From Oscillospiraceae bacterium (GTDB taxonomy: Bacteria > Bacillota > Clostridia > Oscillospirales > Ruminococcaceae), in assembly GCA_017432285.1 (NCBI GenBank), contig JAFRJM010000042.1, positions 95,979 to 159,978 of the forward strand: a DNA stretch of 64,000 bases, given 5' to 3'. Below the pieces are notes generated by a model. That model did not search any database, was not told the origin of the DNA, and was given only the letters and a program-made list of their open reading frames with translations. A program made the position numbers and the translations under genes. This document shows, one piece after another, positions 1 through 64,000 of this stretch. The stretch's first letter is position 1. Every line of letters starts with the position of its first letter.

Positions 1-697
1 TGTCTCCGGGAGAGGCGTTGGCGAAAGCATAGAGCACAAGGTCTACTGCTTCCTCAAGGCTCATTATGAAGCGGGTCATTGTCGGATCTGTAACAGTGAG
101 CGGCAGTCCCTGACGGATACGGTCTATAAACAGAGGAATGACAGAGCCTCTTGAACACATAACATTTCCGTATCTGGTGCAAGCAATAACAGTTTTCCCG
201 GCATTCCTGCTGTCAGCCATGATGACCTTTTCCATCATTGCTTTGCTGGTTCCCATTGCGTTAATCGGATATGCAGCTTTGTCTGTGGAAAGACAGATAA
301 CCCTGGAAACACCTGCCTCTATAGCTGCCTGAAGAACGTTCTCTGTTCCAAGCACATTAGTCTTCACAGCTTCAACGGGGAAAAACTCACAGGAAGGAAC
401 CTGCTTCAGCGCTGCAGCATGGAATATATAATCCACGCCTCTTACTGCCGGTTTTACAGAAGCAGGATCGCGGACATCTCCAATATAGAATTTTACTTTT
501 GAAGCCTGTTCAGGATAACTCTCCTGAAGCAGATGCCTCATATCATCCTGCTTTTTCTCATCTCTGGAAAAAACTCTGATCTCAGCAATATCCGTTTTGA
601 TGAATCTCTTAAGAACAGCGTTTCCGAAAGAACCGGTACCTCCGGTGATAAGCAGTGTCTTTCCTTCAAAGCTCTTTTCAATCTCTTTATAATCCAT
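1..697 (-). CDS. UDP-GlcNAc 4,6-dehydratase/epimerase, CapE/FnlA-type (partial)
   Basis: This is the N-terminal part (about 232 codons) of a short-chain dehydrogenase/reductase fold nucleotide-sugar enzyme; the 3' end lies beyond the left edge. Reading from ATG at 695-697, the nucleotide-binding motif is TGGTGSFG near residue 19, followed by FSRDEKKQ, the AALKQVP motif, and STDKAAYPINAMGTSK. In that last motif the usual catalytic Tyr is Met, as is known for CapE-type inverting 4,6-dehydratases. The family makes UDP-2-acetamido-2,6-dideoxy sugars for capsule or O-antigen, which implies a surface-polysaccharide locus to the left. The subfamily (CapE/FnlA rather than FlaA1/PglF) is inferred from the N-terminal wording KTLLITGGTGSFGNAVL. 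Confidence 0.88.
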   Translation of the reverse strand, partial: MDYKEIEKSFEGKTLLITGGTGSFGNAVLKRFIKTDIAEIRVFSRDEKKQDDMRHLLQESYPEQASKVKFYIGDVRDPASVKPAVRGVDYIFHAAALKQVPSCEFFPVEAVKTNVLGTENVLQAAIEAGVSRVICLSTDKAAYPINAMGTSKAMMEKVIMADSRNAGKTVIACTRYGNVMCSRGSVIPLFIDRIRQGLPLTVTDPTMTRFIMSLEEAVDLVLYAFANASPGD

Positions 698-766
698 TGA
701 CCGATCTACCTCGTAATCACAAGTGCATTTAATATATCACAACATCCGGAACAATTGAAGTATATG

Positions 767-1354
767 TCATTCAGAAACATAGGAGATGGATACAGAGCAC
801 TTGTTCTTCTCCCACCCCGCCCGTCTCAGCGCATCTGTGAGCGACTTGCGGATCTCATTCGCTCTGCCGTTCAATTCTATTTCTTTCAGAGCTTCTGCGC
901 TCTCTACCAGCAGGACGCATTCCAGCACCTCACTGTGGTCTGCTGTCAGCCCGACATACTGCGCCTTACAGATCTCAGGGTATTTATCTTTTGTATCCCA
1001 GAGGACCTTGAGAAGAGTATTCTCTTCCTGATCTTCTTTTCTAACCTTCTCTGTTTCTTTTACCCATGCAAGGATCAATTCCTGAAACTCATCCATGGTA
1101 ACAGTACAGTCATCTTCTTCCGCAAAAGTGTCTCTAATAATTACGGTATCTCCATCGTGATACAGTTCGTATCTGTTCCCGGAGAACTCATAGACATCAC
1201 CGTCCATGACGGCACGGATCTCGCCGGCAAATGACTCCACTTCTGTCGCTATCAGGTTGGATAAGGCCTCATATCCTACCGGTAATACCGGAACGACTTT
1301 GACTTTGATTCTTTTGGGACTTCTGAGTTCAACAGTACGAAATGAATATTCCAT
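767..1354 (-). CDS. Hypothetical acidic protein, candidate EndoU immunity partner
   Basis: This is a 195-aa soluble, acidic protein with no signal peptide or membrane segment. I do not recognise the family with certainty. Its ATG lies one base beyond the stop of the EndoU-like gene, so the two are co-transcribed, with the nuclease first and this gene second. That is the usual order of toxin and immunity genes in polymorphic toxin systems. The first half (residues about 50-105) has a compact beta-rich segment (VYEFSGNRYELYHDGDTVIIRD) and then an amphipathic helix (CTVTMDEFQELILAWVKE). The second half is a separate region rich in Glu and Lys. The immunity role is inferred from position and acidity only. 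Confidence 0.7.
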   Translation of the reverse strand: MEYSFRTVELRSPKRIKVKVVPVLPVGYEALSNLIATEVESFAGEIRAVMDGDVYEFSGNRYELYHDGDTVIIRDTFAEEDDCTVTMDEFQELILAWVKETEKVRKEDQEENTLLKVLWDTKDKYPEICKAQYVGLTADHSEVLECVLLVESAEALKEIELNGRANEIRKSLTDALRRAGWEKNKCSVSISYVSE

Positions 1355-1355
1355 A

Positions 1356-2027
1356 TTAATCCCCTTCCTTAACCGGATATGCTGTAGTGATTATGCCCTT
1401 TTTAGTCAGCGCCATATCAATTTCCATTCCATCGTTTGTCAGACCTGCATAAAGACTGTCGTCGATCTGGACCCTGTTTTCATATGCCTCGTTTATAGCA
1501 TCTATTACATCCTGAGGCGACCATGTGTCCGGAAAAAATGTCGAATACCCTTTGTTTCCCGATTTGTTCACTCCGTTCACACGTACTTTTGCAGTATATA
1601 CACCAAAACTATCAGGTTCACTCTCCGTACCTGCAATGATCTCACCAGGGCTTCCCACGATGCCATTATAATGATATCCTGTAGCCTTTCCGCTGTCGTT
1701 TATCGTACCGAGGAAAATATGCTCTATCGTGGAATCGCGAAAATGCTCAGTGTTCTCAAGATCTTCTAGATCCGCTATCGTGTACTGTGTATGTTCAAGC
1801 TCGTTTTTCTGGTCAATATCATTCGGCAGAATCTCTACAGGCTGAGTTTCCGGTCTGTTATCTGTATTGCTGCCCGGATCGATCTGTACCTGACCGTAGT
1901 TATTGCTGTCCGGGACCTCGATCACCTCATGGCTGTCAGGTTCCAGAAAATTCAAAGGGAACAGCAGATATACAGCTGCCGCTACAACAAGGAGCACTAA
2001 GATAGATAATACTCTCTGAAATTTCAT
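1356..2027 (-). CDS. Membrane-anchored EndoU-type nuclease
   Basis: This 223-aa protein has a basic N-terminus and one hydrophobic segment (residues about 5-25), then a low-complexity linker (about 30-95) and a C-terminal domain (about 100-185) matching bacterial EndoU nucleases. The visible motif order is EHIFLG, GYHYNGI, YTAKVRV, STFFP, then an amphipathic AINEAYEN helix. His103, His119 and Lys147 fit the His-His-Lys triad of the family, which cleaves RNA (tRNA in some contact-dependent toxins). I chose ATG at 2025-2027 because GAGAGG lies 6 nt upstream; the longer reading starts with a GTG at 2051 with poorly placed GGAG. The neighbour at 767-1354 may be its inhibitor. Export and toxic function are inferred. 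Confidence 0.75.
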   Translation of the reverse strand: MKFQRVLSILVLLVVAAAVYLLFPLNFLEPDSHEVIEVPDSNNYGQVQIDPGSNTDNRPETQPVEILPNDIDQKNELEHTQYTIADLEDLENTEHFRDSTIEHIFLGTINDSGKATGYHYNGIVGSPGEIIAGTESEPDSFGVYTAKVRVNGVNKSGNKGYSTFFPDTWSPQDVIDAINEAYENRVQIDDSLYAGLTNDGMEIDMALTKKGIITTAYPVKEGD

Positions 2028-2099
2028 TTTACGCCTCTCAGTATTGTTCACTCCATCATTTTCCCATGCTTAGATGAAATTCGCAATGCAAAAAATGTA

Positions 2100-2135
2100 A
2101 ACGGACTCAAAGATTTTTCTGTCTTTAAGTCCGTT
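2100..2135 (-). terminator. Intrinsic terminator after the aromatic ABC operon
   Basis: AACGGACT (2100-2107) pairs with AGTCCGTT (2128-2135). Read on the minus strand the hairpin is followed by TTTACATTTTTT. It lies just past the stop of the ABC ATPase gene. Confidence 0.75.
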
Positions 2136-2140
2136 ATTTG

Positions 2141-2935
2141 TTATGAGAGTAAGACCGAATCCGTTTCTTCTTCAATACCGGCCACTTCAGAGAATTTCTT
2201 AAGAAGCTCTTCTCTCGTTATAGCTCTTTTTTCATCTCCGGATATATCCAAAATGATCTTTCCTTCATTCATCATGATCAGCCTGTTACCGTATCTGATG
2301 GCATCCGACATATTATGTGTAATCATCATGCACGTAAGATTGTTCTTTTTAACAAGCTCATCTGAGATCTCAAGCACCTTGACTGCAGTCGCAGGGTCAA
2401 GAGCAGCTGTATGTTCATCCAGGAGCAGTAACTTAGGCGCTTTCAGAGTGGACATAAGAAGCGTAACTGCCTGTCTCTGTCCTCCTGACAGTGTCGAAAC
2501 AGAAGTTTCCATTCTTTCTTCAAGTCCTAATCCAAGAGATCTGAGCTGCTCACGGAAATACTCCCTCTCCTCTTTGGTGACACCCCATCCGAGCCCCCTC
2601 CTGGTGCCTCTTCTGTATGCCAGCGCTAGGTTTTCTTCAAGCTGCATGTCCGGTGATGTTCCCATTGCGGGGTCCTGAAATACCCTTCCGATGAATGCAG
2701 CTCTTTTATAATCTGGTAATGCGGTCACATCGTTCCCGTCAAGTATTATCTTTCCTTCATCGATAGGCCATGTACCTGCAATGGCATTAAGCAATGTGGA
2801 TTTGCCTGCTCCGTTGCCGCCTATCACAGTAACGAACTCTCCTGGTTCAAGATGAAGGTTCAGATCCACAAGAGCCTTTTTCTCATTTACCGTTCCCGGG
2901 ACGAAAGTCTTATACACATGTTCTACTCTAAGCAT
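2141..2935 (-). CDS. ABC transporter ATP-binding protein, TrpX-type importer
   Basis: This is a 264-aa cytoplasmic ATPase that powers import by the neighbouring permease and binding lipoprotein. Walker A is GGNGAGKST near residue 38, the signature is LSGGQRQ, Walker B is LLLLDEHTAAL, and the H-loop lies in MMITHNMSDA. The family partners with TrpXY-like systems (solute-binding PF04392) for tryptophan/tyrosine and related substrates. The start is ATG at 2933-2935, with AGGAGG 8 nt upstream; the longer reading begins 10 codons earlier without such a site. It overlaps the permease stop by 8 nt, so the genes are translationally coupled. Confidence 0.9.
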   Translation of the reverse strand: MLRVEHVYKTFVPGTVNEKKALVDLNLHLEPGEFVTVIGGNGAGKSTLLNAIAGTWPIDEGKIILDGNDVTALPDYKRAAFIGRVFQDPAMGTSPDMQLEENLALAYRRGTRRGLGWGVTKEEREYFREQLRSLGLGLEERMETSVSTLSGGQRQAVTLLMSTLKAPKLLLLDEHTAALDPATAVKVLEISDELVKKNNLTCMMITHNMSDAIRYGNRLIMMNEGKIILDISGDEKRAITREELLKKFSEVAGIEEETDSVLLS

Positions 2936-3944
2936 TGTTCTTTCCTCCTTTGCGGAACTTTGCAAACGAAGACGTTCTCTGTTCCTTGATATACGGTATA
3001 GCGAGGAAAACAGCGACGATCACTGCGGTGAACAGTTTAAGGTCATTGGTATTGAGACGCAGCCATAGGACAAGTATGACGACGCTGTAGTAGACGATAC
3101 CACCCAGTATGACACATGCCAGTCTGAACGAGAAATTGGGTCTGTTGTGGGATAAGACTTCAGTAAGCGCATCACCTATGATAACTGCAGCGAGTCCAAT
3201 AACACTGGCGCCTCTGCCCATATTGATATCTGCAAAACCTTGATACTGTGCGACCAGACCGCCTGCAAAAGCGACAATCCCATTGGACAATGCGAATCCT
3301 ATAAGCTTCATGTGGTCGATGTCGATGCCCTGCGCACGGCTCATAACAGGATTGTTACCGGTAGCACGAATAGCACTTCCCTGCTCCGTGCCGAAATACC
3401 AGTAAAGCACAGCAATCAGAACCGCAGAGATCAAAGCTCCGAAAAGAATAGCTTTCGGAATGAATCTGCCTGAGACTACAAGATCATACTTGTCCACGCT
3501 TACAGCGACATTTGCTGCCATGTCCATGATATGAAGGTTAACTGAATACAGAGCCAGCTGTGTCAGGATACTGGCTAATATTGCAGGAATGCCCAGATAA
3601 CAATGAAGAAGACCTGTGCATAGACCGCAGAGCACTCCGGCTAAAGCTGATATAACAAGTGCAAATCCCGCAGGATATGAAGTCCCTTGTACGACATTGA
3701 TCCCCAAAGTATTGAGCAAAGCTGATGCGAAAGGAGATACACCGTTTGTGATCATCATCGCAGAAACAGCTCCGCCGGTAGCAAAGGAGCCCTCAACTGT
3801 AAGATCAGATACTTTCAGAAGTCTGAATGTGATATACACTCCGATCGCCATGATACCCCAGAGGATCCCTTGCGCGATTCCTCCGGGGATGTTTTTCAGC
3901 AGTTTTATTGGGTCTAATAAAGAGAAATAATCAATAAAATTCAT
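2928..3944 (-). CDS. ABC transporter permease, TrpX-type importer
   Basis: This is a 338-aa integral membrane protein with about eight to nine hydrophobic helices, starting with GIAQGILWGIMAIGVYITFRLL and containing the branched-chain-permease-like segment SDLTVEGSFATGGAVSAMM. That segment is typical of the BPD_transp_2 permeases that work with PF04392 binding proteins. It is the middle gene of the binding protein-permease-ATPase operon, with 28 nt to the upstream gene and an 8-nt overlap with the downstream ATPase. Substrate specificity is not visible in the permease; the Tyr-rich leader peptide upstream of the operon points to tyrosine or related aromatics. Confidence 0.9.
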   Translation of the reverse strand: MNFIDYFSLLDPIKLLKNIPGGIAQGILWGIMAIGVYITFRLLKVSDLTVEGSFATGGAVSAMMITNGVSPFASALLNTLGINVVQGTSYPAGFALVISALAGVLCGLCTGLLHCYLGIPAILASILTQLALYSVNLHIMDMAANVAVSVDKYDLVVSGRFIPKAILFGALISAVLIAVLYWYFGTEQGSAIRATGNNPVMSRAQGIDIDHMKLIGFALSNGIVAFAGGLVAQYQGFADINMGRGASVIGLAAVIIGDALTEVLSHNRPNFSFRLACVILGGIVYYSVVILVLWLRLNTNDLKLFTAVIVAVFLAIPYIKEQRTSSFAKFRKGGKNNA

Positions 3945-3972
3945 TACATATAATCCTGATCAAGTTTGATTA

Positions 3973-4932
3973 TTATTCATCCATGTTCAAGGCTTCATAA
4001 TCAGATCCAAATGTCAATCCGTATACTTCCGCCAAAACCTGGTTGAATTCATGCTTTGTCTCTGGAGCATATTCGACCTGCAATGTCTTTATATCCTGTC
4101 CTTCAACGAGCACTTTGTAAGCCATGAGGCCTGTCTGATATCCGAGATCATAGTAGCTGATAGATAAAGTCGCGACTCCGCATCCTTTGCAAAGATTCTC
4201 CTCTCCGCAGATGATAGGTGTCTTTGAATTCAATGCCACGTTATTGATCGTTTCTGCACAGTTTGCAGCCGTATTGTCTGTAGGAATATACAGAACATCA
4301 CATTCATCGCATGCAGCCTGTGTAACAGCAGAAATGTCGTTTGTATCAGTAAATGCAAATTCCACTGCTGTCAGTCCAAGGTCTGTGAGATACTGAGAAA
4401 CCATCTTGACCTGATACTTTGAGTTCGCCTCTCCGGAACAAAAAAGGATGCCGACTTTCTTTGCCTGAGGGAATATATCCTTCACCATTTTGGCCTGCTC
4501 ATCCAACGGTGCCAGATCTGAAGTTCCTGACACGTTCCTTCCTGATGCACCGGAAAAGTCATCAATTCCAAGTGCAGCGCCGTATTCCGTAACAGAAGTT
4601 CCTAAAATCGGGATCTTGTCTGTTGCGTTGGCACAGGCATTGACTGCCGGTGTGGCATTGGCCATGATCAGGTCGACCTGATCGTTAACAAACCCATTTG
4701 CTATAGTAGAGCAGTTCGCCTGCTCGCCAGAAGCATTTTTAACGTCAAAAACTACTTTGTCTCCAAGTTTATCTTTCAGAGCATCCTGAAACCCTTCAGT
4801 TGCAGCATCCAATGCAGGGTGAGGTGCGAACTGAAGGACTCCTACACGGAAAGAGTCAGATTTTTTGCCCCCGCAACTCACAAGCGAAAAGCAAAGAGAT
4901 AACAACAATAAAAATGCAAATACCTTTTTCAT
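3973..4932 (-). CDS. ABC transporter substrate-binding lipoprotein (TrpX-like)
   Basis: This 319-aa exported lipoprotein has a lipobox LVSC at residues about 17-20 behind a hydrophobic signal, so it is anchored outside the membrane. The mature part follows the PF04392 (ABC_sub_bind) family: FRVGVLQFAPHPALDAATEGF, a TPAVNACANAT segment, KKVGILFCSGEANS, and DVLYIPTDNTAAN. It binds the transported ligand and delivers it to the permease at 2928-3944. It is the first gene of the operon after the leader peptide and attenuator-like hairpin. AGGAG lies 8-9 nt before its ATG. Confidence 0.9.
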   Translation of the reverse strand: MKKVFAFLLLLSLCFSLVSCGGKKSDSFRVGVLQFAPHPALDAATEGFQDALKDKLGDKVVFDVKNASGEQANCSTIANGFVNDQVDLIMANATPAVNACANATDKIPILGTSVTEYGAALGIDDFSGASGRNVSGTSDLAPLDEQAKMVKDIFPQAKKVGILFCSGEANSKYQVKMVSQYLTDLGLTAVEFAFTDTNDISAVTQAACDECDVLYIPTDNTAANCAETINNVALNSKTPIICGEENLCKGCGVATLSISYYDLGYQTGLMAYKVLVEGQDIKTLQVEYAPETKHEFNQVLAEVYGLTFGSDYEALNMDE

Positions 4933-4950
4933 GAATCTTTCTCCTAAACA

Positions 4951-4989
4951 AAAATAAAGAGCGACTATACCAGCCGGTAAAAGTCGCTC
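4951..4989 (-). terminator. Attenuator-like terminator between leader peptide and importer operon
   Basis: GAGCGACT (4959-4966) pairs perfectly with AGTCGCTC (4982-4989), with an inner ACC/GGT pair in the loop. On the minus strand the hairpin is followed by TTTATTTT. It lies between the stop of the Tyr-rich leader peptide and the start of the binding-protein gene, so transcription of the importer must read through it. Leader bases near 5064-5074 (CGCTCGATA on the minus strand) can pair with TATGAGCG in the 5' arm, a possible antiterminator. That alternative was paired by eye, not computed. Confidence 0.75.
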
Positions 4990-5027
4990 ATAGTTACAGT
5001 TAAACAGCGCTTTTTATCCCGGCAATC

Positions 5028-5108
5028 CTATTTCAAAGCATAAAAACGATAGCCCGCGTAATATCGAGCGCTGCAATAGATGTTCTTGACATCGATCTTC
5101 ACAGCCAT
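5028..5108 (-). CDS. Tyrosine-rich leader peptide (26 aa)
   Basis: This short gene starts at ATG 5106-5108, with AGGAGG at 5113-5118 (4-nt spacing), and ends at TAG 5028-5030. After M-A-V-K-I-D-V-K-N-I it reads Y-C-S-A-R-Y-Y-A-G-Y-R-F-Y-A-L-K: five Tyr within 13 codons, including a tandem pair. It lies downstream of a strong promoter and upstream of a terminator hairpin that precedes a TrpX-type ABC importer. The arrangement matches ribosome-mediated attenuation, in which stalling at scarce aminoacyl-tRNA codons lets transcription continue. I infer control by tyrosine. Amino acid content alone does not exclude a structural or chance ORF, but the ribosome binding site and position argue for a real one. 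Confidence 0.8.
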   Translation of the reverse strand: MAVKIDVKNIYCSARYYAGYRFYALK

Positions 5109-5145
5109 CGTTCCTCCTGCTGAACTAAAAGATTGCTTGTTTCGT

Positions 5146-5174
5146 AGTTTAAAGCTTTTAAGCGCTAAAGTCAA
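5146..5174 (-). promoter_or_regulatory. Promoter of the leader peptide / aromatic importer operon
   Basis: On the minus strand a -35 TTGACT (5169-5174) is followed after exactly 17 nt by a -10 TAAACT (5146-5151). Transcription would start about 30 nt before the leader peptide ATG. Confidence 0.75.
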
Positions 5175-5232
5175 TTGGAGAAATCACGAAAATTATATCT
5201 ATTCCTGAAATATATTGTGCATAATGCCCATT

Positions 5233-8200
5233 TTATTCTACGGATTTAAGTGATTCGATCATTTCGACCTGCCTAAGAGGCTTTTTCGTCATAAGTAAAA
5301 CGATATATGAAAATACAAGGGTGATAGCAAAAGCATACAAAAAGCTCAAAGCTTTAATGTTCTGCCCAAATTTGATCATATCCATATTTATCACATTCAT
5401 TATGAAGTGATGCTCAACAACACCTAGAGGAAGTCCTGCAATCGCCCCTATAACAGTCAGCAGAAAGATCTCTTTGAACAGGTAAGACTCAACCTCGTAA
5501 TTCCTGAATCCGAGGACTTTCAGTGTAGCTATCTCCCTTATACGTTCACTGATATTTACCTGCGTAAGGTTCATCAAGACTACAAACGCAAGAGCCCCTG
5601 CTGTGATGATAACGACGAGGATAATGAGATCCAACGCACGTATCATGGTGTTGAACTGTTCTATGACATTAGAGAAGTCGGTGATGCTTTCATATCCTTC
5701 GTAATCTTTTACCAGTTCCGCCATATCTTCAGCATCAGCTGTAGACTTGACCGCCACAAAATTAGCATGGAACGGTTCATCAAAGACAGAATCATAGTAG
5801 TCAGAAGAGATATACAGATAATGCTGGAAATACATCTCAACGACTTCTGCGACCTTGACCTGAGCTTTTATCCCGTTTCTTGATTCGATGGTTATCGTAT
5901 CGCCCTTATGTATACCGTTCGTCTGTGCGAACTTTTCAGTGATCAATGCTCCTGAATTGCTAAGTCTTACAGGAGTTGTGCAGTCAAGTTCTCTAAGGTG
6001 CAAAATGTCGTTTCCGTCTCTTGCATCCATTACCTGAACTGTGATCACTTCTTCTTCGCCATCCAGATACACTTTGGACGAATAGCTCATGACCGGAGCA
6101 ACATACTCGTTTCTGAGGTCCGAATCCAAAGCATCGACGATATCTGGGAGCGCACGGTCGTTATCAAGATTGACAACAAAGTTATAGTTGTAGAGCTCTC
6201 CGAACTGTATAGCGACAACGTCCTTTATCGAATCCTTGATTCCCCACCCTACAACCAGCAGAGCAGTACACCCGGCAACACCGATCACAGTCATAAAGAA
6301 CCTTACTTTATACCTGATAAGGTTTCTAGCTGTGATCTTTCCGGTAAATGACAGACGGCGCCAAATAAACGGTATCTTCTCCAAAAATACTTTTCTTGCA
6401 TTTTTAGGTGCCTTCGGTCTCATTAACTGGCTCGGAGGTTCTCTTAATGTTTTACCGGCTACTAGTGCAGTGACACAGGCAATCAGAACCATAAAAGCGC
6501 CATAGCATATGCCAAGGTTCTGCAGCGGAACCTGCATTACTATCTGCGGCAGGTCATACATGAGTCTCCATGTGTTATAGATGACCGTCGGGAAGATAGC
6601 CATGCCAAAAACTATCCCGAATGTACTTCCTATCACACATGCCAGCAAAGCGTAAAGTACATATTTCCATGTGACAGCTATTTTGGAAAAGCCAAGCGCT
6701 CTGAATATACCGATCTGTCCGCGCTGCTCATCAATGAGCCGTGTCATAGTTGTCATACACACAAGAGCAGCAACAAGGTAGAACAGGACCGGAAGAGCAA
6801 TTCCTATAGCTCCCATCTGCTTAGCGTTATTGGAGAAAAGATACGATGTATAGTGGCTGTCTCTGTCCAGAAGCATCCAGGATGCATCCGGAAGTTCAGC
6901 AAGGTCCTGATATGCCTTTCTTATCTCGCTCTCTGCTTTTTCTATCTGTTCATTGAAGTTGAGCAACTGCTCCTGGTACTCTTTTACTCCTGCTTCATAT
7001 TGTGCTTTCCCTGCGTTGATCTGACGCTGAGTGCTGGCTATCTCCGCACTGGCTTCATTGATAGTCTGCTGCGCGAGATCTATTTCGGCCTTCATAGCTT
7101 CCCATGCCAGCCTGTCCTGGGCAAGTTTTGTCATATCGCGGTATGTGGCCTCAACAGAACCGCCGTATTTGGCATCAATCGACTCCATCGTTTCCTGCGG
7201 GGATGCAGCCGACTGGGTTTCCTGTAATTCCCTATATCCGGCAACCAATCTCTCATTTACAGCAATCTGCTGCTCTTCATTTGTGATCTGAAGATTGACT
7301 TCATTAAGTTCTGCTCTTGCGGCTTCCCTCTCAGCATCTGTCTTATCCGGATCGCCGATAATGCCCTCCAGTTCAGTTCTTCTGGGATACAGCGAATTAT
7401 ACAGCAGGTCTCTTCGTGCCGCTGTGTCAGCCTGTACTTCCTGTATCCTTGGCTCATACACGTCAGTGGCTGTACCGTTCTGCATCGACTTCAAAGCAGT
7501 GTACGTCCCATAATCTGTGAGTAATTCAGAATAGATCTGCTCGAAGCTTCTTCCACCATTCTGCGCGACTATAGCATTTACTCTTGCCTCTACGTCTCCG
7601 TACTGGCTGTTGTACTGATTCTGCAGAGAAGCGAGCCTTGTCCTGGTCCTTCCCAATACTATGTTCAGAGAGTCAAGCTGTGCCTGATTCGCGATTATCT
7701 GGATATTAGCGTCCTCCAGCTGCTGCTTGGCATCATCCAGTTTAGCCTGGCCTTCTTGCCTCTTTTCGTCAAGCGTAGCTTCATTTTTCTGTATCTCTTC
7801 TGTATATTCGTCCACCAGTTTCTGCTTGAGTTCTTTCTCCTGCTTAGTGGCGAACACCTTGAGATCTGCCTTCTGTTCCTCTATAAGATTTTTATATTCA
7901 CTGCTGAATCCGTTGTACTGTTCCGTACCACTGAAAGTGATGTATACCGTAGTGTAGTACTCTCTCAAAAACGAAGACGGTATCGTATAAAGCACCAGCT
8001 CAAGTTCCATATTTTTAAGCGTGCTTGTTCCTAAAGCCTTTGACATATATGCCGGTGATTCGGCTATTCCAACGACCTCTACCTCTTTCTTTTTGAGGTA
8101 TTTTGTAACGTCATCGTCATCAAGGTACAGTGTAAGCTTATCGCCTATCTGGTACCCACCGCCTCCCATGTTGTTGTTAAGCACTATAACCTCTGATGAA

Positions 8201-8571
8201 TTGTCAGGCATTCTTCCTTCAAGAAGTTCAAAAAGATCAACGTCTCTTCTTGTTTCCTCCACACGCGTGACGAATACCGATCCGTCCTCCCCCTGTGAGA
8301 ATACATCTATCATCTTGCTGGGAAAACAGCGCTCAACATATTCAAGTGATCTGATAGCTTCGATATCGTTTTCGTCAAATCCATATGAAGAAAATATCTG
8401 GATATCCTGAAGGTGATATCTGTCGTTATATTTATCGACACTGTCCTCCATAATGACACTGCTGCTGAGCAATCCCATCATAAAAGCAACACCGATCATT
8501 ACTATCATGACCAGCGAGAAAAATCTGTTGAAGCTTTTACGTATCAGCCGCAGCGTGTCAATGTGGAACAT
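5233..8571 (-). CDS. Large FtsX-family ABC transporter permease with coiled-coil domain
   Basis: This 1112-aa membrane protein has a first helix at about residues 17-37, an extracytoplasmic domain, a long coiled-coil region (about 230-560, rich in Gln, Glu, Ala and Lys), then two FtsX-type three-helix blocks (about 590-720 and 960-1100). An isolated helix near 765-785 begins a second extracytoplasmic domain. FtsX motifs are visible as RGQIGIFRALGFSKIAV and IREIATLKVLGFRNYEV. Such proteins are permease subunits of type VII/MacB-like ABC systems that act on the cell envelope rather than transport across it. The ATPase gene at 8571-9272 immediately precedes it with a 1-nt overlap. The substrate is unknown. 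Confidence 0.9.
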   Translation of the reverse strand: MFHIDTLRLIRKSFNRFFSLVMIVMIGVAFMMGLLSSSVIMEDSVDKYNDRYHLQDIQIFSSYGFDENDIEAIRSLEYVERCFPSKMIDVFSQGEDGSVFVTRVEETRRDVDLFELLEGRMPDNSSEVIVLNNNMGGGGYQIGDKLTLYLDDDDVTKYLKKKEVEVVGIAESPAYMSKALGTSTLKNMELELVLYTIPSSFLREYYTTVYITFSGTEQYNGFSSEYKNLIEEQKADLKVFATKQEKELKQKLVDEYTEEIQKNEATLDEKRQEGQAKLDDAKQQLEDANIQIIANQAQLDSLNIVLGRTRTRLASLQNQYNSQYGDVEARVNAIVAQNGGRSFEQIYSELLTDYGTYTALKSMQNGTATDVYEPRIQEVQADTAARRDLLYNSLYPRRTELEGIIGDPDKTDAEREAARAELNEVNLQITNEEQQIAVNERLVAGYRELQETQSAASPQETMESIDAKYGGSVEATYRDMTKLAQDRLAWEAMKAEIDLAQQTINEASAEIASTQRQINAGKAQYEAGVKEYQEQLLNFNEQIEKAESEIRKAYQDLAELPDASWMLLDRDSHYTSYLFSNNAKQMGAIGIALPVLFYLVAALVCMTTMTRLIDEQRGQIGIFRALGFSKIAVTWKYVLYALLACVIGSTFGIVFGMAIFPTVIYNTWRLMYDLPQIVMQVPLQNLGICYGAFMVLIACVTALVAGKTLREPPSQLMRPKAPKNARKVFLEKIPFIWRRLSFTGKITARNLIRYKVRFFMTVIGVAGCTALLVVGWGIKDSIKDVVAIQFGELYNYNFVVNLDNDRALPDIVDALDSDLRNEYVAPVMSYSSKVYLDGEEEVITVQVMDARDGNDILHLRELDCTTPVRLSNSGALITEKFAQTNGIHKGDTITIESRNGIKAQVKVAEVVEMYFQHYLYISSDYYDSVFDEPFHANFVAVKSTADAEDMAELVKDYEGYESITDFSNVIEQFNTMIRALDLIILVVIITAGALAFVVLMNLTQVNISERIREIATLKVLGFRNYEVESYLFKEIFLLTVIGAIAGLPLGVVEHHFIMNVINMDMIKFGQNIKALSFLYAFAITLVFSYIVLLMTKKPLRQVEMIESLKSVE

Positions 8572-9272
8572 TAATACTCGATATCCTCCACATTAATCGG
8601 ATTTTCATTCATAGTTACTGATTCTATCTGTCCACTTTTTACACGGATTATCTTTTGTCCCATATCAGCTAATGCGCTGTTATGAGTGATCATAACAACT
8701 GTCATGTTCTGCGTGAAGCACATGTCCTGCAGCACTTTGAGAACCTGCTTTCCTGTAACGTAGTCAAGAGCTCCAGTTGGCTCATCGCACAAAAGCAGCT
8801 TTGGATTTTTGGCCACCGCTCTGGCAATAGCGACTCTCTGCTGCTCACCGCCTGAAAGCTGTGACGGGAAGTTATTCAGACGATCTTCAAGCCCAACCAT
8901 CTTGAGAACAAACCTTGAGTCCATCGGGTCATCGCACAGCTGAATAGCCAGATCCACATTTTCTTTGGCAGTCAGGTTCTGGACAAGGTTATAGAACTGG
9001 AAAACAAACCCAACATCCGTACGGCGATAGTCACAAAGCTCTCTTTCTGATGCTTTCGAGATCTCTTTTCCATCTACTATGATCGTGCCCGAGGTGGCGG
9101 TATCCATCCCTCCAAGAATGTTGAGTATTGTGGTCTTTCCTGCACCGCTGGAGCCCAGGACCACAACAAATTCTCCCTTATCTATAGAGAATGAAACATC
9201 ATCCAGCGCTTTTATCTGGACTTCGCCCATCTGATATATCTTGCATACATTCTGGAATTCAATAAAACTCAT
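8571..9272 (-). CDS. ABC transporter ATP-binding protein (FtsX partner)
   Basis: This is a 233-aa ATPase of the LolD/MacB class. Walker A is GSSGAGKTT, the Q-loop is [18 protein letters not shown], the signature is [14 protein letters not shown], and Walker B is [12 protein letters not shown]. It is expected to drive the large FtsX permease encoded next, with stop TAA and start ATG overlapping by one base. The start chosen is ATG at 9270-9272 with AGGTG 6 nt upstream; the open frame continues 24 codons upstream but that stretch contains the -10 element and is not typical of the family. Confidence 0.9.
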
Positions 9273-9321
9273 GTTATACACCTGACTGATTTCTTGTAAG
9301 TATATGAATACATACATAGTT

Positions 9322-9351
9322 ATTATAACAGTATTTATTTCCATATAACAA
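9322..9351 (-). promoter_or_regulatory. Promoter of the FtsX-type ABC operon
   Basis: On the minus strand TTGTTA (9346-9351) and TATAAT (9322-9327) are spaced 18 nt apart, about 50 nt upstream of the ATPase start. Confidence 0.6.
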
Positions 9352-9378
9352 AAAACTCCGATCTCTCGGAGTCTTTTT
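9352..9378 (-). terminator. Terminator after tRNA-Leu
   Basis: ACTCCGA (9355-9361) pairs with TCGGAGT (9366-9372) around a 4-nt loop. The stem is flanked by A runs and T runs, so it can end transcription on either strand. On the minus strand it follows the tRNA. Confidence 0.75.
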
Positions 9379-9380
9379 TT

Positions 9381-9464
9381 TGGTGCGAGTGACGAGACTT
9401 GAACTCGTACGTCGTGGACACACGCCCCTCAAACGTGCCTGTCTGCCTATTCCAGCACACTCGC
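9381..9464 (-). tRNA. tRNA-Leu (anticodon GAG)
   Basis: This is an 84-nt class II tRNA with CCA encoded. The acceptor stem GCGAGTG pairs with CACTCGC. The anticodon stem CACGT/GCGTG encloses TTGAGGG, giving anticodon GAG. The long variable arm and the GTTCAAGTC T-loop are visible. It is followed by a terminator. Confidence 0.93.
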
Positions 9465-9543
9465 ATCAGCAAATGAGATTATATCAAACCACTTTGGTAC
9501 TGTCAATGAAAGTTTTCAAACTTTCTTTGCCATATCAAAATGC

Positions 9544-10830
9544 TTATTTGTTACCACCTTCTGTTATGCCAGCGGGATTATCTTGTGACAGTTCAGAAAC
9601 ATCTTTAAGCTTCCTCTGGATCTGCCTTGTCCTGACACCGATGAGCTTGTCCAGTTCTTCATTTGCCTTGACTATACGGTTCTGAGCATTCTGAAGAACT
9701 GCACCGAAAGTATCGAATTCTGTACGGACATCACCTAGAACCTTCCACACCTCAGAAGACCTCTTCTGAATAGCTAGGGTCCTGAAGCCCATCTGGAAAG
9801 AGTTGAGAAGTGCTGCCATAGTAGTTGGACCTGCCACGCTAACTTTATACAGTCTTTGTATCTCGTCCACTACTCCGATCCTAACTGCCTCTGCATAAAG
9901 ACCCTCAACAGGTAAGAACAAAATAGCAAAATCGGTAGTAAATGGAACCTGAACGTATTTGTCGCGGATCTTTTTGGCTTCCTGCCGGATCCTGGAGTAA
10001 AGCTCACGCGAAGCCCGGTCTATCTCCTCTTTTTCTCCTGAATCATATGCATTCAGCACGTACTGATACACATCCAAAGGAAATTTAGAGTCGATGGGAA
10101 GATAAACTGTACCATCATCGCCTCCGGGAAACTTTACCGCAAATTCCACAGGATCGCTGGATCCGGGTTTTGTGACAACGTTTCTGTCGTATTGTTCCGG
10201 AGAGAGTATCTGCTCAAGGATAGCACCAAGCTGGATCTCGCCAAATATTCCTCTGGTCTTTACATTCGACAGAACTTTCTTGAGATCCCCTACCCCTGTA
10301 GCAAGATTCTGCATCTCGCCCATACTCTTATATACAGCTTCGAGCTGATCGGACACAAGTTTGAAACTTCTTCCGAGCTTCTCTTCAAGAGTCTTCTGAA
10401 GCTTTTCATCCACAGTGCTCCTGATTTCAGAAAGCTGCTGATTGTTGTCGTTTTGAATTGCATTGAGCCTGTTTTCCATCGTCTCACGCATATATTCAAG
10501 ACGTCTTTCATTCTGCAGAGCAGAAGCTGCAAGCCTTTTGTCCATAGCAAGAAGCCGGTCATTTACTCCGTTCTCCAAAGACATCAGCCTTGAATCTTCC
10601 CGAGCAAAGGAAGATTCCAAGGAATGTCCGATGGAACTGCTCATCGCCTGAACATTCTGAGAAGATTCTTTTCTTGAATCTCTCATCTCTGAAGTAAGCT
10701 CTTTTCGTATCTCCTGCAGTCTTCTTTCCAGCAGTTTGTCACTGTTGTGCGTCAGCAAAAAGCAGCACAAAACAAGCGAAACCGCAGAAAAAGCAGTCGA
10801 AAGTATCAGAAGAACATCTGTAATGGTCAT
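9544..10830 (-). CDS. rmuC: DNA recombination protein RmuC family
   Basis: This 428-aa protein has an N-terminal membrane anchor (residues about 4-27), a long coiled coil (about 30-170, with repeated Glu, Arg and Leu), and the RmuC domain (about 180-400). Recognisable segments are LSNVKTRGIFGEIQLGAILE, FLPVEGLYAEAV and VAGPTTMAALLNS. RmuC proteins are nuclease-like and limit DNA rearrangements; the biochemical activity is poorly defined. The gene follows der with a 5-nt gap and is probably the last gene of the DUF512-der-rmuC run. Confidence 0.92.
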   Translation of the reverse strand: MTITDVLLILSTAFSAVSLVLCCFLLTHNSDKLLERRLQEIRKELTSEMRDSRKESSQNVQAMSSSIGHSLESSFAREDSRLMSLENGVNDRLLAMDKRLAASALQNERRLEYMRETMENRLNAIQNDNNQQLSEIRSTVDEKLQKTLEEKLGRSFKLVSDQLEAVYKSMGEMQNLATGVGDLKKVLSNVKTRGIFGEIQLGAILEQILSPEQYDRNVVTKPGSSDPVEFAVKFPGGDDGTVYLPIDSKFPLDVYQYVLNAYDSGEKEEIDRASRELYSRIRQEAKKIRDKYVQVPFTTDFAILFLPVEGLYAEAVRIGVVDEIQRLYKVSVAGPTTMAALLNSFQMGFRTLAIQKRSSEVWKVLGDVRTEFDTFGAVLQNAQNRIVKANEELDKLIGVRTRQIQRKLKDVSELSQDNPAGITEGGNK

Positions 10831-10835
10831 TGCCT

Positions 10836-12146
10836 TTACCCTCTGCCTCGGATCATAAGCCTGATTGGAGTTCCCTCCAATCCATATGTTTCTCTGATCT
10901 GGTTCTCCAAATATCTCTGGTAACTGAAATGGAAAAGTTCCGGATCATTGCAGAACACCGCAAACGCTGGAGGTCTGGTCGTTGGCTGAGTAATATAGTA
11001 TATCTTGAGTCTTTTTCCCTTGTCTGACGGAGGCTGTACCCTGGAAGTTGCCCTTGCCAATAGTTCATTGAGCGATCCAGTCTTTATCCTCATGGCGTTC
11101 TGCTCATCAACATACTTTATAAGCTCCAGAAGCCTGTCGACGCGCTGACCAGTCTTAGCAGAGATGAAAATGATAGGCGCATAAGCCATGAAACTGAAAT
11201 CATTTTCGTATTTTTTCCTCATCTCAGACATCGTCTTATCGTCTTTTTCGACAAGATCCCACTTGTTGATGCAGATGATGCATCCTTTTCCCTGCTCATG
11301 AGCATAGCCTGCTATCTTGCTGTCCTGCTCTGCAAACCCTTCTGTAGCATCGATCATGATCACACAGACATTTGCACGGTCAACAGCAGCCAAAGCACGC
11401 ATGACACCGAATTGTTCGATCTTGTCATCTATGCGGGATTTTCTGCGCATTCCAGCCGTATCGATAAACACAAACTTGCCTATCTCATTTTCCACATTGA
11501 CGTCGATAGAATCTCTGGTAGTACCTGCAACATCGGAAACTATGACTCTGTTCTCACCTACGATCTTGTTAACAAGACTTGATTTTCCGGCATTAGGACG
11601 CCCGATCACAGCGACTAAGATAGATTCGTCATCTTCTTCCTCTTCCGGCTCGTCAAGATAAGCAACTACTGCATCAAGCAGATCTCCCGTACCGTGACCG
11701 TGTAGCGATGACACGGGAAATACTTCACCAAATCCAAGTGAGTAGAACTCATAAAACTCATCAGGGACCGCACCAAGTGAGTCCACCTTGTTGACGACAA
11801 CGATAACTGGCCTGCCGCTCTGTCTGAGAAGATCTGCAAGCTCCATATCTGCTGCGGTAACACCTGCTCTGATATCCGTGATCATAAGGATAACAGCAGA
11901 TGTCTGAACCGCAAGTTCGACCTGCTGGCGGATATGTGGCATGTAACCGGTATTGTTTCCTATCTCCAGACCGCCTGTGTCGATAAGAGAGAACTTGTAC
12001 CTCCCCCACTCGCAGTCACCGATAAGGCGGTCCCGGGTGATTCCAGGATAATCGTCAACGATCGCTCTTCTCTCACCGATCATTTTATTGAAAAAAGTGG
12101 ATTTCCCTACATTGGGACGTCCGACGATAGCTACTGTCTGTTTCAA
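10836..12146 (-). CDS. der: Ribosome-associated GTPase Der (EngA)
   Basis: This 436-aa protein has two tandem GTPase domains and a C-terminal KH-like domain. The first has GRPNVGKST (G1), DTGG (G3) and NKVD (G4); the second has GRPNAGKSS, DTAGM and NKWD. The double-GTPase arrangement is unique to Der, which is needed for 50S ribosome assembly. It overlaps the upstream DUF512 gene by 4 nt (ATGA) and is followed 5 nt later by rmuC. Confidence 0.97.
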   Translation of the reverse strand: MKQTVAIVGRPNVGKSTFFNKMIGERRAIVDDYPGITRDRLIGDCEWGRYKFSLIDTGGLEIGNNTGYMPHIRQQVELAVQTSAVILMITDIRAGVTAADMELADLLRQSGRPVIVVVNKVDSLGAVPDEFYEFYSLGFGEVFPVSSLHGHGTGDLLDAVVAYLDEPEEEEDDESILVAVIGRPNAGKSSLVNKIVGENRVIVSDVAGTTRDSIDVNVENEIGKFVFIDTAGMRRKSRIDDKIEQFGVMRALAAVDRANVCVIMIDATEGFAEQDSKIAGYAHEQGKGCIICINKWDLVEKDDKTMSEMRKKYENDFSFMAYAPIIFISAKTGQRVDRLLELIKYVDEQNAMRIKTGSLNELLARATSRVQPPSDKGKRLKIYYITQPTTRPPAFAVFCNDPELFHFSYQRYLENQIRETYGLEGTPIRLMIRGRG

Positions 12147-13468
12147 ATTTCAAATCCTCCTTCAAAACGCCCCAGCATAGCATCAAGAAGATCCATGCCG
12201 TCATTCGTCAAACGAAGAGGCTTTCCTAGTTTTTCTTCAAATTCTTCCCTTGTAACGTCATCGAGGAAACGGTCATTATCTCTACGAAGGACCGCCTCTG
12301 TCATACAAAGAAAGTCTGCCTTGAGCTCGACATCTTTCAGCTGAGCGAGAATATCCTGAGCCGTCAGAAGTCCTGCGACAGTTATGGACGGACCATAGAA
12401 ATCGTTTCTTATGGCGTGAACTCTGACGTGCATATTGGGAAACTTCTCAACCGCAAGTTCTCCGAGATGCTCCATAAGCGCCTTGGCAGCATATCCGGTT
12501 GCAATATCGACTTCATGGATATCGTCATCCGGATCTTCCATGTCAAGCGCAGTCCGGAATTCATCTTCAAACTGCGTGCACATACCTACACCGTTCTCGA
12601 TCTGCAGGTACTCGCCGTATTGCTCAGGTGCTGGCATCGGCTCATCGGAAAGCAGATAAAACTCATCAGATGCAAATACTATATCATTCCCGTATTTTTC
12701 CCGGCATCTTTCAGCGATAGGCCTGATTATATCAAGGATCTCAATAGCGCTTTCTTTATCAAAAGGTCTCAGTTGCGTAAGACCTTCTCTATGAGAGGTT
12801 AATCCTACAGGAACAACTGCAATACTTCCGACCTGTGGACAAAGTTTTATCAAGTCCTCCAAAGTTCTTTTAAGCTCTTCGCCGTCGTTCCAATCCCTGC
12901 ACAGCACGATCTGACAGTTTATACTTACACCCGATTCTGCCAACTGATAAAGATATTTCAGGCTTCTTCCCGCAAAACGGTTCCCCAGCATCTTGTTTCT
13001 CAACTCAGGGTTAGTTGTGTGAACAGATATATTTACCGGAGATATCTTCATTTTTATGATGCGGTCAACATCATGATCTGAAAGATTTGTCAGAGTCACA
13101 TAACTGCCAAACAGAAAACTCATGCGCTCATCGTCATCTTTAAAGTAGATGCTCCTGCGCATTCCCTTGGGATTCTGATCTATAAAACAGAATATACAAC
13201 TGTTCCTGCAGGCATGTTCGTTATCCATGAGAAACGAATCAGATTCCAAGCCGAGATGATCATATTCCCCTTTTGAAACATGAGCTTCCTGTATCGTTCC
13301 ATCAGGCAGCTGAAACGTAAGATCAAGTTCTTGAGCTGCAGAATAGAATCCATAATCTAGCACATCAGAAATAGTTTCGCCATTGATAGACAACAGCAAA
13401 GTGCCTTCAGGTAGATTCAGTTCTTCCGCAGGAGTATACTTCTCTGCTCCTATGATCTTAACAGCCAT
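12143..13468 (-). CDS. DUF512 / radical-SAM-like Fe-S protein
   Basis: This 441-aa protein has an N-terminal PDZ-like part (LLSINGETISDVLDYGFYSA), a radical-SAM-like core with cysteine cluster CRNSCIFCFIDQNPKGMR, and the C-terminal DUF512 domain. Proteins of this layout are almost always encoded next to der, as here. Their exact role is not established. I prefer ATG at 13466-13468. A GTG four codons earlier (13480) directly abuts the T-run of the rpmF terminator and has no ribosome binding site. AAGG lies only about 3 nt before the chosen ATG, so the start is not firmly fixed. Confidence 0.88.
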   Translation of the reverse strand: MAVKIIGAEKYTPAEELNLPEGTLLLSINGETISDVLDYGFYSAAQELDLTFQLPDGTIQEAHVSKGEYDHLGLESDSFLMDNEHACRNSCIFCFIDQNPKGMRRSIYFKDDDERMSFLFGSYVTLTNLSDHDVDRIIKMKISPVNISVHTTNPELRNKMLGNRFAGRSLKYLYQLAESGVSINCQIVLCRDWNDGEELKRTLEDLIKLCPQVGSIAVVPVGLTSHREGLTQLRPFDKESAIEILDIIRPIAERCREKYGNDIVFASDEFYLLSDEPMPAPEQYGEYLQIENGVGMCTQFEDEFRTALDMEDPDDDIHEVDIATGYAAKALMEHLGELAVEKFPNMHVRVHAIRNDFYGPSITVAGLLTAQDILAQLKDVELKADFLCMTEAVLRRDNDRFLDDVTREEFEEKLGKPLRLTNDGMDLLDAMLGRFEGGFEI

Positions 13469-13480
13469 TTCCCTTAACAC

Positions 13481-13511
13481 TAAAAAAGACGAGGAAATGA
13501 ACCCCCCGTCT
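13481..13511 (-). terminator. Terminator between rpmF and the DUF512 gene
   Basis: AGACG (13487-13491) pairs with CGTCT (13507-13511), extended by G/C pairs in the loop. On the minus strand the hairpin ends in six T. The DUF512-der-rmuC genes would rely on read-through or an unseen internal promoter. Confidence 0.65.
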
Positions 13512-13525
13512 CTTTGTTTACGACT

Positions 13526-13708
13526 TTACGCTTCTTTGCTTACAACTTCTCTGCCGTTGTAATATCCGCAGAAACCACAAGCCTTGTGCGGAACCATATA
13601 TTCGCCGCAACGCGGGCATTTAACTAGCGTTGGAGCGGCTAATTTCCAAACGGAGGAGCGTCTTTTATCGCGCCGCGCCTTGCTGGTTTTTCTTTTCGGT
13701 ACTGCCAT
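13526..13708 (-). CDS. rpmF: 50S ribosomal protein L32
   Basis: This 60-aa protein begins [18 protein letters not shown], the classic L32 N-terminus. It carries a zinc ribbon with CPRCG and CGFCG, so it is the zinc-binding form. AGGAGG lies 8 nt before ATG 13706-13708. The open frame extends 10 codons further upstream but those are not part of L32. Confidence 0.97.
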
Positions 13709-13820
13709 GCCGAGCACCTCCTCTATCATCTCATTCAAGTAACGCTCCTAAAAAGCGTGCTTGATTATTATATCATAATGTTTTTCTCTGTCAACGAAAT
13801 TTTATTGTTTTTACGCGGTT

Positions 13821-14225
13821 TTACAGATATTTTTTGACCGATTCAGGAAGGGCACTCATATCTGCGGATACAGTGACTATAAATTTGATATATTCCGGTG
13901 CAACATCACAGATATGATCAAACAGCTTTCCGAGCCCCTCGAGGTCTCCTCCTCCGATCTTAAGCGAACCGTCCATGTAGACCTGCTCTATGTCGTAGTC
14001 ACCGGCAAGCACTCCCATAATGAAACCAAAGTACTGATCATATCCGCGAATATTGTAATCATCGACATCGATTATCCTGACACTGGGCTTGATGTTGTAT
14101 GTGGACTTCATTCCCTTTTCAATACATACGATGTGTCCGCCGGAAGTTTCAGCTGCGTTATTCATCTGCTCAATAATAGTTTTTGTCTTGCCTGATCCTT
14201 TTTCTCCTACGACCAACTGTATCAT
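13821..14225 (-). CDS. Small P-loop protein of unknown function
   Basis: This 134-aa protein starts MIQLVVGEKGSGKTKTIIEQ, a clear Walker A (GEKGSGKT) at the N-terminus, with a later hydrophobic strand VYMDGSL that could act as a Walker B-like strand. It ends in a region that reads like an ATPase core (PEYIKFIVTVSADMSALPE). It is much shorter than AAA proteins and has no recognisable effector domain. It sits between pgi and rpmF. I do not know its function; nucleotide binding is inferred from the motif. Confidence 0.8.
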   Translation of the reverse strand: MIQLVVGEKGSGKTKTIIEQMNNAAETSGGHIVCIEKGMKSTYNIKPSVRIIDVDDYNIRGYDQYFGFIMGVLAGDYDIEQVYMDGSLKIGGGDLEGLGKLFDHICDVAPEYIKFIVTVSADMSALPESVKKYL

Positions 14226-14262
14226 TATATTTATCCTCCGATTTGTTAAGTTAAATTATAGT

Positions 14263-15582
14263 TTATTTCAGAAGGTTTTTCTTATCTTCCTCATAACCAG
14301 GTTTATCAAGAAGAGCAAACATATTTCTCTTGTAAGTTTCCACACCGGGCTGATTGAACGGATTAACTCCAAGAACATATCCGGAAACTGCGCATGCCCT
14401 CTCCATAAAATATATCAGTTCTCCCAAGTTGTAAGCGTCCATGCGCTCCACTTCTATGATACTGCATGGCACTCCGCCTTCAACGTGAGCCCTCAGTGTA
14501 GCATCAGAAGCGACCTGATTGATGTCCTCCAAAGTCTTTCCTGCCAGATAATTCAGTCCGTCAAAATCGACTTCCTCCTTGTTAACTGCCAGCTCTGAAC
14601 CTGTTTCCAGGAACGAAACCAGTGTTTCAAAAAGGAATCTGCTGCCGTCCTGAACGTATTGTCCCATGGAATGGAGATCAGTCGTAAACAATGCGCTTGA
14701 AGGATATATGCCTTTCTTCTCCTTCCCTTCGCTCTCACCAAACAGCTGCTTATACCATTCTCCCATCATGCGGAAGCGCGGCTCAAAGCACGATAGCACC
14801 TCAACATTTTTACCCTTTCTGTACAGGATGTTCCTTACTGCGGCATAAAGGTTGGACGGATTATCCAAAGTATCATCAAGATCTATCGCTGTTCTATAGT
14901 CAGCTGCTCCCTGCAATAAAGCATCCGTATCGATACCTGCCACTGCCAGAGGCAAAAGACCGACAGCTGTAAGAACAGAGAATCTTCCGCCAACATCATC
15001 CGGTACGACAAACGTCTCATAACCCTGCTCATCGGACAACTTCTTTAATGTGCCGCGGGCTTTATCTGTTGTCGCGATAATGCGCTTTGCCGCCTCATCT
15101 TCTCCATATCTGCGGATGAGATAATTGCGGAGCGTGCGGAAGGCTACAGCAGGTTCTGTTGTCGTTCCTGATTTGGAGATGACATTGACAGATACCTCAC
15201 CGGTTTCACATATCTTCAAAAGATCAGCAAGATCTGTTGCAGAAATGGAGTTACCGGCAAAATAAACACGCGGTCTGGATAATTCATTATGCGATTCACC
15301 AAGCAGAAGCTCCAGCACAGCTCTTGCTCCCAGATAGGAGCCGCCTATTCCTATGACAATAAAGATGTCGCTGGTCTCACGAATACGCTTTGCTGCTGCT
15401 TTAATCCTGCTGTATTCCTCTTTGTCAAAATCAACAGGCAGATCCCTCCAACCGAGAAAATCATTTCCTGCTCCGGTCCCTTCCCTAAGTACTCTGGAAG
15501 CTTCCAGAACTTCTGGTGAGATAGCTACGAGTTCATCATTAGAAATAAAATTCTTTAGGTATCCAGTATTGTAACGGATCAT
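14263..15582 (-). CDS. pgi: Glucose-6-phosphate isomerase
   Basis: This 439-aa enzyme interconverts glucose-6-phosphate and fructose-6-phosphate. The phosphoglucose isomerase signatures are IGIGGSYLGARAVLE near residue 78, VISKSGTTTEPAVAFR, and the C-terminal VNPFNQPGVETYK, where the Lys is catalytic. The length is typical for the short Bacillota form. The start is ATG at 15580-15582, with AGAGGTG about 5 nt upstream; the frame is open 12 codons further but without a site. A promoter lies at 15617-15646. Confidence 0.97.
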   Translation of the reverse strand: MIRYNTGYLKNFISNDELVAISPEVLEASRVLREGTGAGNDFLGWRDLPVDFDKEEYSRIKAAAKRIRETSDIFIVIGIGGSYLGARAVLELLLGESHNELSRPRVYFAGNSISATDLADLLKICETGEVSVNVISKSGTTTEPAVAFRTLRNYLIRRYGEDEAAKRIIATTDKARGTLKKLSDEQGYETFVVPDDVGGRFSVLTAVGLLPLAVAGIDTDALLQGAADYRTAIDLDDTLDNPSNLYAAVRNILYRKGKNVEVLSCFEPRFRMMGEWYKQLFGESEGKEKKGIYPSSALFTTDLHSMGQYVQDGSRFLFETLVSFLETGSELAVNKEEVDFDGLNYLAGKTLEDINQVASDATLRAHVEGGVPCSIIEVERMDAYNLGELIYFMERACAVSGYVLGVNPFNQPGVETYKRNMFALLDKPGYEEDKKNLLK

Positions 15583-15616
15583 GATGCACCTCTCATTTTG
15601 ATATTTGTACAATACC

Positions 15617-15646
15617 ATGATATTGCATGCCGAGAGACAAAGTCAA
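15617..15646 (-). promoter_or_regulatory. Promoter of pgi
   Basis: On the minus strand TTGACT (15641-15646) and TATCAT (15617-15622) are spaced by 18 nt, about 35 nt upstream of the pgi ATG. Confidence 0.55.
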
Positions 15647-15705
15647 TCTCGCCAAACATTTGACAATACAGTATAATTGTGTTCGGTCGACAATTAGGAG
15701 GAAGC

Positions 15706-17016
15706 ATGAAGGTATTCTTTGAAACATTCGGATGCAAAGTCAATGTATATGAGACTTCCGCTCTGATCCGGCTATTCAATGAAGCCGGTTTCGAGCGCAC
15801 GGACACCCTTTCCGAAGCTGATGTCGTAGTCATAAACTCATGTACAGTGACTGAGAATGCGGATAGAAAAGCACGAACTTTCGTTAGAAAAGCCCGTGCT
15901 GTTGTTCCTGATGCAGCCATAGTTCTGTGCGGATGCTATGCTCAGGCTTTCCCGGATAAAGCGGCTAAAATTCAGCCTGATATCCTGATGGGCACATCAG
16001 ATAGAAGCACTACTCCCCAGATCGTCCTTGACTACCTGAAAGACCGCGAACAGAGAAACCTTGTTCATCCTTTCACAAATGCATCGTATGAGATCATGGA
16101 TGCTGAAGAACTGGTCGAACATACAAGAGCATTTCTAAAGATACAGGACGGCTGTGAAAAGTACTGCTCATACTGCGCTATCCCGAAAGCAAGAGGACCT
16201 GTCAGATCTATGCCTCTCGCAGAAGTGCGCAGGCAGTGTGAAGGCTTTGCAAGCAACGGTTACAAAGAGATCGTCCTCTGCGGCATAAATCTTTCTGCTT
16301 ACGGTGCAGACCTTGGCTGCGATCTCGGGGACGCTGTTATGACATGTCAGGATATCGGGGGTATAAGCCGGATCCGACTGAGCTCTCTTGAATGCGACAT
16401 CCTAACAGAGGATATGCTTGAGAAATTTGCCGGCTGCGACAAATTCTGCCCTCAATTCCATCTTTCGCTTCAAAGCGGATGTGACAGGACTTTGAGGAGG
16501 ATGAACAGACACTATACTTCTGATGAATATTACCACATATGCGAAAAGATACGCTCCCTGTTCGATAACCCGACATTCACGACGGACATAATAGTCGGAT
16601 TCCCCGGAGAAACAGAGGAGGATTTTGAGGACAGTGTTTCATTCTGCAGGAAAGTAGGCTTCCTTCGCGCTCATGTCTTCCCCTATTCCAGAAGAAGTGG
16701 GACGATGGCTGATGCGCTTCCTGACCAGATCACACGCGCCGAAAAAGAGCGCCGTTCCAGGATAATGATCGCTGCCATGAAAGAACGCTCCGGAGAGATA
16801 CTCAACTCTTTTGTCGGGAAAAAAGAACGCATAATCCTTGAACAACCGGACGGAAATGGTGTATTTGGTTATTCCGACCGTTATCTCCCATGTAGGGTGA
16901 TCGGAGATGGTCTTCAGACAAACCAGATCGTTATCGGAACAGTTGAAAGGATAGAAAATTGGACTGCAGTAGTTATTCCGGAAACGATCAGACTACAAAA
17001 ATCTCCTGTAAAGTAA
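15706..17016 (+). CDS. mtaB: tRNA t6A37 methylthiotransferase MtaB
   Basis: This 436-aa radical-SAM enzyme adds a methylthio group to t6A37 of tRNAs. The N-terminal UPF0004 domain begins MKVFFETFGCKVNVYET, the MtaB form of the motif, with further cluster Cys in VINSCTVT and VLCGCYAQ. The radical-SAM cluster is CEKYCSYCAIPKARG (CxxxCxxC), and a TRAM-like region is C-terminal. AGGAGG lies 5 nt before ATG 15706; the frame is open nine codons earlier but lacks a site. It is divergent from pgi. Confidence 0.95.
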   Translation: MKVFFETFGCKVNVYETSALIRLFNEAGFERTDTLSEADVVVINSCTVTENADRKARTFVRKARAVVPDAAIVLCGCYAQAFPDKAAKIQPDILMGTSDRSTTPQIVLDYLKDREQRNLVHPFTNASYEIMDAEELVEHTRAFLKIQDGCEKYCSYCAIPKARGPVRSMPLAEVRRQCEGFASNGYKEIVLCGINLSAYGADLGCDLGDAVMTCQDIGGISRIRLSSLECDILTEDMLEKFAGCDKFCPQFHLSLQSGCDRTLRRMNRHYTSDEYYHICEKIRSLFDNPTFTTDIIVGFPGETEEDFEDSVSFCRKVGFLRAHVFPYSRRSGTMADALPDQITRAEKERRSRIMIAAMKERSGEILNSFVGKKERIILEQPDGNGVFGYSDRYLPCRVIGDGLQTNQIVIGTVERIENWTAVVIPETIRLQKSPVK

Positions 17017-17019
17017 TAT

Positions 17020-17060
17020 GCCTGTACATGTCTTTCTGACTGTTACAGGCTATTTTATTG
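17020..17060 (+). terminator. Terminator of mtaB
   Basis: GCCTGTA (17020-17026) pairs with TACAGGC (17044-17050), followed by TATTTTATT on the plus strand. Confidence 0.7.
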
Positions 17061-17061
17061 C

Positions 17062-17091
17062 AAAAAAAGACCAGGCTATCAAGGCCTGGCC
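17062..17091 (-). terminator. Terminator of the ftsK-MBL-DUF3006 operon
   Basis: On the minus strand GGCCAGGC and GCCTGGTC form an 8-bp stem followed by seven T. It lies 22 nt past the stop of the DUF3006 gene and faces the mtaB terminator. Confidence 0.8.
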
Positions 17092-17113
17092 ACTCATTAT
17101 TTCTCTGCTGTAT

Positions 17114-17341
17114 CTACGTTTCCGAAAGCTGCTGAAAAGTCCGTAAAAACAGACCTCTGCGCCTCATTCCGGTCTCATTCTCCAGATGCTGAAAACCTTC
17201 ATCAACACATCCCTCAAGAAGATCACCTTCCCCGCAGTCTTCAGGAAGAGCATTGGCAGATACAAATATTTCCGTCTCTACTGGTTCAAATGAAACAAGC
17301 CGGGCTATACCTCCTTGAATTGAATCAACAGAGTATGTCAT
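17114..17341 (-). CDS. DUF3006 domain protein
   Basis: This 75-aa protein has the DUF3006 pattern: VDSIQGGIARLVSF, then VSANALPEDCGEGDLLEG, and a basic C-terminal helix. The family is small, probably beta-barrel, and of unknown function. It is very often encoded directly after a ComEC-like metallo-beta-lactamase, exactly as here: its ATG overlaps the upstream stop by one base. Confidence 0.8.
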   Translation of the reverse strand: MTYSVDSIQGGIARLVSFEPVETEIFVSANALPEDCGEGDLLEGCVDEGFQHLENETGMRRRGLFLRTFQQLSET

Positions 17342-18258
17342 TAAGTTGTTTCCTCCGTTTCATACAGAATAACGTTATCTAATATCGTAAAATGAATATT
17401 CCCCATCAAATCAGTCCTTAGTATTTGGGCTCCGACGTTTTTGAATCTCTCAAGAACATCATCCTTGGGGTATTCAAATTCATTATCTATACCGCAACTA
17501 ATGATAGCATAATCAGGACAAACAGTGTTTACAAATCGGTTAGAGCTTGAATAGTATGACCCGTGATGTCCGACCTTCAAGATCTGAGAGGCCAGCTCAT
17601 CACCTGCCTCCAGCAGTTCTTTCTCAACCTGCCACTCAGCATCTGCTGTAAACAAGACATGAGTCTTACCGTATGACAGTCTCAAAACCATGGAGCAATT
17701 GTTGAGATCCTCGCCGTTTCCGCTCCATAACGTTTTGAAAAATGCTTCTGTATCTCCTACCTGAACAGTATCTCCCCTGTGTAGGATGGACAGAGGTATT
17801 TCTTTTTTTTCTATCACATCGAGCGCTCTATCATACCACTCACCAGTAGTCATGAGCTCTTCAGGGATATCTGCAAAGTATACATGTCCGACAGGAAAAT
17901 CTCTTAATATGCTCTGAAGACACCCTGCATGATCATAGTGGGGATGAGTAATGAAAACAGCATCAAGCTTTTCAATCCCATATTGCTCAAGACCTGCAGC
18001 TACAGCGCTGTAACTGTCATATACGCCGGTATCAATCAGTGCGCTCCACTTCCCAAGTTTTACGATAGCGCTGTCTCCCTGTCCGACATATAGAAATACA
18101 ACATGAAGTGTACGCTCTGAATCGGAAGCCGGATCGATGTCCTTTTCCTGAACGCTCCGGATCCACATCCTGAGATGAGGAACAAGAGCAACGAGAAGGC
18201 AGATGATCATCACGATCAGGATAGGAATATCCTTCTTCCTAATACGTCTGCGCTTCAA
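17341..18258 (-). CDS. ComEC/Rec2-like metallo-beta-lactamase-fold hydrolase
   Basis: This 305-aa protein has a basic N-terminus and one membrane helix (IPILIVMIICLLVALVPHL), then a metallo-beta-lactamase fold facing outside. The metal motif is THPHYDHAG (HxHxDH), with a second ligand region in LFTADAEWQ and VGHHGSYYSSS. It resembles the soluble domain of ComEC, a DNA-uptake nuclease, without the channel. I choose the TTG at 18256-18258, one base after the ftsK stop, because AAAGGGTGAT at the end of ftsK is well placed and the protein then begins MKRRRIRKK. A TTG ten codons earlier is possible. Confidence 0.85.
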   Translation of the reverse strand: MKRRRIRKKDIPILIVMIICLLVALVPHLRMWIRSVQEKDIDPASDSERTLHVVFLYVGQGDSAIVKLGKWSALIDTGVYDSYSAVAAGLEQYGIEKLDAVFITHPHYDHAGCLQSILRDFPVGHVYFADIPEELMTTGEWYDRALDVIEKKEIPLSILHRGDTVQVGDTEAFFKTLWSGNGEDLNNCSMVLRLSYGKTHVLFTADAEWQVEKELLEAGDELASQILKVGHHGSYYSSSNRFVNTVCPDYAIISCGIDNEFEYPKDDVLERFKNVGAQILRTDLMGNIHFTILDNVILYETEETT

Positions 18259-18259
18259 A

Positions 18260-20977
18260 TCAATCACCCTTTGAAGTGACTCGTTCAAGCCACTGCTGTT
18301 TGGTTATGAGTATCTGTCGCGGTTTGCTTCCTTCAGACGGACCGATAATGCCTGCGTCTTCCATCTCATCAATGATCCTAGCTGCACGCGCATAGCCAAG
18401 ACGCAGCTTTCTCTGAAGCATTGAAGTTGAGGCGCCGCCCTGCTCCAGAACTACGTTAACAGCTTCTTCGAACATTTCATCGACATCAGATTCACCATCT
18501 GAACTGTCAGATGAGCTGCCGCCTTTGCCTTTTTCTTTGGCAGACAGGCGCTCGATATCGCTGATTATCTGATCATCGTATTCGCTGGAGTTGTTGTTCT
18601 TGATGTATGAGACTACCCTGTCGACTTCTTCCTGATCCACCAGGCTTCCCTGGATACGGACAGGCTTGGTCACACCGACAGGCATATAGAGCATGTCGCC
18701 TCTTCCCAACAGTTTTTCGGCTCCTGCTCCGTCAAGAATCGTACGGCTGTCTACCTGTGAAGAGACAGCAAATGCAATTCGGGAAGGAATGTTATTTTTG
18801 ATCACACCGGTGATAACATCAACAGACGGTCTCTGAGTAGCAAGGATAAGGTACATGCCCGCTGCACGGGCCATTGCCGCCAATCTGGCGATAGCATCTT
18901 CAACCTCATTTGCTGCTACCTGCATCAAGTCTGCCAGCTCATCAATGACGATAATGACTCTCGGGAGTTTCTCAAGTCTTTCTCCGTCCTGCGGAATATA
19001 GTACGGGTCATTCAGTTTCTTATCGATCCAGTTATTGTATTCGGTTATGTTTCTGTTGCCGGTAGTACTGAAAGCGCGATACCTCTTAAGCATCTCACTT
19101 ACTGCCCACCCGAGAGCACCTGCTGCTTTACGGGGATCGGTGACCACAGGAACATACAAATGCGGAAGGCCATTATACGCACCGAATTCAACCATCTTCG
19201 GGTCAACAAGGATCATCCTTAACTGATCCGGAGAGTACTTGTACAGCAAGCTCACAAGAATAGAGTTTATGCATACAGATTTGCCCATACCTGTAGCACC
19301 TGCAATCAAGAGGTGGGGCATCTTTTCGATATCTCCTACTCTGAATGCTCCGCTTATATCCTGTCCAATAGCGAAGATAAGCGCTCCTTTGGATGTCTGG
19401 AACTCTTCACTCTCGATAATGGAACGCAGTCTAACTATCTGAGACTGCTTATTTGGAACTTCGATACCAACAGCAGCTTTCCCCGGAATAGGAGCCTCAA
19501 TACGTATTGAGGTAGCTGCAAGATTCATAGCGATATCATCAGCAAGCTGAACTATCCTTGACAACCGCACACCGCTTTCAGGCTGCAATTCATATCTTGT
19601 TACAGTTGGTCCGCGTGAGATATCCACGACCTTCGTATTGACTCCGAAGCTCTGAAGCACCTCTACAAGATGATCTGCTGTTCTGGACAGTTCCAGCTCA
19701 AGAGATTTATCGTCCTTATTCCTTTGCGGAGTAAGGTATGAAATAGGCGGATAATGATATTTCCTGGCTCGTTTCTGCTTTATAGCCGCAGTTGGAGCAT
19801 TGACGTTCTTCAGATACTCTGTATCTGCCTTTTTGGCCAATTCATCCACTTCACTGTTTGTTTTTCTCGGCTGTTCAGCTGTTCCCTGAACTGAAGTCTG
19901 CACCGCAGCGTTTCCGCTGCTATCCGCCATCTTCAGCCTTTCGTTTGCCTTGCGCATCCTCTCAGCAGCTGTCTGAAGTTCGCTGATAGACTGGCTGTTC
20001 CCTGTAGAATCAAAAGACTGGAAGATCTTCCCCTCTTCCTCACGCTCAATGGAATTCTTTTCGAATACTTCTTTTACAACAGACCCTGCAGGACCTGTCG
20101 GGTTCAGTTCCACGCCTTCCTGGCTGGGATCAAAGTCAGGTCCAAGATCCACATCGATGTTGGGAAGTTTCTCCGTCCTTGCGTTGATTCTCTTCTCTTT
20201 CTCTGGAGCGAACGCAACTCCTTCACCATCCAGAGGGATATCGTACATCTTCTTGTCATCAAGAGGAATATCTATCTTTTTAGTCTTAGCTGGGAAATCC
20301 GGTTTGCTCCGCATGTTCTCAAGACTAGTCTCTTCCTTGAATCTGCGTATTTTCCTCTCCATATAGATGTCATACATCCTAATCCCGAGCTGATAAAGTT
20401 TTATGAAAGGCCATTTAACGATATTGAAAAGATCAACAGGAGTCCATCCCGTAAAGAGCATAACAGCCAGAAGGATAAGGATAAGTATAGTGATCTTCGC
20501 TCCGACAGAACCCAGTAGAGTCTCCAAAGGCAGTCCGAGTATCGCGGAAATGACACCTGTGCCTATTCTGTCCGCGCCCATAAGGTACAGTTCCTTGACT
20601 ATATTAAGGAAACCTTTGCTCACCGGTCTTTCAAGAGAGAATATATATGTCGCACCTGAAACAGCGAACAAAAACAGCCCGATCTCGATAATATCTACTG
20701 CATCCACGACGCGTTTCATCGCTCCGATAATTCCCAGAGCAAAAAGAGCCGGTCCTATCAGATACGCCATCCAGCCGAAAATACCAAACATGGCTCTGTG
20801 CATCACTCGCCAGAATGCTTCTCCCTCAACAGAGGCAAGCGCAAAGAACAGAAGGCCAAGCACTATAAGGATAGCTGCTTTGATCGTTCTGGTCTGTTCG
20901 GCTTTCCTCGCCTTTTCCTCTGCGATCCTTCTCCGTTCAAGTTCCTTTTTGGAAGGTCTGCCTTTTTTATTTGCCAT
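18260..20977 (-). CDS. ftsK: DNA translocase FtsK/SpoIIIE
   Basis: This 905-aa protein pumps chromosomal DNA across the septum. A basic N-terminus is followed by about four membrane helices (residues about 32-180), a charged linker (about 190-395), then the FtsK motor: Walker A AGATGMGKSVCINSILVSLL, Walker B VIVIDELADLM, and the LATQRPSVDVITG motif. The C-terminal gamma winged helix (about 835-890) would read the polar DNA motifs. AAAGGA precedes the ATG. The ComEC-like gene starts one base after its stop. Confidence 0.96.
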   Translation of the reverse strand: MANKKGRPSKKELERRRIAEEKARKAEQTRTIKAAILIVLGLLFFALASVEGEAFWRVMHRAMFGIFGWMAYLIGPALFALGIIGAMKRVVDAVDIIEIGLFLFAVSGATYIFSLERPVSKGFLNIVKELYLMGADRIGTGVISAILGLPLETLLGSVGAKITILILILLAVMLFTGWTPVDLFNIVKWPFIKLYQLGIRMYDIYMERKIRRFKEETSLENMRSKPDFPAKTKKIDIPLDDKKMYDIPLDGEGVAFAPEKEKRINARTEKLPNIDVDLGPDFDPSQEGVELNPTGPAGSVVKEVFEKNSIEREEEGKIFQSFDSTGNSQSISELQTAAERMRKANERLKMADSSGNAAVQTSVQGTAEQPRKTNSEVDELAKKADTEYLKNVNAPTAAIKQKRARKYHYPPISYLTPQRNKDDKSLELELSRTADHLVEVLQSFGVNTKVVDISRGPTVTRYELQPESGVRLSRIVQLADDIAMNLAATSIRIEAPIPGKAAVGIEVPNKQSQIVRLRSIIESEEFQTSKGALIFAIGQDISGAFRVGDIEKMPHLLIAGATGMGKSVCINSILVSLLYKYSPDQLRMILVDPKMVEFGAYNGLPHLYVPVVTDPRKAAGALGWAVSEMLKRYRAFSTTGNRNITEYNNWIDKKLNDPYYIPQDGERLEKLPRVIIVIDELADLMQVAANEVEDAIARLAAMARAAGMYLILATQRPSVDVITGVIKNNIPSRIAFAVSSQVDSRTILDGAGAEKLLGRGDMLYMPVGVTKPVRIQGSLVDQEEVDRVVSYIKNNNSSEYDDQIISDIERLSAKEKGKGGSSSDSSDGESDVDEMFEEAVNVVLEQGGASTSMLQRKLRLGYARAARIIDEMEDAGIIGPSEGSKPRQILITKQQWLERVTSKGD

Positions 20978-21159
20978 TTGATTCCTTTCAAATCATCACT
21001 GTTTGATCAGCAAATCGATATTGTAACTCACCAAAGTGCATATCATACTAGGTTACATAATACCACAATACCCTATGAAAAGAAAGAATGTTCTTCCGTT
21101 GACCGTGGTACGTCCAACTCATATAATTATCTTGAAAATGAAGCACCAGGAGGCCTGAA

Positions 21160-21765
21160 ATGGCGAAGCTGTATTTCAGATACGGAGCAATGAATTCCGG
21201 AAAATCCACTGCGCTTATCCAAGTGGCTCACAACTATGAGGAGCGCGGAATGAGTGTAGTTCTCATAAAACCAATGATCGATACCAAAGGTTCAGATACT
21301 GTGGTTTCCAGGATCGGTGTCAGCAGAACAGTTGATCTGTTAGTTCCCACTGATATGGACATCTATGAAGAGATCGAAAAGATCAATTCCAAAACACCTA
21401 TCTCATGCGTTCTTGCTGATGAAGCACAGTTCTTTACTCCAAAACAGGCAGAAGAATTGTTCCGCGTAGCAGTTACACTTAATATCCCGGTCATCTGTTA
21501 CGGACTTCGCAGCGACTTCCAGATGAAAGGTTTCCCAGGTTCTACCAGACTCTTAGAATTAGCCCACAGCATAGAAGAGCTAAAGACAATCTGCTTCTGC
21601 GGAAAGAAAGCAATGATAAATGCACGTATGGTAAACGGTGAATACGTTTTTGAAGGGGCTCAGGTCGCTATAGACGGCGAAGCAAGCGTTGAATACAGAT
21701 CCGTATGCCCTGAATGCTATTTCAGGCTTAAAGCAGAGCATTTGAAAAACAAGAAAGCACAATAA
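21160..21765 (+). CDS. tdk: Thymidine kinase
   Basis: This 201-aa type II thymidine kinase phosphorylates thymidine in nucleotide salvage. The P-loop is YGAMNSGKST near residue 8, the Walker B-like DEAQFF is near 89, and zinc-binding cysteines appear as CFCGKKA and CPECYF. The substrate lasso follows EGAQVAIDG. AGGAGG lies 7 nt before the ATG. The gene stands alone, divergent from ftsK. Confidence 0.97.
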   Translation: MAKLYFRYGAMNSGKSTALIQVAHNYEERGMSVVLIKPMIDTKGSDTVVSRIGVSRTVDLLVPTDMDIYEEIEKINSKTPISCVLADEAQFFTPKQAEELFRVAVTLNIPVICYGLRSDFQMKGFPGSTRLLELAHSIEELKTICFCGKKAMINARMVNGEYVFEGAQVAIDGEASVEYRSVCPECYFRLKAEHLKNKKAQ

Positions 21766-21776
21766 TCAGCACATAT

Positions 21777-21818
21777 AAAAGGACGAAAACTCCGAGCAAC
21801 CGGTGTTTTCGTCCTTTT
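21777..21818. terminator. Bidirectional terminator between tdk and the GH1 gene
   Basis: AAAAGGACGAAAAC (21777-21790) pairs with GTTTTCGTCCTTTT (21805-21818), a 14-bp stem flanked by A and T runs. It serves the two convergent genes. Confidence 0.88.
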
Positions 21819-21830
21819 AATATTCTAGTA

Positions 21831-23255
21831 TTATTCGCTTATACAGTTATCTCTTATAACTCGCTGATACCAGTAAAAACTGTCCTTTTTGATACGTTTA
21901 AGATCTTTGAGGTCGTTATCGGTACGGTTTATATAAACAAAACCATAGCGCTTTTCGTAGCCGTTACTGGTGCTGAGAAGATCTTCAAAAGACCATGGAT
22001 TGTAGCTAAGCACCTCGACTCCATAATGCATCGCTCTTGCCATCGCAAGTATATGATCATGCAGATATTTGATCCTGTAATCATCATGAACAGTGCCATC
22101 TGCTTCAAGAATATCATGATATCCTATGCCGTTCTCCGTGATCATAAGAGGCTTATTGTATCTCGTATAAATATCCCTGAGAAGATATTCCATTCCCCAC
22201 GGATCTATGGTCCAGTCCCAGTCCGTCCTATCAGCGTTCGGGTTCAGGATCTTCTCATAAAAATCTTCCTGTATCTCATGAGAGTCCATCTCCCCTTTTT
22301 TCCCGCTCCAGTTCACACCAGATTCCTGAAATACCGCTCCTTCTTCAGGCCACTTCACGCATTCACTTGAGTAATAGTTAAGCGCGAGGAAGTCGGAGAT
22401 GTTCTCACGGAATATCTGCACATCTCCCGGTTCGACCTTAGGAGCAAAACCATGGTCCTGCATATAGATCAAAACGGACTTGGTATAAAAGCCTTTAAAA
22501 TACACATCAAGGTAGAACTGATTCTGGAATTCCTGGGCATTCAATGCTGCAAGGCAATCTTTTGGATCGCTCGTAAGCGGATAGATAGGGTTGTATCCAA
22601 TCGCTGCACCTGCAATACCTCCTGGAACCAGCTCATGGACAGCTTTTACAGCGAGACAATGAGCCAGATTCAGGTGATGATTTATCTGATAGCGAATCTG
22701 ATGGTCAGACAGATACTTTTCGGGAATGAGGTTTTTCTGTGTCCAAAACTGAACGATTATGCTCTGTTCGTTTATCGTTGTCCAGATCTTTACTTTATCT
22801 TTGTACCTATCGATCACAAATCTCGCATATCTTTCAAAATCAGCAACAGACTGCCTGTCTATCCATCCATCGTATTTTTCTACCAATGCAAGCGGCATAT
22901 CGTAGTGATACAGAGTAACTATGGGCTCGATCCCGTTTTTAAGGAGCTCATCAATCACATTGTCATAGAACTCAATGCCCTTCTCATTGAGATCTCCATC
23001 ACCATCAGGAAATACTCGTGACCATGCAATAGAAAAGCGATAGCTTTTCATTCCCATCTCTTTCATCAGCGCTACGTCTTCTTTGTAATGGTGATAAAAA
23101 TCGCTTGTTACAGAAGCATCAGAAAATCTTCTTCCCGCGTTTATCACATCCTGCTGGGATTTTTTCTTTCCATCCTCCTCAGCAGCTCCTTCTACCTGAT
23201 ATGCGCTTGTTGCTGCTCCCCACAGAAAAGTATTGGGAAAATAATATGTTTTCAT
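21831..23255 (-). CDS. Glycoside hydrolase family 1 (beta-glucosidase / 6-phospho-beta-glucosidase)
   Basis: This 474-aa enzyme hydrolyses beta-glucosides or their 6-phosphates. Family 1 marks: FLWGAATSAYQVEGA at the N-terminus, the acid/base Glu in WTTINEQ, and the nucleophile in MITENGIGYHD. No signal peptide is seen, so it acts in the cytoplasm. It is the last gene of an operon with two nucleoside hydrolases and a P-loop kinase; no PTS genes are nearby, so phosphorylated versus free substrate cannot be decided. Confidence 0.95.
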   Translation of the reverse strand: MKTYYFPNTFLWGAATSAYQVEGAAEEDGKKKSQQDVINAGRRFSDASVTSDFYHHYKEDVALMKEMGMKSYRFSIAWSRVFPDGDGDLNEKGIEFYDNVIDELLKNGIEPIVTLYHYDMPLALVEKYDGWIDRQSVADFERYARFVIDRYKDKVKIWTTINEQSIIVQFWTQKNLIPEKYLSDHQIRYQINHHLNLAHCLAVKAVHELVPGGIAGAAIGYNPIYPLTSDPKDCLAALNAQEFQNQFYLDVYFKGFYTKSVLIYMQDHGFAPKVEPGDVQIFRENISDFLALNYYSSECVKWPEEGAVFQESGVNWSGKKGEMDSHEIQEDFYEKILNPNADRTDWDWTIDPWGMEYLLRDIYTRYNKPLMITENGIGYHDILEADGTVHDDYRIKYLHDHILAMARAMHYGVEVLSYNPWSFEDLLSTSNGYEKRYGFVYINRTDNDLKDLKRIKKDSFYWYQRVIRDNCISE

Positions 23256-23260
23256 AGCTA

Positions 23261-23860
23261 TTACTCCAGGAATAACTTGTCCAATTCCATTGCAACTTCA
23301 TCCAATCGGATCTTGATAAAATCTGTAGTATCGATAGTGAAAGTAGTACCATAACTGAAATCCTGTACGCCGGATATTTTTACGTTGTACTTGTACTCTT
23401 CCTTAGTCCATAGAGGAGAATAAACCAATTCCTCACCTTCAGGAGCCGGATAATGGTCTGCAACAGAATGCGCTGGATGTCTGCTTGAACTTCCGTCTCT
23501 TGCCAGCGCTCTGTCATATAGCACATCCATATCACAGTCCATCCTGAGAGTAGTTATCGTCTCCCCTGTCTTTTCTTCAAATTCCTTGAGATACTTCTTG
23601 TCCCTGGTCATGAAATTGCTCTCGATGATCACATTCTTGTTTCCGGACAAAGAGAGCTCAGCGGCTTTCAACATCAGCTTTATTGATGCGATATCCAGCT
23701 GCTCTTTTTCATCTGCTGTTTTGAAACCTATTTCATCAAACAGTATCTCTTTGAAAGAATCCTTGGAAAAAATCAGGGCATCATATCTTTTAGCAAAGAA
23801 CTCAGCCTGAGTGGTCTTTCCGGCTCCGGGCATCCCGGCTATCAACAGTACATGTCTCAC
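23261..23860 (-). CDS. P-loop small-molecule kinase-like protein
   Basis: This 199-aa protein begins MRHVLLIAGMPGAGKTTQAEFFAKR, a Walker A of the kinase type, followed by a mid-protein NVIIESNFM strand and a basic RALARDGSSSRHP lid-like segment. It resembles the AAA_33/zeta-toxin-like kinases that phosphorylate small molecules. It lies 5 nt before the GH1 gene and downstream of the nucleoside hydrolases, so a sugar or nucleoside kinase role is likely but not provable here. No antitoxin-like partner is seen, which argues against a zeta toxin. Confidence 0.8.
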   Translation of the reverse strand: MRHVLLIAGMPGAGKTTQAEFFAKRYDALIFSKDSFKEILFDEIGFKTADEKEQLDIASIKLMLKAAELSLSGNKNVIIESNFMTRDKKYLKEFEEKTGETITTLRMDCDMDVLYDRALARDGSSSRHPAHSVADHYPAPEGEELVYSPLWTKEEYKYNVKISGVQDFSYGTTFTIDTTDFIKIRLDEVAMELDKLFLE

Positions 23861-23882
23861 GATAATATCCTCTTTTAAAATG

Positions 23883-23915
23883 ACCCAGAAAAGATTTTAA
23901 CAATCCTTTCTGGGT
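23883..23915 (-). terminator. Hairpin between nucleoside hydrolase and kinase genes
   Basis: ACCCAGAAA (23883-23891) and TTTCTGGGT (23907-23915) form a 9-bp stem. The T-run on the minus strand is interrupted (CATTTTAAAA), so it may only partly reduce expression of the two genes downstream. Confidence 0.5.
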
Positions 23916-23928
23916 ATTAACCAACTAT

Positions 23929-24894
23929 TTATTGATTTCTGTTCAGCCACTTCAGAGCGTCCAGATGAAGTTTGATAAACTCCTCACGGTTAAGGTCAAA
24001 AGCGACCATCGCATTGGGTTTATTGTCTCTGCACAGAACGTCAGTGACTGTGCATGCCTTGGAATATTGTCCTACAATATCCACTTCTACGTGGCATGGC
24101 TCAGTCTTTACTATGTCAGGATTGATAAGCCACGCTACCGGCACGGAATCGTGGAGGCACGGCCCGAGTCTGTTTGGATCGAAACGCTCACTGACTGTCA
24201 CATAGTCTTTTACCATATCATAGTAAAATGTTCCGATACTCCCGCCGACTACTCTCAGCATCTCACGGTCGTCCTTTGAAAGCATTGCTTTTTCAGTGGC
24301 ATCAAGGCCGCACATTACAATCTTGAGACCGCTCTGGAATACTATCTTCGCAGCTTCAGGGTCATTCGCGATATTTGCCTCAGCCAATGGAAGGTAATTG
24401 CCTCCATATGCGGCTCCGCCCATAAGCGCTATTCCGTCTATCTGAGACTTCAGTTCAGGATATGTCAGCAGGAACATAGCTATATTTGTCAAAGGACCTA
24501 CAGGAACCAGAACGACCTTCTCGTCGCTGCGGCGTACAAGTCTTGCTATAAGATCCACTGCATCACAGTCCTCGACTTTCTTGCGCGGATCCTTGAGCAT
24601 ATACCTCTTTCCGCCAAGACCATCTTCTCCGTGAACAAAATTGTTCTTGTGAAGTGTATAATCCTTCTCTTCGCCAAATAAGGACTTGCGTGCTCCTTTG
24701 GCAACAGGTACGTCAAGATCAAGAAGTTCACATACTCTTAATGCATTCTCTGTACAATTGTCAACAGAGTTGTTTCCGAATACTGTTGTAATACCGAGTA
24801 TATCGATACTGGGATTTCCGGCAGCTAAAAGCAGCGCAAATGCGTCATCCACTCCGATATCAGTATCGAATATGATTGGAATCCGGTAACTCAT
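23929..24894 (-). CDS. Nucleoside hydrolase (first of two)
   Basis: This 321-aa enzyme splits nucleosides into ribose and base. The calcium-binding motif IIFDTDIGVDDAFALLLA is at the N-terminus, followed by VLVPVGPLTNIAMFL and a C-terminal HDSVPVAWLINP. It overlaps the upstream paralogue by 4 nt (ATGA). Together they supply ribose and free bases for salvage. Confidence 0.95.
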   Translation of the reverse strand: MSYRIPIIFDTDIGVDDAFALLLAAGNPSIDILGITTVFGNNSVDNCTENALRVCELLDLDVPVAKGARKSLFGEEKDYTLHKNNFVHGEDGLGGKRYMLKDPRKKVEDCDAVDLIARLVRRSDEKVVLVPVGPLTNIAMFLLTYPELKSQIDGIALMGGAAYGGNYLPLAEANIANDPEAAKIVFQSGLKIVMCGLDATEKAMLSKDDREMLRVVGGSIGTFYYDMVKDYVTVSERFDPNRLGPCLHDSVPVAWLINPDIVKTEPCHVEVDIVGQYSKACTVTDVLCRDNKPNAMVAFDLNREEFIKLHLDALKWLNRNQ

Positions 24895-25871
24895 GACTCA
24901 ATACCTCCGTCGTATGAATGAAGCATCTCAAGATACCATGCTGCATATGCATCTCTGTCTATAGATCTTGCCAGAGTCACATTCGGCTTCTCCCTGAATC
25001 TTCCTCTCCAGTCAAATATCGTCTGCCCGAAGTTCAATGTGCTTCTTGTTTCGCAGAGGCAGAAATAATCTTCCAGGACTGCTGACTCCGGGTGAGCAAG
25101 GACGAAAGCAGAAGCTGCATCGCATCCGCCTCTTCCTTTCGGGAATCCCATCTTCTGACGCTGTTCCTCAGTCATCAGAAGCCTTCTTTCGCGCTGGGCC
25201 ATAGCAAATTTGTCATACAGAGGTTTCCAAGGGTTAGACATTGGAAGGTTATCCAGATATTCTGCTTCCTCATCTGTCAGAAATGCAGTTCTGCAGCTAT
25301 CGAGATCTACCATGACGAACTTTTTGAAACCAGCGCTCAGGCATATCTTCAAAGCATGAGGATCTTGGGCGATATTGAACTCTCCGTATGCACCGGAATT
25401 ACCTTTTGTAGCGGCTCCTCCCATAATCGTAAACTGTTTGATATAATTGGGAAGGTCAGGATGGCGAAGCAGCGTGATTGCAATATTGGTGAGCGGTCCG
25501 ATTGCGAATATCTCAAGTTCTCCGCCCCAATGAAGCGCTTCATCATAGATTACATCCCAGGGATGCTTTCTGCTTATCTTGTCTTCATTTACTTCGAACT
25601 CAAGTCCCGACAGCCCGTTATTCCCATGCGCATATGCCGCTCTGGGCTGTCTGGCGATCAAAGCTTCAGAAGCTCCCTGACATACCGGACACGTAAGCCC
25701 GGCTGTTTCCTTCAAATATAACGCGTTTCTGCGAGTATATTCCAGACCTACATTGCCATGAACAGCACAGATCGCACGGATGTTAAACATTCCGCTGGCT
25801 GCGAGAAGCATTATCGCCTGGGCATCATCCCCGCCGGGATCAGTATCGATGATCAAAGGTCTTAATGACAT
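24891..25871 (-). CDS. Nucleoside hydrolase (second of two)
   Basis: This 326-aa paralogue has IIDTDPGGDDAQAIMLLA as its metal-binding motif and EIFAIGPLTNIAITLLRH in the core. It is the first gene of the operon, with AAGGAG upstream of the ATG. The two paralogues differ in the active-site loops (GGDDAQ against GVDDAF), which suggests different nucleoside preference, as is known in this family. Confidence 0.95.
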   Translation of the reverse strand: MSLRPLIIDTDPGGDDAQAIMLLAASGMFNIRAICAVHGNVGLEYTRRNALYLKETAGLTCPVCQGASEALIARQPRAAYAHGNNGLSGLEFEVNEDKISRKHPWDVIYDEALHWGGELEIFAIGPLTNIAITLLRHPDLPNYIKQFTIMGGAATKGNSGAYGEFNIAQDPHALKICLSAGFKKFVMVDLDSCRTAFLTDEEAEYLDNLPMSNPWKPLYDKFAMAQRERRLLMTEEQRQKMGFPKGRGGCDAASAFVLAHPESAVLEDYFCLCETRSTLNFGQTIFDWRGRFREKPNVTLARSIDRDAYAAWYLEMLHSYDGGIES

Positions 25872-25975
25872 CCGTTATTCTCCTTGTATCTTTGTTTATT
25901 TAATTATAAAATTTGGGGAAATCACTTTCAACAAAAGACAGCCGTTTATTTTCATCACAAAAACAGGAACTGTAA

Positions 25976-26506
25976 ATGAGACATAATTCCTTTCGCACAG
26001 CTTTAGGCGGTATCCTTTCTGCTCTTTCTATAACATTCATGTTTTTAGGAGGAGTATTTCCGTTTGCAGAATATGTCGGTCCTGCTCTGGCGTCTATCTG
26101 TGTTCTGATCTTCAAGGAGGAATTCGGAGCAAAGCCGACTGTGATAATGTATGTTGCGGTCTCTCTTCTGGCACTTCTCGTATCTCCCAGTATCGAGAGT
26201 TCCCTTATTTTCATCGCTTTCTTCGGATGGTACCCAATTATCAAGAATCTGATAGAAACAAAGATAAAAAAACCACTTTCTCTTATTGTTAAGCTCGCTG
26301 TAGTCAATGTTTCAATACTGTCTTTGTATTACGTTCTTCTTAATGTACTGAAGCTCCCGTCCCTTGAAGAAGATCTTGCTGGCGGACCATGGATCATAAC
26401 CGTTTTGATAGTCCTATATAACATCACATTCCTCTTGTTTGACCGGCTTCTCACGATCATTGCATATTACTATAGAAATATCCTCAGAAAGAAACTGATC
26501 AGATAA
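25976..26506 (+). CDS. Multi-pass membrane protein of unknown function
   Basis: This 176-aa protein is nearly all membrane: five to six hydrophobic helices, beginning with FRTALGGILSALSITFMFLGGVFPF, which resembles the first helix of ECF-type substrate-binding (S) components. No soluble domain is present. It stands alone, with divergent promoter space to the nucleoside hydrolase operon and a terminator right after it. An ECF S-like vitamin transporter is possible, but no T or A components are adjacent. Confidence 0.8.
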   Translation: MRHNSFRTALGGILSALSITFMFLGGVFPFAEYVGPALASICVLIFKEEFGAKPTVIMYVAVSLLALLVSPSIESSLIFIAFFGWYPIIKNLIETKIKKPLSLIVKLAVVNVSILSLYYVLLNVLKLPSLEEDLAGGPWIITVLIVLYNITFLLFDRLLTIIAYYYRNILRKKLIR

Positions 26507-26521
26507 AAATATGGTCATACG

Positions 26522-26552
26522 AAAACAAGGCGCCTTGGCGCCTTGTTTTTTT
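26522..26552. terminator. Bidirectional terminator
   Basis: AAAACAAGGCGCC and GGCGCCTTGTTTT form a near-perfect stem with T-runs both ways, serving the membrane protein on the plus strand and the efflux permease on the minus strand. Confidence 0.9.
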
Positions 26553-26563
26553 ATCTATCCATC

Positions 26564-27859
26564 TTATTCGTATCTCAGTGCTTCGATAGGATCAAGATTA
26601 GCAGCCTGTACAGACGGCAGTAGCCCGAAAACGATTCCGACAACTGTTGAGAACACAACAGATACCGCTATTGCCGGGACACTGATCGCGACAGGGACAG
26701 ACGCAACAAAATGAATTACATATGCCAAGCCTATTCCTACTGCTACTCCCAAGATACCGCCTATACTGGTCAAAACAGCTGCTTCGGTAAGGAACTGCCC
26801 GAGTATACGGTTTTTTCTTGCTCCAAGAGCTTTCTTCAGACCTATCTCCCTTGTCCTCTCTGTAACGGATACTAGCATTATATTCATAACTCCGATTCCG
26901 CCAACGAGAAGGGATATTCCTGCAATCCATATGAGCATACTGTTGGTGCTCTTGCTCAGATCCTGTATGTTCTTGGCCTGCTCTAGAAGATCGTCAGCTT
27001 TGTACTTGAACTGCATCTCTCCAGTGCTGCTGTCAGCAGTTTCACTGATTCCCAATGCACTGTTCAGAAGTTCTGCAGCTCCTCTTCCTGCATTAGTCAT
27101 GCTCTCAGTATCCTTGGCTTTTATTACCACTGCCTCCGGTTCATCGAACTGGAACAGAATCGGCCAACATGCAAGAGGAACATACAGTTTTGCAGAAGAG
27201 TTCCCCATATATGTGTAATAGTCCTCTATCGACTCAATAGTGGGCTGGAACTGAGATAAAGTATCAACCACGCCTACCACAAGGAATGTCTCCTGCCCGA
27301 TATCTATGACTTTTCCGATAGGCTCTTCGCTGCTGAACATAGACTTGGCTGTGGAGCGGTCAATAATGACTACTTTGGAAAAATGATCATAATCATGCTG
27401 TGTAAAGAGTCTTCCCTTTACAACCTGCATTCCCACAGTTGAGAAATAATTCTCATCCACTCCGAGCAATCCGCACCCCTGAAGAACGGTGCCGTTATAT
27501 GAAACGTTGCTGACATAGTTTCTAGTGACGAACCTGGACGCTGAAATGACTTCAGGCATTTCGATTATCTGCTGAAGGGTATCCGCAGATACTGGATACA
27601 GTCCGTCCGGTATGCTACCGTAGTCAAATTCGTAATCCCACTCCCCCTGCTTGATCTTTACGGATACTGTATTTGTTCCACCACCGATAAGGTTATTCTT
27701 GATCTGCTCGTTCGTCCCTTTGATCGTCGAGACGATAGCAATAATAGCTGCTATTCCTATGATTATTCCTAGCATTGTGAGGAAAGATCTCAGTTTGTGG
27801 GTAAATATGCCGCGGAAAGCAAGCTTGATGTTTTCTCCGAAACCGCTACGTCTTACCAT
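26564..27859 (-). CDS. MacB-type ABC efflux permease
   Basis: This 431-aa membrane protein has one N-terminal helix ([21 protein letters not shown]), an extracytoplasmic MacB core domain (about residues 45-300), and three C-terminal FtsX helices (about 308-420) with the typical [20 protein letters not shown] loop. It lacks the fused ATPase of Gram-negative MacB; the ATPase is the separate gene at 29799-30494. It is the last gene of the four-gene efflux operon and overlaps the adaptor gene by 7 nt. Confidence 0.93.
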
Positions 27860-29802
27860 CCCGTCACCCCGGATTCGTAATCCGCTTTAGCCCCTTCTAC
27901 CGCGTTCTTTCCATACGGAAAAGCTATATAGTCTTCAAGTGACAAACCCCCATACACCTCAATGTAATATCCGCCGTAAAGGATCCTGCCCACTTCGATA
28001 TACTGCTTGACCATCTTGCCGTTCTCATCCGCTTTTAGAACATAATTCCGTCCGTTTTCTTCTCGTATAAAGCAGCTTTGAAGCGCAAACTCCGCTTTAC
28101 TTGAAGGCGTATCTGATAAGAATGTAATCTCCCCTCCATCCCAAGGCTGAAGTTCATCATCGCAGTCCAGCGAAGCTATGAACGGATAATATGATACATT
28201 CCCTCCGTCGCCGGAATAACTCATACTGTATTCAGCAGGATATGGAGATACTTTTGTGATCGTTCCGGTATATGTCATACCGTTTGACCACATCATTACA
28301 GAGATCTGATCTCCGACTTTTATGGTATTCAGCTGGTTTTCAGAAATAGTGCTGGTGATCTCATAACCGTTTCCACTCTTGACCTGTATCAGGGCCTGAT
28401 CCCCCTGAGGAGCATATGGATCTCCCACTGCTACAACAGTTCCGTCATGAGCAGCACGAACGATACCGTCTGTCGCAGTTTGTTTGGCTTTTCGCCAATT
28501 CAATTCTGCTTGTGACACATTTATATCCAAATCACGAATCAGTTGTGTCTGATCAAGCACCATCTCGTTGATCTCTTCCTGCGAATACATATTCTGCTCA
28601 GGAATCTCAACTGGATCCGGATATGCATTCTCCCGTTTTGTCATAACAAATAAGTTTTGAGCATGTTCAAATACGGACTGCCTGGAGTCATCGAATACGA
28701 TTTCCCCGGATGGAAGCATTTTAAAGATATCCTCAAAAGAAAAATATCCTCTATGGGGATTATCAAATGTTTCCTTTATCCATGCATCCCTATGAATGCC
28801 ATCCTCATCCTCTTTTGTTCCAACTGTAGCTATCAAAACGCTATCCAAACCCTGATAGCTCTCCCATATCTGGAATATGAAATACCTTTGAGGTTCAACA
28901 GTAGATTCTTCATATTCTATTTCTTCATCAGAATCTGTGGAACCGCTTGACTCACGTTCCGGTTTCGACTCTAGTTCTGGCTCTGGCTCCGGCTCCGGCT
29001 CTGGTTCCGGTTCCGGCTCTGGTTCAGGTTCCGGTTCCGGCTCTGGTTCAGGTTGCGGTTCAGGCTCTGGTTGCGGTTCAGGTTCTGGTTCCGGTTCCAG
29101 TTCAGGTTCCGGTTCAGGTTCCGGTTCAGGTTCTGGTTCAGGTTCCGGTTCTGGTTCAGGTTTTACCTTTGGAACCGTGTTCGGTAAGATTGCTTTTTCA
29201 TCATAGTTTAATAAATAGATCATCATCTCACGTGATATCTCAGTATTTAGATTCACGTCTATGACAAATGGGTTTTCTTTTGTTCCTTCTCCTCTGATTG
29301 AATCTGCTTCAAAACGATCGGTTGAAAGGTCATCTACCAGAAGCACGTTAACCCTAGTTTTATAGATTTTATAAACCGGATCAGGAACAACATAAGGCTT
29401 GAATGTCTTAATATATTCGAGACGTTCGCGGGCTTCCTTGAGATCACGTCTTGCCATTTCGTATCTTATCCGATAACTCTCTGCCTGCAGCTTAGCTTGT
29501 GATGCGTCATATTGCATCAAGGGATCGCCTTCTTTTACCTGGTCACCTTGCGACACATAGATTTTGGAAACAAGCATGCTTGTGTCAAGATACACCATTT
29601 GTGTTCCGCCCTGACTTATCTGACCATACCCTGATGCACCAGATTCGATCCATGTATCAGCTATACTCATGACCTGCATAACAGGCGTTGTCTTTCCGCT
29701 GGAAACATATGCACGCGCTCCGAACATGCCTCCGATAAGTGCTGCAATTACAATCAGTGAAATAATTACTGTTTTAATCCTGGAGGAACTCTTTTTGTTC
29801 AT
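27853..29802 (-). CDS. Efflux adaptor (HlyD/MacA-like) with Glu-Pro repeat insert
   Basis: This 649-aa adaptor has an N-terminal anchor helix (residues about 11-30), a lipoyl-like half ([19 protein letters not shown]), helical hairpin parts, and the second half with [19 protein letters not shown] and a C-terminal barrel. It is about 270 residues longer than the second adaptor at 30535-31671. The extra length holds a region (about 115-210), a Glu-Pro dipeptide repeat (about 212-282), and a further domain (about 290-395). EP repeats form stiff rods and are used to span cell walls. It overlaps the ATPase gene by 4 nt. Confidence 0.88.
28965..29164 (-). repeat. Glu-Pro dipeptide-coding repeat inside the adaptor gene
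   Basis: About 66 codons of alternating Glu and Pro, with occasional Gln or Leu, are encoded on the minus strand. On the plus strand the DNA reads as repeated GGTTCC/GGCTCT/GGTTCA hexamers. Such a short-period repeat is prone to length change by replication slippage. Confidence 0.9.
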
Positions 29803-30494
29803 TTGATTCCTCCTATTTCTTCTTTATTGGCAGCTGTAAGAATGCCATCGTTCATGAGCAGTACTCTCTGAGCATAACTGGCAACACCACGCTCGTGAGT
29901 GATCATAACAATGGTCGTCCCCTGCTTGTTCAATTCACAGAACAGTTCCATCAACTGTTCTCCACTCTTAGAATCAAGAGCACCTGTAGGCTCATCAGCA
30001 AGCAGAATGCTCGGATTGTTAACCAGTGCACGAGCTACTGCAACTCTCTGTTTCTGACCGCCGGACAACTGTGTAGGAAGAAAATCTGCTCTATCTGAAA
30101 GATTTACTCTCTCCAATGCTGCACGGGCACGCTGTTCACGCTCTTTGGCCGGCACGTTGGCATAGATCAAAGGGAGCGCAACATTTTCGACGGCTGTTTC
30201 CCTTGGAAGAAGATTGAACTGCTGAAAAACAAACCCAACGCCTCTATTACGCAGGTCAGATAATTGATCATCATTCATTGAAGAAACATCTTCACCGTTG
30301 AACAGATATGACCCGCTCGTAGGACGATCCAGACATCCGATAATATTCATCAAAGTAGATTTGCCGCTTCCAGAAGGTCCCATTATCGAAACAAATTCAC
30401 CCTTGTCTACGGATAAGCAGACATCATGAAGCACGGGGACATCAAGTTCCCCGTTTTTGTATGTTTTATAAAGATTGTTAATCTCTATAATCAT
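29799..30494 (-). CDS. MacB-type ABC efflux ATPase
   Basis: This 231-aa ATPase has Walker [11 protein letters not shown]-loop [22 protein letters not shown], signature [15 protein letters not shown], Walker [13 protein letters not shown] and H-loop MITHERGVA. It powers the permease encoded two genes downstream. It lies between the two adaptor genes, 40 nt after the first and overlapping the second by 4 nt. Confidence 0.95.
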
Positions 30495-30534
30495 TCAGTT
30501 AATCCTTCCGATAATAATTTGCTTCATATTTCTG

Positions 30535-31671
30535 TCATGCTCCGTAATAGACTTCTTCATCGATTTCCGGCTCATTATAGACGTATTCTGTTGTCGTTTT
30601 CTGGCCTTCCTTGATAGTACCGTCCGGGAAAGCTATATAATCATTTATCGACAGACCTTCAAGGATCTCCCAGCTGCCTATCTCTTCATCATAATTGCCA
30701 AGCTTTATATGCTTCTTAGTGATCTTTCCCTTATTGTCTGCCCAGACATAAGGATCTTTTGAATCAGCGTCCTCTATATATCCCTCATACAGCCATAATC
30801 CGCTCTTTCCTGAACTATCAGCCAATTCAACGATGACATGCTGTCCAAGGAACAATCCCGAACTGCTGTTTAGATCCACATAAAAATAATATTTGGAACT
30901 CTGATTTCCGCTGTCCATTCCATAGTAGTATTCACCTTCCGTTTGTGCCGTCTGACCGGTATCGATCCTCGACACAAAACCATCCCAGGTAGTATTGTCA
31001 ACTCTGCTTTTTATGACTACTTTTGTCCCTTGGGAGAGCTGTGAGATGTTCATCTCGTTGACTTTCCCTTTTATGACAAAGTCACCTGTTTTCATGACGG
31101 AAATATAAACATTGCTAGTTCCTGTACCGTCTGAAACATATTTCACAGTCCCTTCCACCGAGGAAGTGACATACGCATTCTGTAAAGATATCTCCAAACT
31201 GTTCAGTTCGTTTCTTAAAGCCTTAATCCTGTACTCCGTCTGAAGGTTTTCGTTTCGCAGCTGCTGTCTGTACAGATCATCAGTGGTTACAGCTATCAAT
31301 TCATTGTTACTGGTGATAGACGCTTGTTCCCTCTGTATATCCAATTTCTTCTGTGCGATATCTAGATTGATCGAATCTGTATCATACGAAAACAACGGGT
31401 CTCCGATCTTGACTGAATCACCCTCTTTGACGAATGTTTCCTTCAGCGTCTTGGACGTATCCAGCTGATAATCTACAGTTTGTTGCGCTTCAACTACTCC
31501 GCTGAATCTGTTCGCAACACCCATGCCGAAATCCACAAACGAACTTACAGGCATGATGTACACTGCATTTCCGGATGATTTGTTACCTAAGAAATACCAT
31601 GCTCCAGCACCGCCTGCCAGCAGTACAAGAATCAACACAACAGCTATTAACGCTTTTTTCTTTTTATTCAT
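30535..31671 (-). CDS. Efflux adaptor subunit (HlyD/MacA-like)
   Basis: This 378-aa protein has a basic start MNKKKKALIAVVLILVLLAGG with one anchor helix, a lipoyl-like motif (VKEGDSVKIGDPLFSYD), a helical hairpin of about 90 residues, and barrel domains (VEGTVKYVSDGTG; INDYIAFPDG near the end). It connects an ABC exporter to the cell exterior. I chose ATG 31669-31671, with GGAG 7 nt upstream, over ATG 31695 and TTG 31707. It is the first gene of the operon, directly behind the promoter next to the integrated element. Confidence 0.88.
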   Translation of the reverse strand: MNKKKKALIAVVLILVLLAGGAGAWYFLGNKSSGNAVYIMPVSSFVDFGMGVANRFSGVVEAQQTVDYQLDTSKTLKETFVKEGDSVKIGDPLFSYDTDSINLDIAQKKLDIQREQASITSNNELIAVTTDDLYRQQLRNENLQTEYRIKALRNELNSLEISLQNAYVTSSVEGTVKYVSDGTGTSNVYISVMKTGDFVIKGKVNEMNISQLSQGTKVVIKSRVDNTTWDGFVSRIDTGQTAQTEGEYYYGMDSGNQSSKYYFYVDLNSSSGLFLGQHVIVELADSSGKSGLWLYEGYIEDADSKDPYVWADNKGKITKKHIKLGNYDEEIGSWEILEGLSINDYIAFPDGTIKEGQKTTTEYVYNEPEIDEEVYYGA

Positions 31672-31706
31672 CAAAAAACTCCAATAGTTTTTCATATTCT
31701 CCAACA

Positions 31707-31735
31707 ATTATGACAAAGCGAACCTTGAAAGACAA
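31707..31735 (-). promoter_or_regulatory. Promoter of the efflux operon
   Basis: On the minus strand TTGTCT (31730-31735) and CATAAT (31707-31712) are spaced 17 nt. The att core of the integrated element lies only about 17 bp upstream of the -35 box. Confidence 0.65.
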
Positions 31736-31738
31736 CCT

Positions 31739-31766
31739 GCTTAAGCGAAGATTAATGCTTTCTTAA
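31739..31766 (-). promoter_or_regulatory. Phased direct repeats upstream of the efflux promoter
   Basis: On the minus strand TTAAG, TTAAT and TTAAG recur at exact 11-bp intervals just upstream of the -35 box. Such helical-turn spacing is characteristic of OmpR/PhoB-family response-regulator sites. The first two repeats are part of the attachment core of the mobile element. The regulator itself is not in the window. Confidence 0.5.
31752..31766. other. Attachment site, left (attL core)
   Basis: TTAATGCTTTCTTAA, 15 bp, identical to the copy at 37488-37502 that follows the integrase gene. Confidence 0.85.
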
Positions 31767-31822
31767 TTTGGTGTACATTTTGTGTTCTTTTATCACTCTT
31801 TGTCTGTGCCATTTTCCCTAGA

Positions 31823-31849
31823 AAAAAGCGGGTTTTGTTCCCGCTTTTT
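31823..31849. terminator. Terminator after the repressor gene
   Basis: AAAAAGCGGG (31823-31832) and CCCGCTTTTT (31840-31849) form a 10-bp stem with T-runs on both strands. It separates the repressor from the left end of the element. Confidence 0.85.
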
Positions 31850-31913
31850 GTTTTATCTGCTTTTGTCTTTACCACTATAAAAGTGTTAAATTTGGTGTAT
31901 TTTGTTGCATGGT

Positions 31914-32519
31914 TTACAGTATATTTTCTGCGTTTATTATCACATCAATAATCTGTTCTATTTGTGTCAATCGTGATTGAAACTCTTTAAATGAAATAAT
32001 GTGTTCTTCCCACTCTTCATAATTATCTGACGTCATCTTTCTTATACTAACTTGTTTGATCTCAACGTCACGCACTATTGTTTCATGCTTTTTATTATGA
32101 AGAACATAAACCCCATCAGAAGAGCCATCAACAATATATACTCTTCGCCAATCATCATAAAAAACTTCTTTGGGATCAGACGGATAATAATCTTTGTAAA
32201 CCATTCCAAAATGAACAACATACCCAAAATTATTTAAAAAGAAATACCGCTGTGATGTAGTATGATATCCCGCAGAATGTGATAATTCTTTTTTGTTTGA
32301 TTTACCCAACAAATAAAACGGATTTACTCTGAATAACTCGCACAACTTTTTTATCGTTTCATTTTTGGGAAATGTTTTCCCGTTTTCATATTTAGATATC
32401 AGTTTCGCATTTACATCTATCATTTCTGCTAGTTGCTCTTGAGTTAATCCCGCTTCTTTACGCAGACTTTTTATCTTTTCACCGCATAAAATATTCTTTT
32501 GCTTGTTGAACTGATCCAT
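31914..32519 (-). CDS. CI-like repressor with N-terminal HTH
   Basis: This 201-aa protein has an XRE-type helix-turn-helix (residues about 12-66: IKSLRKEAGLTQEQLAEMIDVNAKLISKYENGK). Its C-terminal part (about 80-200) lacks the Ser-Lys peptidase signature of LexA/CI repressors, so induction by RecA-driven self-cleavage is not evident. It is divergent from the excisionase-like gene. The intergenic region holds three copies of an ACTAGAA-type motif that could be its operators. Confidence 0.85.
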   Translation of the reverse strand: MDQFNKQKNILCGEKIKSLRKEAGLTQEQLAEMIDVNAKLISKYENGKTFPKNETIKKLCELFRVNPFYLLGKSNKKELSHSAGYHTTSQRYFFLNNFGYVVHFGMVYKDYYPSDPKEVFYDDWRRVYIVDGSSDGVYVLHNKKHETIVRDVEIKQVSIRKMTSDNYEEWEEHIISFKEFQSRLTQIEQIIDVIINAENIL

Positions 32520-32540
32520 TCAAATAACCCTCTAAAACAT

Positions 32541-32611
32541 AACTAGAAAAATGCACTGGTGTTTTTTCTAGTTTTTCTTTTTTCATGGCGTTTTCATATA
32601 AAAACTAGAAC
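32541..32611. promoter_or_regulatory. Candidate repressor operators
   Basis: AACTAGAAAAA (32541-32551), its inverted form TTTTTCTAG with extra T (32563-32575), and AAAACTAGAAC (32601-32611) lie between the repressor and the excisionase-like gene. The inverted/direct arrangement in a divergent intergenic region is typical of phage-type switches. Confidence 0.5.
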
Positions 32612-32711
32612 AAATCATGCTTTGTCAGTATGTGTTTATTCTGTCTATATCTACTTAAAATTATATTGTGATATCACGTAACAAACAACACAAAAAAAGG
32701 AGCAACACTAA

Positions 32712-32906
32712 ATGAGAAAGACAACTAAATCAGAGAACAATAACAAACTTGCTGTTGATGTTATTACCCTTGCACAAATGCTAGAGTGTGGAACGCAAAC
32801 AGCACGACAGATTGGTGAAGATGCGGGAGCAACAATAAGGATCGGCAGACGTGTTTTGTTCAATGTTCAGCGGGTACAAGAATATCTTGATAGCATTTCC
32901 GCATAA
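32712..32906 (+). CDS. Excisionase-like DNA-binding protein
   Basis: This 64-aa protein has a helix-turn-helix of the excisionase/MerR-like type: ITLAQMLECGTQTARQIGEDAGATIRIGRRVLFNVQRVQEYLD. Such proteins bend DNA at attachment sites and steer the integrase toward excision. It starts a short operon with the replication genes. AAAGGAG precedes its ATG. A regulatory role instead of excision is possible. Confidence 0.75.
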   Translation: MRKTTKSENNNKLAVDVITLAQMLECGTQTARQIGEDAGATIRIGRRVLFNVQRVQEYLDSISA

Positions 32907-32953
32907 AAAAGAACATCTGCACCGCAGATGTTCTTACAGAAAGGAAACAAACA

Positions 32954-33721
32954 ATGAGCAGAACAATACCGCAAGAACGATACAGATCAATTACTACCGC
33001 ATTTTGGAGTGATCCTAAAGTATCGCAGAGTTTCACAGCAATAGATTGTCTTGTGTTCTTGTATCTGATAACTAATTTGCATGGCAATTTAAGTGGGTGT
33101 TTTGAAGTATCTATAAATGATATCTGCCACGAAACAAAGCTGAAGCAAGATCAGATCACTAAATCCATAAAGCATTTAGAAGAACTGGACGTTATCAGAA
33201 CTGATCCAAACACAAACGAAATACTGATATTAAATTTTTATCGGTATAACTGGGGAAACTCTAGCACAGTTAAAACGGGTGTACTCAAGATAGCAAAGCA
33301 TATTAAATCTGATACATTTAGAGATTATGTTCTATCTTTGTGTGATGCTAATGCAGATAGGGTATCGATACCTTATGTATACCCTATCGATAACCTATGC
33401 ATTAGCACTGTAACTGATACTGATACTGAAACTGTAACTGATACTGTATTATTATCTGACAAACCTAAAAAGAAAAAGTACGGAGAATACAAGCACGTAT
33501 CATTGTCTGATGATCAGTTAGAAAAACTGAAAGCAGAACTACCTAACAAGTGGGAGCAACGTATCAAAGCTGTTGATGAATACTGTGAACAAAAAGGAGT
33601 ATCGTACAAAAACTATTATCTAGTAATTAAAAGGTGGACAGACTATCCGAACACTAACAGCAACACAGAAGAACGCACATACAACACAGATAACTTAAAG
33701 GAGATGTTTAAAAAATGGTAA
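32954..33721 (+). CDS. Replisome-organiser-like replication protein
   Basis: This 255-aa protein has an N-terminal winged-helix-like part (residues about 8-100: TTAFWSDPKVSQSFTAIDCLVFLYLITN, with EVSINDICHETKLKQDQITKSIKHLEELDVI). Then comes a low-complexity Thr-Asp-rich linker (about 150-165) and a C-terminal segment (SLSDDQLEKLKAELPNKWEQRIK...YYLVIKRW) like those of phage DnaD-type replication proteins. It overlaps the DnaC-like gene by 7 nt. It is expected to bind the element's origin and recruit the helicase loader. Confidence 0.75.
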   Translation: MSRTIPQERYRSITTAFWSDPKVSQSFTAIDCLVFLYLITNLHGNLSGCFEVSINDICHETKLKQDQITKSIKHLEELDVIRTDPNTNEILILNFYRYNWGNSSTVKTGVLKIAKHIKSDTFRDYVLSLCDANADRVSIPYVYPIDNLCISTVTDTDTETVTDTVLLSDKPKKKKYGEYKHVSLSDDQLEKLKAELPNKWEQRIKAVDEYCEQKGVSYKNYYLVIKRWTDYPNTNSNTEERTYNTDNLKEMFKKW

Positions 33722-34428
33722 CTGAATGTCCTATTTGCGGAGAGCCTTTAAGCATAGAAAAGAAAATAGGAAACACTGTTTTCCCATTTCCCCGTGCTTG
33801 TAAATGTGTCAGAGTAAAACTAGAACATGAACGCATAGAACAAGAGAAAGCGGAACGATACGAAAAGTATCATGATGCTGTTGCAGGAATACCCGCAACC
33901 ATGAGAAACAAAACATTTGAAGCCGATCTTTACCCTAATTCAAAGGTATCTGTAATTGCTAAACAATATGTAGCGAACTGGAAAGAGAACAAGAAACAGA
34001 ATAAAGGGTTATTGCTTGTAGGTTTCCCACGAAACGGGAAAACATATATTGCTACCGCAATAGGAAACGAAATAGCGAAACAGTATCTAGACAGCGTATA
34101 TCTTGACAATTATCTTGATATGATCCGCAAAGTAAACAACTATAAGATATCTGATGATTTGTTTGAGCGGATAGAAAATGCTTCTTTACTGATAATTGAT
34201 GATCTGCAAAGAATTAAAGAGAAAGATAGAAGTACAACCTATGAAATAATCAATAGACGATATGTAACTAATAAGCCTTTTATCATTACAACAAACCTAA
34301 CAGATGCAGATATAAAAAACCTTATTAGCGAAGATGTGCAAAATGATCAAGTGTTTTCAAGAATACTACAAGTGTGCGAACCTATAGGAGTATCAAATCC
34401 GCTACTAGTAAACAGTATCTATCAGTAA
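33715..34428 (+). CDS. DnaC-like helicase loader
   Basis: This 237-aa AAA+ ATPase has an N-terminal Cys cluster (CPICGEPL...CKC, residues about 5-30), a Walker A variant GFPRNGKT near residue 103, and a Walker B LLIIDDL near residue 159. It loads the host replicative helicase at the origin. The P-loop reads G-F-P-R-N-G-K-T rather than the common G-x-x-G-x-G-K-T; the catalytic Gly-Lys-Thr is intact. Its 3' end is duplicated 337 bp downstream. Confidence 0.88.
   Translation: MVTECPICGEPLSIEKKIGNTVFPFPRACKCVRVKLEHERIEQEKAERYEKYHDAVAGIPATMRNKTFEADLYPNSKVSVIAKQYVANWKENKKQNKGLLLVGFPRNGKTYIATAIGNEIAKQYLDSVYLDNYLDMIRKVNNYKISDDLFERIENASLLIIDDLQRIKEKDRSTTYEIINRRYVTNKPFIITTNLTDADIKNLISEDVQNDQVFSRILQVCEPIGVSNPLLVNSIYQ
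34386..34428 (+). repeat. Direct repeat, copy 1 (3' end of dnaC-like gene)
   Basis: This 43-bp segment encodes the last residues of the DnaC-like protein (SNPLLVNSIYQ and stop). It is 39/43 identical to 34723-34765. Confidence 0.85.
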
Positions 34429-34722
34429 ACAGTTAAGAAATAAAAAAGATCCTTCTATTGGTCCAAGGTGAAGAGAGTTATTAAACAATAACTCTGTCCG
34501 ATCCTTATCCAATCTAGAAGGATTTCTTTCTGATAAGAGAAGATTATCAAAAGGTGGAGCAGGCCAGAACATTGACCACTTCTACCACCTTTTAATCTGT
34601 TGAAGTAAAGGAATATAGCCGTGTCACCACCAATTGGTGCCATGTCTATAAGCATTACCTCTTATATAAAGATTAATGAATAACAGCGTATTTGTCAATG
34701 TGCTGGATCTTTGAATAACTTT

Positions 34723-34765
34723 AGGAGCATCAAATCCACAACTAGTAAACAGTATCTATCAATAA
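34723..34765 (+). repeat. Direct repeat, copy 2 (dnaC 3'-end remnant)
   Basis: This is a second, diverged copy of the dnaC-like gene's 3' end (four differences, including V to A and L to Q codons), still in a readable form with the same stop. It bounds the first structured block on its right side. Confidence 0.85.
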
Positions 34766-34833
34766 AAAAAGAGTTTGGCACTTTCAAGACTAGGAATTAC
34801 CGACACAATCGGATTAACCAGTATGCCAAACTC
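34764..34833 (-). terminator. T-tailed hairpin closing the structured region on the minus strand
   Basis: GAGTTTGGCA (34771-34780) and TGCCAAACTC (34824-34833) form a 10-bp stem with an internal CCGA/TCGG hairpin. On the minus strand it is followed by seven T (34764-34770). It could end a transcript coming from the TerS-like gene. Confidence 0.6.
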
Positions 34834-35188
34834 AATAATTGTTAGGCTGATATTTTCAAGACTATGGATTACCGATAATAGTGGCGCTGACACAAAGTCA
34901 CGGGGATTAGCCCCTACTATCCACTAACACCAAAAGTGTATCGGAATTACAAGGATATCAAGCCTCATAAATAGAATAGTTATTCACTGAAAATAAGTCA
35001 ATACTATAATTTCCACGTAACAAACATACCGACTATTTCACAATAAATATGTGGCTCGGTTCTACATACCAAGCCACATATAACAATGGTGAGTTAATCA
35101 ACAGCAGGGGCGACACATCTATAGATGGTGGCAAACCTACCTTACCATAGTTAATCATTACTATAGAGAATTTGTCTTTCCAAGTCAA

Positions 35189-35485
35189 TCACCTAATTGT
35201 TTCTACGATTATTTTGTAAGGCTCTTGTACTGTCATATCCACACTTTCTTTAGGCTTTTGCCCTAAAGTATCACGCAATATTTCAAACCCTTTATCGCTG
35301 TGCTTGGCTCTTTCAATCATATTCTTTATGATCTCGATAAAATCATCATCTGTCATCAATTCTTTTATCGCTTCAGATATGATCCTATTCTCAAGTTTAT
35401 TCTTTGCCCTTTTGACAACAGATTTCTTTTGCATTTCCCGTGCAACTTCCGTGCAAGGTGTACGCAAATTATCTATCCCGCTCAT
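35189..35485 (-). CDS. TerS-like small protein
   Basis: This 98-aa basic protein reads MSGIDNLRTP at the start, then a helical KSVVKRAKNKLENRIISEAIKEL segment, and ends GFEILRDTLGQKPKESVDMTV. The tail matches the wording of many phage small-terminase-like proteins (EIIRDTIGEKPV), though the protein is short. Small terminases recognise DNA for packaging; satellites carry their own to redirect helper capsids. The assignment rests on motif memory, not an alignment. It faces the replication genes and is followed by the structured region. Confidence 0.6.
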   Translation of the reverse strand: MSGIDNLRTPCTEVAREMQKKSVVKRAKNKLENRIISEAIKELMTDDDFIEIIKNMIERAKHSDKGFEILRDTLGQKPKESVDMTVQEPYKIIVETIR

Positions 35486-35593
35486 TCATTCTACCCCGCA
35501 AAACTATTCTTAAAAAGGGAAAAACAGAGATTATAATCTCTGTTCCCCACACACATAACCACCCACAAATAACCAAAGAATAAAATTATACTA

Positions 35594-35800
35594 TCATTTT
35601 TCGCAGACATATTCAACTATATCCCCTACATCACAATTCAGCAGGGTACATATCTTATTTATCTGATCCCAACTAACCAATTTATTATCCCTTAATTTCT
35701 GAATTGTAGTTTCTGCCAACAGTTTTTCTTTTCTCAATTTATATGTGCTTAAACCCTTGTTTTTAAGGCTCTCAAGCACATTTATTTTGTATTTGATCAT
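35594..35800 (-). CDS. Cro/C1-type HTH regulator
   Basis: This 68-aa protein is a single helix-turn-helix domain (LKNKGLSTYKLRKEKLLAETTIQKLRDNKLVSWDQINKICTLLNCDVGDIVEYV), like small XRE regulators. I chose ATG 35798-35800, with AGGGG about 9 nt upstream, over a start 17 codons earlier. It is divergent from the 50-aa gene and integrase. Three TGTACAT repeats lie between them. Confidence 0.82.
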   Translation of the reverse strand: MIKYKINVLESLKNKGLSTYKLRKEKLLAETTIQKLRDNKLVSWDQINKICTLLNCDVGDIVEYVCEK

Positions 35801-35870
35801 GTTCTGCTTCCCCTTGTTTTCTCTTGCTACAACTATACTAATGATACTCATAATATGAACTCATTACAAG

Positions 35871-35912
35871 TGTACATAAATGCTATGTTGTACATTCAAT
35901 CTTTGTGTACAT
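35871..35912. promoter_or_regulatory. Triple TGTACAT operator-like repeats
   Basis: TGTACAT occurs at 35871, 35889 and 35906, spaced 18 and 17 bp, and a related TACAT follows at 35921. The array lies between the HTH gene and a TATAAT (35942-35947) ahead of the 50-aa protein and integrase. It is a likely binding array for the HTH protein. Confidence 0.55.
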
Positions 35913-35981
35913 TGTCAATATACATACACTCATAACGAATGTATAATTGTCATATAAGATATTTCAAAGGAGATAACACAC

Positions 35982-36134
35982 ATGGCAAACAGAAATCAAT
36001 TAACTGAACTGATAGATAAGATAAATTCAATGTCTGCAGAAGAATTAAAGGAGTTTGTAAAACAGCTTCAGATTTACACCACACCCGAAAAAACACAAGC
36101 AGAAAGCAACACAGTTTCAAAGGAGAATAACTAA
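35982..36134 (+). CDS. 50-aa protein upstream of the integrase
   Basis: This small gene runs from ATG 35982 to TAA 36132-36134, with AAAGGAG about 9 nt upstream. The protein is helical (LTELIDKINSMSAEELKEFVKQLQ) with a polar tail. Its stop lies two bases before the integrase ATG, so they are co-translated. The function is unknown; a recombination-directing or regulatory role is possible by position. Confidence 0.75.
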   Translation: MANRNQLTELIDKINSMSAEELKEFVKQLQIYTTPEKTQAESNTVSKENN

Positions 36135-36136
36135 CC

Positions 36137-37369
36137 ATGAAAAAGGATATAAAAGGCAGAGTACTAAATAAGGGAGAAGATCAATTATCAGACGGAAGAT
36201 ATCGTTACAGATACACAGCAAACGGAACACGCAAAGATGTTTACTCTTGGAAACTGTTACCCACAGATCGCACACCGAAAGGCAAGAAAGACAATCTGTC
36301 TTTGCGTGAGTTAGAAAAACAGATCACAATAAATGCTTCTCTCGGTATAAGTTCATATGAAGCAGACAAGATGTCTGTAATGGAACTGATAGAGAGATAC
36401 TGGAAACAGTGTAACTATAAGAGAAACACCGAAAGAGCATACACGATCCTAATAAATAAGCATGTCAAACCGCAGATCGGAAACATAAAGATATCTAATG
36501 TTAGACCCTCTACAATCCGCAACTTCTTTTTCAAACTCGCAGAGGATCACAGCCAATCCACAGTAAATACAATAAATGCTGTATTATATCCCGCTTTTGA
36601 TATGGCGGTACGTGACGGGATCATCAGAAGCAATCCAGTTATCGGAGCGACAAAAGGATTATCAAAGAAAGCAAAGCAGACAGACAGCAAAAAACGTGCA
36701 TTAACTCTTGAAGAACAGAGAGCATTTCTCAATTATATTAAAGATGCTTTCCCCTACTGGTATTCATTCTTTGTTGTTGCTATTCAAACTGGTATGCGTA
36801 TAGGAGAGATAACTGCACTGACATGGAATGATTGCAACATGAGTGATGAAACAATCAGCATAAATAAAACCATGCTTTATGGTGGGTGTTCTGATTATGA
36901 TTTCAAAATCAATTCACCCAAAACAGAAAGCGGAAAAAGAACCATAAAGATGTTCCCCGCTGTTAAGAAAGCATTACAAGAGCAGAAGATCAAAGGCAAA
37001 AACAATATCAAGATAGATAGCTATACTGGGTTTATATTCACTACCCCGCAGAACAATTTAATATCGGTAGGCTATATCAATAGATTGCTTGAAAGGATCA
37101 CCGCACAATATAACGCAGAGGAAACAATCAAAGCAGATGCAGAACACAGACAGCCTTTATTGTTACCGAAGAACATAACGTCACACTGGTTAAGATACAC
37201 TTGCTGTACTAGATTTTGTGAAAACGTAGCTAGTATTGATGAAGTGAAACTGATCTCCAATTATCTTGGTCACAAGAATATTGATGTTACACTCAAAGTA
37301 TATATGTCTGTATCACCAAACAAAGAAAATGAACTTCAATACAGAGTACAGCAAAACGCATTTGCATGA
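36137..37369 (+). CDS. Tyrosine-type integrase
   Basis: This 410-aa site-specific recombinase has an N-terminal AP2-like arm-binding part, a SAM-like core-binding domain (about residues 70-165), and the catalytic domain with Arg in TGMRIGEITALTW, His-x-x-Arg in SHWLRYTCCTRF, His in YLGHKN and the nucleophile in LKVYMSVS. It inserts and excises the element at the 15-bp core that follows 118 bp after its stop. AAGGAG lies upstream in the end of the 50-aa gene. Confidence 0.96.
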   Translation: MKKDIKGRVLNKGEDQLSDGRYRYRYTANGTRKDVYSWKLLPTDRTPKGKKDNLSLRELEKQITINASLGISSYEADKMSVMELIERYWKQCNYKRNTERAYTILINKHVKPQIGNIKISNVRPSTIRNFFFKLAEDHSQSTVNTINAVLYPAFDMAVRDGIIRSNPVIGATKGLSKKAKQTDSKKRALTLEEQRAFLNYIKDAFPYWYSFFVVAIQTGMRIGEITALTWNDCNMSDETISINKTMLYGGCSDYDFKINSPKTESGKRTIKMFPAVKKALQEQKIKGKNNIKIDSYTGFIFTTPQNNLISVGYINRLLERITAQYNAEETIKADAEHRQPLLLPKNITSHWLRYTCCTRFCENVASIDEVKLISNYLGHKNIDVTLKVYMSVSPNKENELQYRVQQNAFA

Positions 37370-37430
37370 TGTTTTTCGAATTTTTGGTGTAAAAAAGTGG
37401 TAAACTTGCAAATCATATAGCAAAACAAAT

Positions 37431-37465
37431 ACCCGCAAACCCTTATAAATAAAGGAATTGCGGGT
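37431..37465 (+). terminator. Terminator of the integrase gene
   Basis: ACCCGCAA (37431-37438) pairs with TTGCGGGT (37458-37465), with an inner CCTT/AAGG pair; the following T-run is short (ATTTC). Confidence 0.65.
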
Positions 37466-37487
37466 ATTTCATTCACAATAATGACAG

Positions 37488-37502
37488 TTAATGCTTTCTT
37501 AA
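37488..37502. other. Attachment site, right (attR core)
   Basis: TTAATGCTTTCTTAA, identical to 31752-31766. The remaining bases from 37503 to 37630 look like ordinary host intergenic DNA with no feature I can support. Confidence 0.85.
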
Positions 37503-37632
37503 CTCTTAGTGTCATTAGAAACAAAAAATGTTGCACCGGATCGCATTTTTATAGCTATTTATTCCGTTGTTTTATCAATAGTCATACAGATTCATAACCG
37601 TGCAGTTATTAGTTCAAATTGATTTCTATACA

Positions 37633-37668
37633 AAAACGAGAATGTTTTTACAATAGCATTCTCGTTTT
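37633..37668. terminator. Terminator of the esterase-like operon
   Basis: AAAACGAGAATG (37633-37644) pairs with CATTCTCGTTTT (37657-37668), a 12-bp stem with T-runs on both strands. Confidence 0.88.
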
Positions 37669-37698
37669 CCTATATTTGATTACTACACGATCTTATAT

Positions 37699-38715
37699 CT
37701 ATTGTTTATGCTGCGCGAAAAGCCAGTCACAGATCTCAGGATTATTTAACGCCGGTATCCATCCCCAGTGAGTCATCTGACTATATAATCCATATGACTG
37801 CATTTCATCCTCAGGAAACACCGTGCACCTTACGTTTTTATTTTGGAGATCTTCTATAAAGTATTGGTATATCTCTTTCACATAAGGCGATTCCCCTGTT
37901 GAATCATTCACGCCAATAGCAAACCAGATTGGAAGATCTTTAAGTGATGACATATCCGGTGAATACTTTTTCCAGAACAGCATCGACAGAACTCCTGCGA
38001 GCAGATCCTTATTTGCAACGGCAAACCGTAACGTGACCTGGAACGGAGCAAGTCCTGCAGCATAAATCCTACGCGGATCCGCTTTTCCCTCATCTATAAG
38101 CCGGTCGATGATCTTTCTCACTTCTGCAAGTTCATCATCAGACCATCTGTTGTTTGACTGCGGCCCCAGAACGATGCATTTATACCTGGATTGAGATTGA
38201 GGTTCACCCCATTTTGTAATGACACGGTTGTTTGCCATATGCTTGTAATTGTCCGTTCCGCTCTCCCCGTTGCCATGGAAAGCAACTACAAGCGGAAGCG
38301 GTCCATCGCTTTCCGGTACTAACAGACGGTATGCCATTCCATTCTCTGCAGTAAGAGCCTCGAAATCATCCACCACAGCTACCTTCATATCAGTGATATC
38401 TGCTTTGGAAAGACTTATCGGCTCATCCCCCAGTGCTGCTTCTCCCTCATATGTATCATTAAAAAGAAACGGATCCACAAACACTGTCAGACTATTATCT
38501 GTTTTTTCTACTTTCCATGCTCCGAAGCTCTCGTGTCCGGCGATCGGATGTTTAGACGTCTTTGTGAATTTGAAGTCTTTAGTTGATATTCCGGACAGAT
38601 CACACTCCTGATCAAAGCACATTGTAAACGATAAAACGTACTGCCCATAATCTCTTACACAAGTATTCGCCGTAACAGAGATATTAACATTTTTAGCTGA
38701 TAAACTATTGCTCAT
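37699..38715 (-). CDS. Alpha/beta-hydrolase-fold esterase-like protein lacking the nucleophile Ser
   Basis: This 338-aa protein has an N-terminal immunoglobulin-like domain (about residues 1-120) and a C-terminal hydrolase domain starting at PLVVAFHGNGESGTDN. In relatives the nucleophile sits in G-x-S-x-G; here the elbow reads AAGLAPF, with Ala223 where Ser is expected. The Asp (IGVNDSTGES) and His (QMTHWGWIP) regions remain. It may be inactive as an esterase or use a shifted residue. The start is ATG 38713-38715 with AGAGG 6 nt upstream. It is last in the rex-nadK run. Confidence 0.82.
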   Translation of the reverse strand: MSNSLSAKNVNISVTANTCVRDYGQYVLSFTMCFDQECDLSGISTKDFKFTKTSKHPIAGHESFGAWKVEKTDNSLTVFVDPFLFNDTYEGEAALGDEPISLSKADITDMKVAVVDDFEALTAENGMAYRLLVPESDGPLPLVVAFHGNGESGTDNYKHMANNRVITKWGEPQSQSRYKCIVLGPQSNNRWSDDELAEVRKIIDRLIDEGKADPRRIYAAGLAPFQVTLRFAVANKDLLAGVLSMLFWKKYSPDMSSLKDLPIWFAIGVNDSTGESPYVKEIYQYFIEDLQNKNVRCTVFPEDEMQSYGLYSQMTHWGWIPALNNPEICDWLFAQHKQ

Positions 38716-38786
38716 AATCAACCTCTAAAAAATATGGTTAAATAGCTTCCGTTTTTCTTTCTGCTTCGGACAAGTCACTTTTTTCA

Positions 38787-39938
38787 TCAAAGAGTGAAGT
38801 CGTATGACTTTGAGAAATCTCCCATAACGAATACACGAAGAGTTTTCTTGATCGTGTTATAAACACTTGTAGTCAGCGTCATGCTTCTGTCGTATCCGTT
38901 TGTCGGATCCTGTTTTACCAATGCCAGAAGAGTGATTCCATAATCTTCGCGAACTTCGTTATAAAACCTGTCCAATCCTGCCTCAAGACACTCATACCTT
39001 CTGTCAGTTTCTCTGTATCCGTCTTCAAACGAAAGATGATAGTTTGTGCAGCGATTTGTTTCTATGACCCTTGTTTCGTCGCCGACCCATTCAATAACGA
39101 CAGATCTGCCGTTTGCATCTCCGATCATGATATGATAGTTACTTCCGACCATTGTCGCTTTCATGTTGTACTTCATAGTCAGTCCAACTGCTTCATCGAC
39201 ATTAGCACAATTGTCAAGGATCATACGCATGAGAATGGTATGCATAGTCGTCGGTTTGCCTTCCACTTTCTGTTCCAGAAGCGCTTTCGAGCATTTCCAG
39301 GCCTTTTTATCTGTGTGGTTTACGGCAACAGATCCTATCTCGGCTCTTTTGGCTTTCCTCGGCGGGACTTCACCTGTATTTTCATAAACGAAATTGAATT
39401 TGTCGTTTGTTTCAAGAAGTTTACATGCTTCTTCATAATCGATCTCGTTCCAATCGCTGTCCACCACAAGAGCCATAATGCTTATTGTCAGACCAGCCTC
39501 ATTCATTCCGTCCATACAGATGTAAGGCAGCATAGCAAATGCTGAGATGTCAGTCTTACCGTCATCCGGAACTCCGCGTCCAATACCCTGATTGACTCTG
39601 TCCAGCCAGAAAGCATCAGCAACACCGATAGATCTAAACCTGGCGCTTGGGTTGCAGCATTTCACAACCACACCACAGGATGTCGGATCTGTAGTCTTAT
39701 CCCCGTGCAGGTAATGTCTATAGTCATAGTTCCGGTACATGATAGGTTCCCCCTCCATGTTCTTTGCGAAGAACGTAGAGCAACCTGCATCAAATATTGG
39801 CGCGAATTCCTTAGGGATGTTGTAATAATCCCAGCCGCAATCCATGTAGTACAAATAACCTGCCTCATCTACTCTGCGCAGTGACTCCACAGTCTCTACC
39901 AATTTCGGATCAGTTAATGCTGCATGCGGATTACCCAT
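38787..39938 (-). CDS. Linear amide C-N hydrolase (choloylglycine hydrolase / acyltransferase-like)
   Basis: This 383-aa Ntn-type hydrolase has the family motif FDAGCSTFFAKNMEGEPIMYRNYDY, where Cys53 would be the nucleophile after removal of the preceding residues. An Asn-rich core (VAVNHTDKKAW) and a C-terminal SMTLTTSVYNTIKKTLRVF complete the fold. Substrates in this family are bile-salt amides, penicillin V, or small peptides; the target here is not predictable. ATG 39936-39938 has AGGAGG 8 nt upstream. It follows nadK by 17 nt. Confidence 0.88.
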   Translation of the reverse strand: MGNPHAALTDPKLVETVESLRRVDEAGYLYYMDCGWDYYNIPKEFAPIFDAGCSTFFAKNMEGEPIMYRNYDYRHYLHGDKTTDPTSCGVVVKCCNPSARFRSIGVADAFWLDRVNQGIGRGVPDDGKTDISAFAMLPYICMDGMNEAGLTISIMALVVDSDWNEIDYEEACKLLETNDKFNFVYENTGEVPPRKAKRAEIGSVAVNHTDKKAWKCSKALLEQKVEGKPTTMHTILMRMILDNCANVDEAVGLTMKYNMKATMVGSNYHIMIGDANGRSVVIEWVGDETRVIETNRCTNYHLSFEDGYRETDRRYECLEAGLDRFYNEVREDYGITLLALVKQDPTNGYDRSMTLTTSVYNTIKKTLRVFVMGDFSKSYDFTL

Positions 39939-39955
39939 AGCCAATTCCTCCTGTA

Positions 39956-40741
39956 CTAAAATGCCTTAAGAATCCTTTTGTCTGTATATAATTGAAGCGT
40001 CTTGTCCGCTTTTTTTACTGTTGCTTTTTCATTTAGCGAATCCACGAACACGCCGTCAACATAGATATCCGCTTCCTTGTATTTTTCTGAAACGAATACA
40101 GTGTGATTTTCTGACAGGACTACCGGATACTCCTGCCTCGAATGCGGACAGATCGGAGTCATTACAAACGCGTCAAGATCCGGACTTAGCATCGGTCCGC
40201 CTGCTGAAAGGTTATATGCGGTAGATCCTGTTGCAGTAGAAAAAATGATCCCGTCTCCGCGCATCTTCAGTTCACGCTCATCGTCTACGCTGATAATAAG
40301 GTCTACTGTTGATCCTACGTTTCTCTTAGCAAAAACGATATCATTAACAGCGATGTATTTTTTCTCGCCGGATGTCACTTCAAGAAGATGCCTCTGTGAA
40401 AGGAACAGCTCATCAAACAATTCGTTGAATCTTTCGAGATCAGAAAAAGAGATCGCACAAAGATAACCAAGACGCCCGCTGTTGATCCCCATCAGAGGCT
40501 TCTCATTTGCCAGAGCTGTCTTCGCGGCACGAAGTACGCTGCCATCCCCTCCGAGAGATATAACAAGTTCGCTCTCATCAGGTCCGAAACACGCTTTGGT
40601 CTCATCACCAAAAACGCAGATGCTGTCCTCTTTTCCCATTGAGCAGGAATGTCCGCATTTCTGTTCAAGGATGCACACACACTGTCTTGCCTGTATATTC
40701 TGTTCTTCGGTATATCCATTAGGACAAATGAATAATTTCAT
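39956..40741 (-). CDS. nadK: NAD kinase
   Basis: This 261-aa enzyme phosphorylates NAD to NADP. The NAD kinase motifs are SLGGDGSVLRA near residue 63, GINSGRLGYL, and STATGSTAYNLSAGGP near 168. It follows rex by 21 nt, a sensible pairing because Rex senses NADH/NAD. Confidence 0.95.
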   Translation of the reverse strand: MKLFICPNGYTEEQNIQARQCVCILEQKCGHSCSMGKEDSICVFGDETKACFGPDESELVISLGGDGSVLRAAKTALANEKPLMGINSGRLGYLCAISFSDLERFNELFDELFLSQRHLLEVTSGEKKYIAVNDIVFAKRNVGSTVDLIISVDDERELKMRGDGIIFSTATGSTAYNLSAGGPMLSPDLDAFVMTPICPHSRQEYPVVLSENHTVFVSEKYKEADIYVDGVFVDSLNEKATVKKADKTLQLYTDKRILKAF

Positions 40742-40762
40742 CGTCTTTCCTCTCAGAAATGA

Positions 40763-41380
40763 TTATTCTTTAGCAGATATGTTCAGATGAGCCAGAGAAA
40801 GCGCAAGGTTCTCCTGCTTAACGCAGATACCATCAGGTACGCTGATCTTATACGGAGCAAAGTTCCAGATAGCTGTTATCCCGTTTTCAACGGCAAAATC
40901 TGCTACTTTCTGCGCTTCTCCAGCGGGGACCGTCAAAGCTGCTATCGTAACACCGTTTTCCGCGCAATAATCCCTGAATTCACTGAGTGAATATATTTTT
41001 TTGCCAAAGACCTCTGTTCCGCATTTATCAGGATCATTGTCAAAACCGGCAATAATATTCAGTCCGAACTCCAGAAAGCCATTATAACCAAGCAGCGCCT
41101 GTCCAAGCCTTCCTGCACCGATTATGACGACAGGAGTAAGGTCATGTGTACCGAGAATGCTTTCTATGCATCCTCGTAAAACATCAGTTTCATAGCCTAC
41201 TTTAGGTCTTCCCGCATCACAGATCATGCTGAGATCTTTTCTTACCTGAACCTCACCCAGTCCGAGATCCCTTGCTATCTTCGAAGCAGAAATCGTTGGA
41301 GAATCCACATTCTCCAATATGTACTGAAGATACATGGGTAGCCTGCCGAGTGTAGCTCTGCGAATACCTGTCTTTCCCAT
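40763..41380 (-). CDS. rex: Redox-sensing transcriptional repressor Rex
   Basis: This 205-aa repressor has an N-terminal winged helix (RRATLGRLPMYLQYILENV...SASKIARDLGLGEVQVRKDLSMI) and a Rossmann domain (VVIIGAGRLGQALLGY) that binds NADH. It represses fermentation and respiration genes when NADH is low. GGAGG lies 5-6 nt before ATG 41378-41380. The promoter carries a 7-bp inverted repeat that may be a regulatory site. Confidence 0.95.
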   Translation of the reverse strand: MGKTGIRRATLGRLPMYLQYILENVDSPTISASKIARDLGLGEVQVRKDLSMICDAGRPKVGYETDVLRGCIESILGTHDLTPVVIIGAGRLGQALLGYNGFLEFGLNIIAGFDNDPDKCGTEVFGKKIYSLSEFRDYCAENGVTIAALTVPAGEAQKVADFAVENGITAIWNFAPYKISVPDGICVKQENLALSLAHLNISAKE

Positions 41381-41426
41381 TGAAATCCTCCGAATCTTAC
41401 TTAATTCAATTAATCGGTATAGTGTT

Positions 41427-41446
41427 ATCGATATTATTGTATCGAT
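41427..41446. promoter_or_regulatory. Inverted repeat over the rex promoter
   Basis: ATCGATA (41427-41433) and TATCGAT (41440-41446) are a perfect inverted repeat with a 6-nt spacer. It overlaps the -10 TACAAT of a minus-strand promoter whose -35 is TTGCAT, 17 nt upstream. It does not match the usual Rex site TTGTTAA-N4-TTAACAA. Confidence 0.5.
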
Positions 41447-41535
41447 TTCTCGCCAATTATGCAATTTAATCTTTCTGATCTAATATCGCAGTATCGGATA
41501 TATGGTATACTTTGAAGTACAGGTGGTGATCATCA

Positions 41536-42285
41536 ATGGCAAATCCGTTTACCCGCACTGAACTTATATACGGTTCTGAGGCGATGAAAAAACTGAAAAA
41601 CTCAAGGGTAGCTGTCTTCGGTATCGGCGGAGTCGGCGGTTACGTTGTGGAGGCACTTGCCAGGACAGGGGTCGGCACTCTGGATCTGATCGATGACGAT
41701 ATAGTCAACTATTCAAACCTCAACCGCCAGATCTACGCTCTGCACAGCACTTTAGGAAAAGCAAAGGTAGATGTCGCTGAGGAGAGATGCAAAGATATAA
41801 ATCCTGAAATAGTGATCAATAAACACAAGGTATTCTATCTCCCTGAAACAAAAGACCAGTTTGATTTCTCCAAGTTCGATTATGTCGTCGACTGCATCGA
41901 CACGGTTTCGGGGAAAATACAGCTCATAGTACAGGCAAAAGAAGCCTGTGTACCCGTTATTTCTTCCATGGGAGCCGGAAACAAGACAGATCCCTCCAAA
42001 TTCAAAGTCGCGGACATATATGAGACCACCACGGATCCTCTTGCCAGGGTAATGAGACATGTGCTCAGGAAAAGAAATATCCCTGATCTTAAGGTAGTAT
42101 TCTCCACAGAAGAACCAAAACAGCTTTATAAGCCCGAATCCGACACAGAGGAAAGTGAAGATCATCCGAACAGACCTGAAAATGAAGGATCTTTCAGAAA
42201 ACAAACGCCAGGATCCAACGCTTTTGTTCCTTCTTCTGCCGGTCTTCTGATCGCTTCTGAGATAATACGGGATCTGGTCGGCTGA
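41536..42285 (+). CDS. tRNA threonylcarbamoyladenosine dehydratase-like (TcdA family)
   Basis: This 249-aa E1-like enzyme has the ThiF/MoeB nucleotide motif VAVFGIGGVGGYVVEALARTGVG and the NLNRQIYALHSTLGKAKV segment typical of TcdA. TcdA converts t6A to its cyclic form in tRNA. AGGTGGTGAT precedes the ATG. It is a single gene, divergent from rex. The wording NPFTRTELIYGSEAMKKL at the start fits the family. Confidence 0.88.
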   Translation: MANPFTRTELIYGSEAMKKLKNSRVAVFGIGGVGGYVVEALARTGVGTLDLIDDDIVNYSNLNRQIYALHSTLGKAKVDVAEERCKDINPEIVINKHKVFYLPETKDQFDFSKFDYVVDCIDTVSGKIQLIVQAKEACVPVISSMGAGNKTDPSKFKVADIYETTTDPLARVMRHVLRKRNIPDLKVVFSTEEPKQLYKPESDTEESEDHPNRPENEGSFRKQTPGSNAFVPSSAGLLIASEIIRDLVG

Positions 42286-42307
42286 GCTAACCAAAAAGAC
42301 GTTCTTG

Positions 42308-42336
42308 CCTCTTTTGCTTGCACAGAAGAGGTTTTC
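42308..42336 (+). terminator. Terminator of the TcdA-like gene
   Basis: CCTCTT (42308-42313) pairs with AAGAGG (42326-42331), followed by TTTTCTTT. Confidence 0.6.
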
Positions 42337-42397
42337 TTTAGTTAAATATAGTGTTAAGCTATATGACTTTACAGCTGAAAATTGATTAAAAAAAGAA

Positions 42398-42419
42398 AAG
42401 CCCGATACAAATCGGGCTT
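42398..42419 (-). terminator. Terminator after tRNA-Ser
   Basis: AAGCCCGAT (42398-42406) and ATCGGGCTT (42411-42419) form a 9-bp stem with a 4-nt loop. On the minus strand it is followed by TTCTTTTTTT. Confidence 0.85.
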
Positions 42420-42427
42420 CCTTCATA

Positions 42428-42516
42428 TGGCGGAGAGTGCAGGATTCGAACCCGCGTGGACTTTCGCCCTAACGGTTTTCAAGACCGCCCCGTTATGGCC
42501 ACTTCGGTAACTCTCC
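42428..42516 (-). tRNA. tRNA-Ser (anticodon TGA)
   Basis: This is an 89-nt class II tRNA with CCA encoded. The acceptor stem GGAGAGT pairs with ACTCTCC; the anticodon arm CGGTCTTGAAAACCG gives anticodon TGA; the long variable arm and GGTTCGAATCC T-arm are clear. It precedes a terminator. Confidence 0.95.
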
Positions 42517-42556
42517 ATATAGGCTGACAACCGTCAGCCACACTATTCTACTACAT

Positions 42557-43720
42557 TTACAGCGTATAGTCTACTACTGAAATTTCTTTTCCGTCACGAA
42601 TATATACTCTTTCTACTCTTCTGGATACTCCGCACAGGATCTCATAGTTTATCGTGCCGGCTAATGCTGCGATATTATCCGCTCCGATCGGACAATCTCC
42701 TCCGAACAGAGTGACTGTATCTCCTTCCCTGGCATCGACACCGGTGACGTCTATCATCATCTGGTCCATACAGATATTGCCTACGATCGGGACCACGGCA
42801 TCGTTTACAAAGACATATCCCTTATTGGACAAAGCCCTCGGATATCCATCAGCGTAGCCCACAGCCACAGTAGCGATTTTCTTTGGCTCAAAACATGTGT
42901 ACTTGCGTCCGTATCCGATAGTCTCACCAGGCATAACTTCTTTAACGAGCGAGATCGTCGATTTGAGTGACATGACAGGTCTCAGATCGATCTGTTCCAT
43001 CGGTTCCCCTGAGGGACTGCATCCGTACATCACTATACCCGGACGCACCATGGTGTGATGGAATGATGTGATCAGGATCATAGCGGCACTGTTACAGCAA
43101 TGGACCTGATCGAATTCGATCTTTCTCTGACGAAGCAGCCAGACGACGTTTGAGAAACGGTCGTGCTGAAGATGTGTAAACTCTTCACTGGTCTCATCAT
43201 CCTGATCCGCCACAGCAAAATGAGTAAAAATACCCGTCGCTTTTATATTCGGCAAAGTGCAGGCCTTTGCTATTTCCATGGCGCATTTTTCATCATCTAC
43301 TGCAGAAAAACCTATCCTGCTCATGCCGGTATCCACTTTGATATGCACTTCAAGAGTGACATGGCCTTCTTCAGCTGCCTTGCTCAACTGTCTGGCATAA
43401 TCCATACCCAGAACAGCCTGTGTGACACCAAGTTCAAACAGCTCAACAGCATGATCTGCAGGAGTATAGCCAAGGATAAGGATCGGCTGGGTCAGCCCCG
43501 CTCTCCTAAGTCTGCGTGCTTCCATAATATTGGAAACAGCATACCAGTCAGCCAGATCGGATATAGCGTTGGCAACCTCAATATCTCCATGTCCGTATGC
43601 ATCTGCTTTTACTACAGCCATCAGCGATACCTGATCTTTCAGCATACCGCGAAGCTGCTTAACATTATACCGAAGGTTGTCAAGATTGATTTCAGCCCAA
43701 GTACGTTTGAGTTTTTCCAT
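42557..43720 (-). CDS. alr: Alanine racemase
   Basis: This 387-aa PLP enzyme makes D-alanine for the cell wall. The PLP Lys lies in MAVVKADAYGHG, the substrate/opposite-face Tyr in YGCSPSG, and the C-terminal barrel has GNICMDQMMIDVTG. I chose ATG 43718-43720 (MEKLKRTWAEINLDNLRYN, the usual N-terminus); the frame is open 12 codons upstream. Confidence 0.97.
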   Translation of the reverse strand: MEKLKRTWAEINLDNLRYNVKQLRGMLKDQVSLMAVVKADAYGHGDIEVANAISDLADWYAVSNIMEARRLRRAGLTQPILILGYTPADHAVELFELGVTQAVLGMDYARQLSKAAEEGHVTLEVHIKVDTGMSRIGFSAVDDEKCAMEIAKACTLPNIKATGIFTHFAVADQDDETSEEFTHLQHDRFSNVVWLLRQRKIEFDQVHCCNSAAMILITSFHHTMVRPGIVMYGCSPSGEPMEQIDLRPVMSLKSTISLVKEVMPGETIGYGRKYTCFEPKKIATVAVGYADGYPRALSNKGYVFVNDAVVPIVGNICMDQMMIDVTGVDAREGDTVTLFGGDCPIGADNIAALAGTINYEILCGVSRRVERVYIRDGKEISVVDYTL

Positions 43721-43856
43721 CTTTTTTCTCTTTTCACACGACACAAAAATACGCACTGAACAATTTCCACAGTTACGTATATTTTACCATATTCATGCCG
43801 TTTTTTTCCATATACTGACCGACTGTCAGCACAGCCGGTCAGTGCTTATCTACGCC

Positions 43857-44393
43857 TTATTTTACGAATACAGGTAACTCCTGGAGGAAGAAGATATCAT
43901 CACGGGTGATCGCGTCACCTTCAGCAAGGACTGCACATTTTCCTGCAATCTCTCCACCGGCTTCATTGACCAGAGTCTCGAGCGCATAGAGAGATCCACC
44001 TGTGCTGATAACGTCATCAACGATAAGTACCTTCTTGCCTTTCAGCATATCGATATCTGTCTGATCCAGCCACAGAGTCTGCTTTACTGCAGTGGAGATG
44101 CTCTGCACTTCTACCTTGATGGGATCGTGCATATACAATTTGGCCATCTTACGTGTTACAACGTAATTCTTGCCGGATTGACGGGACATCTCGTATGCAA
44201 GCGGGATTCCCTTTGACTCTGCAGTAACGATGACATCGAATTCAGGTGCTTTCTCAAGCAGTTCTTTTGCGCATGCTACCGTGATCTCAACATCGGAGAA
44301 CATGATGAATGCAGCAATTGAAAGATGATCATTTACTTTGCAGATAGGAAGATCGCGTTTCAGACCAGCAACATGAAGTTCATAAGTTTCCAT
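43857..44393 (-). CDS. Phosphoribosyltransferase, adenine/purine type
   Basis: This 178-aa protein has the PRPP-binding motif VLIVDDVISTGGS near residue 120 and a segment VTAESKGIPLAYEMSRQSGKNYVVTRK. Such enzymes transfer ribose phosphate to a purine base; the order of elements is closest to adenine phosphoribosyltransferase. The window also holds nucleoside hydrolases, a source of free bases. Exact base specificity is not visible. Confidence 0.88.
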   Translation of the reverse strand: METYELHVAGLKRDLPICKVNDHLSIAAFIMFSDVEITVACAKELLEKAPEFDVIVTAESKGIPLAYEMSRQSGKNYVVTRKMAKLYMHDPIKVEVQSISTAVKQTLWLDQTDIDMLKGKKVLIVDDVISTGGSLYALETLVNEAGGEIAGKCAVLAEGDAITRDDIFFLQELPVFVK

Positions 44394-44421
44394 TTTTTAA
44401 TCTCCTCAAAGATATCTTATA

Positions 44422-44760
44422 TTAGCCTGCAGGCCAGCCGAATTCACGGCCCGCCATAACATGAAAATGAAGGTGCGGAACGCTCTGCCCTGCATCCGCT
44501 CCGCAGTTCGACACGACTCTGAAGCTGTCGATACCAAGTTCTTTCGCCAGTTTAGAAATAAGTTCAAATGCTTTGGCAACAAGAGCGCTGTTGCTCTCAT
44601 CGACCTCTGCGCAGCTGCCTATATGTTGTTTCGGTATTACGAGGAAATGCACAGGCGCTTGAGGATCGATGTCATAGAAAGCTAGAAGTTCATCGTCTTC
44701 ATAAAGTTTATTTGACGGAATCTCTCCGTTCGCTATTTTACAGAATAAACAATTTTCCAT
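44422..44760 (-). CDS. HIT family nucleotide hydrolase
   Basis: This 112-aa protein carries the histidine triad VPHLHFHVMAGR near the C-terminus and CLFCKIANGEIPSNKLYEDDELLAFYDI at the start, with Cys4 and Cys7 spaced as a zinc site. It is a Hint-type purine nucleoside phosphoramidase. It sits 4 nt after alaS, which fits known activity on aminoacyl-adenylates. Confidence 0.95.
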   Translation of the reverse strand: MENCLFCKIANGEIPSNKLYEDDELLAFYDIDPQAPVHFLVIPKQHIGSCAEVDESNSALVAKAFELISKLAKELGIDSFRVVSNCGADAGQSVPHLHFHVMAGREFGWPAG

Positions 44761-44764
44761 TTTT

Positions 44765-47116
44765 TCATCCTTTCAGCAGATCCTTAACCGCATTGAAAGC
44801 ATCTGCGATGTTCTCAGCAGATTTGCCGCCGGCCATAGCCAGATCATCTTTTCCGCCGCCGCTTCCCCCAATAGCATTAGCTGCCGCACGCACGAGATTA
44901 CCTGCTTTGAATCCTTTAGCAATTGCTTCTTTGCTGCTTCCGGCACACAAAGTGACCTTTCCGTCACTTACAGATGAGAGCAGAACTACCGCGCCAGGTT
45001 TACCGTCTCTGAGAGCAGATACCATGTTACGGAGCGCATTGGCGTCTGTGTCTTTCAGTTCAGCATGATAAAAGGTCAGATCCCCAAATGCTTCTGCGCT
45101 GTTTTCCAATCCTTTAATAGCATCCGTATTCTGTCTGTCTTTGATCTTCGATACTTCATTCTCCATGCTCTTCAGCTGCGCCATCACCGATGAGGCCTTA
45201 TCCGGAAGGTCCTTCGTGGATCCCGCTTTGAGCACCGCTGCAGTCTTATCAAGCAGCTCACGCTGTTCTGCCAGTACCTGCAGCACATTTAGTCCGGTGG
45301 TGGCCTCTATGCGCCGTACGCCCGCGGAAGCAGAACCTTCACTCAGAATGCAGAACAATCCGAGAGCACCGGTATTTGTAGCGTGAGGTCCTCCGCAGAT
45401 CTCAAATGAATAGTCTCCCATCTTGTATGTGCTGACTATCTCGCCGTATTTGCTCTCAAAGAGTCCTATGGCGCCTTTTGCCTTTGCCTCTGTAACAGTC
45501 ATCTCCTCGCATACTACCGGGACAGCAGCTGTGATAGCCTCGTTGACGAGGCGCTCCACTTCTGAGAGCTCCTCAGCAGTTATCTTACGTCCGAATGAGA
45601 AGTCAAAACGCAGACGGTCTGAAGTAATGAAGGAGCCTTTCTGAGCGACTTCATCACCAAGCACTTTGCGCAGCGCCGCATGCAGCAGGTGTGTTGCGGT
45701 ATGAAGCTTAGCTGTATCTTCATTACGCTCTGCAAGGCCGCCCTTGAATGTGCCTTCCTGTTTGCTTATCTGCTGATGCTCTCTGAATGCTTCGTTGAAT
45801 CCTTCGGAATCAACTGTCAAGCCTTCTTCTGCCGCCATCTCTTCGGTAAGTTCCAGTGGGAAACCGTATGTGTCATATAGACGGAACGCCTGCTTGCCTC
45901 CGATCTCAGTCTCAAGTTTTGCGGAAGGATCCTTTTCAGCAGCAAGTTCATTTCTGCGGCGGATGTCTGCGACGCATTTGCTGAATTCTTTCATTCCGGT
46001 CGCAAGAGTGACATCGAATCTCGCAGCTTCCTTCATGATCTCATCAAGTATATATGCTTCTTTCTCTACGAGCAGCGGGTATGCTTCATCATATATCTGC
46101 TCAATAAATATACGGCTGATCTCTGCCAGCACTGAGGATTCGAGTCCAAGCTGTCTGGTATAGCGCATAGCACGGCGCAGCAGACGACGGAGTATATATC
46201 CGGCCCCAACGTTGGACGGAACGATTCCGTTGACATCGCCTATAAGCATCGTGGAAGTGCGAATATGGTCTGCCACGATCCTCATAGCCTTCTGGGCATC
46301 GGTGTCTGTGTCGTAATCCAGTCCGGATTTCTTCATAAGATGCTCAATGACCGGCCAGAAGAGGTCTGTCTTGTAACCGTCCGTAAGTCCGTTGAGGAAT
46401 AGAAGCATCCTGTCCAGGCCAAACCCGGTGTCCACGTTCTTGTTTGCCAGAGGCTCGTAGCCGTCCTCTGTCTTCATATACTGCATGTAAACGTCGTTTC
46501 CGACTTCTACATATCTTCCGCATCCGCATGCCGGACCGCAGTTCGGACCGCATGGCTTATTATGGCGCGGATAGAACCATTCATTATCCGGGCCGCAAGG
46601 TGTTCCTGTCGTCCCTTCCAGTTCCCACCAGTTGTCTGACTTGGGAAGATAGAAGATATGCTCAGGCAGAATCCCTACATTCTTCAAAAGTTCAGCAGTC
46701 TCATCGTCTCTGGGCGCAGCATCATTGCCTTCAAAAACTGTGGAACAGATCTCTTTTCCGTCCATACCGAAGACCTTTGTGAGCAGGTCGTAGCTCCACT
46801 GTGTCTTTTCTTTCTTGAAATAATCACCGAGAGACCAGTTCCCCATCATCTCGAAAAATGTGAAGTGAGATGGATCTCCAACGCTCTCGATATCAACTGT
46901 TCTCACGCAGCCCTGCACATTGCACAGTCTCTTCTTTCCGGACGGGTGCTCCTTACCAAGCAGATACGGCATAAGAGCCTGCATACCTGCTACGTTGAAC
47001 ATAACACCGGTGGTGCCGTCTCCTATAAGCGAGACTGCGCCGATATTGAGATGCCCGCGCTCCTCATAGAAGCGGATCCATGCGTTTCTCAGTTCCTTTG
47101 AAGTAATTTTGTACAT
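44765..47116 (-). CDS. alaS: Alanyl-tRNA synthetase
   Basis: This 783-aa enzyme charges tRNA-Ala. Class II motifs are in the N-terminal half (TFFEMMGNWSLGDYFK; GFGLDRMLLFLNG), the editing domain has TATHLLHAALRKVLG (HxxxH) and CGGPHATNTG (CxxxH), and the DHHA1-like C-terminal domain ends with GGSGGGKDDLAMAGG. It is about 90 residues shorter than the common form. A T-box leader lies upstream. GGAG sits 6 nt before the ATG. Confidence 0.96.
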   Translation of the reverse strand: MYKITSKELRNAWIRFYEERGHLNIGAVSLIGDGTTGVMFNVAGMQALMPYLLGKEHPSGKKRLCNVQGCVRTVDIESVGDPSHFTFFEMMGNWSLGDYFKKEKTQWSYDLLTKVFGMDGKEICSTVFEGNDAAPRDDETAELLKNVGILPEHIFYLPKSDNWWELEGTTGTPCGPDNEWFYPRHNKPCGPNCGPACGCGRYVEVGNDVYMQYMKTEDGYEPLANKNVDTGFGLDRMLLFLNGLTDGYKTDLFWPVIEHLMKKSGLDYDTDTDAQKAMRIVADHIRTSTMLIGDVNGIVPSNVGAGYILRRLLRRAMRYTRQLGLESSVLAEISRIFIEQIYDEAYPLLVEKEAYILDEIMKEAARFDVTLATGMKEFSKCVADIRRRNELAAEKDPSAKLETEIGGKQAFRLYDTYGFPLELTEEMAAEEGLTVDSEGFNEAFREHQQISKQEGTFKGGLAERNEDTAKLHTATHLLHAALRKVLGDEVAQKGSFITSDRLRFDFSFGRKITAEELSEVERLVNEAITAAVPVVCEEMTVTEAKAKGAIGLFESKYGEIVSTYKMGDYSFEICGGPHATNTGALGLFCILSEGSASAGVRRIEATTGLNVLQVLAEQRELLDKTAAVLKAGSTKDLPDKASSVMAQLKSMENEVSKIKDRQNTDAIKGLENSAEAFGDLTFYHAELKDTDANALRNMVSALRDGKPGAVVLLSSVSDGKVTLCAGSSKEAIAKGFKAGNLVRAAANAIGGSGGGKDDLAMAGGKSAENIADAFNAVKDLLKG

Positions 47117-47183
47117 TGGGTTCTCCTTGGCTTTATATAGATTTGATTTGGATCATCGTGTAAAAAACGTGGAGATATATGTC

Positions 47184-47221
47184 AAAAAATATAGACCTCC
47201 GCCCCATTCGGGACGAAGGCC
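47184..47221 (-). terminator. T-box terminator of alaS
   Basis: GACCTCCGCCCC (47194-47205) and GGGACGAAGGCC (47210-47221) form a 12-bp stem (with G-U pairs) and, on the minus strand, a tail with six T. Confidence 0.88.
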
Positions 47222-47425
47222 GAAAAAATCGACATCCGCGGTACCACCCGCATTGCACAGATATATGTTCTGCGCCTCTCCAAGCGGTTTTAACGCACCT
47301 CTGCGCCGCATCTGCGGAATGCTCGGAAGACCGGCTATGCCACTTTCTTGTTCCGAGGGAAGTCTCAGCCACGCTCCCCACTCTCTGGCGGAAAATACGG
47401 TGATCTATGTCTTCGTCATAGCTCT
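47184..47425 (-). promoter_or_regulatory. T-box riboswitch (alanine)
   Basis: The minus strand contains the T-box core GGTGGTACCGCGG (around 47234-47253), whose TGGT would pair with the ACCA end of tRNA-Ala. Upstream are the stem I base pairing GAAGAC/GTCTTC and the AGAGAG motif. The specifier loop is next to GGCATAGCC, giving an Ala codon (GCC or GCA). The transcript ends in a terminator at 47194-47221. Binding of uncharged tRNA-Ala would turn alaS on. Confidence 0.9.
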
Positions 47426-47439
47426 AAAACACATCTGTT

Positions 47440-47468
47440 ATTCTAATGATTTATCTGTGCATTGTCAA
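47440..47468 (-). promoter_or_regulatory. Promoter of the alaS leader
   Basis: On the minus strand TTGACA (47463-47468) and TAGAAT (47440-47445) are spaced exactly 17 nt, just upstream of the T-box. Confidence 0.8.
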
Positions 47469-47489
47469 ACTGAACCGCACACATTTTTG

Positions 47490-48488
47490 TCAGGAAACAG
47501 GCACATAACCGCTCTTTTCTATGAGCTCCTGTCCTTCCTCTGAAAGTATCCAGTCAATCAGTTCCTTAACAGCAGGATTCGTGTTATCCGCTCTGTATGC
47601 AACATAGAATTCCGACACAAGCGGGTATACTCCGCTCCGTATGTTATCTATGTCCGGCTCCACCCCATTTACTGCCAGCATCTTCACTCCGCCGTTTGCT
47701 ACAACATCCTGAAGGTAGAACCTGAACGAATAGCCGATCGAAGCTCCGGCAAGCGCAGAAAAGCTTTTTCTTCCGTACTCCAGATCTCCCATGAATCTGT
47801 CCATAACGCTCTGACTTCCGCTCCCTGCGATCCTTGTCACCGGATTGATCGGACGGTTTGGTCCTCCTACTTCTTTCCAGTTCCGGATCGAGCCACTGTA
47901 TATCCCGCGTATCTCATCAATCGACAAAGAATCGACCGGATTCTCCGTATTGACGAAAAAGACGAATCCTTCCCTTCCTACCGGAACAAGCACCAGCTCC
48001 ACTCCCTGTTCTTCCGCATACGCCATCTGATCTGCAGATGGTGCCGCAGTAAAGAAGATATCAATCGAGCCGTCAACCAAGGCGTTGAAACCTCTGATGG
48101 TGTTGTGGTACTGCATTTTGCTGTCTGAGGCAAAGTTTTCTCCATAATAATTGTCATCAGAGAAAACGCCGCCTTCGTATGTCACGCTACCTTCCGGATA
48201 AACTGAATCGATAACAGCTCCATAAACCGGGACCAGCGCTGCCGCACCGTCCAGAACCGGAAGATCGCCGTCCACTCTGTAATCTGTTTCGATATGTGCC
48301 AGATAAGGACTGTCAGTAAAAGGAAGGTACTGCCCGACATCGATCATCTTCGCCTGTGAAACGCCGCTGAAATTGTTGGTGAGCCTGCCCGTCATCAGCA
48401 TGAACATGGATATGTTAATGATGAGAAACACAGCCACTACAGAACACAGCAGCAATTTCTGAGAGGAATCCATTTTCTGCTTATCCAT
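47490..48488 (-). CDS. PstS-like substrate-binding protein
   Basis: This 332-aa protein has one N-terminal hydrophobic segment (KLLLCSVVAVFLIINISMFML) and a periplasmic-binding fold: FNALVDGSIDIFFTAAPSADQ, NWKEVGGPNRPINPVTRIAGSGSQ, and a C-terminal INWILSEEG-like LIDWILSEEGQELI. It resembles phosphate-binding PstS proteins, but no pstCAB genes are adjacent. No lipobox Cys is seen, so the segment probably stays as a membrane anchor. ATG 48486-48488 has AGGAG 8 nt upstream and overlaps the stop of a 46-aa gene. Confidence 0.82.
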   Translation of the reverse strand: MDKQKMDSSQKLLLCSVVAVFLIINISMFMLMTGRLTNNFSGVSQAKMIDVGQYLPFTDSPYLAHIETDYRVDGDLPVLDGAAALVPVYGAVIDSVYPEGSVTYEGGVFSDDNYYGENFASDSKMQYHNTIRGFNALVDGSIDIFFTAAPSADQMAYAEEQGVELVLVPVGREGFVFFVNTENPVDSLSIDEIRGIYSGSIRNWKEVGGPNRPINPVTRIAGSGSQSVMDRFMGDLEYGRKSFSALAGASIGYSFRFYLQDVVANGGVKMLAVNGVEPDIDNIRSGVYPLVSEFYVAYRADNTNPAVKELIDWILSEEGQELIEKSGYVPVS

Positions 48489-48628
48489 CACCATATCTCC
48501 TTTGCAATAAAGGTGATGATGGACGCATGCCTGTAGGCCCAAAGATCATATCCCAGATGCAGCAAGGTGATCACAGTGCATATCACTACGACGATAATGA
48601 GCAAGCGAAAGAACTTTTTCTCCTCCAT
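48488..48628 (-). CDS. Small membrane protein (46 aa)
   Basis: This short gene runs from ATG 48626-48628, with GAGG 5 nt upstream, to TGA 48488-48490. The protein has a charged start (MEEKKFFR), one hydrophobic helix (LLIIVVVICTVITLLHLGY) and an amphipathic tail. Stop and next start overlap as TGATG, so it is translationally coupled to the PstS-like gene. It is 7 nt behind the 82-aa membrane protein. The three genes form one operon of unknown function. Confidence 0.75.
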   Translation of the reverse strand: MEEKKFFRLLIIVVVICTVITLLHLGYDLWAYRHASIITFIAKEIW

Positions 48629-48635
48629 CTCAACC

Positions 48636-48884
48636 TCACATATGTCTCAAAGCGACAGCGAGCAGAATAGCTAAAGTACCCCATACCAGAGCGATGATGC
48701 CGAATATAATACCGAACACGATCGCCAGCGACCTGCGATGCATCAATTTCTTTTCTTCAACTGATCCAGGGTAATCTCTGGACTGTCTGCGAATCTTGAG
48801 CCAGGAGAAAAGAAAATATAAAAATGCCAGAGCACTAAGTGCCGGTATGCCGAAAACTACAAAATAAACAACATAAACGTCCAT
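48636..48884 (-). CDS. Small membrane protein (82 aa)
   Basis: This protein has two hydrophobic helices (VYFVVFGIPALSALAFLYFLFSWL and LAIVFGIIFGIIALVWGTLAILLAVAL) joined by a charged loop with Arg/Lys. I do not recognise it. It is the first gene of a three-gene operon with the 46-aa protein and the PstS-like protein. Confidence 0.75.
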   Translation of the reverse strand: MDVYVVYFVVFGIPALSALAFLYFLFSWLKIRRQSRDYPGSVEEKKLMHRRSLAIVFGIIFGIIALVWGTLAILLAVALRHM

Positions 48885-48925
48885 AAGTATTAACCCTCAA
48901 TTTTGTCAGATCACTTATCGATAAG

Positions 48926-49774
48926 CTATTCTTCAATGAATCCTCTTCCGATTATCTCACTTGAGTTAGTGACTATCATAAAGCTGTCAGGATCGACCTG
49001 TTTCGCGTATTTGCGCAGTTTGAAGGCGTCTGCCCTTCTGCATACTGTAAGAAGCATCGATTTTGCACCGTGTGTATACCCGCCTTCCGCCTCGTACATC
49101 GTCACGCCGTGATGAAGCTCATCCATTATGTACCGGCTTATCTCATCCGGCCTGGTAGTAACGATAGTGAAAGCCTTGCACATGTTGAGCGATTCGATGA
49201 TGTTGTCGATAAGGAACGTCTTCATGAAAAGGCCAAGCAGCGAATAAAGTCCTGCAGGTATGCCGTTTATGAAGAAGTTGGACAAGACAATGATCATGTC
49301 GGTGATCATCAGCGCCCGTCCTATATTCATTGTTGAATACTTTTTCAATATGAGAGCTATGATATCTGTCCCGCCTGATGAAGCGTTGCAGTCAAAGAGC
49401 ATTGCAGATGCTATTCCGGACAGGAACATTGCATACACCAGTTCCAGAAGCGGTTCATCGGTAAATGGCCTGTCCATAGGGATCAGTTTCTCAAGAAGCC
49501 AGTTCAATGCTGAGAACTGAAGCGAGCAGAAAATCGTCATACCACTGCACTCTTTGCCCAATATCATCACTCCCACTACCAGCAGAAGCACGTTTATTGC
49601 AGCCATATATTCAGCCTGTGTCAGTACAGGAAACACCTTTGACAGCAGCAAAGATAGACCGCTAACACCTCCTGTAGCGAAGTTGTTAGGTGTCTTAAAG
49701 AAATATACCCCGATAGTCAGCAACACTACAGCTGATTCTACCATGAACCAATATTTCAGTTTGTCCTTTTTCAT
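48926..49774 (-). CDS. YitT family membrane protein
   Basis: This 282-aa protein has five to six membrane helices (VESAVVLLTIGVYFF at the start; ATGGVSGLSLLLSKV typical of the family) and a C-terminal DUF2179 domain (MYEAEGGYTHGAKSMLLTVCRRADAFKLRKYAKQVDPDSFMIV). Function is unknown. I prefer ATG 49772-49774, with GGAG 6 nt upstream, over the earlier GTG at 49798. Confidence 0.9.
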   Translation of the reverse strand: MKKDKLKYWFMVESAVVLLTIGVYFFKTPNNFATGGVSGLSLLLSKVFPVLTQAEYMAAINVLLLVVGVMILGKECSGMTIFCSLQFSALNWLLEKLIPMDRPFTDEPLLELVYAMFLSGIASAMLFDCNASSGGTDIIALILKKYSTMNIGRALMITDMIIVLSNFFINGIPAGLYSLLGLFMKTFLIDNIIESLNMCKAFTIVTTRPDEISRYIMDELHHGVTMYEAEGGYTHGAKSMLLTVCRRADAFKLRKYAKQVDPDSFMIVTNSSEIIGRGFIEE

Positions 49775-49898
49775 ACTTCTCTCCATGTATTTGGTCACTA
49801 TGATTATAACGCAAAATTGTTATAAAGCTATCTACATTGAAAGACAAATACGCTGTGACCCTGTATAATGAATATTAATAAAATAATTGGAGGTAATC

Positions 49899-51689
49899 AT
49901 GAGTCTATCCGATAAGATCCGTTATATTGGCGTGAATGACCATAAGATCGATCTCTTTGAAGGTCATTATCACGTACCGAACGGCATTTCCTACAACTCC
50001 TATGTCATTCTGGATGAGAAGATCGCTGTTATGGATACAGTTGACAGAAACTTCTCACACGAATGGCTCGATAATCTTGCCGCTGCTCTCAATGGCAGGA
50101 AACCGGATTATCTTGTCATTCAGCACATGGAGCCCGATCACTCTGCAAACATCCTCTCTTTCCTTCAGGCATATCCTGATACTACTGTAGTTTCCTCTGC
50201 GAAGGCATTCGCCATGATGGTGAATTTCTTCGGCAAGGAAGTCAGCGAAAAGAAGATCGAAGTCAGCGAAGGAAGCACACTTTCTCTGGGATCTCATGAG
50301 CTTGTTTTCATCGGCGCACCGATGGTGCACTGGCCTGAAGTTCTGATGACATATGAAAGCACCGAAAAGGTACTCTTCTCTGCAGACGGTTTTGGCAAAT
50401 TCGGCGCACTTGATGTCACAGAAGACTGGACTGATGAAGCAAGAAGATACTACATTGGTATCGTCGGGAAGTACGGTCCGCAGGTACAGAGTGTGCTGAA
50501 AAAAGCTGCCGGCATTGAAATAGATGCTATCTGCCCTCTGCATGGTCCTGTTCTCACAGAAAATCTCAGCAAATATATCTCCTTGTACGACACCTGGTCC
50601 TCGTACAGGATCGAGACAGACGGAATCCTCATTGCATACACCTCTGTCTACGGAAACACAAAAAAGGCTGTCGAAATGCTCGCAGACAGACTGAAAGCAA
50701 ACGGCTGTCCAAGAGTCGTAGTCCGAGATCTTGCCAGGTCTGACATGGCCCAGGTAGTCGCAGAAGCTTTCCAGTACGGAAAGATAGTTCTCGCCACCAC
50801 AACTTACAATGCAGAGATCTTCCCGTACATGCGTGAGTTCATCCAGTCTCTGACAGAGCGCAACTTCCAGAACAGAACTGTCGCCTTCATAGAGAATGGT
50901 TCCTGGGCTCCTTCCGCTACCAGAGTGATGAAGTCGATGCTCGAGAAATCAAAAAGCCTCACATATGCCAACAATACAGTCAAGATCTTTTCCGGAGTCT
51001 CCGACGAGAACAAAGAACAGATCAAAGCCCTTGCGGATGAATTGTCACAAGAATATCTCGCAAGAAAAGAGGAAACAGCAAACAAGAACGATCTCACTGC
51101 CCTGTTCAATATCGGTTACGGCTTATATGTTGTAACGTGTAATGACGGAACAAAGGACAACGGTCTCATTGTCAACACTGTTTCTCAGGTCACTAATACC
51201 CCCAACCGGATCGCTGTCTGCATCAATAAGACAAACTATTCGCACCATGTCATCAAGCAGACCGGAGTTATGAACGTCAACTGCCTGTCTGTTGAAGCTC
51301 CGTTCGATGTCTTCAAGAGATTCGGCTTCCAGACAGGAAGAGCCGTGGACAAGTTTGAGGGAATGGAAAAACTGTTCTCGGATAACGGCCTCGTATTCCT
51401 GCCGCAGTACATCAATTCCTTCTTCTCACTTAAGGTAGAGGATTATGTGGATCTTGATACTCACGGAATGTTCATATGCACGGTAACTGAGGCAAGAGTT
51501 GTTTCCAATAAAGACACCATGACATATACGTACTATCAGAACTATGTCAAACCGAAACCGGAAGCAACTGGTAAGAAGGGATTCGTCTGCAAGATCTGCG
51601 GTTATGTTTATGAGGGCGACACATTGCCTGATGATTTCATCTGCCCGCTCTGCAAACACCCTGCTTCGGATTTCGAACCATTAAAGTAA
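49899..51689 (+). CDS. Flavodiiron protein fused to flavin reductase and rubredoxin
   Basis: This 596-aa protein combines four units: a diiron metallo-beta-lactamase domain (residues 1-250; HMEPDHSAN, DGFGKFG, HGPV), a flavodoxin (about 253-390; YTSVYGNTKKAVEML), a flavin-reductase domain (about 400-540; TNTPNRIAVCINKTNYSH), and a rubredoxin (about 550-596; CKICGYVYEGD...CPLCKHP). Flavodiiron proteins reduce O2 or NO to harmless products; the fused domains supply electrons from NAD(P)H. GGAGGTAATC precedes the ATG. It is a single gene ended by a terminator. Confidence 0.95.
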   Translation: MSLSDKIRYIGVNDHKIDLFEGHYHVPNGISYNSYVILDEKIAVMDTVDRNFSHEWLDNLAAALNGRKPDYLVIQHMEPDHSANILSFLQAYPDTTVVSSAKAFAMMVNFFGKEVSEKKIEVSEGSTLSLGSHELVFIGAPMVHWPEVLMTYESTEKVLFSADGFGKFGALDVTEDWTDEARRYYIGIVGKYGPQVQSVLKKAAGIEIDAICPLHGPVLTENLSKYISLYDTWSSYRIETDGILIAYTSVYGNTKKAVEMLADRLKANGCPRVVVRDLARSDMAQVVAEAFQYGKIVLATTTYNAEIFPYMREFIQSLTERNFQNRTVAFIENGSWAPSATRVMKSMLEKSKSLTYANNTVKIFSGVSDENKEQIKALADELSQEYLARKEETANKNDLTALFNIGYGLYVVTCNDGTKDNGLIVNTVSQVTNTPNRIAVCINKTNYSHHVIKQTGVMNVNCLSVEAPFDVFKRFGFQTGRAVDKFEGMEKLFSDNGLVFLPQYINSFFSLKVEDYVDLDTHGMFICTVTEARVVSNKDTMTYTYYQNYVKPKPEATGKKGFVCKICGYVYEGDTLPDDFICPLCKHPASDFEPLK

Positions 51690-51780
51690 ACTCTATACAT
51701 ACAAACGACTGGTGATAAAAACTGTATTAATTAAGCATTGAAAAAATGACATCTTCCAGAAAGGTTTTGTCGCAAAGAAT

Positions 51781-51814
51781 ACCGGATCGCTGTATTACGC
51801 AGCGATCCGGTTTT
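51781..51814 (+). terminator. Terminator of the flavodiiron gene
   Basis: ACCGGATCGCTG (51781-51792) and CAGCGATCCGGT (51800-51811) form a 12-bp stem followed by TTT. Confidence 0.85.
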
Positions 51815-51833
51815 AGATATGTCGATAAAGAGA

Positions 51834-51871
51834 AAAGCCGGGGTCTGACTCGTGTGTCAGGCCCCAGCTTT
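51834..51871 (-). terminator. Terminator of the MBL-rubredoxin gene
   Basis: AAAGCCGGGGTCTGAC and GTCAGGCCCCAGCTTT pair over 16 positions. On the minus strand it is followed by TTCTCTTT. Confidence 0.8.
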
Positions 51872-51881
51872 ATGCATAATA

Positions 51882-52823
51882 TCATGCTTTGTTGAACTTT
51901 TCCTTCGGCTGCTTGCAGCGAGGACACTTCCAATCATCCGGAAGATCCTCAAATGGAACACCATCATGCTCGGAGGGATCATAGACATAGCCACAAATCG
52001 AGCAGACGTATTTCCCGCTGGCTTTCTGAGAAGAAAAATCTACTTCCGCAAGTACTGTCGGCACAGGATTGTCCAGATCCATCACACGATTTGCCTCCAG
52101 ATTCTCATAACCCTGCGGTGTATGCGTTCCGCAGTATACGGTCGGATGATTGCGAACAAAATCACGGACGCGATCAAGCGTCTCACGTGCCGCAGTAAGA
52201 TCATCAAACACCACTGAAAGTTTGTTTTCATACAGCGCTTCATCCATATAAGTAATATCGCCATGGAGCATATAGAATAAACCGCCGTTCTCTACGATCA
52301 TGATGCTGTTTCCGTTGGTGTGGCCCTTAGCTTTAATGAAATAAACCCCATCCGTGATTTTCTGGCTCTCCGGGAAATTGTAATATGCGCCGTCGGTGAA
52401 GGATACCGGAATGATATTTTCAAGCCCGTTCAGCTCATCTGCGCCAATTTCGTCCGCATTAACGTAGATCTTTGCATTTGGAAAAGACCTCAATTCACCT
52501 GAGTGATCGTTGTGTTTATGTGTCAGCAAAATCTTCGTGACCTGCTCCGGCTTGTACCCAAGCGCGGCAAAAGCTTCCATATAGCTGCAAATGTCTTTCC
52601 CTGTAAAGATAAGACTGGTTTCATCCGGCACTTCCTCGGGTGTTCCAGCCGGTAAACCGGTATCGACTAGAATAACTTCATCGCCGGTATCGATCAGGTA
52701 GTTTTGAAGACTGCCGCGATAACGAATATTCTTATCAAATTTGTCCATGCCTTCTTCTCCGCCAAAAATAAAAGGCTGAGTATAAAAGCCGTCTTTTCTG
52801 AATTTTACTGCTTTAATCTCCAT
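51882..52823 (-). CDS. Metallo-beta-lactamase-fold protein with C-terminal rubredoxin
   Basis: This 313-aa protein has a metallo-beta-lactamase fold with the [10 protein letters not shown] motif near residue 110 and [10 protein letters not shown], and a rubredoxin near the end ([30 protein letters not shown]). Unlike the flavodiiron gene it has no flavodoxin. Proteins of this build are likely redox-linked hydrolases, but the reaction is not known. GGAGG precedes the ATG. Confidence 0.9.
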
Positions 52824-52931
52824 GCTCGTTCCTCCGTTTTACTGTTGCTCTATTTAATTATTCTTTCAGCAGTTGCTCGTCCTGAGCGTAGTTCAGGCAG
52901 CCATAAACGCTGACTGTTTTATCATTAGGGA

Positions 52932-53351
52932 TCAATCATGGTAATCTTTATTCTTTTCAAAAACGACAAAAGGCAGTGGACACAATTCACTGAGCTTATG
53001 TTCCCACATTGATCCGTCAGGACTGCAGTCATATACTGGGACATCGAAATTTGCACAGAACTCTGTCATTACCTGCCTGCATGCAAGACAAGGCGGACCT
53101 TCTTTCCCTTCATCACCTGTGCATACAGCTATTGCATCAAAAGTTCTGCACCCGTCAGAAACCATCTTGAAAAGAGCGACTCTCTCTGCACAAACGGTAA
53201 GTCCGTAACTGGCATTCTCAATATTGCACCCCGTATATACTTTTCCGTTTGAACCAAGGACAGCAGCTCCAACCATATAATGCGAATAAGGACAATACGC
53301 TTTCTCTCTGGCTTCCCAGCCCAATGCGATCAATTCCTCTTTCGTTACCAT
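52932..53351 (-). CDS. cdd: Cytidine deaminase
   Basis: This 139-aa enzyme deaminates cytidine to uridine. The zinc site is CAERVALFK with the catalytic Glu and PPCLACRQVM with the two Cys; YCPYSHYMVGAA and TGCNIENASYG are typical of the family. I chose ATG 53349-53351 (GGAGG 8 nt upstream), which gives the normal length; another ATG five codons earlier overlaps the upstream stop. Confidence 0.96.
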   Translation of the reverse strand: MVTKEELIALGWEAREKAYCPYSHYMVGAAVLGSNGKVYTGCNIENASYGLTVCAERVALFKMVSDGCRTFDAIAVCTGDEGKEGPPCLACRQVMTEFCANFDVPVYDCSPDGSMWEHKLSELCPLPFVVFEKNKDYHD

Positions 53352-53365
53352 GCGAATATCCTCCA

Positions 53366-54328
53366 TTATTTCCTTTTTATCTTCAGCAGAAACATATCTC
53401 TTGCAGTAGTGACCTCTCTGATATGGCTTTCTACAGTAGTGCAGCATCCGCCGACAGCAGTAGCTCCTGCTTCATAATATATTTTAGCATAATCGCCGAA
53501 AGGAATATCTCCTGCTCTTTTACACCAGCATTTCCTTGACGGATCATATTCATCACCGCTGTTAGGATAAACAGCTATAGGCAGATCCGTATTTGCCTTT
53601 ATTTCACGAATAAGACTCTCAATATATTCCGGTTTGGTGCAGTTGACTCCTATCATTCTGAGGTGAGGATATCCGCTGCTCAGCTCCCTAGCACAATCCG
53701 CTATCCTGTCACCTTCATTTATACATAGTCCATCACGGCACGAAAAACTAATCCAGTAATCCGCGCCAAGTTCTTCCGCGATCTCTGCGCATATCCTGAC
53801 TTCGCCAAAAGAAGGCATAGTTTCGAACAGCAGAAGATCAGCGCCTGCCTTCCACAGTATCTCTGCCCGCCTGTAATGGAACTTCCTTAATTCGTCATCA
53901 CTTATTCCATAATCACCGCGATACTCTGAACCGTCAGCAAGGAATGCACCATATGGCCCGCACGCTGCAAGACACAAGGGCCATTCTCTGCCACTGTCTT
54001 TTCCCTCTTCCTCCCACCATTCATCTCTCGCTTCAAGAAACAGTTTTACAGAACTCTCTATTATCTGTTCTGCCTGCTCCTCTGAAAAACCTGCGGAGAT
54101 CAGCCCAGGAATCGTGGCCTGATAACTGCATGTTATACCGCAGTCCGCCCCGGAACTGAAATACCTTTTGTGCACTTCCTTCACAAGTTCCGGATGCTCG
54201 TATAGTGCAAGAGCCGTCCAAAGACTATGGTTAAGATTCAGCCCAAGCTCCTCAAGAAGCGTTGACATTGAGCCGTCAATAACCATTCTCGGATGATTAT
54301 TCAATAAAGACTGTAATGAACTTCTCAT
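53366..54328 (-). CDS. Homocysteine S-methyltransferase family protein
   Basis: This 320-aa protein fits the MmuM type. Visible marks are VIDGSMSTLLEELG near the N-terminus, ITCSYQATIPGLISAGFS, the Cys motif MIGVNCTKPEYI, and the zinc site VGGCCTT near the end. It methylates homocysteine from a methyl donor such as S-methylmethionine. ATG 54326-54328 has AAGGG upstream; the open frame before it is not part of the family. Confidence 0.92.
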   Translation of the reverse strand: MRSSLQSLLNNHPRMVIDGSMSTLLEELGLNLNHSLWTALALYEHPELVKEVHKRYFSSGADCGITCSYQATIPGLISAGFSEEQAEQIIESSVKLFLEARDEWWEEEGKDSGREWPLCLAACGPYGAFLADGSEYRGDYGISDDELRKFHYRRAEILWKAGADLLLFETMPSFGEVRICAEIAEELGADYWISFSCRDGLCINEGDRIADCARELSSGYPHLRMIGVNCTKPEYIESLIREIKANTDLPIAVYPNSGDEYDPSRKCWCKRAGDIPFGDYAKIYYEAGATAVGGCCTTVESHIREVTTARDMFLLKIKRK

Positions 54329-54353
54329 ACTGTTCCCTTTGATATATAAGTGT

Positions 54354-54749
54354 TCATATCTTTTCCCCGCAGTAAGGGCAAAAAGAATAAGCTCTGTCCA
54401 GCTCCCGACCGCAGTTATTGCAGTAAATAACAGATGCCTGCCTTCCTCCCTGAACCAGAACCAGATCATCCGGAGTAATATCTGCAGTCATTCCGTTTTC
54501 GATTTGCTTCCCCTTTTCCCTGGCCAACTCATATACCGATCCGCAGCACGCCATTTTCACATAGTATCGTTTGCCCCATCTAATTGTCGGGATGAAAAAA
54601 AGCAGCAACTGTGAATAGACAACGAAAAGCTGTACCCTGCTGTAACTGCCGCATGATCCGCATCTAATAACTGCTGAGTAATTCAGGTCTTTCTGACCCT
54701 GGTTTATCCCTATAACAAAAAACACTTCATCCTCCGTCAAATATGACAT
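54354..54749 (-). CDS. Zinc-ribbon protein
   Basis: This 131-aa protein has Cys pairs CGSCGS at residue about 31, a hydrophobic stretch (LFVVYSQLLLFFIPTI), and a C-terminal ribbon YCNNCGRELDRAYSFCPYCGEKI. Such proteins bind zinc and may be membrane-associated. The function is unknown. It precedes the methyltransferase gene by 25 nt. Confidence 0.8.
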   Translation of the reverse strand: MSYLTEDEVFFVIGINQGQKDLNYSAVIRCGSCGSYSRVQLFVVYSQLLLFFIPTIRWGKRYYVKMACCGSVYELAREKGKQIENGMTADITPDDLVLVQGGRQASVIYCNNCGRELDRAYSFCPYCGEKI

Positions 54750-54764
54750 CGTTCTGATAAAAGA

Positions 54765-54800
54765 GGCAGTATCAGATTAAAACGCTGATCCGATACTGCC
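54765..54800 (-). terminator. Terminator of the acyl-CoA synthetase gene
   Basis: GGCAGTATC (54765-54773) and GATACTGCC (54792-54800) pair perfectly. On the minus strand the hairpin is followed by TCTTTTATC. Confidence 0.65.
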
Positions 54801-54823
54801 ATGTCATTATTGTTTAAAAACAG

Positions 54824-56479
54824 TTAAGCATTTCTCTTGATCTTATTAGTCGTAGTCTTCGGGAAAGGCTCTTCACGTATAACTACTTTGCGGATCTGCT
54901 TATAGCTCGGAAGCTCTTTCATGTTCTGCCAAATATCCGCCAGGATCTCCACTTCCGTGTGATCCGTATTCTCACCGAGATAAACCTCAGCCATCAGTTC
55001 GTAGTCCACATTCTGTTCGTTCTTTACGCCTCTGACAACAACTTCTTCGATATACTCGATAGGCTCAATATAGTTTTCTATCTCTTCAGGATATACATTC
55101 TTGCCGTTATCAAGAACTATGATATTCTTTTTACGGCCAGTGATCATCAGGTGTCCTGTCTCATTAAATTTACCATAGTCACCGGTATAGAACCAGCCAT
55201 CCTTTATAGCCTCCGCAGTCGCTTCAGGGTTCTTGTAATACCCCTTCATAACTGTATCGCCTTTGACTATGATCTCTCCGATACCTTCTTCATTCGGTTC
55301 ATCAATCTTAAGTTCAAGACAATCCAGCTTGAATCCGACAGTATCAGGCGTGCAGTCGCCGTCAGGGTTGCCCGCTACCAGAGGTGAACACTCGGTAATA
55401 CCGTAGCCTATGCAGAAAACAAGACCTATACTGGTGAAGAACTCACCCAATTCCGGAGGCGCGTATGCACCGCCGCAAAGGATCTTCTGCATCTTTCCGC
55501 CAAACACTTCATGAACTGATTTGAATACTATCCTGCGGATATCGATACCGAATTTGCGGATGGATTTGGATGCAGCGATAGCTCTCTCGAACTGTTCTTC
55601 CTTACCCTGCTGGCGGATGTTCTTCTTAAAGCTGTTCACCATGAACTGGGCAATAGCCGGAACGATGAATGTGTATTCCGGATGGAACAGCTGCATATCC
55701 TTGACGATCTCTCTCATATTCTGGTTTATGCAGAGCGTCGCATGGTTGTGCATAGATCCCAGAATGTTAACGACCGCTTCATAGGTGTGATGATACGGAA
55801 GTACAGAAAGACCAACGCTATACAAGTGAGAGCATGTAAGTCCGTAATGAACATCCGAGCATATGTTGCGTTCTGTAAGCATAACGCCCTTTGCTAAGCC
55901 TGTGGTCCCGCTGGTATAAACCAGATATTTAAGTTCATCAGGATCGCTCTTCAACGCATCATAATCATCTCTTGGAAGTTCAGCACCGCGTGCAAGGAGC
56001 TTTGAATATGACAGGAATCTGCCCTCGTCCTCTTCTCTGTCAAATCCGATGAAATAATCTATATTGGGAAGATTCTCGGCATTCTCCTGGACCCAGTTCT
56101 CAAATTTCCCGCTGTAGAAAAGGATCTTTGATTCGCTTTCATCCAGCAAATGCAGTTTATCTGCTGTTGGAAGATCCTTATCAATAGGCACAAATACCCC
56201 TGCACTTTTAAGGACAGTGATATATACGCAGATCCATTTGAAGCTGTTCTCACCGCAGCATGCTATGTGCGATGAGCCGTATCCCATATCAGTCAAGGCA
56301 GCACCAAGTGACTCATTGATATCATAAAATTGTTTAAAAGTTACATGAACGATCTCATCGCTGCCACGCCCGGAACGGAACTGATACGCATCTTTATCCG
56401 GGCAGTCTGCAACTGCCCTGTCCAGCATCTCACGTATGCTGCTGCACAATGTCCCTGTATAAACCGGTTTCTTTGCCAC
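54824..56479 (-). CDS. AMP-binding long-chain acyl-CoA synthetase-like
   Basis: This 551-aa protein activates a carboxylate with ATP. The P-loop-like A3 motif is YTSGTTGLAKGVMLT, followed by YGITECSPLV, and the A8/A10 motifs YTGDYGKF and TNKIKR with the catalytic Lys. The pattern fits acyl-CoA or acyl-ACP synthetases (FadD type). The start is a GTG with GGGAGG just upstream. The substrate is not known. Confidence 0.9.
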   Translation of the reverse strand: MAKKPVYTGTLCSSIREMLDRAVADCPDKDAYQFRSGRGSDEIVHVTFKQFYDINESLGAALTDMGYGSSHIACCGENSFKWICVYITVLKSAGVFVPIDKDLPTADKLHLLDESESKILFYSGKFENWVQENAENLPNIDYFIGFDREEDEGRFLSYSKLLARGAELPRDDYDALKSDPDELKYLVYTSGTTGLAKGVMLTERNICSDVHYGLTCSHLYSVGLSVLPYHHTYEAVVNILGSMHNHATLCINQNMREIVKDMQLFHPEYTFIVPAIAQFMVNSFKKNIRQQGKEEQFERAIAASKSIRKFGIDIRRIVFKSVHEVFGGKMQKILCGGAYAPPELGEFFTSIGLVFCIGYGITECSPLVAGNPDGDCTPDTVGFKLDCLELKIDEPNEEGIGEIIVKGDTVMKGYYKNPEATAEAIKDGWFYTGDYGKFNETGHLMITGRKKNIIVLDNGKNVYPEEIENYIEPIEYIEEVVVRGVKNEQNVDYELMAEVYLGENTDHTEVEILADIWQNMKELPSYKQIRKVVIREEPFPKTTTNKIKRNA

Positions 56480-56648
56480 TATCCTCCCCTCCTCACCTGC
56501 AAATGCTTTAACTTATTAAATCATTTTATATTATTTTAGCAACTTTTTGCCAAAAAACCATTATTTATCATAATTATTTGATGTTTTCTTTTATAAAAAA
56601 CTGCGATATATTTAGTATATATGGCGCAGAAAAGAAGGAGTAACGGTA

Positions 56649-57347
56649 ATGTCGATCGAAAGAGAAGTCAATATAACCTGTCCGCATTGCGATGCTGTGA
56701 CACCGTTCAATATCTGGTTATCTGTAAATACCAGTCAGGATCCTGAACTTAAAGAAAAGATCCGTGACCGTTCGCTGTTCGAATTTGAATGTCCGTACTG
56801 CGGCGAAAAAACAGCGGTAGATTACGGTATGCTCTATCATCAGCCTGAGGACAAGCTGATAGTTCACTACGCTATCACGCAGGACAACGCTGATGAAGTG
56901 TATCATATGCTCACCGATGAAGATAAGCGCGGTGCTTTCTCCTCTCTCTTTGAGCAGAATTACATGATAAGGATCGTCAGAAGCCGCAACCAGCTTCTTG
57001 AAAAACTCGCCGTCTTTGATGCCAAATATGATGACAGGATGATCGAGATATACAAAAATCATCTCGAAACCGCATACCGTGAAGAGCATCCTGAAGCTGA
57101 ACAGATAGAGATACTGTTCTTCAGCACACCCGAAGGAGAGCCTATGCTCCAGATCTTCGAAGGCAATGAGGCAAAAGGTGTCGTTCCTCTTAACAATTCA
57201 TCATACTATGATCTTCTTCAAAGACATGGCATAGAGATGAAACCCATGCAGGAAGACAGCCCGATAGTAAACCAGGATTGGGTAAAAGAATTCCTGAGCC
57301 CCAAATATTTCGAAAAACAGAAATCTACCGAATATGAGATCAACTGA
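56649..57347 (+). CDS. CpXC domain protein
   Basis: This 232-aa protein begins with EREVNITCPHCDAVTPFNIW and FECPYCGEKTAVDYGML, the two Cys pairs of the CpXC domain (PF14353 type), a predicted zinc ribbon of unknown role. The remaining part is an acidic alpha/beta region. It is a single gene. Confidence 0.85.
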   Translation: MSIEREVNITCPHCDAVTPFNIWLSVNTSQDPELKEKIRDRSLFEFECPYCGEKTAVDYGMLYHQPEDKLIVHYAITQDNADEVYHMLTDEDKRGAFSSLFEQNYMIRIVRSRNQLLEKLAVFDAKYDDRMIEIYKNHLETAYREEHPEAEQIEILFFSTPEGEPMLQIFEGNEAKGVVPLNNSSYYDLLQRHGIEMKPMQEDSPIVNQDWVKEFLSPKYFEKQKSTEYEIN

Positions 57348-57411
57348 ATATTCTTATTCAGCACAAAAGACGCAGGATAAACCTGCGTCTTTCTTGTTAT
57401 AAGCGAAAAGA

Positions 57412-58467
57412 TCAAAAGACCTTCAAAAACAGTTTTGCCATGACATAGCCGATGATACCGCACCCGGGGAAAGTACAGATCCATGTGAGGACCATGTCGT
57501 AGACTACATTCATTTTAACCGCAGACAATCTTCTTTCTGCTCCGGCACCCAAGACAGACGCAGTCTTGACCTGTGTCGTGCTTACCGGCATTCCCATGAT
57601 CGTCATGAACAGAAGACACAGCGCTGCGGCGAGGTCAGAGGCAAATCCCTGATATTTCTTCAGCTTTACCATATCCATTCCGACAGATTTAATGATCTTC
57701 TTTCCTCCTATGGAAGTGCCGAACCCCATAGTAAGTGAGATTACGATTATCATCCAGAACGGTATCGCTACTGCTGCTGTCTGGTCCATCCCGTTGCACA
57801 GGAATATGCCCAGAAGCATAACTCCCATGAACTTCTGACCGTCCTGAGCTCCATGCATAAACGCCATAGCTGCGCCTGCTGCGACCTGGGCATACTGGAA
57901 AAACCTGTTCGTCTTCTGGGCAGGGACTCGCATAAAGATCAGGACAACGACCCTGCAGATAAGGAAGCCGAATGCGAAGCCCAAAACAGCTGACAGGATC
58001 AATCCTTCCAGGACCTTCAGCCATTCCTCTATGTTGATACCTTCGATACCGCCGTTCAAAGCGATGGCTGCTCCGCTCAACCCTGCAACAAGGGCATGGC
58101 TCTCACTGGTAGGAATTCCGAACACCCACGCTCCTACTGCCCATATGACGATAGCCGATGTGGCAGCACAAAGCGCGATCAGAGCCTTATGTGTGTCAGA
58201 CCCGAAATTGGCTACATTTTTTATGGTAAATGCAACACTTGAATTGAATGCTGACATCACCAGAACTCCGAACAGATTGCAAACAGCGGCCATAAGGATA
58301 GCGGGCCGTACACCTATGCTCCTTGTCGAAATACTGGTAGCGATGGCATTGGGAGCATCTGTCCATCCGTTGACGAATGTTACTCCCAAAGTAAGAATCA
58401 TAGTGACCATAAGCATAGGGTTCGCTATGATCTCTTTCAGCATATTGAAAAAAGACAGATCAGGCAA
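57412..58467 (-). CDS. PiT-family inorganic phosphate transporter
   Basis: This 351-aa membrane protein has about nine to ten helices. PiT repeats are visible as VNGWTDAPNAIATSISTRS near residue 35 and FMHGAQDGQKFMGVMLLG near 205. The family imports phosphate with H+ or Na+. It stands alone. Confidence 0.95.
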   Translation of the reverse strand: MPDLSFFNMLKEIIANPMLMVTMILTLGVTFVNGWTDAPNAIATSISTRSIGVRPAILMAAVCNLFGVLVMSAFNSSVAFTIKNVANFGSDTHKALIALCAATSAIVIWAVGAWVFGIPTSESHALVAGLSGAAIALNGGIEGINIEEWLKVLEGLILSAVLGFAFGFLICRVVVLIFMRVPAQKTNRFFQYAQVAAGAAMAFMHGAQDGQKFMGVMLLGIFLCNGMDQTAAVAIPFWMIIVISLTMGFGTSIGGKKIIKSVGMDMVKLKKYQGFASDLAAALCLLFMTIMGMPVSTTQVKTASVLGAGAERRLSAVKMNVVYDMVLTWICTFPGCGIIGYVMAKLFLKVF

Positions 58468-58559
58468 AAGGATAACCTCTCACATATTATTTTCGTTTTT
58501 TGTGCGAACGATACTAGTATACATTCACGCAACCTGCTTAACAATACCGAAAAACAGCT

Positions 58560-58847
58560 TCAGATCTCAAAATCACAGGATACTGAAGCGCTGCGTACCT
58601 CATGCATCCTCTTTCTTACCGGCATATGCACCGGGTGTGTCTGATAAGCCTGGAATGATTCCATACTGTCGAAAACAGTCACAAGGCCTAGGTCATATGA
58701 TCGGTCACTGTGAAGCACATCTGCCCCTGCTTCCAGATCAAGCATTCCTTCAATACGGCCCTTCATACCATAGAAATTTTCTACCAGCTGCGGTATCTCG
58801 TCCTTAAACTCATCTTTTATCTTGAACAAAACGATATGCCTGATCAT
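58560..58847 (-). CDS. Dabb (stress-response A/B barrel) family protein
   Basis: This 95-aa protein has the Dabb fold: MIRHIVLFKIKDE, GMLDLEAGADV, and YQTHPVHMPVRKRMHE. Members form dimers with a barrel; the ligand is not known. It overlaps the upstream C_GCAxxG_C_C gene by 4 nt. Confidence 0.9.
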   Translation of the reverse strand: MIRHIVLFKIKDEFKDEIPQLVENFYGMKGRIEGMLDLEAGADVLHSDRSYDLGLVTVFDSMESFQAYQTHPVHMPVRKRMHEVRSASVSCDFEI

Positions 58848-59320
58848 TTTATTTCCTCCTTCTGATCTGCTGTATCTTTTGCTGCCAACATCTCATCCAG
58901 CATCCCGGCAGCATCTCCTATCAATGTCAGGCACGGCCTTCTTTCATAGAATTCCGGCGTCCTTTCCTCTGGCACATAACCATATGTAATTTCAACGTCT
59001 TTAAGCAGATCCCTGCATATGTAAGATCCGTTCTTCTCTTTGAAATGGGCTGCAAACTCCTGTATCTGCCGATAATGGCTTATCTTTTTCTGAGGATCCT
59101 CAATATCCGAATACCCGCAAAGTATACCAAAAGCAAGCATAGCGCCACTGAATGCTCCGCACACTTCCCTCAATCGTCCTATCCCCCCTCCGAATGAAGA
59201 AGATAGGCATGCTGCTGTATCCATATCAAGACCAGTCTCATCACAAAACGCGCAGAAGACAGCCTGGGAACAGTTATATCCTTCTCTGAACAGTGCTTGT
59301 GCTTTCTCTCTGTGACCCAT
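58844..59320 (-). CDS. C_GCAxxG_C_C family redox-cysteine protein
   Basis: This 158-aa protein has a Cys pattern NCSQAVFCAF, SFGGGIGRLREVCGAFSGA, LAFGILCGYSD and CRDLLKD, the C_GCAxxG_C_C set. Members are probably Fe-S or redox-active proteins of anaerobes. I prefer ATG 59318-59320 (GGAG 9 nt upstream), as family members start close to GHREKAQALF; an ATG five codons earlier is possible. Confidence 0.9.
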   Translation of the reverse strand: MGHREKAQALFREGYNCSQAVFCAFCDETGLDMDTAACLSSSFGGGIGRLREVCGAFSGAMLAFGILCGYSDIEDPQKKISHYRQIQEFAAHFKEKNGSYICRDLLKDVEITYGYVPEERTPEFYERRPCLTLIGDAAGMLDEMLAAKDTADQKEEIK

Positions 59321-59353
59321 GTTTATGTGCTCCATATTTCTTATCCTATACAA

Positions 59354-59379
59354 AACTCCCGAAGTCACCCTCGGGAGCT
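59354..59379 (-). terminator. Terminator of the GGGtGRT gene
   Basis: CTCCCGA (59356-59362) and TCGGGAG (59371-59377) pair; on the minus strand TTTTG follows. Confidence 0.65.
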
Positions 59380-59394
59380 TTTCGTATAAACGGA

Positions 59395-60414
59395 TTATTC
59401 GTTCATAGCCTGCTGTACAGCAACTGCCACTGCAACAGTCATACCGACCATCGGGTTGTTGCCTGCGCCAAGGAATCCCATCATTTCTACGTGTGCCGGG
59501 ACAGATGAAGAACCTGCAAACTGAGCATCAGAGTGCATACGTCCCATTGTATCGGTCATACCATAGGAAGCAGGACCTGCAGCCATGTTATCCGGATGCA
59601 ATGTACGGCCTGTGCCGCCGCCGGAAGCAACTGAGAAATATTTCTTGCCGGCTTCCCAGCGCTCTTTCTTATATGTTCCCGCAACAGGATGCTGGAAACG
59701 TGTCGGGTTCGTGGAGTTTCCGGTGATGGAAATATCCGCGCCTTCATGCCACATGATCGCAACGCCCTCACGGACATCATCTGCACCGTAGCAATTTACC
59801 TTTGCACGGTCACCGTCAGAGTATGCTGTCTTGCTCACGATGGTAAGAGCATGGTCTTCCTTGACGTCAGCCGACAGATAATCATACTTTGTCTGAACAT
59901 ATGTGAATCCGTTGATGCGGCTGATGATCATGGCAGCATCTTTTCCAAGTCCGTTAAGAATAACACGAAGAGGTTTGGTGCGGACTTTGTTCGCGTTCAA
60001 TGCGATCTTGATAGCGCCTTCAGCAGCAGCGAAAGACTCATGTCCGGCGAGGAATGCGAAGCACTCTGTCTCCTCGTCAAGAAGCATAGCACCAAGATTG
60101 CCGTGTCCGATACCTACCTGACGCTGGTCAGCAACAGAACCGGGGATGCAGAAAGCCTGAAGGGCTACCCCGAGCCATCTTGCAGCTTCTGCTGCGTTCT
60201 TAGCATTCTCTTTCATAGCGATAGCGGCGCCGAGCTCATATGCCCATTTTACGTTCTCAAAGCAAATTGGCTGAGTGCTCTCAACGATGCTGTATGCATC
60301 AACGCCTCTGCTGTTTGTATAAGCTTTTACTTCTTCAAAATTCTTGAATCCGTATTTGTCCAGAACAGGCTGCAACTGAGGCATGCGGCCTTCATAGTTT
60401 TCAAAAAGAGCCAT
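59395..60414 (-). CDS. GGGtGRT family protein
   Basis: This 339-aa protein belongs to the GGGtGRT family, named after the motif FSVASGGGTGRTLHP near residue 278. It starts MALFENYEGRM and holds GHESFAAAEGAIKIALN and KYDYLSADVKEDHALT. The function is not established; a nearby IscU-like scaffold suggests a role in Fe-S or radical chemistry. The start has GGAGG about 9 nt upstream. Confidence 0.88.
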   Translation of the reverse strand: MALFENYEGRMPQLQPVLDKYGFKNFEEVKAYTNSRGVDAYSIVESTQPICFENVKWAYELGAAIAMKENAKNAAEAARWLGVALQAFCIPGSVADQRQVGIGHGNLGAMLLDEETECFAFLAGHESFAAAEGAIKIALNANKVRTKPLRVILNGLGKDAAMIISRINGFTYVQTKYDYLSADVKEDHALTIVSKTAYSDGDRAKVNCYGADDVREGVAIMWHEGADISITGNSTNPTRFQHPVAGTYKKERWEAGKKYFSVASGGGTGRTLHPDNMAAGPASYGMTDTMGRMHSDAQFAGSSSVPAHVEMMGFLGAGNNPMVGMTVAVAVAVQQAMNE

Positions 60415-60429
60415 TTGTCGCACCTCCAA

Positions 60430-61131
60430 TTATTCTTTGCGCGGGTCAATCCATTTGACCGCGCCGTCTTCAGCCTTGAACCGGCCGTAAGTTCCAAGAT
60501 TCTTCTCGTACGCTTCCTGAGCAGAAACGCCTTTCTTGATGTCATCCATCATCTTGCCGAGGCTCAGGAACTGATAACCACATACCTGGTCGTCCTTATC
60601 AAGTGCCATCTTCACGACGTAACCTTCTGTCATCTCAAGATAGCGTGTGCCCTTAAGGCGTGTACCATACATCGTACCTACCATGGAGCGGAGACCTTTT
60701 CCAAGGTCTTCCATTCCGGCGCCGATGCGCAGTCCGTCATCAGAGAAAGCAGACTGTGTACGGCCGTAAACGATCTGCAGGAACAGCTCGCGCATTGCGG
60801 TATTGATAGCATCGCACACCAGGTCAGTGTTCAAAGCCTCAAGTATTGTCTTGCCGGGCAGGATCTCACTCGCCATAGCAGCGGAGTGTGTCATTCCTGA
60901 ACATCCGATAGTCTCGACCAAAGCTTCCTCGATAACACCGTCTTTTACGTTGAGACTGAGCTTGCAGGCACCCTGCTGAGGTGCACACCAGCCGATACCG
61001 TGAGTGTAACCGGAGATGTCTTTGATCTCTTTGGCCTGAATCCATTTTCCTTCTTCAGGAATCGGTGCCGGACCGTGATTAGGGCCCTTAGCAACACAGA
61101 CCATCTCTTCAACTTCCTTCGTGTATTGCAT
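60430..61131 (-). CDS. IscU/NifU-like iron-sulfur scaffold protein
   Basis: This 233-aa protein has the IscU-type segment VETIGCSGMTHSAAMASEILPGKT with the ligand Cys, and a preceding WCAPQQGACKLSL. It is larger than housekeeping IscU proteins and of the type always linked with GGGtGRT genes. A promoter lies at 61183-61212. Confidence 0.88.
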   Translation of the reverse strand: MQYTKEVEEMVCVAKGPNHGPAPIPEEGKWIQAKEIKDISGYTHGIGWCAPQQGACKLSLNVKDGVIEEALVETIGCSGMTHSAAMASEILPGKTILEALNTDLVCDAINTAMRELFLQIVYGRTQSAFSDDGLRIGAGMEDLGKGLRSMVGTMYGTRLKGTRYLEMTEGYVVKMALDKDDQVCGYQFLSLGKMMDDIKKGVSAQEAYEKNLGTYGRFKAEDGAVKWIDPRKE

Positions 61132-61182
61132 ATGAATTGGTTCCTCCTGTTAAGAGTTATTTATTTTCTACAAAACCAATTA

Positions 61183-61212
61183 ATTTTACCATACTAAATG
61201 ACTCATTCACAA
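61183..61212 (-). promoter_or_regulatory. Promoter of the scaffold-GGGtGRT operon
   Basis: On the minus strand TTGTGA (61207-61212) and TAAAAT (61183-61188) are spaced 18 nt. Confidence 0.55.
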
Positions 61213-61290
61213 CTTTTTTTCCCGTTTGTTCAAGTCATCTTTTCTCACAGCGACCTTTATAAATTTAACAGAAAAAACACAAATACATTC

Positions 61291-61319
61291 TTTACATAAC
61301 CAAAAGCCGATGATATACT
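61291..61319 (+). promoter_or_regulatory. Promoter of the Fur-family/zinc importer operon
   Basis: TTTACA (61291-61296) and TATACT (61314-61319) are spaced 17 nt. A Fur-type palindrome begins at the next base. Confidence 0.75.
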
Positions 61320-61342
61320 AATTTGCGAATTATTCTCAAATT
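61320..61342. promoter_or_regulatory. Fur-type box, operator of the zinc operon
   Basis: A 23-bp palindrome centred at 61331 (AATTTG-C-GAATTATTC-T-CAAATT) has a single mismatch pair. Its core TGCGAATTATTCTCA follows the 7-1-7 layout of Fur-family boxes. It covers the start of transcription, so bound regulator would block the promoter. Confidence 0.75.
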
Positions 61343-61359
61343 TGTACGGAGGTCATGTG

Positions 61360-61764
61360 ATGGCTGCTAAATACGATACAAAACCGCGTCAGCTTCTGCA
61401 GGCATTTTTTGCTGCTCATCCCGATGAGGCGATCCCGGTCAGCACGATAGCTGCATGGCTTTCTTCCTATGGTATCAGTCAGTCGTCTGTATACCGGAAT
61501 CTTTCTGTAATGGAAAATGAAGGTACAATACATAAAGTCGCAAAAGAAGGTTTCCGAGAAGCTGCTTACCGCTATCTCAAAGCCCAAAGATGCGGGCATA
61601 TGCTGCATCTTTCCTGCACAAAATGCGGCAAGACCTTTCATCTTGATCTTCTTACTTCAGAGAATCTCATATCTTCTGTTCAAAATGACGCTCAATTTGA
61701 GATAGACAGCTCAAGTACCGTACTTTACGGCCTCTGTGCAAGCTGTAAAAGCGCACACCTTTAG
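61360..61764 (+). CDS. Fur-family metal regulator (Zur-like)
   Basis: This 134-aa regulator has an N-terminal winged helix (ISTIAAWLSSYGISQSSVYRNLSVMENEGTIHK-like: VSTIAAWLSSYGISQSSVYRN) and a dimer domain with two structural Cys pairs (CTKC and CASC). Gene order with a zinc binding protein suggests zinc sensing. GGAGG lies 7-8 nt before ATG 61360. The box in its promoter indicates self-regulation. Confidence 0.9.
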   Translation: MAAKYDTKPRQLLQAFFAAHPDEAIPVSTIAAWLSSYGISQSSVYRNLSVMENEGTIHKVAKEGFREAAYRYLKAQRCGHMLHLSCTKCGKTFHLDLLTSENLISSVQNDAQFEIDSSSTVLYGLCASCKSAHL

Positions 61765-61804
61765 AGTGTAATTTAGTACTTTTTTCACCAGGAGCCTTTA
61801 TTAA

Positions 61805-62794
61805 ATGCTTAAAAAACTGATTTCTATTCTCTTGTTAACCCTTGTAATCATAAACTTCTCTTCCTGCGGTGATTCTCAGTCTGAATCGACCGGAACGACA
61901 TCAAGCAATAAGCTTAAGATCGTTGCGACTATCTTCCCGATCTACGATTGGGCAAAACAAATCTCAGGAGATTATGCAGAAGTCGAGATGCTGATGGCTA
62001 GCGGAGTTGATCTGCACAGTTTCCAGCCTTCTGTTGATGATATAATCACTATCTCCGACTGTGATGTTTTCATATATGTCGGAGGTACATCAGACACATG
62101 GGCAGATGATGTTCTCGCTCAGGCAAAAGGAAATAAACCAGTTGTCGTCAGTCTGATGGACGTACTAGCAAACAGCATTAAAGAAGAAGAATTAGTTGAG
62201 GGCATGCAAGAAGACCCCGATGAACATGAGGAAGAAGATCATCATCATACCGGTATCGAATATGATGAGCACGTCTGGCTGTCACTGAAAAATGCAAGCG
62301 CTTCCTGTGAGGCAATATGTGATGCGCTTTCTTCGATAGATAAAAAACACAGTGAACAATACAAAGAAAACTATAAGAACTACTCCACTTCTTTACACGA
62401 AATGGATGAGAAGTATTCCGCATCTATCCAATCTGCAAAACATGATACCGTTCTGTTCGGAGACCGATTCCCGTTCAGATATCTGACGGACGACTACGGT
62501 ATAAAATACTATGCCGCATTTGTCGGCTGTTCAGCAGAATCCGAAGCAAGTTTTGAAACAATCATCTTTCTTGCCAACAAAGTCGACGAGCTTTCCTTAT
62601 CAACTATCCTTAAAATAGAAACATCGGACGGATCGATCGCAGAAACTATCAGGAGCAACACTTCTTCCAAGGATCAGAAGATACTGACGATGGATTCCAT
62701 GCAATCATGCACTCAGGAAGATGTTGAAAACGGTCTGTCATATCTTCAGGTTATGGATTCAAATCTGTCGACTCTTTTACAGGCACTATCATAA
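61805..62794 (+). CDS. znuA: Zinc/metal ABC transporter binding lipoprotein (ZnuA-like)
   Basis: This 329-aa lipoprotein has a lipobox (NFSSC) near residue 21. It carries ligand His in DLHSFQPSVDD and DEHVWLS, and an acidic His-rich loop (DEHEEEDHHHTG) typical of zinc binders. It captures zinc for the ABC importer. Confidence 0.93.
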   Translation: MLKKLISILLLTLVIINFSSCGDSQSESTGTTSSNKLKIVATIFPIYDWAKQISGDYAEVEMLMASGVDLHSFQPSVDDIITISDCDVFIYVGGTSDTWADDVLAQAKGNKPVVVSLMDVLANSIKEEELVEGMQEDPDEHEEEDHHHTGIEYDEHVWLSLKNASASCEAICDALSSIDKKHSEQYKENYKNYSTSLHEMDEKYSASIQSAKHDTVLFGDRFPFRYLTDDYGIKYYAAFVGCSAESEASFETIIFLANKVDELSLSTILKIETSDGSIAETIRSNTSSKDQKILTMDSMQSCTQEDVENGLSYLQVMDSNLSTLLQALS

Positions 62795-62815
62795 TAGATC
62801 AAATAGAGGACATAC

Positions 62816-63670
62816 ATGGCTGAAGCTTTGACTAAACTAACATATTATCTTGGGTATCCCTTCGTGCGCTACGCACTGATCGTAGGTATACTTATATCGC
62901 TATGCTCTTCTTTGTTAGGGGTAACTCTTGTTCTAAAAAGATATTCCTACATCGGAGACGGTCTATCCCATGTTGCATTCGGTGCAATGGCAATATCGGC
63001 TGTTTTCAGATTTACGAACAATATGCCCCTTGTGCTGGCTGTTACGATAATATGCGCAGTCCTTCTGCTCCGCTCCGGGCAAAATGCGAAAATCACTGGA
63101 GACGCTGCAATAGGAATGATATCTGTCGCTTCACTGGCATTAGGATATCTTCTTATGAATCGCTTTCCTGCCTCAGCGACTGCAAATATCTCCGCCGATG
63201 TCTGCACTACACTCTTCGGATCGACATCGATCCTCACTCTGTCCCAAGAGCAGGTGATCCTATGTATCGTGCTTTCTGTTATTGTTCTCCTGACATTCGT
63301 CCTGTTTTATCAGAAGATCTTTTCCGTGACCTTTGATGAAACTTTTGCGAAAGCCACAGGAGTCAGAACAGATCTTTACAATCTTCTGATAGCAGTCCTT
63401 ATCGCTGTAATAATCGTTCTTGCCATGAACCTGGTAGGCTCACTTCTCATTTCAGCACTCGTGATATTCCCTGCGATCTCAGCTATGCGTGTTCACAGAA
63501 GTTTTCTGTCAGTAACAATAGCATCTGCAGTTATCTCTGTAATTTGTGCTACAATCGGTATGCTGATATCGATCCTTTCCGGGACACCGATCGGATCCAC
63601 GATAGTATTAGCGGATCTTATAGCATTCGCCCTATATACAATAATCGGCAAATATGCCCGATCTCATTAA
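62816..63670 (+). CDS. znuB: Zinc/metal ABC transporter permease (ZnuB-like)
   Basis: This 284-aa membrane protein has eight to nine helices. Family marks are LVLKRYSYIGDGLSHVAFGAMAI and FDETFAKATGVRTDLYNLL. It is the permease of the zinc importer. No ATPase gene (znuC) is in the window, and an IS-type end follows 19 nt after its stop. Confidence 0.95.
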   Translation: MAEALTKLTYYLGYPFVRYALIVGILISLCSSLLGVTLVLKRYSYIGDGLSHVAFGAMAISAVFRFTNNMPLVLAVTIICAVLLLRSGQNAKITGDAAIGMISVASLALGYLLMNRFPASATANISADVCTTLFGSTSILTLSQEQVILCIVLSVIVLLTFVLFYQKIFSVTFDETFAKATGVRTDLYNLLIAVLIAVIIVLAMNLVGSLLISALVIFPAISAMRVHRSFLSVTIASAVISVICATIGMLISILSGTPIGSTIVLADLIAFALYTIIGKYARSH

Positions 63671-63688
63671 GGATAAATATGTCAATTA

Positions 63689-64000
63689 CTCATGACTGAA
63701 GTCACGAGCTTGTGCCTGTCCGGTGGTATTTTAATTGTCGGCGGTAAGCCTCCCACTTTAGATATAAGCATATCTGGACCAGCTGTTGGAACAGCGGGCT
63801 GACGGCACATCGTGGGGTGATTGACGGCACCCCTCCTGAAAGAGCCTGCTCTTTCAGGTCGGTATCGTATTCCGACACCACTGCCTTCAGGAGATAATAT
63901 GAAATGACCCCCGTTCTTGTAGCAACGTGGATTTACCTGCATACTAGTTACATCACAAACCGTATGTTGGGATTACCGCATACAATGAAGGGAGTCACTA
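63689..64000 (-). mobile_element. IS200/IS605-type element end with omega-RNA-like structures (partial)
   Basis: The stretch contains at least five consecutive hairpins: CTCATGAC/GTCACGAG (63689-63708, a G-U pair on the minus strand), GATAT/ATATC, GCTGTT/AACAGC, GGGGTG/CACCCC (63814-63833), an 11-bp stem CCTGAAAGAGC/GCTCTTTCAGG (63835-63858) and GTCGG/CCGAC. Arrays like this precede the right end of TnpB-carrying IS605 elements, where the transposon-encoded guide RNA (omega-RNA) lies. TnpB would be on the minus strand beyond the right edge. The assignment is by pattern. Confidence 0.55.

Follow-up and report, generated by a model that had tools for sequence, protein, structure and literature searches.

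PICIs are typically larger than the 5.75-kb element described here. Intrinsic terminators between convergent genes are stems with T runs, and in the usual form a G+C-bearing stem with a short loop has the T run directly after it. In known Gram-positive PICIs, the initiator gene is followed immediately on its 3' side by the origin, which comprises two iteron sets that flank an AT-rich stretch (PMC6092414). The PLE satellites of Vibrio set a precedent for satellite RNA, since a non-coding product is predicted for their most abundant transcript (PMC7567579).

The window considered here, i.e., the whole 64,000 nucleotides of DNA that were analysed, contains a structured non-coding segment (34429-35188, called the stretch below) inside a small TerS-carrying element, a finding supported by the folding analyses (Table 1). 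The genes dnaC (+) and terS (-) are convergent and face each other across the stretch. The element has the gene set by which PICIs are recognized, namely an integrase, a divergent repressor and a replication module without capsid genes; neither a capsid nor a tail gene was detected among the eight element proteins scanned, and this gene content suggests a satellite-like character. We infer the element ends from the direct repeats alone: TTAATGCTTTCTTAA matches three times in the window at up to two mismatches (0.32 expected), the third match (36963-36977) having one mismatch. No empty site was found among nine genomes of the genus, five of which (the source genome included) matched a portion of a flank and none of which spanned the junction; the source assembly is listed with a completeness of 54.57%.

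Table 1. Features of the TerS-carrying element and its non-coding stretch (window coordinates).
Feature	Position	Strand	Remarks
Integrated element, 5.75 kb	31752..37502		Direct repeat of 15 bp, TTAATGCTTTCTTAA, at either end (31752-31766 and 37488-37502); putative att sites
XRE/Cro-CI type repressor, 201 aa	31914..32519	-	HTH_19, HTH_3; phrog_8
DUF6462 protein, 64 aa, possibly excisionase-like	32712..32906	+	PF20063 at its cut-off; role predicted
DnaD-like replisome organiser	32954..33721	+	phrog_1701, E 1.3e-22; no Pfam family
Origin-like repeats inside the DnaD-like gene	33346..33446		Inverted repeats, nested, the outer arms perfect over 10 bp; 18-bp repeat in three copies with 11-bp spacing; 16-bp repeat in three copies with 12-bp spacing
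DnaC-like helicase loader	33715..34428	+	phrog_50, E 5.3e-40; IstB_IS21
Repeat copy a	34382..34429	+	Covers the final codons and the stop codon of the dnaC-like gene
Non-coding part A, hairpins H1 to H4	34430..34718		Fold z -4.77 (+), -5.47 (-)
Hairpin H1, nested	34447..34525		Followed by T6 on the minus strand and by a T-rich tail on the plus strand; terminator-like both ways; not reported by terminator scan
Hairpin H2	34546..34596		AAAAGGTGG / CCACCTTTT
Hairpin H3	34602..34661		
Repeat copy b	34719..34766	+	Degenerate duplicate of the dnaC 3' end, 43/48 equal (90%)
Non-coding part B, hairpins H5 to H9	34767..35188		Fold z -5.65 (+), -4.18 (-)
Hairpin H5	34771..34833		Perfect 10-bp stem around the internal-loop motif; followed by T7 (34770-34764) on the minus strand; not reported by terminator scan
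Hairpin H6, branched	34844..34965		Internal-loop motif as in H5, outer stem different
Hairpin H8	35047..35081	-	Terminator-like, behind terS; found by scan
Promoter-like TTGACT-17-TATAGT, 10/12	35160..35188	-	Just behind terS
TerS-like protein, 98 aa	35189..35485	-	Identity to proteins encoded before TerL genes (L069, L072)
Cro/C1-type HTH protein, 85 aa	35594..35851	-	PF13443
50-aa protein	Between Cro/C1 HTH protein and integrase in gene order	+	
Tn916-type tyrosine integrase, 410 aa	36137..37369	+	PF02920, PF00589

The TerS-like protein shares 36% and 32% identity with proteins encoded directly upstream of genes for the terminase large subunit, which was recognized by phrog_2 in the first of these two phage contigs (L069) and by eye in the second (L072). 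Its direct matches in PHROGs are to families of unknown function at E 0.005 or worse, and no further names for the element proteins came from NCBIfam or PADLOC. A TerS-like gene on the phage contig L072 (3903-4247) has an in-frame TGA and is open if TGA is read as tryptophan, which suggests a host that uses this code. Elsewhere in the window, a 649-aa protein (27853-29802, minus strand) was judged membrane-fusion-like by eye, and its long Pro-Glu repeat gives rise to long antisense ORFs at 28937-29264.

Among 297 family genomes, 43 have a match to the DnaC-like protein at E <= 1e-15 (the source genome included; the others at 26-35% identity); 41 phage records match it as well, all under 60%, and none was confirmed in IMG/VR or genome_contigs. 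The DnaD-like protein was detected in 22 of the 297 family genomes, again counting its own, and the integrase in 400 plasmid records, all under 60%; neither was found in IMG/VR. For the TerS-like protein, only the source genome matched among the 297, phage records yielded nothing, and four IMG/VR loci plus one genome_contigs locus were recovered, three of the four IMG/VR loci being the same hit and apparently one phage. A DnaC frame was found in 28 of 29 loci, and nine of these 28 have gaps of at least 150 nt without ORFs of 70 aa. The longest such gap (459 nt in L031, not directly behind dnaC) folds at -24.5 kcal/mol per 100 nt, as against -25.0 for the stretch. Further loci have gaps of up to 475 nt. 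None of the gaps is as long as 750 nt, but some of them may be structured. Upstream of the related TerS gene in L069, positions 4201-4500 fold better than chance (z -5.8, 25 shuffles), on the opposite side of terS from that in the window, and match nothing in Rfam at gathering scores.

The initial annotation had described about 750 nt of dense hairpins without a gene between the DnaC-like and TerS-like genes, and this description was borne out in substance. Six ORFs of at least 40 aa (44-66 aa in length) reach into the stretch; when each was scanned separately, neither PHROGs (best E 0.057) nor Pfam (best 0.047) had a match at E <= 0.01, and we see no credible gene there. The idea of a decayed gene was likewise discarded, these small ORFs having no PHROGs or Pfam family. 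With pairing spans of up to 180 nt, the MFE of the stretch corresponds to z -6.59 on the plus strand and -4.86 on the minus strand and was reached by none of 150 shuffles per strand; folds of unlimited span gave z -6.59 (+) and -5.24 (-) with 20 shuffles. Parts A and B folded separately have z scores from -4.18 to -5.65, again reached by 0 of 150 shuffles. The first-pass controls, 134 strand-windows of 760 nt at a step of 950, had a median z of -0.9; some overlap the stretch, and with only 14 shuffles each the values are noisy. The lowest of them (30401, minus strand) lay at z -8.7 with 14 shuffles and at -4.31 with 120. Repeating eight strand-windows at 120 shuffles (the five with the lowest z, the opposite strand of one of these five, and the stem-rich control at 33061 on both strands) gave values from z -1.91 to -4.34, and in five of the eight no shuffle out of 120 reached the observed energy. 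The stretch is the most extreme among the windows run with at least 120 shuffles, and below-chance folding is found elsewhere too.

Perfect Watson-Crick stems of at least 8 bp within 160 nt number seven in the stretch, against a shuffle mean of 1.87 and a maximum of six in 150 shuffles; five of the seven have 9-10 bp, and by this count the "at least eight stems of 8-10 bp" first annotated are too many. Two of the seven, both long-range (34569-34576/34694-34701 and 34851-34858/34988-34995), are absent from the best folds. The nesting that had also been claimed is real for H1 and H6. Hairpins H1, H2, H3, H5 and H8 each beat their shuffles on both strands, H6 does so on the plus strand only (z -2.85; minus strand -0.90), and H4, H7 and H9 do not stand out from theirs. 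Hairpins also occur outside the stretch: the segment 33061-33820, which is mostly the DnaD-like gene, holds eight perfect stems of at least 8 bp. G-U pairs enclosed on both sides by shared pairs occur twice on the plus strand (34448/34524 and 34621/34643) and three times on the minus strand (34471/34498, 34564/34575 and 35057/35071); when flanking on at least one side is accepted, the numbers rise to 4 and 12. Neither way of counting discriminates between the strands.

H5 and H6 have a 22-nt motif, TTTCAAGACTANGRATTACCGA, in common, with 20 of 22 positions equal. Its two copies lie within 94 bases, no other was found in the window at up to three mismatches, and none of 100 shuffles contained two matches. 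Around the motif, the outer arms are paired in both copies, with 10 and 9 pairs; at least 9 pairs were obtained in 0.06% of 200,000 random flank pairs taken from the same stretch. When these two hairpins are compared outward from the motif, with the H6 bulge placed by hand and the outer stems assumed homologous, five pairs are equal, four are changed on both sides, none is changed on one side only, and one is broken. In this sample of two, the pattern looks like maintained pairing under a freely varying sequence; without homology of the outer stems, the changed pairs would amount to no more than two stems of independent origin.

At gathering scores, Rfam returned one tRNA only over the whole window, and with permissive settings the hits in 34380-35240 were three, all to unrelated families (E 0.16, 0.98 and 4.9). 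A large RNA of the GOLLD or ROOL type had been put forward for the stretch and is not supported, as neither family, nor HEARO, appeared among the Rfam matches at gathering scores in the window or, for 34380-35240, among those with E up to 5. In the source genome, a DNA search at E <= 1 gave four matches, namely the stretch itself, the copy of the dnaC end and two weak ones (L003, taken for coding by eye, and L004). The same type of search matched one of nine genomes of the genus, the source genome, and four of 394 in the order, in genomes sampled from larger groups and with two candidates scored per genome among the matches listed, so that weak homologues could be missed. Apart from the source genome, these four were G530, G139 and G378, which match simple repeats at 33406-33446, outside the stretch; they were judged chance after the surrounding ORFs had been listed, and were dropped as evidence of a conserved origin. 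The pattern of the H5/H6 motif was found nowhere in IMG/VR and, among 82 loci, only in the window's own copies. Two covariance models built from the window alone recovered the source genome in one case (R1, 1 of 347 family genomes) and the source genome plus G090 in the other (R2, 2 of 337); the G090 match, a short hairpin pair in a different chromosomal setting, was rejected as chance. The searches made thus yielded no homologue of the stretch, and H5 and H6 are the one pair in which compensatory changes could be compared. No published description of the stretch was met in a literature search, an absence that is no proof.

The outer stems of H5 and H6 together comprise 20 compared pairs, of which 19 are Watson-Crick; G-U pairs are absent, so that DNA could form these stems as well. 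The stretch might act as a DNA site, in the form of hairpins or as a recognition site: a pac or cos packaging site used by the neighbouring TerS, a single-strand origin or site of primosome assembly, or a further component of the replication origin. Its location between the replication genes and terS would suit such a role, as would the position of the known PICI origins, 3' of the initiator (PMC6092414). We nevertheless consider this reading unlikely; on a packaging site in particular, the findings weigh neither for nor against. A rolling-circle initiator is absent among the eight proteins scanned, and blastn with the stretch found no DNA shared with phage or plasmid records. Repeats between 34370 and 35200 occur in two copies only, with no iteron set of the PICI kind. 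The complex replication origin that had been envisaged for the stretch loses likelihood through the origin-like repeats found within the DnaD-like gene, and what still speaks for it is the PICI precedent. The repeats at 33346-33446 are possibly the origin of the element, judging from their arrangement. A DnaD-like protein from another genome of the genus, whose phage-like gene cluster was judged by eye, has 45% identity and aligns at the repeat region, part of the repeats being absent; coding constraint could explain this alignment.

The stretch is divided into parts A and B by the degenerate copy of the dnaC 3' end, the resemblance of which may extend weakly upstream of the 48 bases. Such a copy in the middle of the stretch suggests rearrangement. 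The initial annotation had reasoned that non-coding sequence making up 13 percent of the element must be important, an argument weakened by this copy because it suggests that recombination debris is kept. Beside each dnaC end, a stem is followed on the minus strand by a T run (T6 at H1, T7 at H5). Terminator-like sites in 31700-37700 number six by scan, against 2.7 expected, and include H8, not H1 and H5; the apices of the latter two are long, branched or internally looped. Promoter-like sites in the same region are at background frequency (25 against 25.6 expected).

These observations bear on a second alternative, in which the stretch is a terminator array combined with a recombination scar between convergent genes. 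H8 would end terS, and H1 and perhaps H2 would end dnaC; H5 would be an older terminator, once behind another dnaC copy, and recombination or duplication would have lengthened the intergenic segment. This explanation is a real possibility, if a somewhat doubtful one, and in its favour are the convergent genes, the fitting tails (minus-strand T runs after H1 and H5, plus the T-rich tail that follows H1 on the plus strand), the terminator-like H8 on the minus strand, and the dnaC copy, which betrays rearrangement. However, about 750 nt is long for such a purpose, H3 and H6 have no T run, the terminator scan did not report H1 and H5, and the internal-loop motif of H5 and H6 is unnecessary for termination.

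Our tentative first choice is that the stretch represents an orphan structured RNA of a small, TerS-carrying, phage-satellite-like element, built of two consecutive parts, each of which would end on the minus strand in a terminator-like hairpin next to one of the two copies of the dnaC 3' end. With modest confidence, we place this orphan RNA narrowly ahead of the terminator array, and the DNA site after both. What places it ahead of the array is that termination requires neither H3 nor H6 nor the internal loop common to H5 and H6. In its support stand the folding, the excess of perfect stems, the H5/H6 motif with its paired arms, the T runs on the minus strand and the lack of an ORF family. 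Against it stand the lack of an Rfam match and of any homologue in the searches made, the restriction of the H5/H6 comparison to two hairpins, the dnaC copy in the middle with its hint of rearrangement debris, the three hairpins at shuffle level, the background frequency of promoter-like sites and the control windows, mostly or partly coding, that reach z -4.3. The signals for strand conflict as well: H6 folds better on the plus strand, against an RNA from the minus strand, and the T runs and H8 favour the minus strand. The readings can overlap: the outer hairpins could terminate transcription regardless of what the interior is for, and it is probable that the outermost ones serve as ends of the convergent dnaC and terS messages too.

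If an RNA is made, transcription would run on the minus strand from just behind terS, with a predicted start near 35153, and the transcript would end at about 34767 or, by read-through, at about 34440, yielding RNAs of roughly 390 and 710 nt. A protein might bind at the repeated internal loop, and the RNA could take part in the cycle of the element after induction or in the interaction between element and helper phage. A scan for antisense complementarity covered parts A and B against the eight element transcripts, the dnaC 3'-end copy being left out, and gave one hit above z 2.5 in 32 comparisons with 40 shuffles each. This single hit pairs part A (+), 34480-34509, with the DUF6462 coding region at about 32840-32870, over about 30 nt with gaps (z 4.5).

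A bolder extension of the orphan RNA, which we regard as rather improbable, would be a new class of large satellite RNA with two tandem structured modules, each with its own terminator. The repeated loop would then bind one protein at more than one place, and 34719-34766, if read on the minus strand, would be antisense to the end of the dnaC message and could tune replication of the element. Should the stretch be an RNA of either kind, a very small TerS-carrying element would devote 13 percent of its length to structured ncRNA and would offer a compact system in which to study the function of large RNAs of phages and satellites. Should it be a terminator array with a scar, it would advise caution, as dense hairpins between convergent genes of mobile elements need not mean a large RNA.

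Compared with described systems, the stretch resembles intrinsic terminators between convergent genes in its stems with T runs between converging genes, and differs from them in its length, its branching and its repeated internal-loop motif. GOLLD and ROOL offer a likeness as large, elaborately folded RNAs of phages or prophages with unknown function (PMC12286853). They often, though not strictly, lie near tRNA islands (PMC12286853), whereas the window has two single tRNAs (9381-9464 and 42428-42516), the nearest about 7 kb from the stretch, and an Rfam match to either family is absent. With the PICIs, the element has in common the integrase, the divergent repressor, the replication genes, the stand-alone TerS and, among the eight proteins scanned, the lack of a capsid gene (PMC6092414). 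It differs in its much smaller size (5.75 kb), in a DnaD/DnaC pair instead of primase-rep, in having its origin-like repeats within the initiator gene, and in a placement and orientation of terS and integrase unlike the PICI map (PMC6092414). The PLE RNA shows antisense homology to the leaders of PLE genes (PMC7567579), whereas the one comparison that stood out here lies in a coding region. The transcript between the inverted repeats of PLE was demonstrated by RNA-seq; like the stretch, it belongs to a non-coding part of a phage satellite or satellite-like element (PMC7567579).
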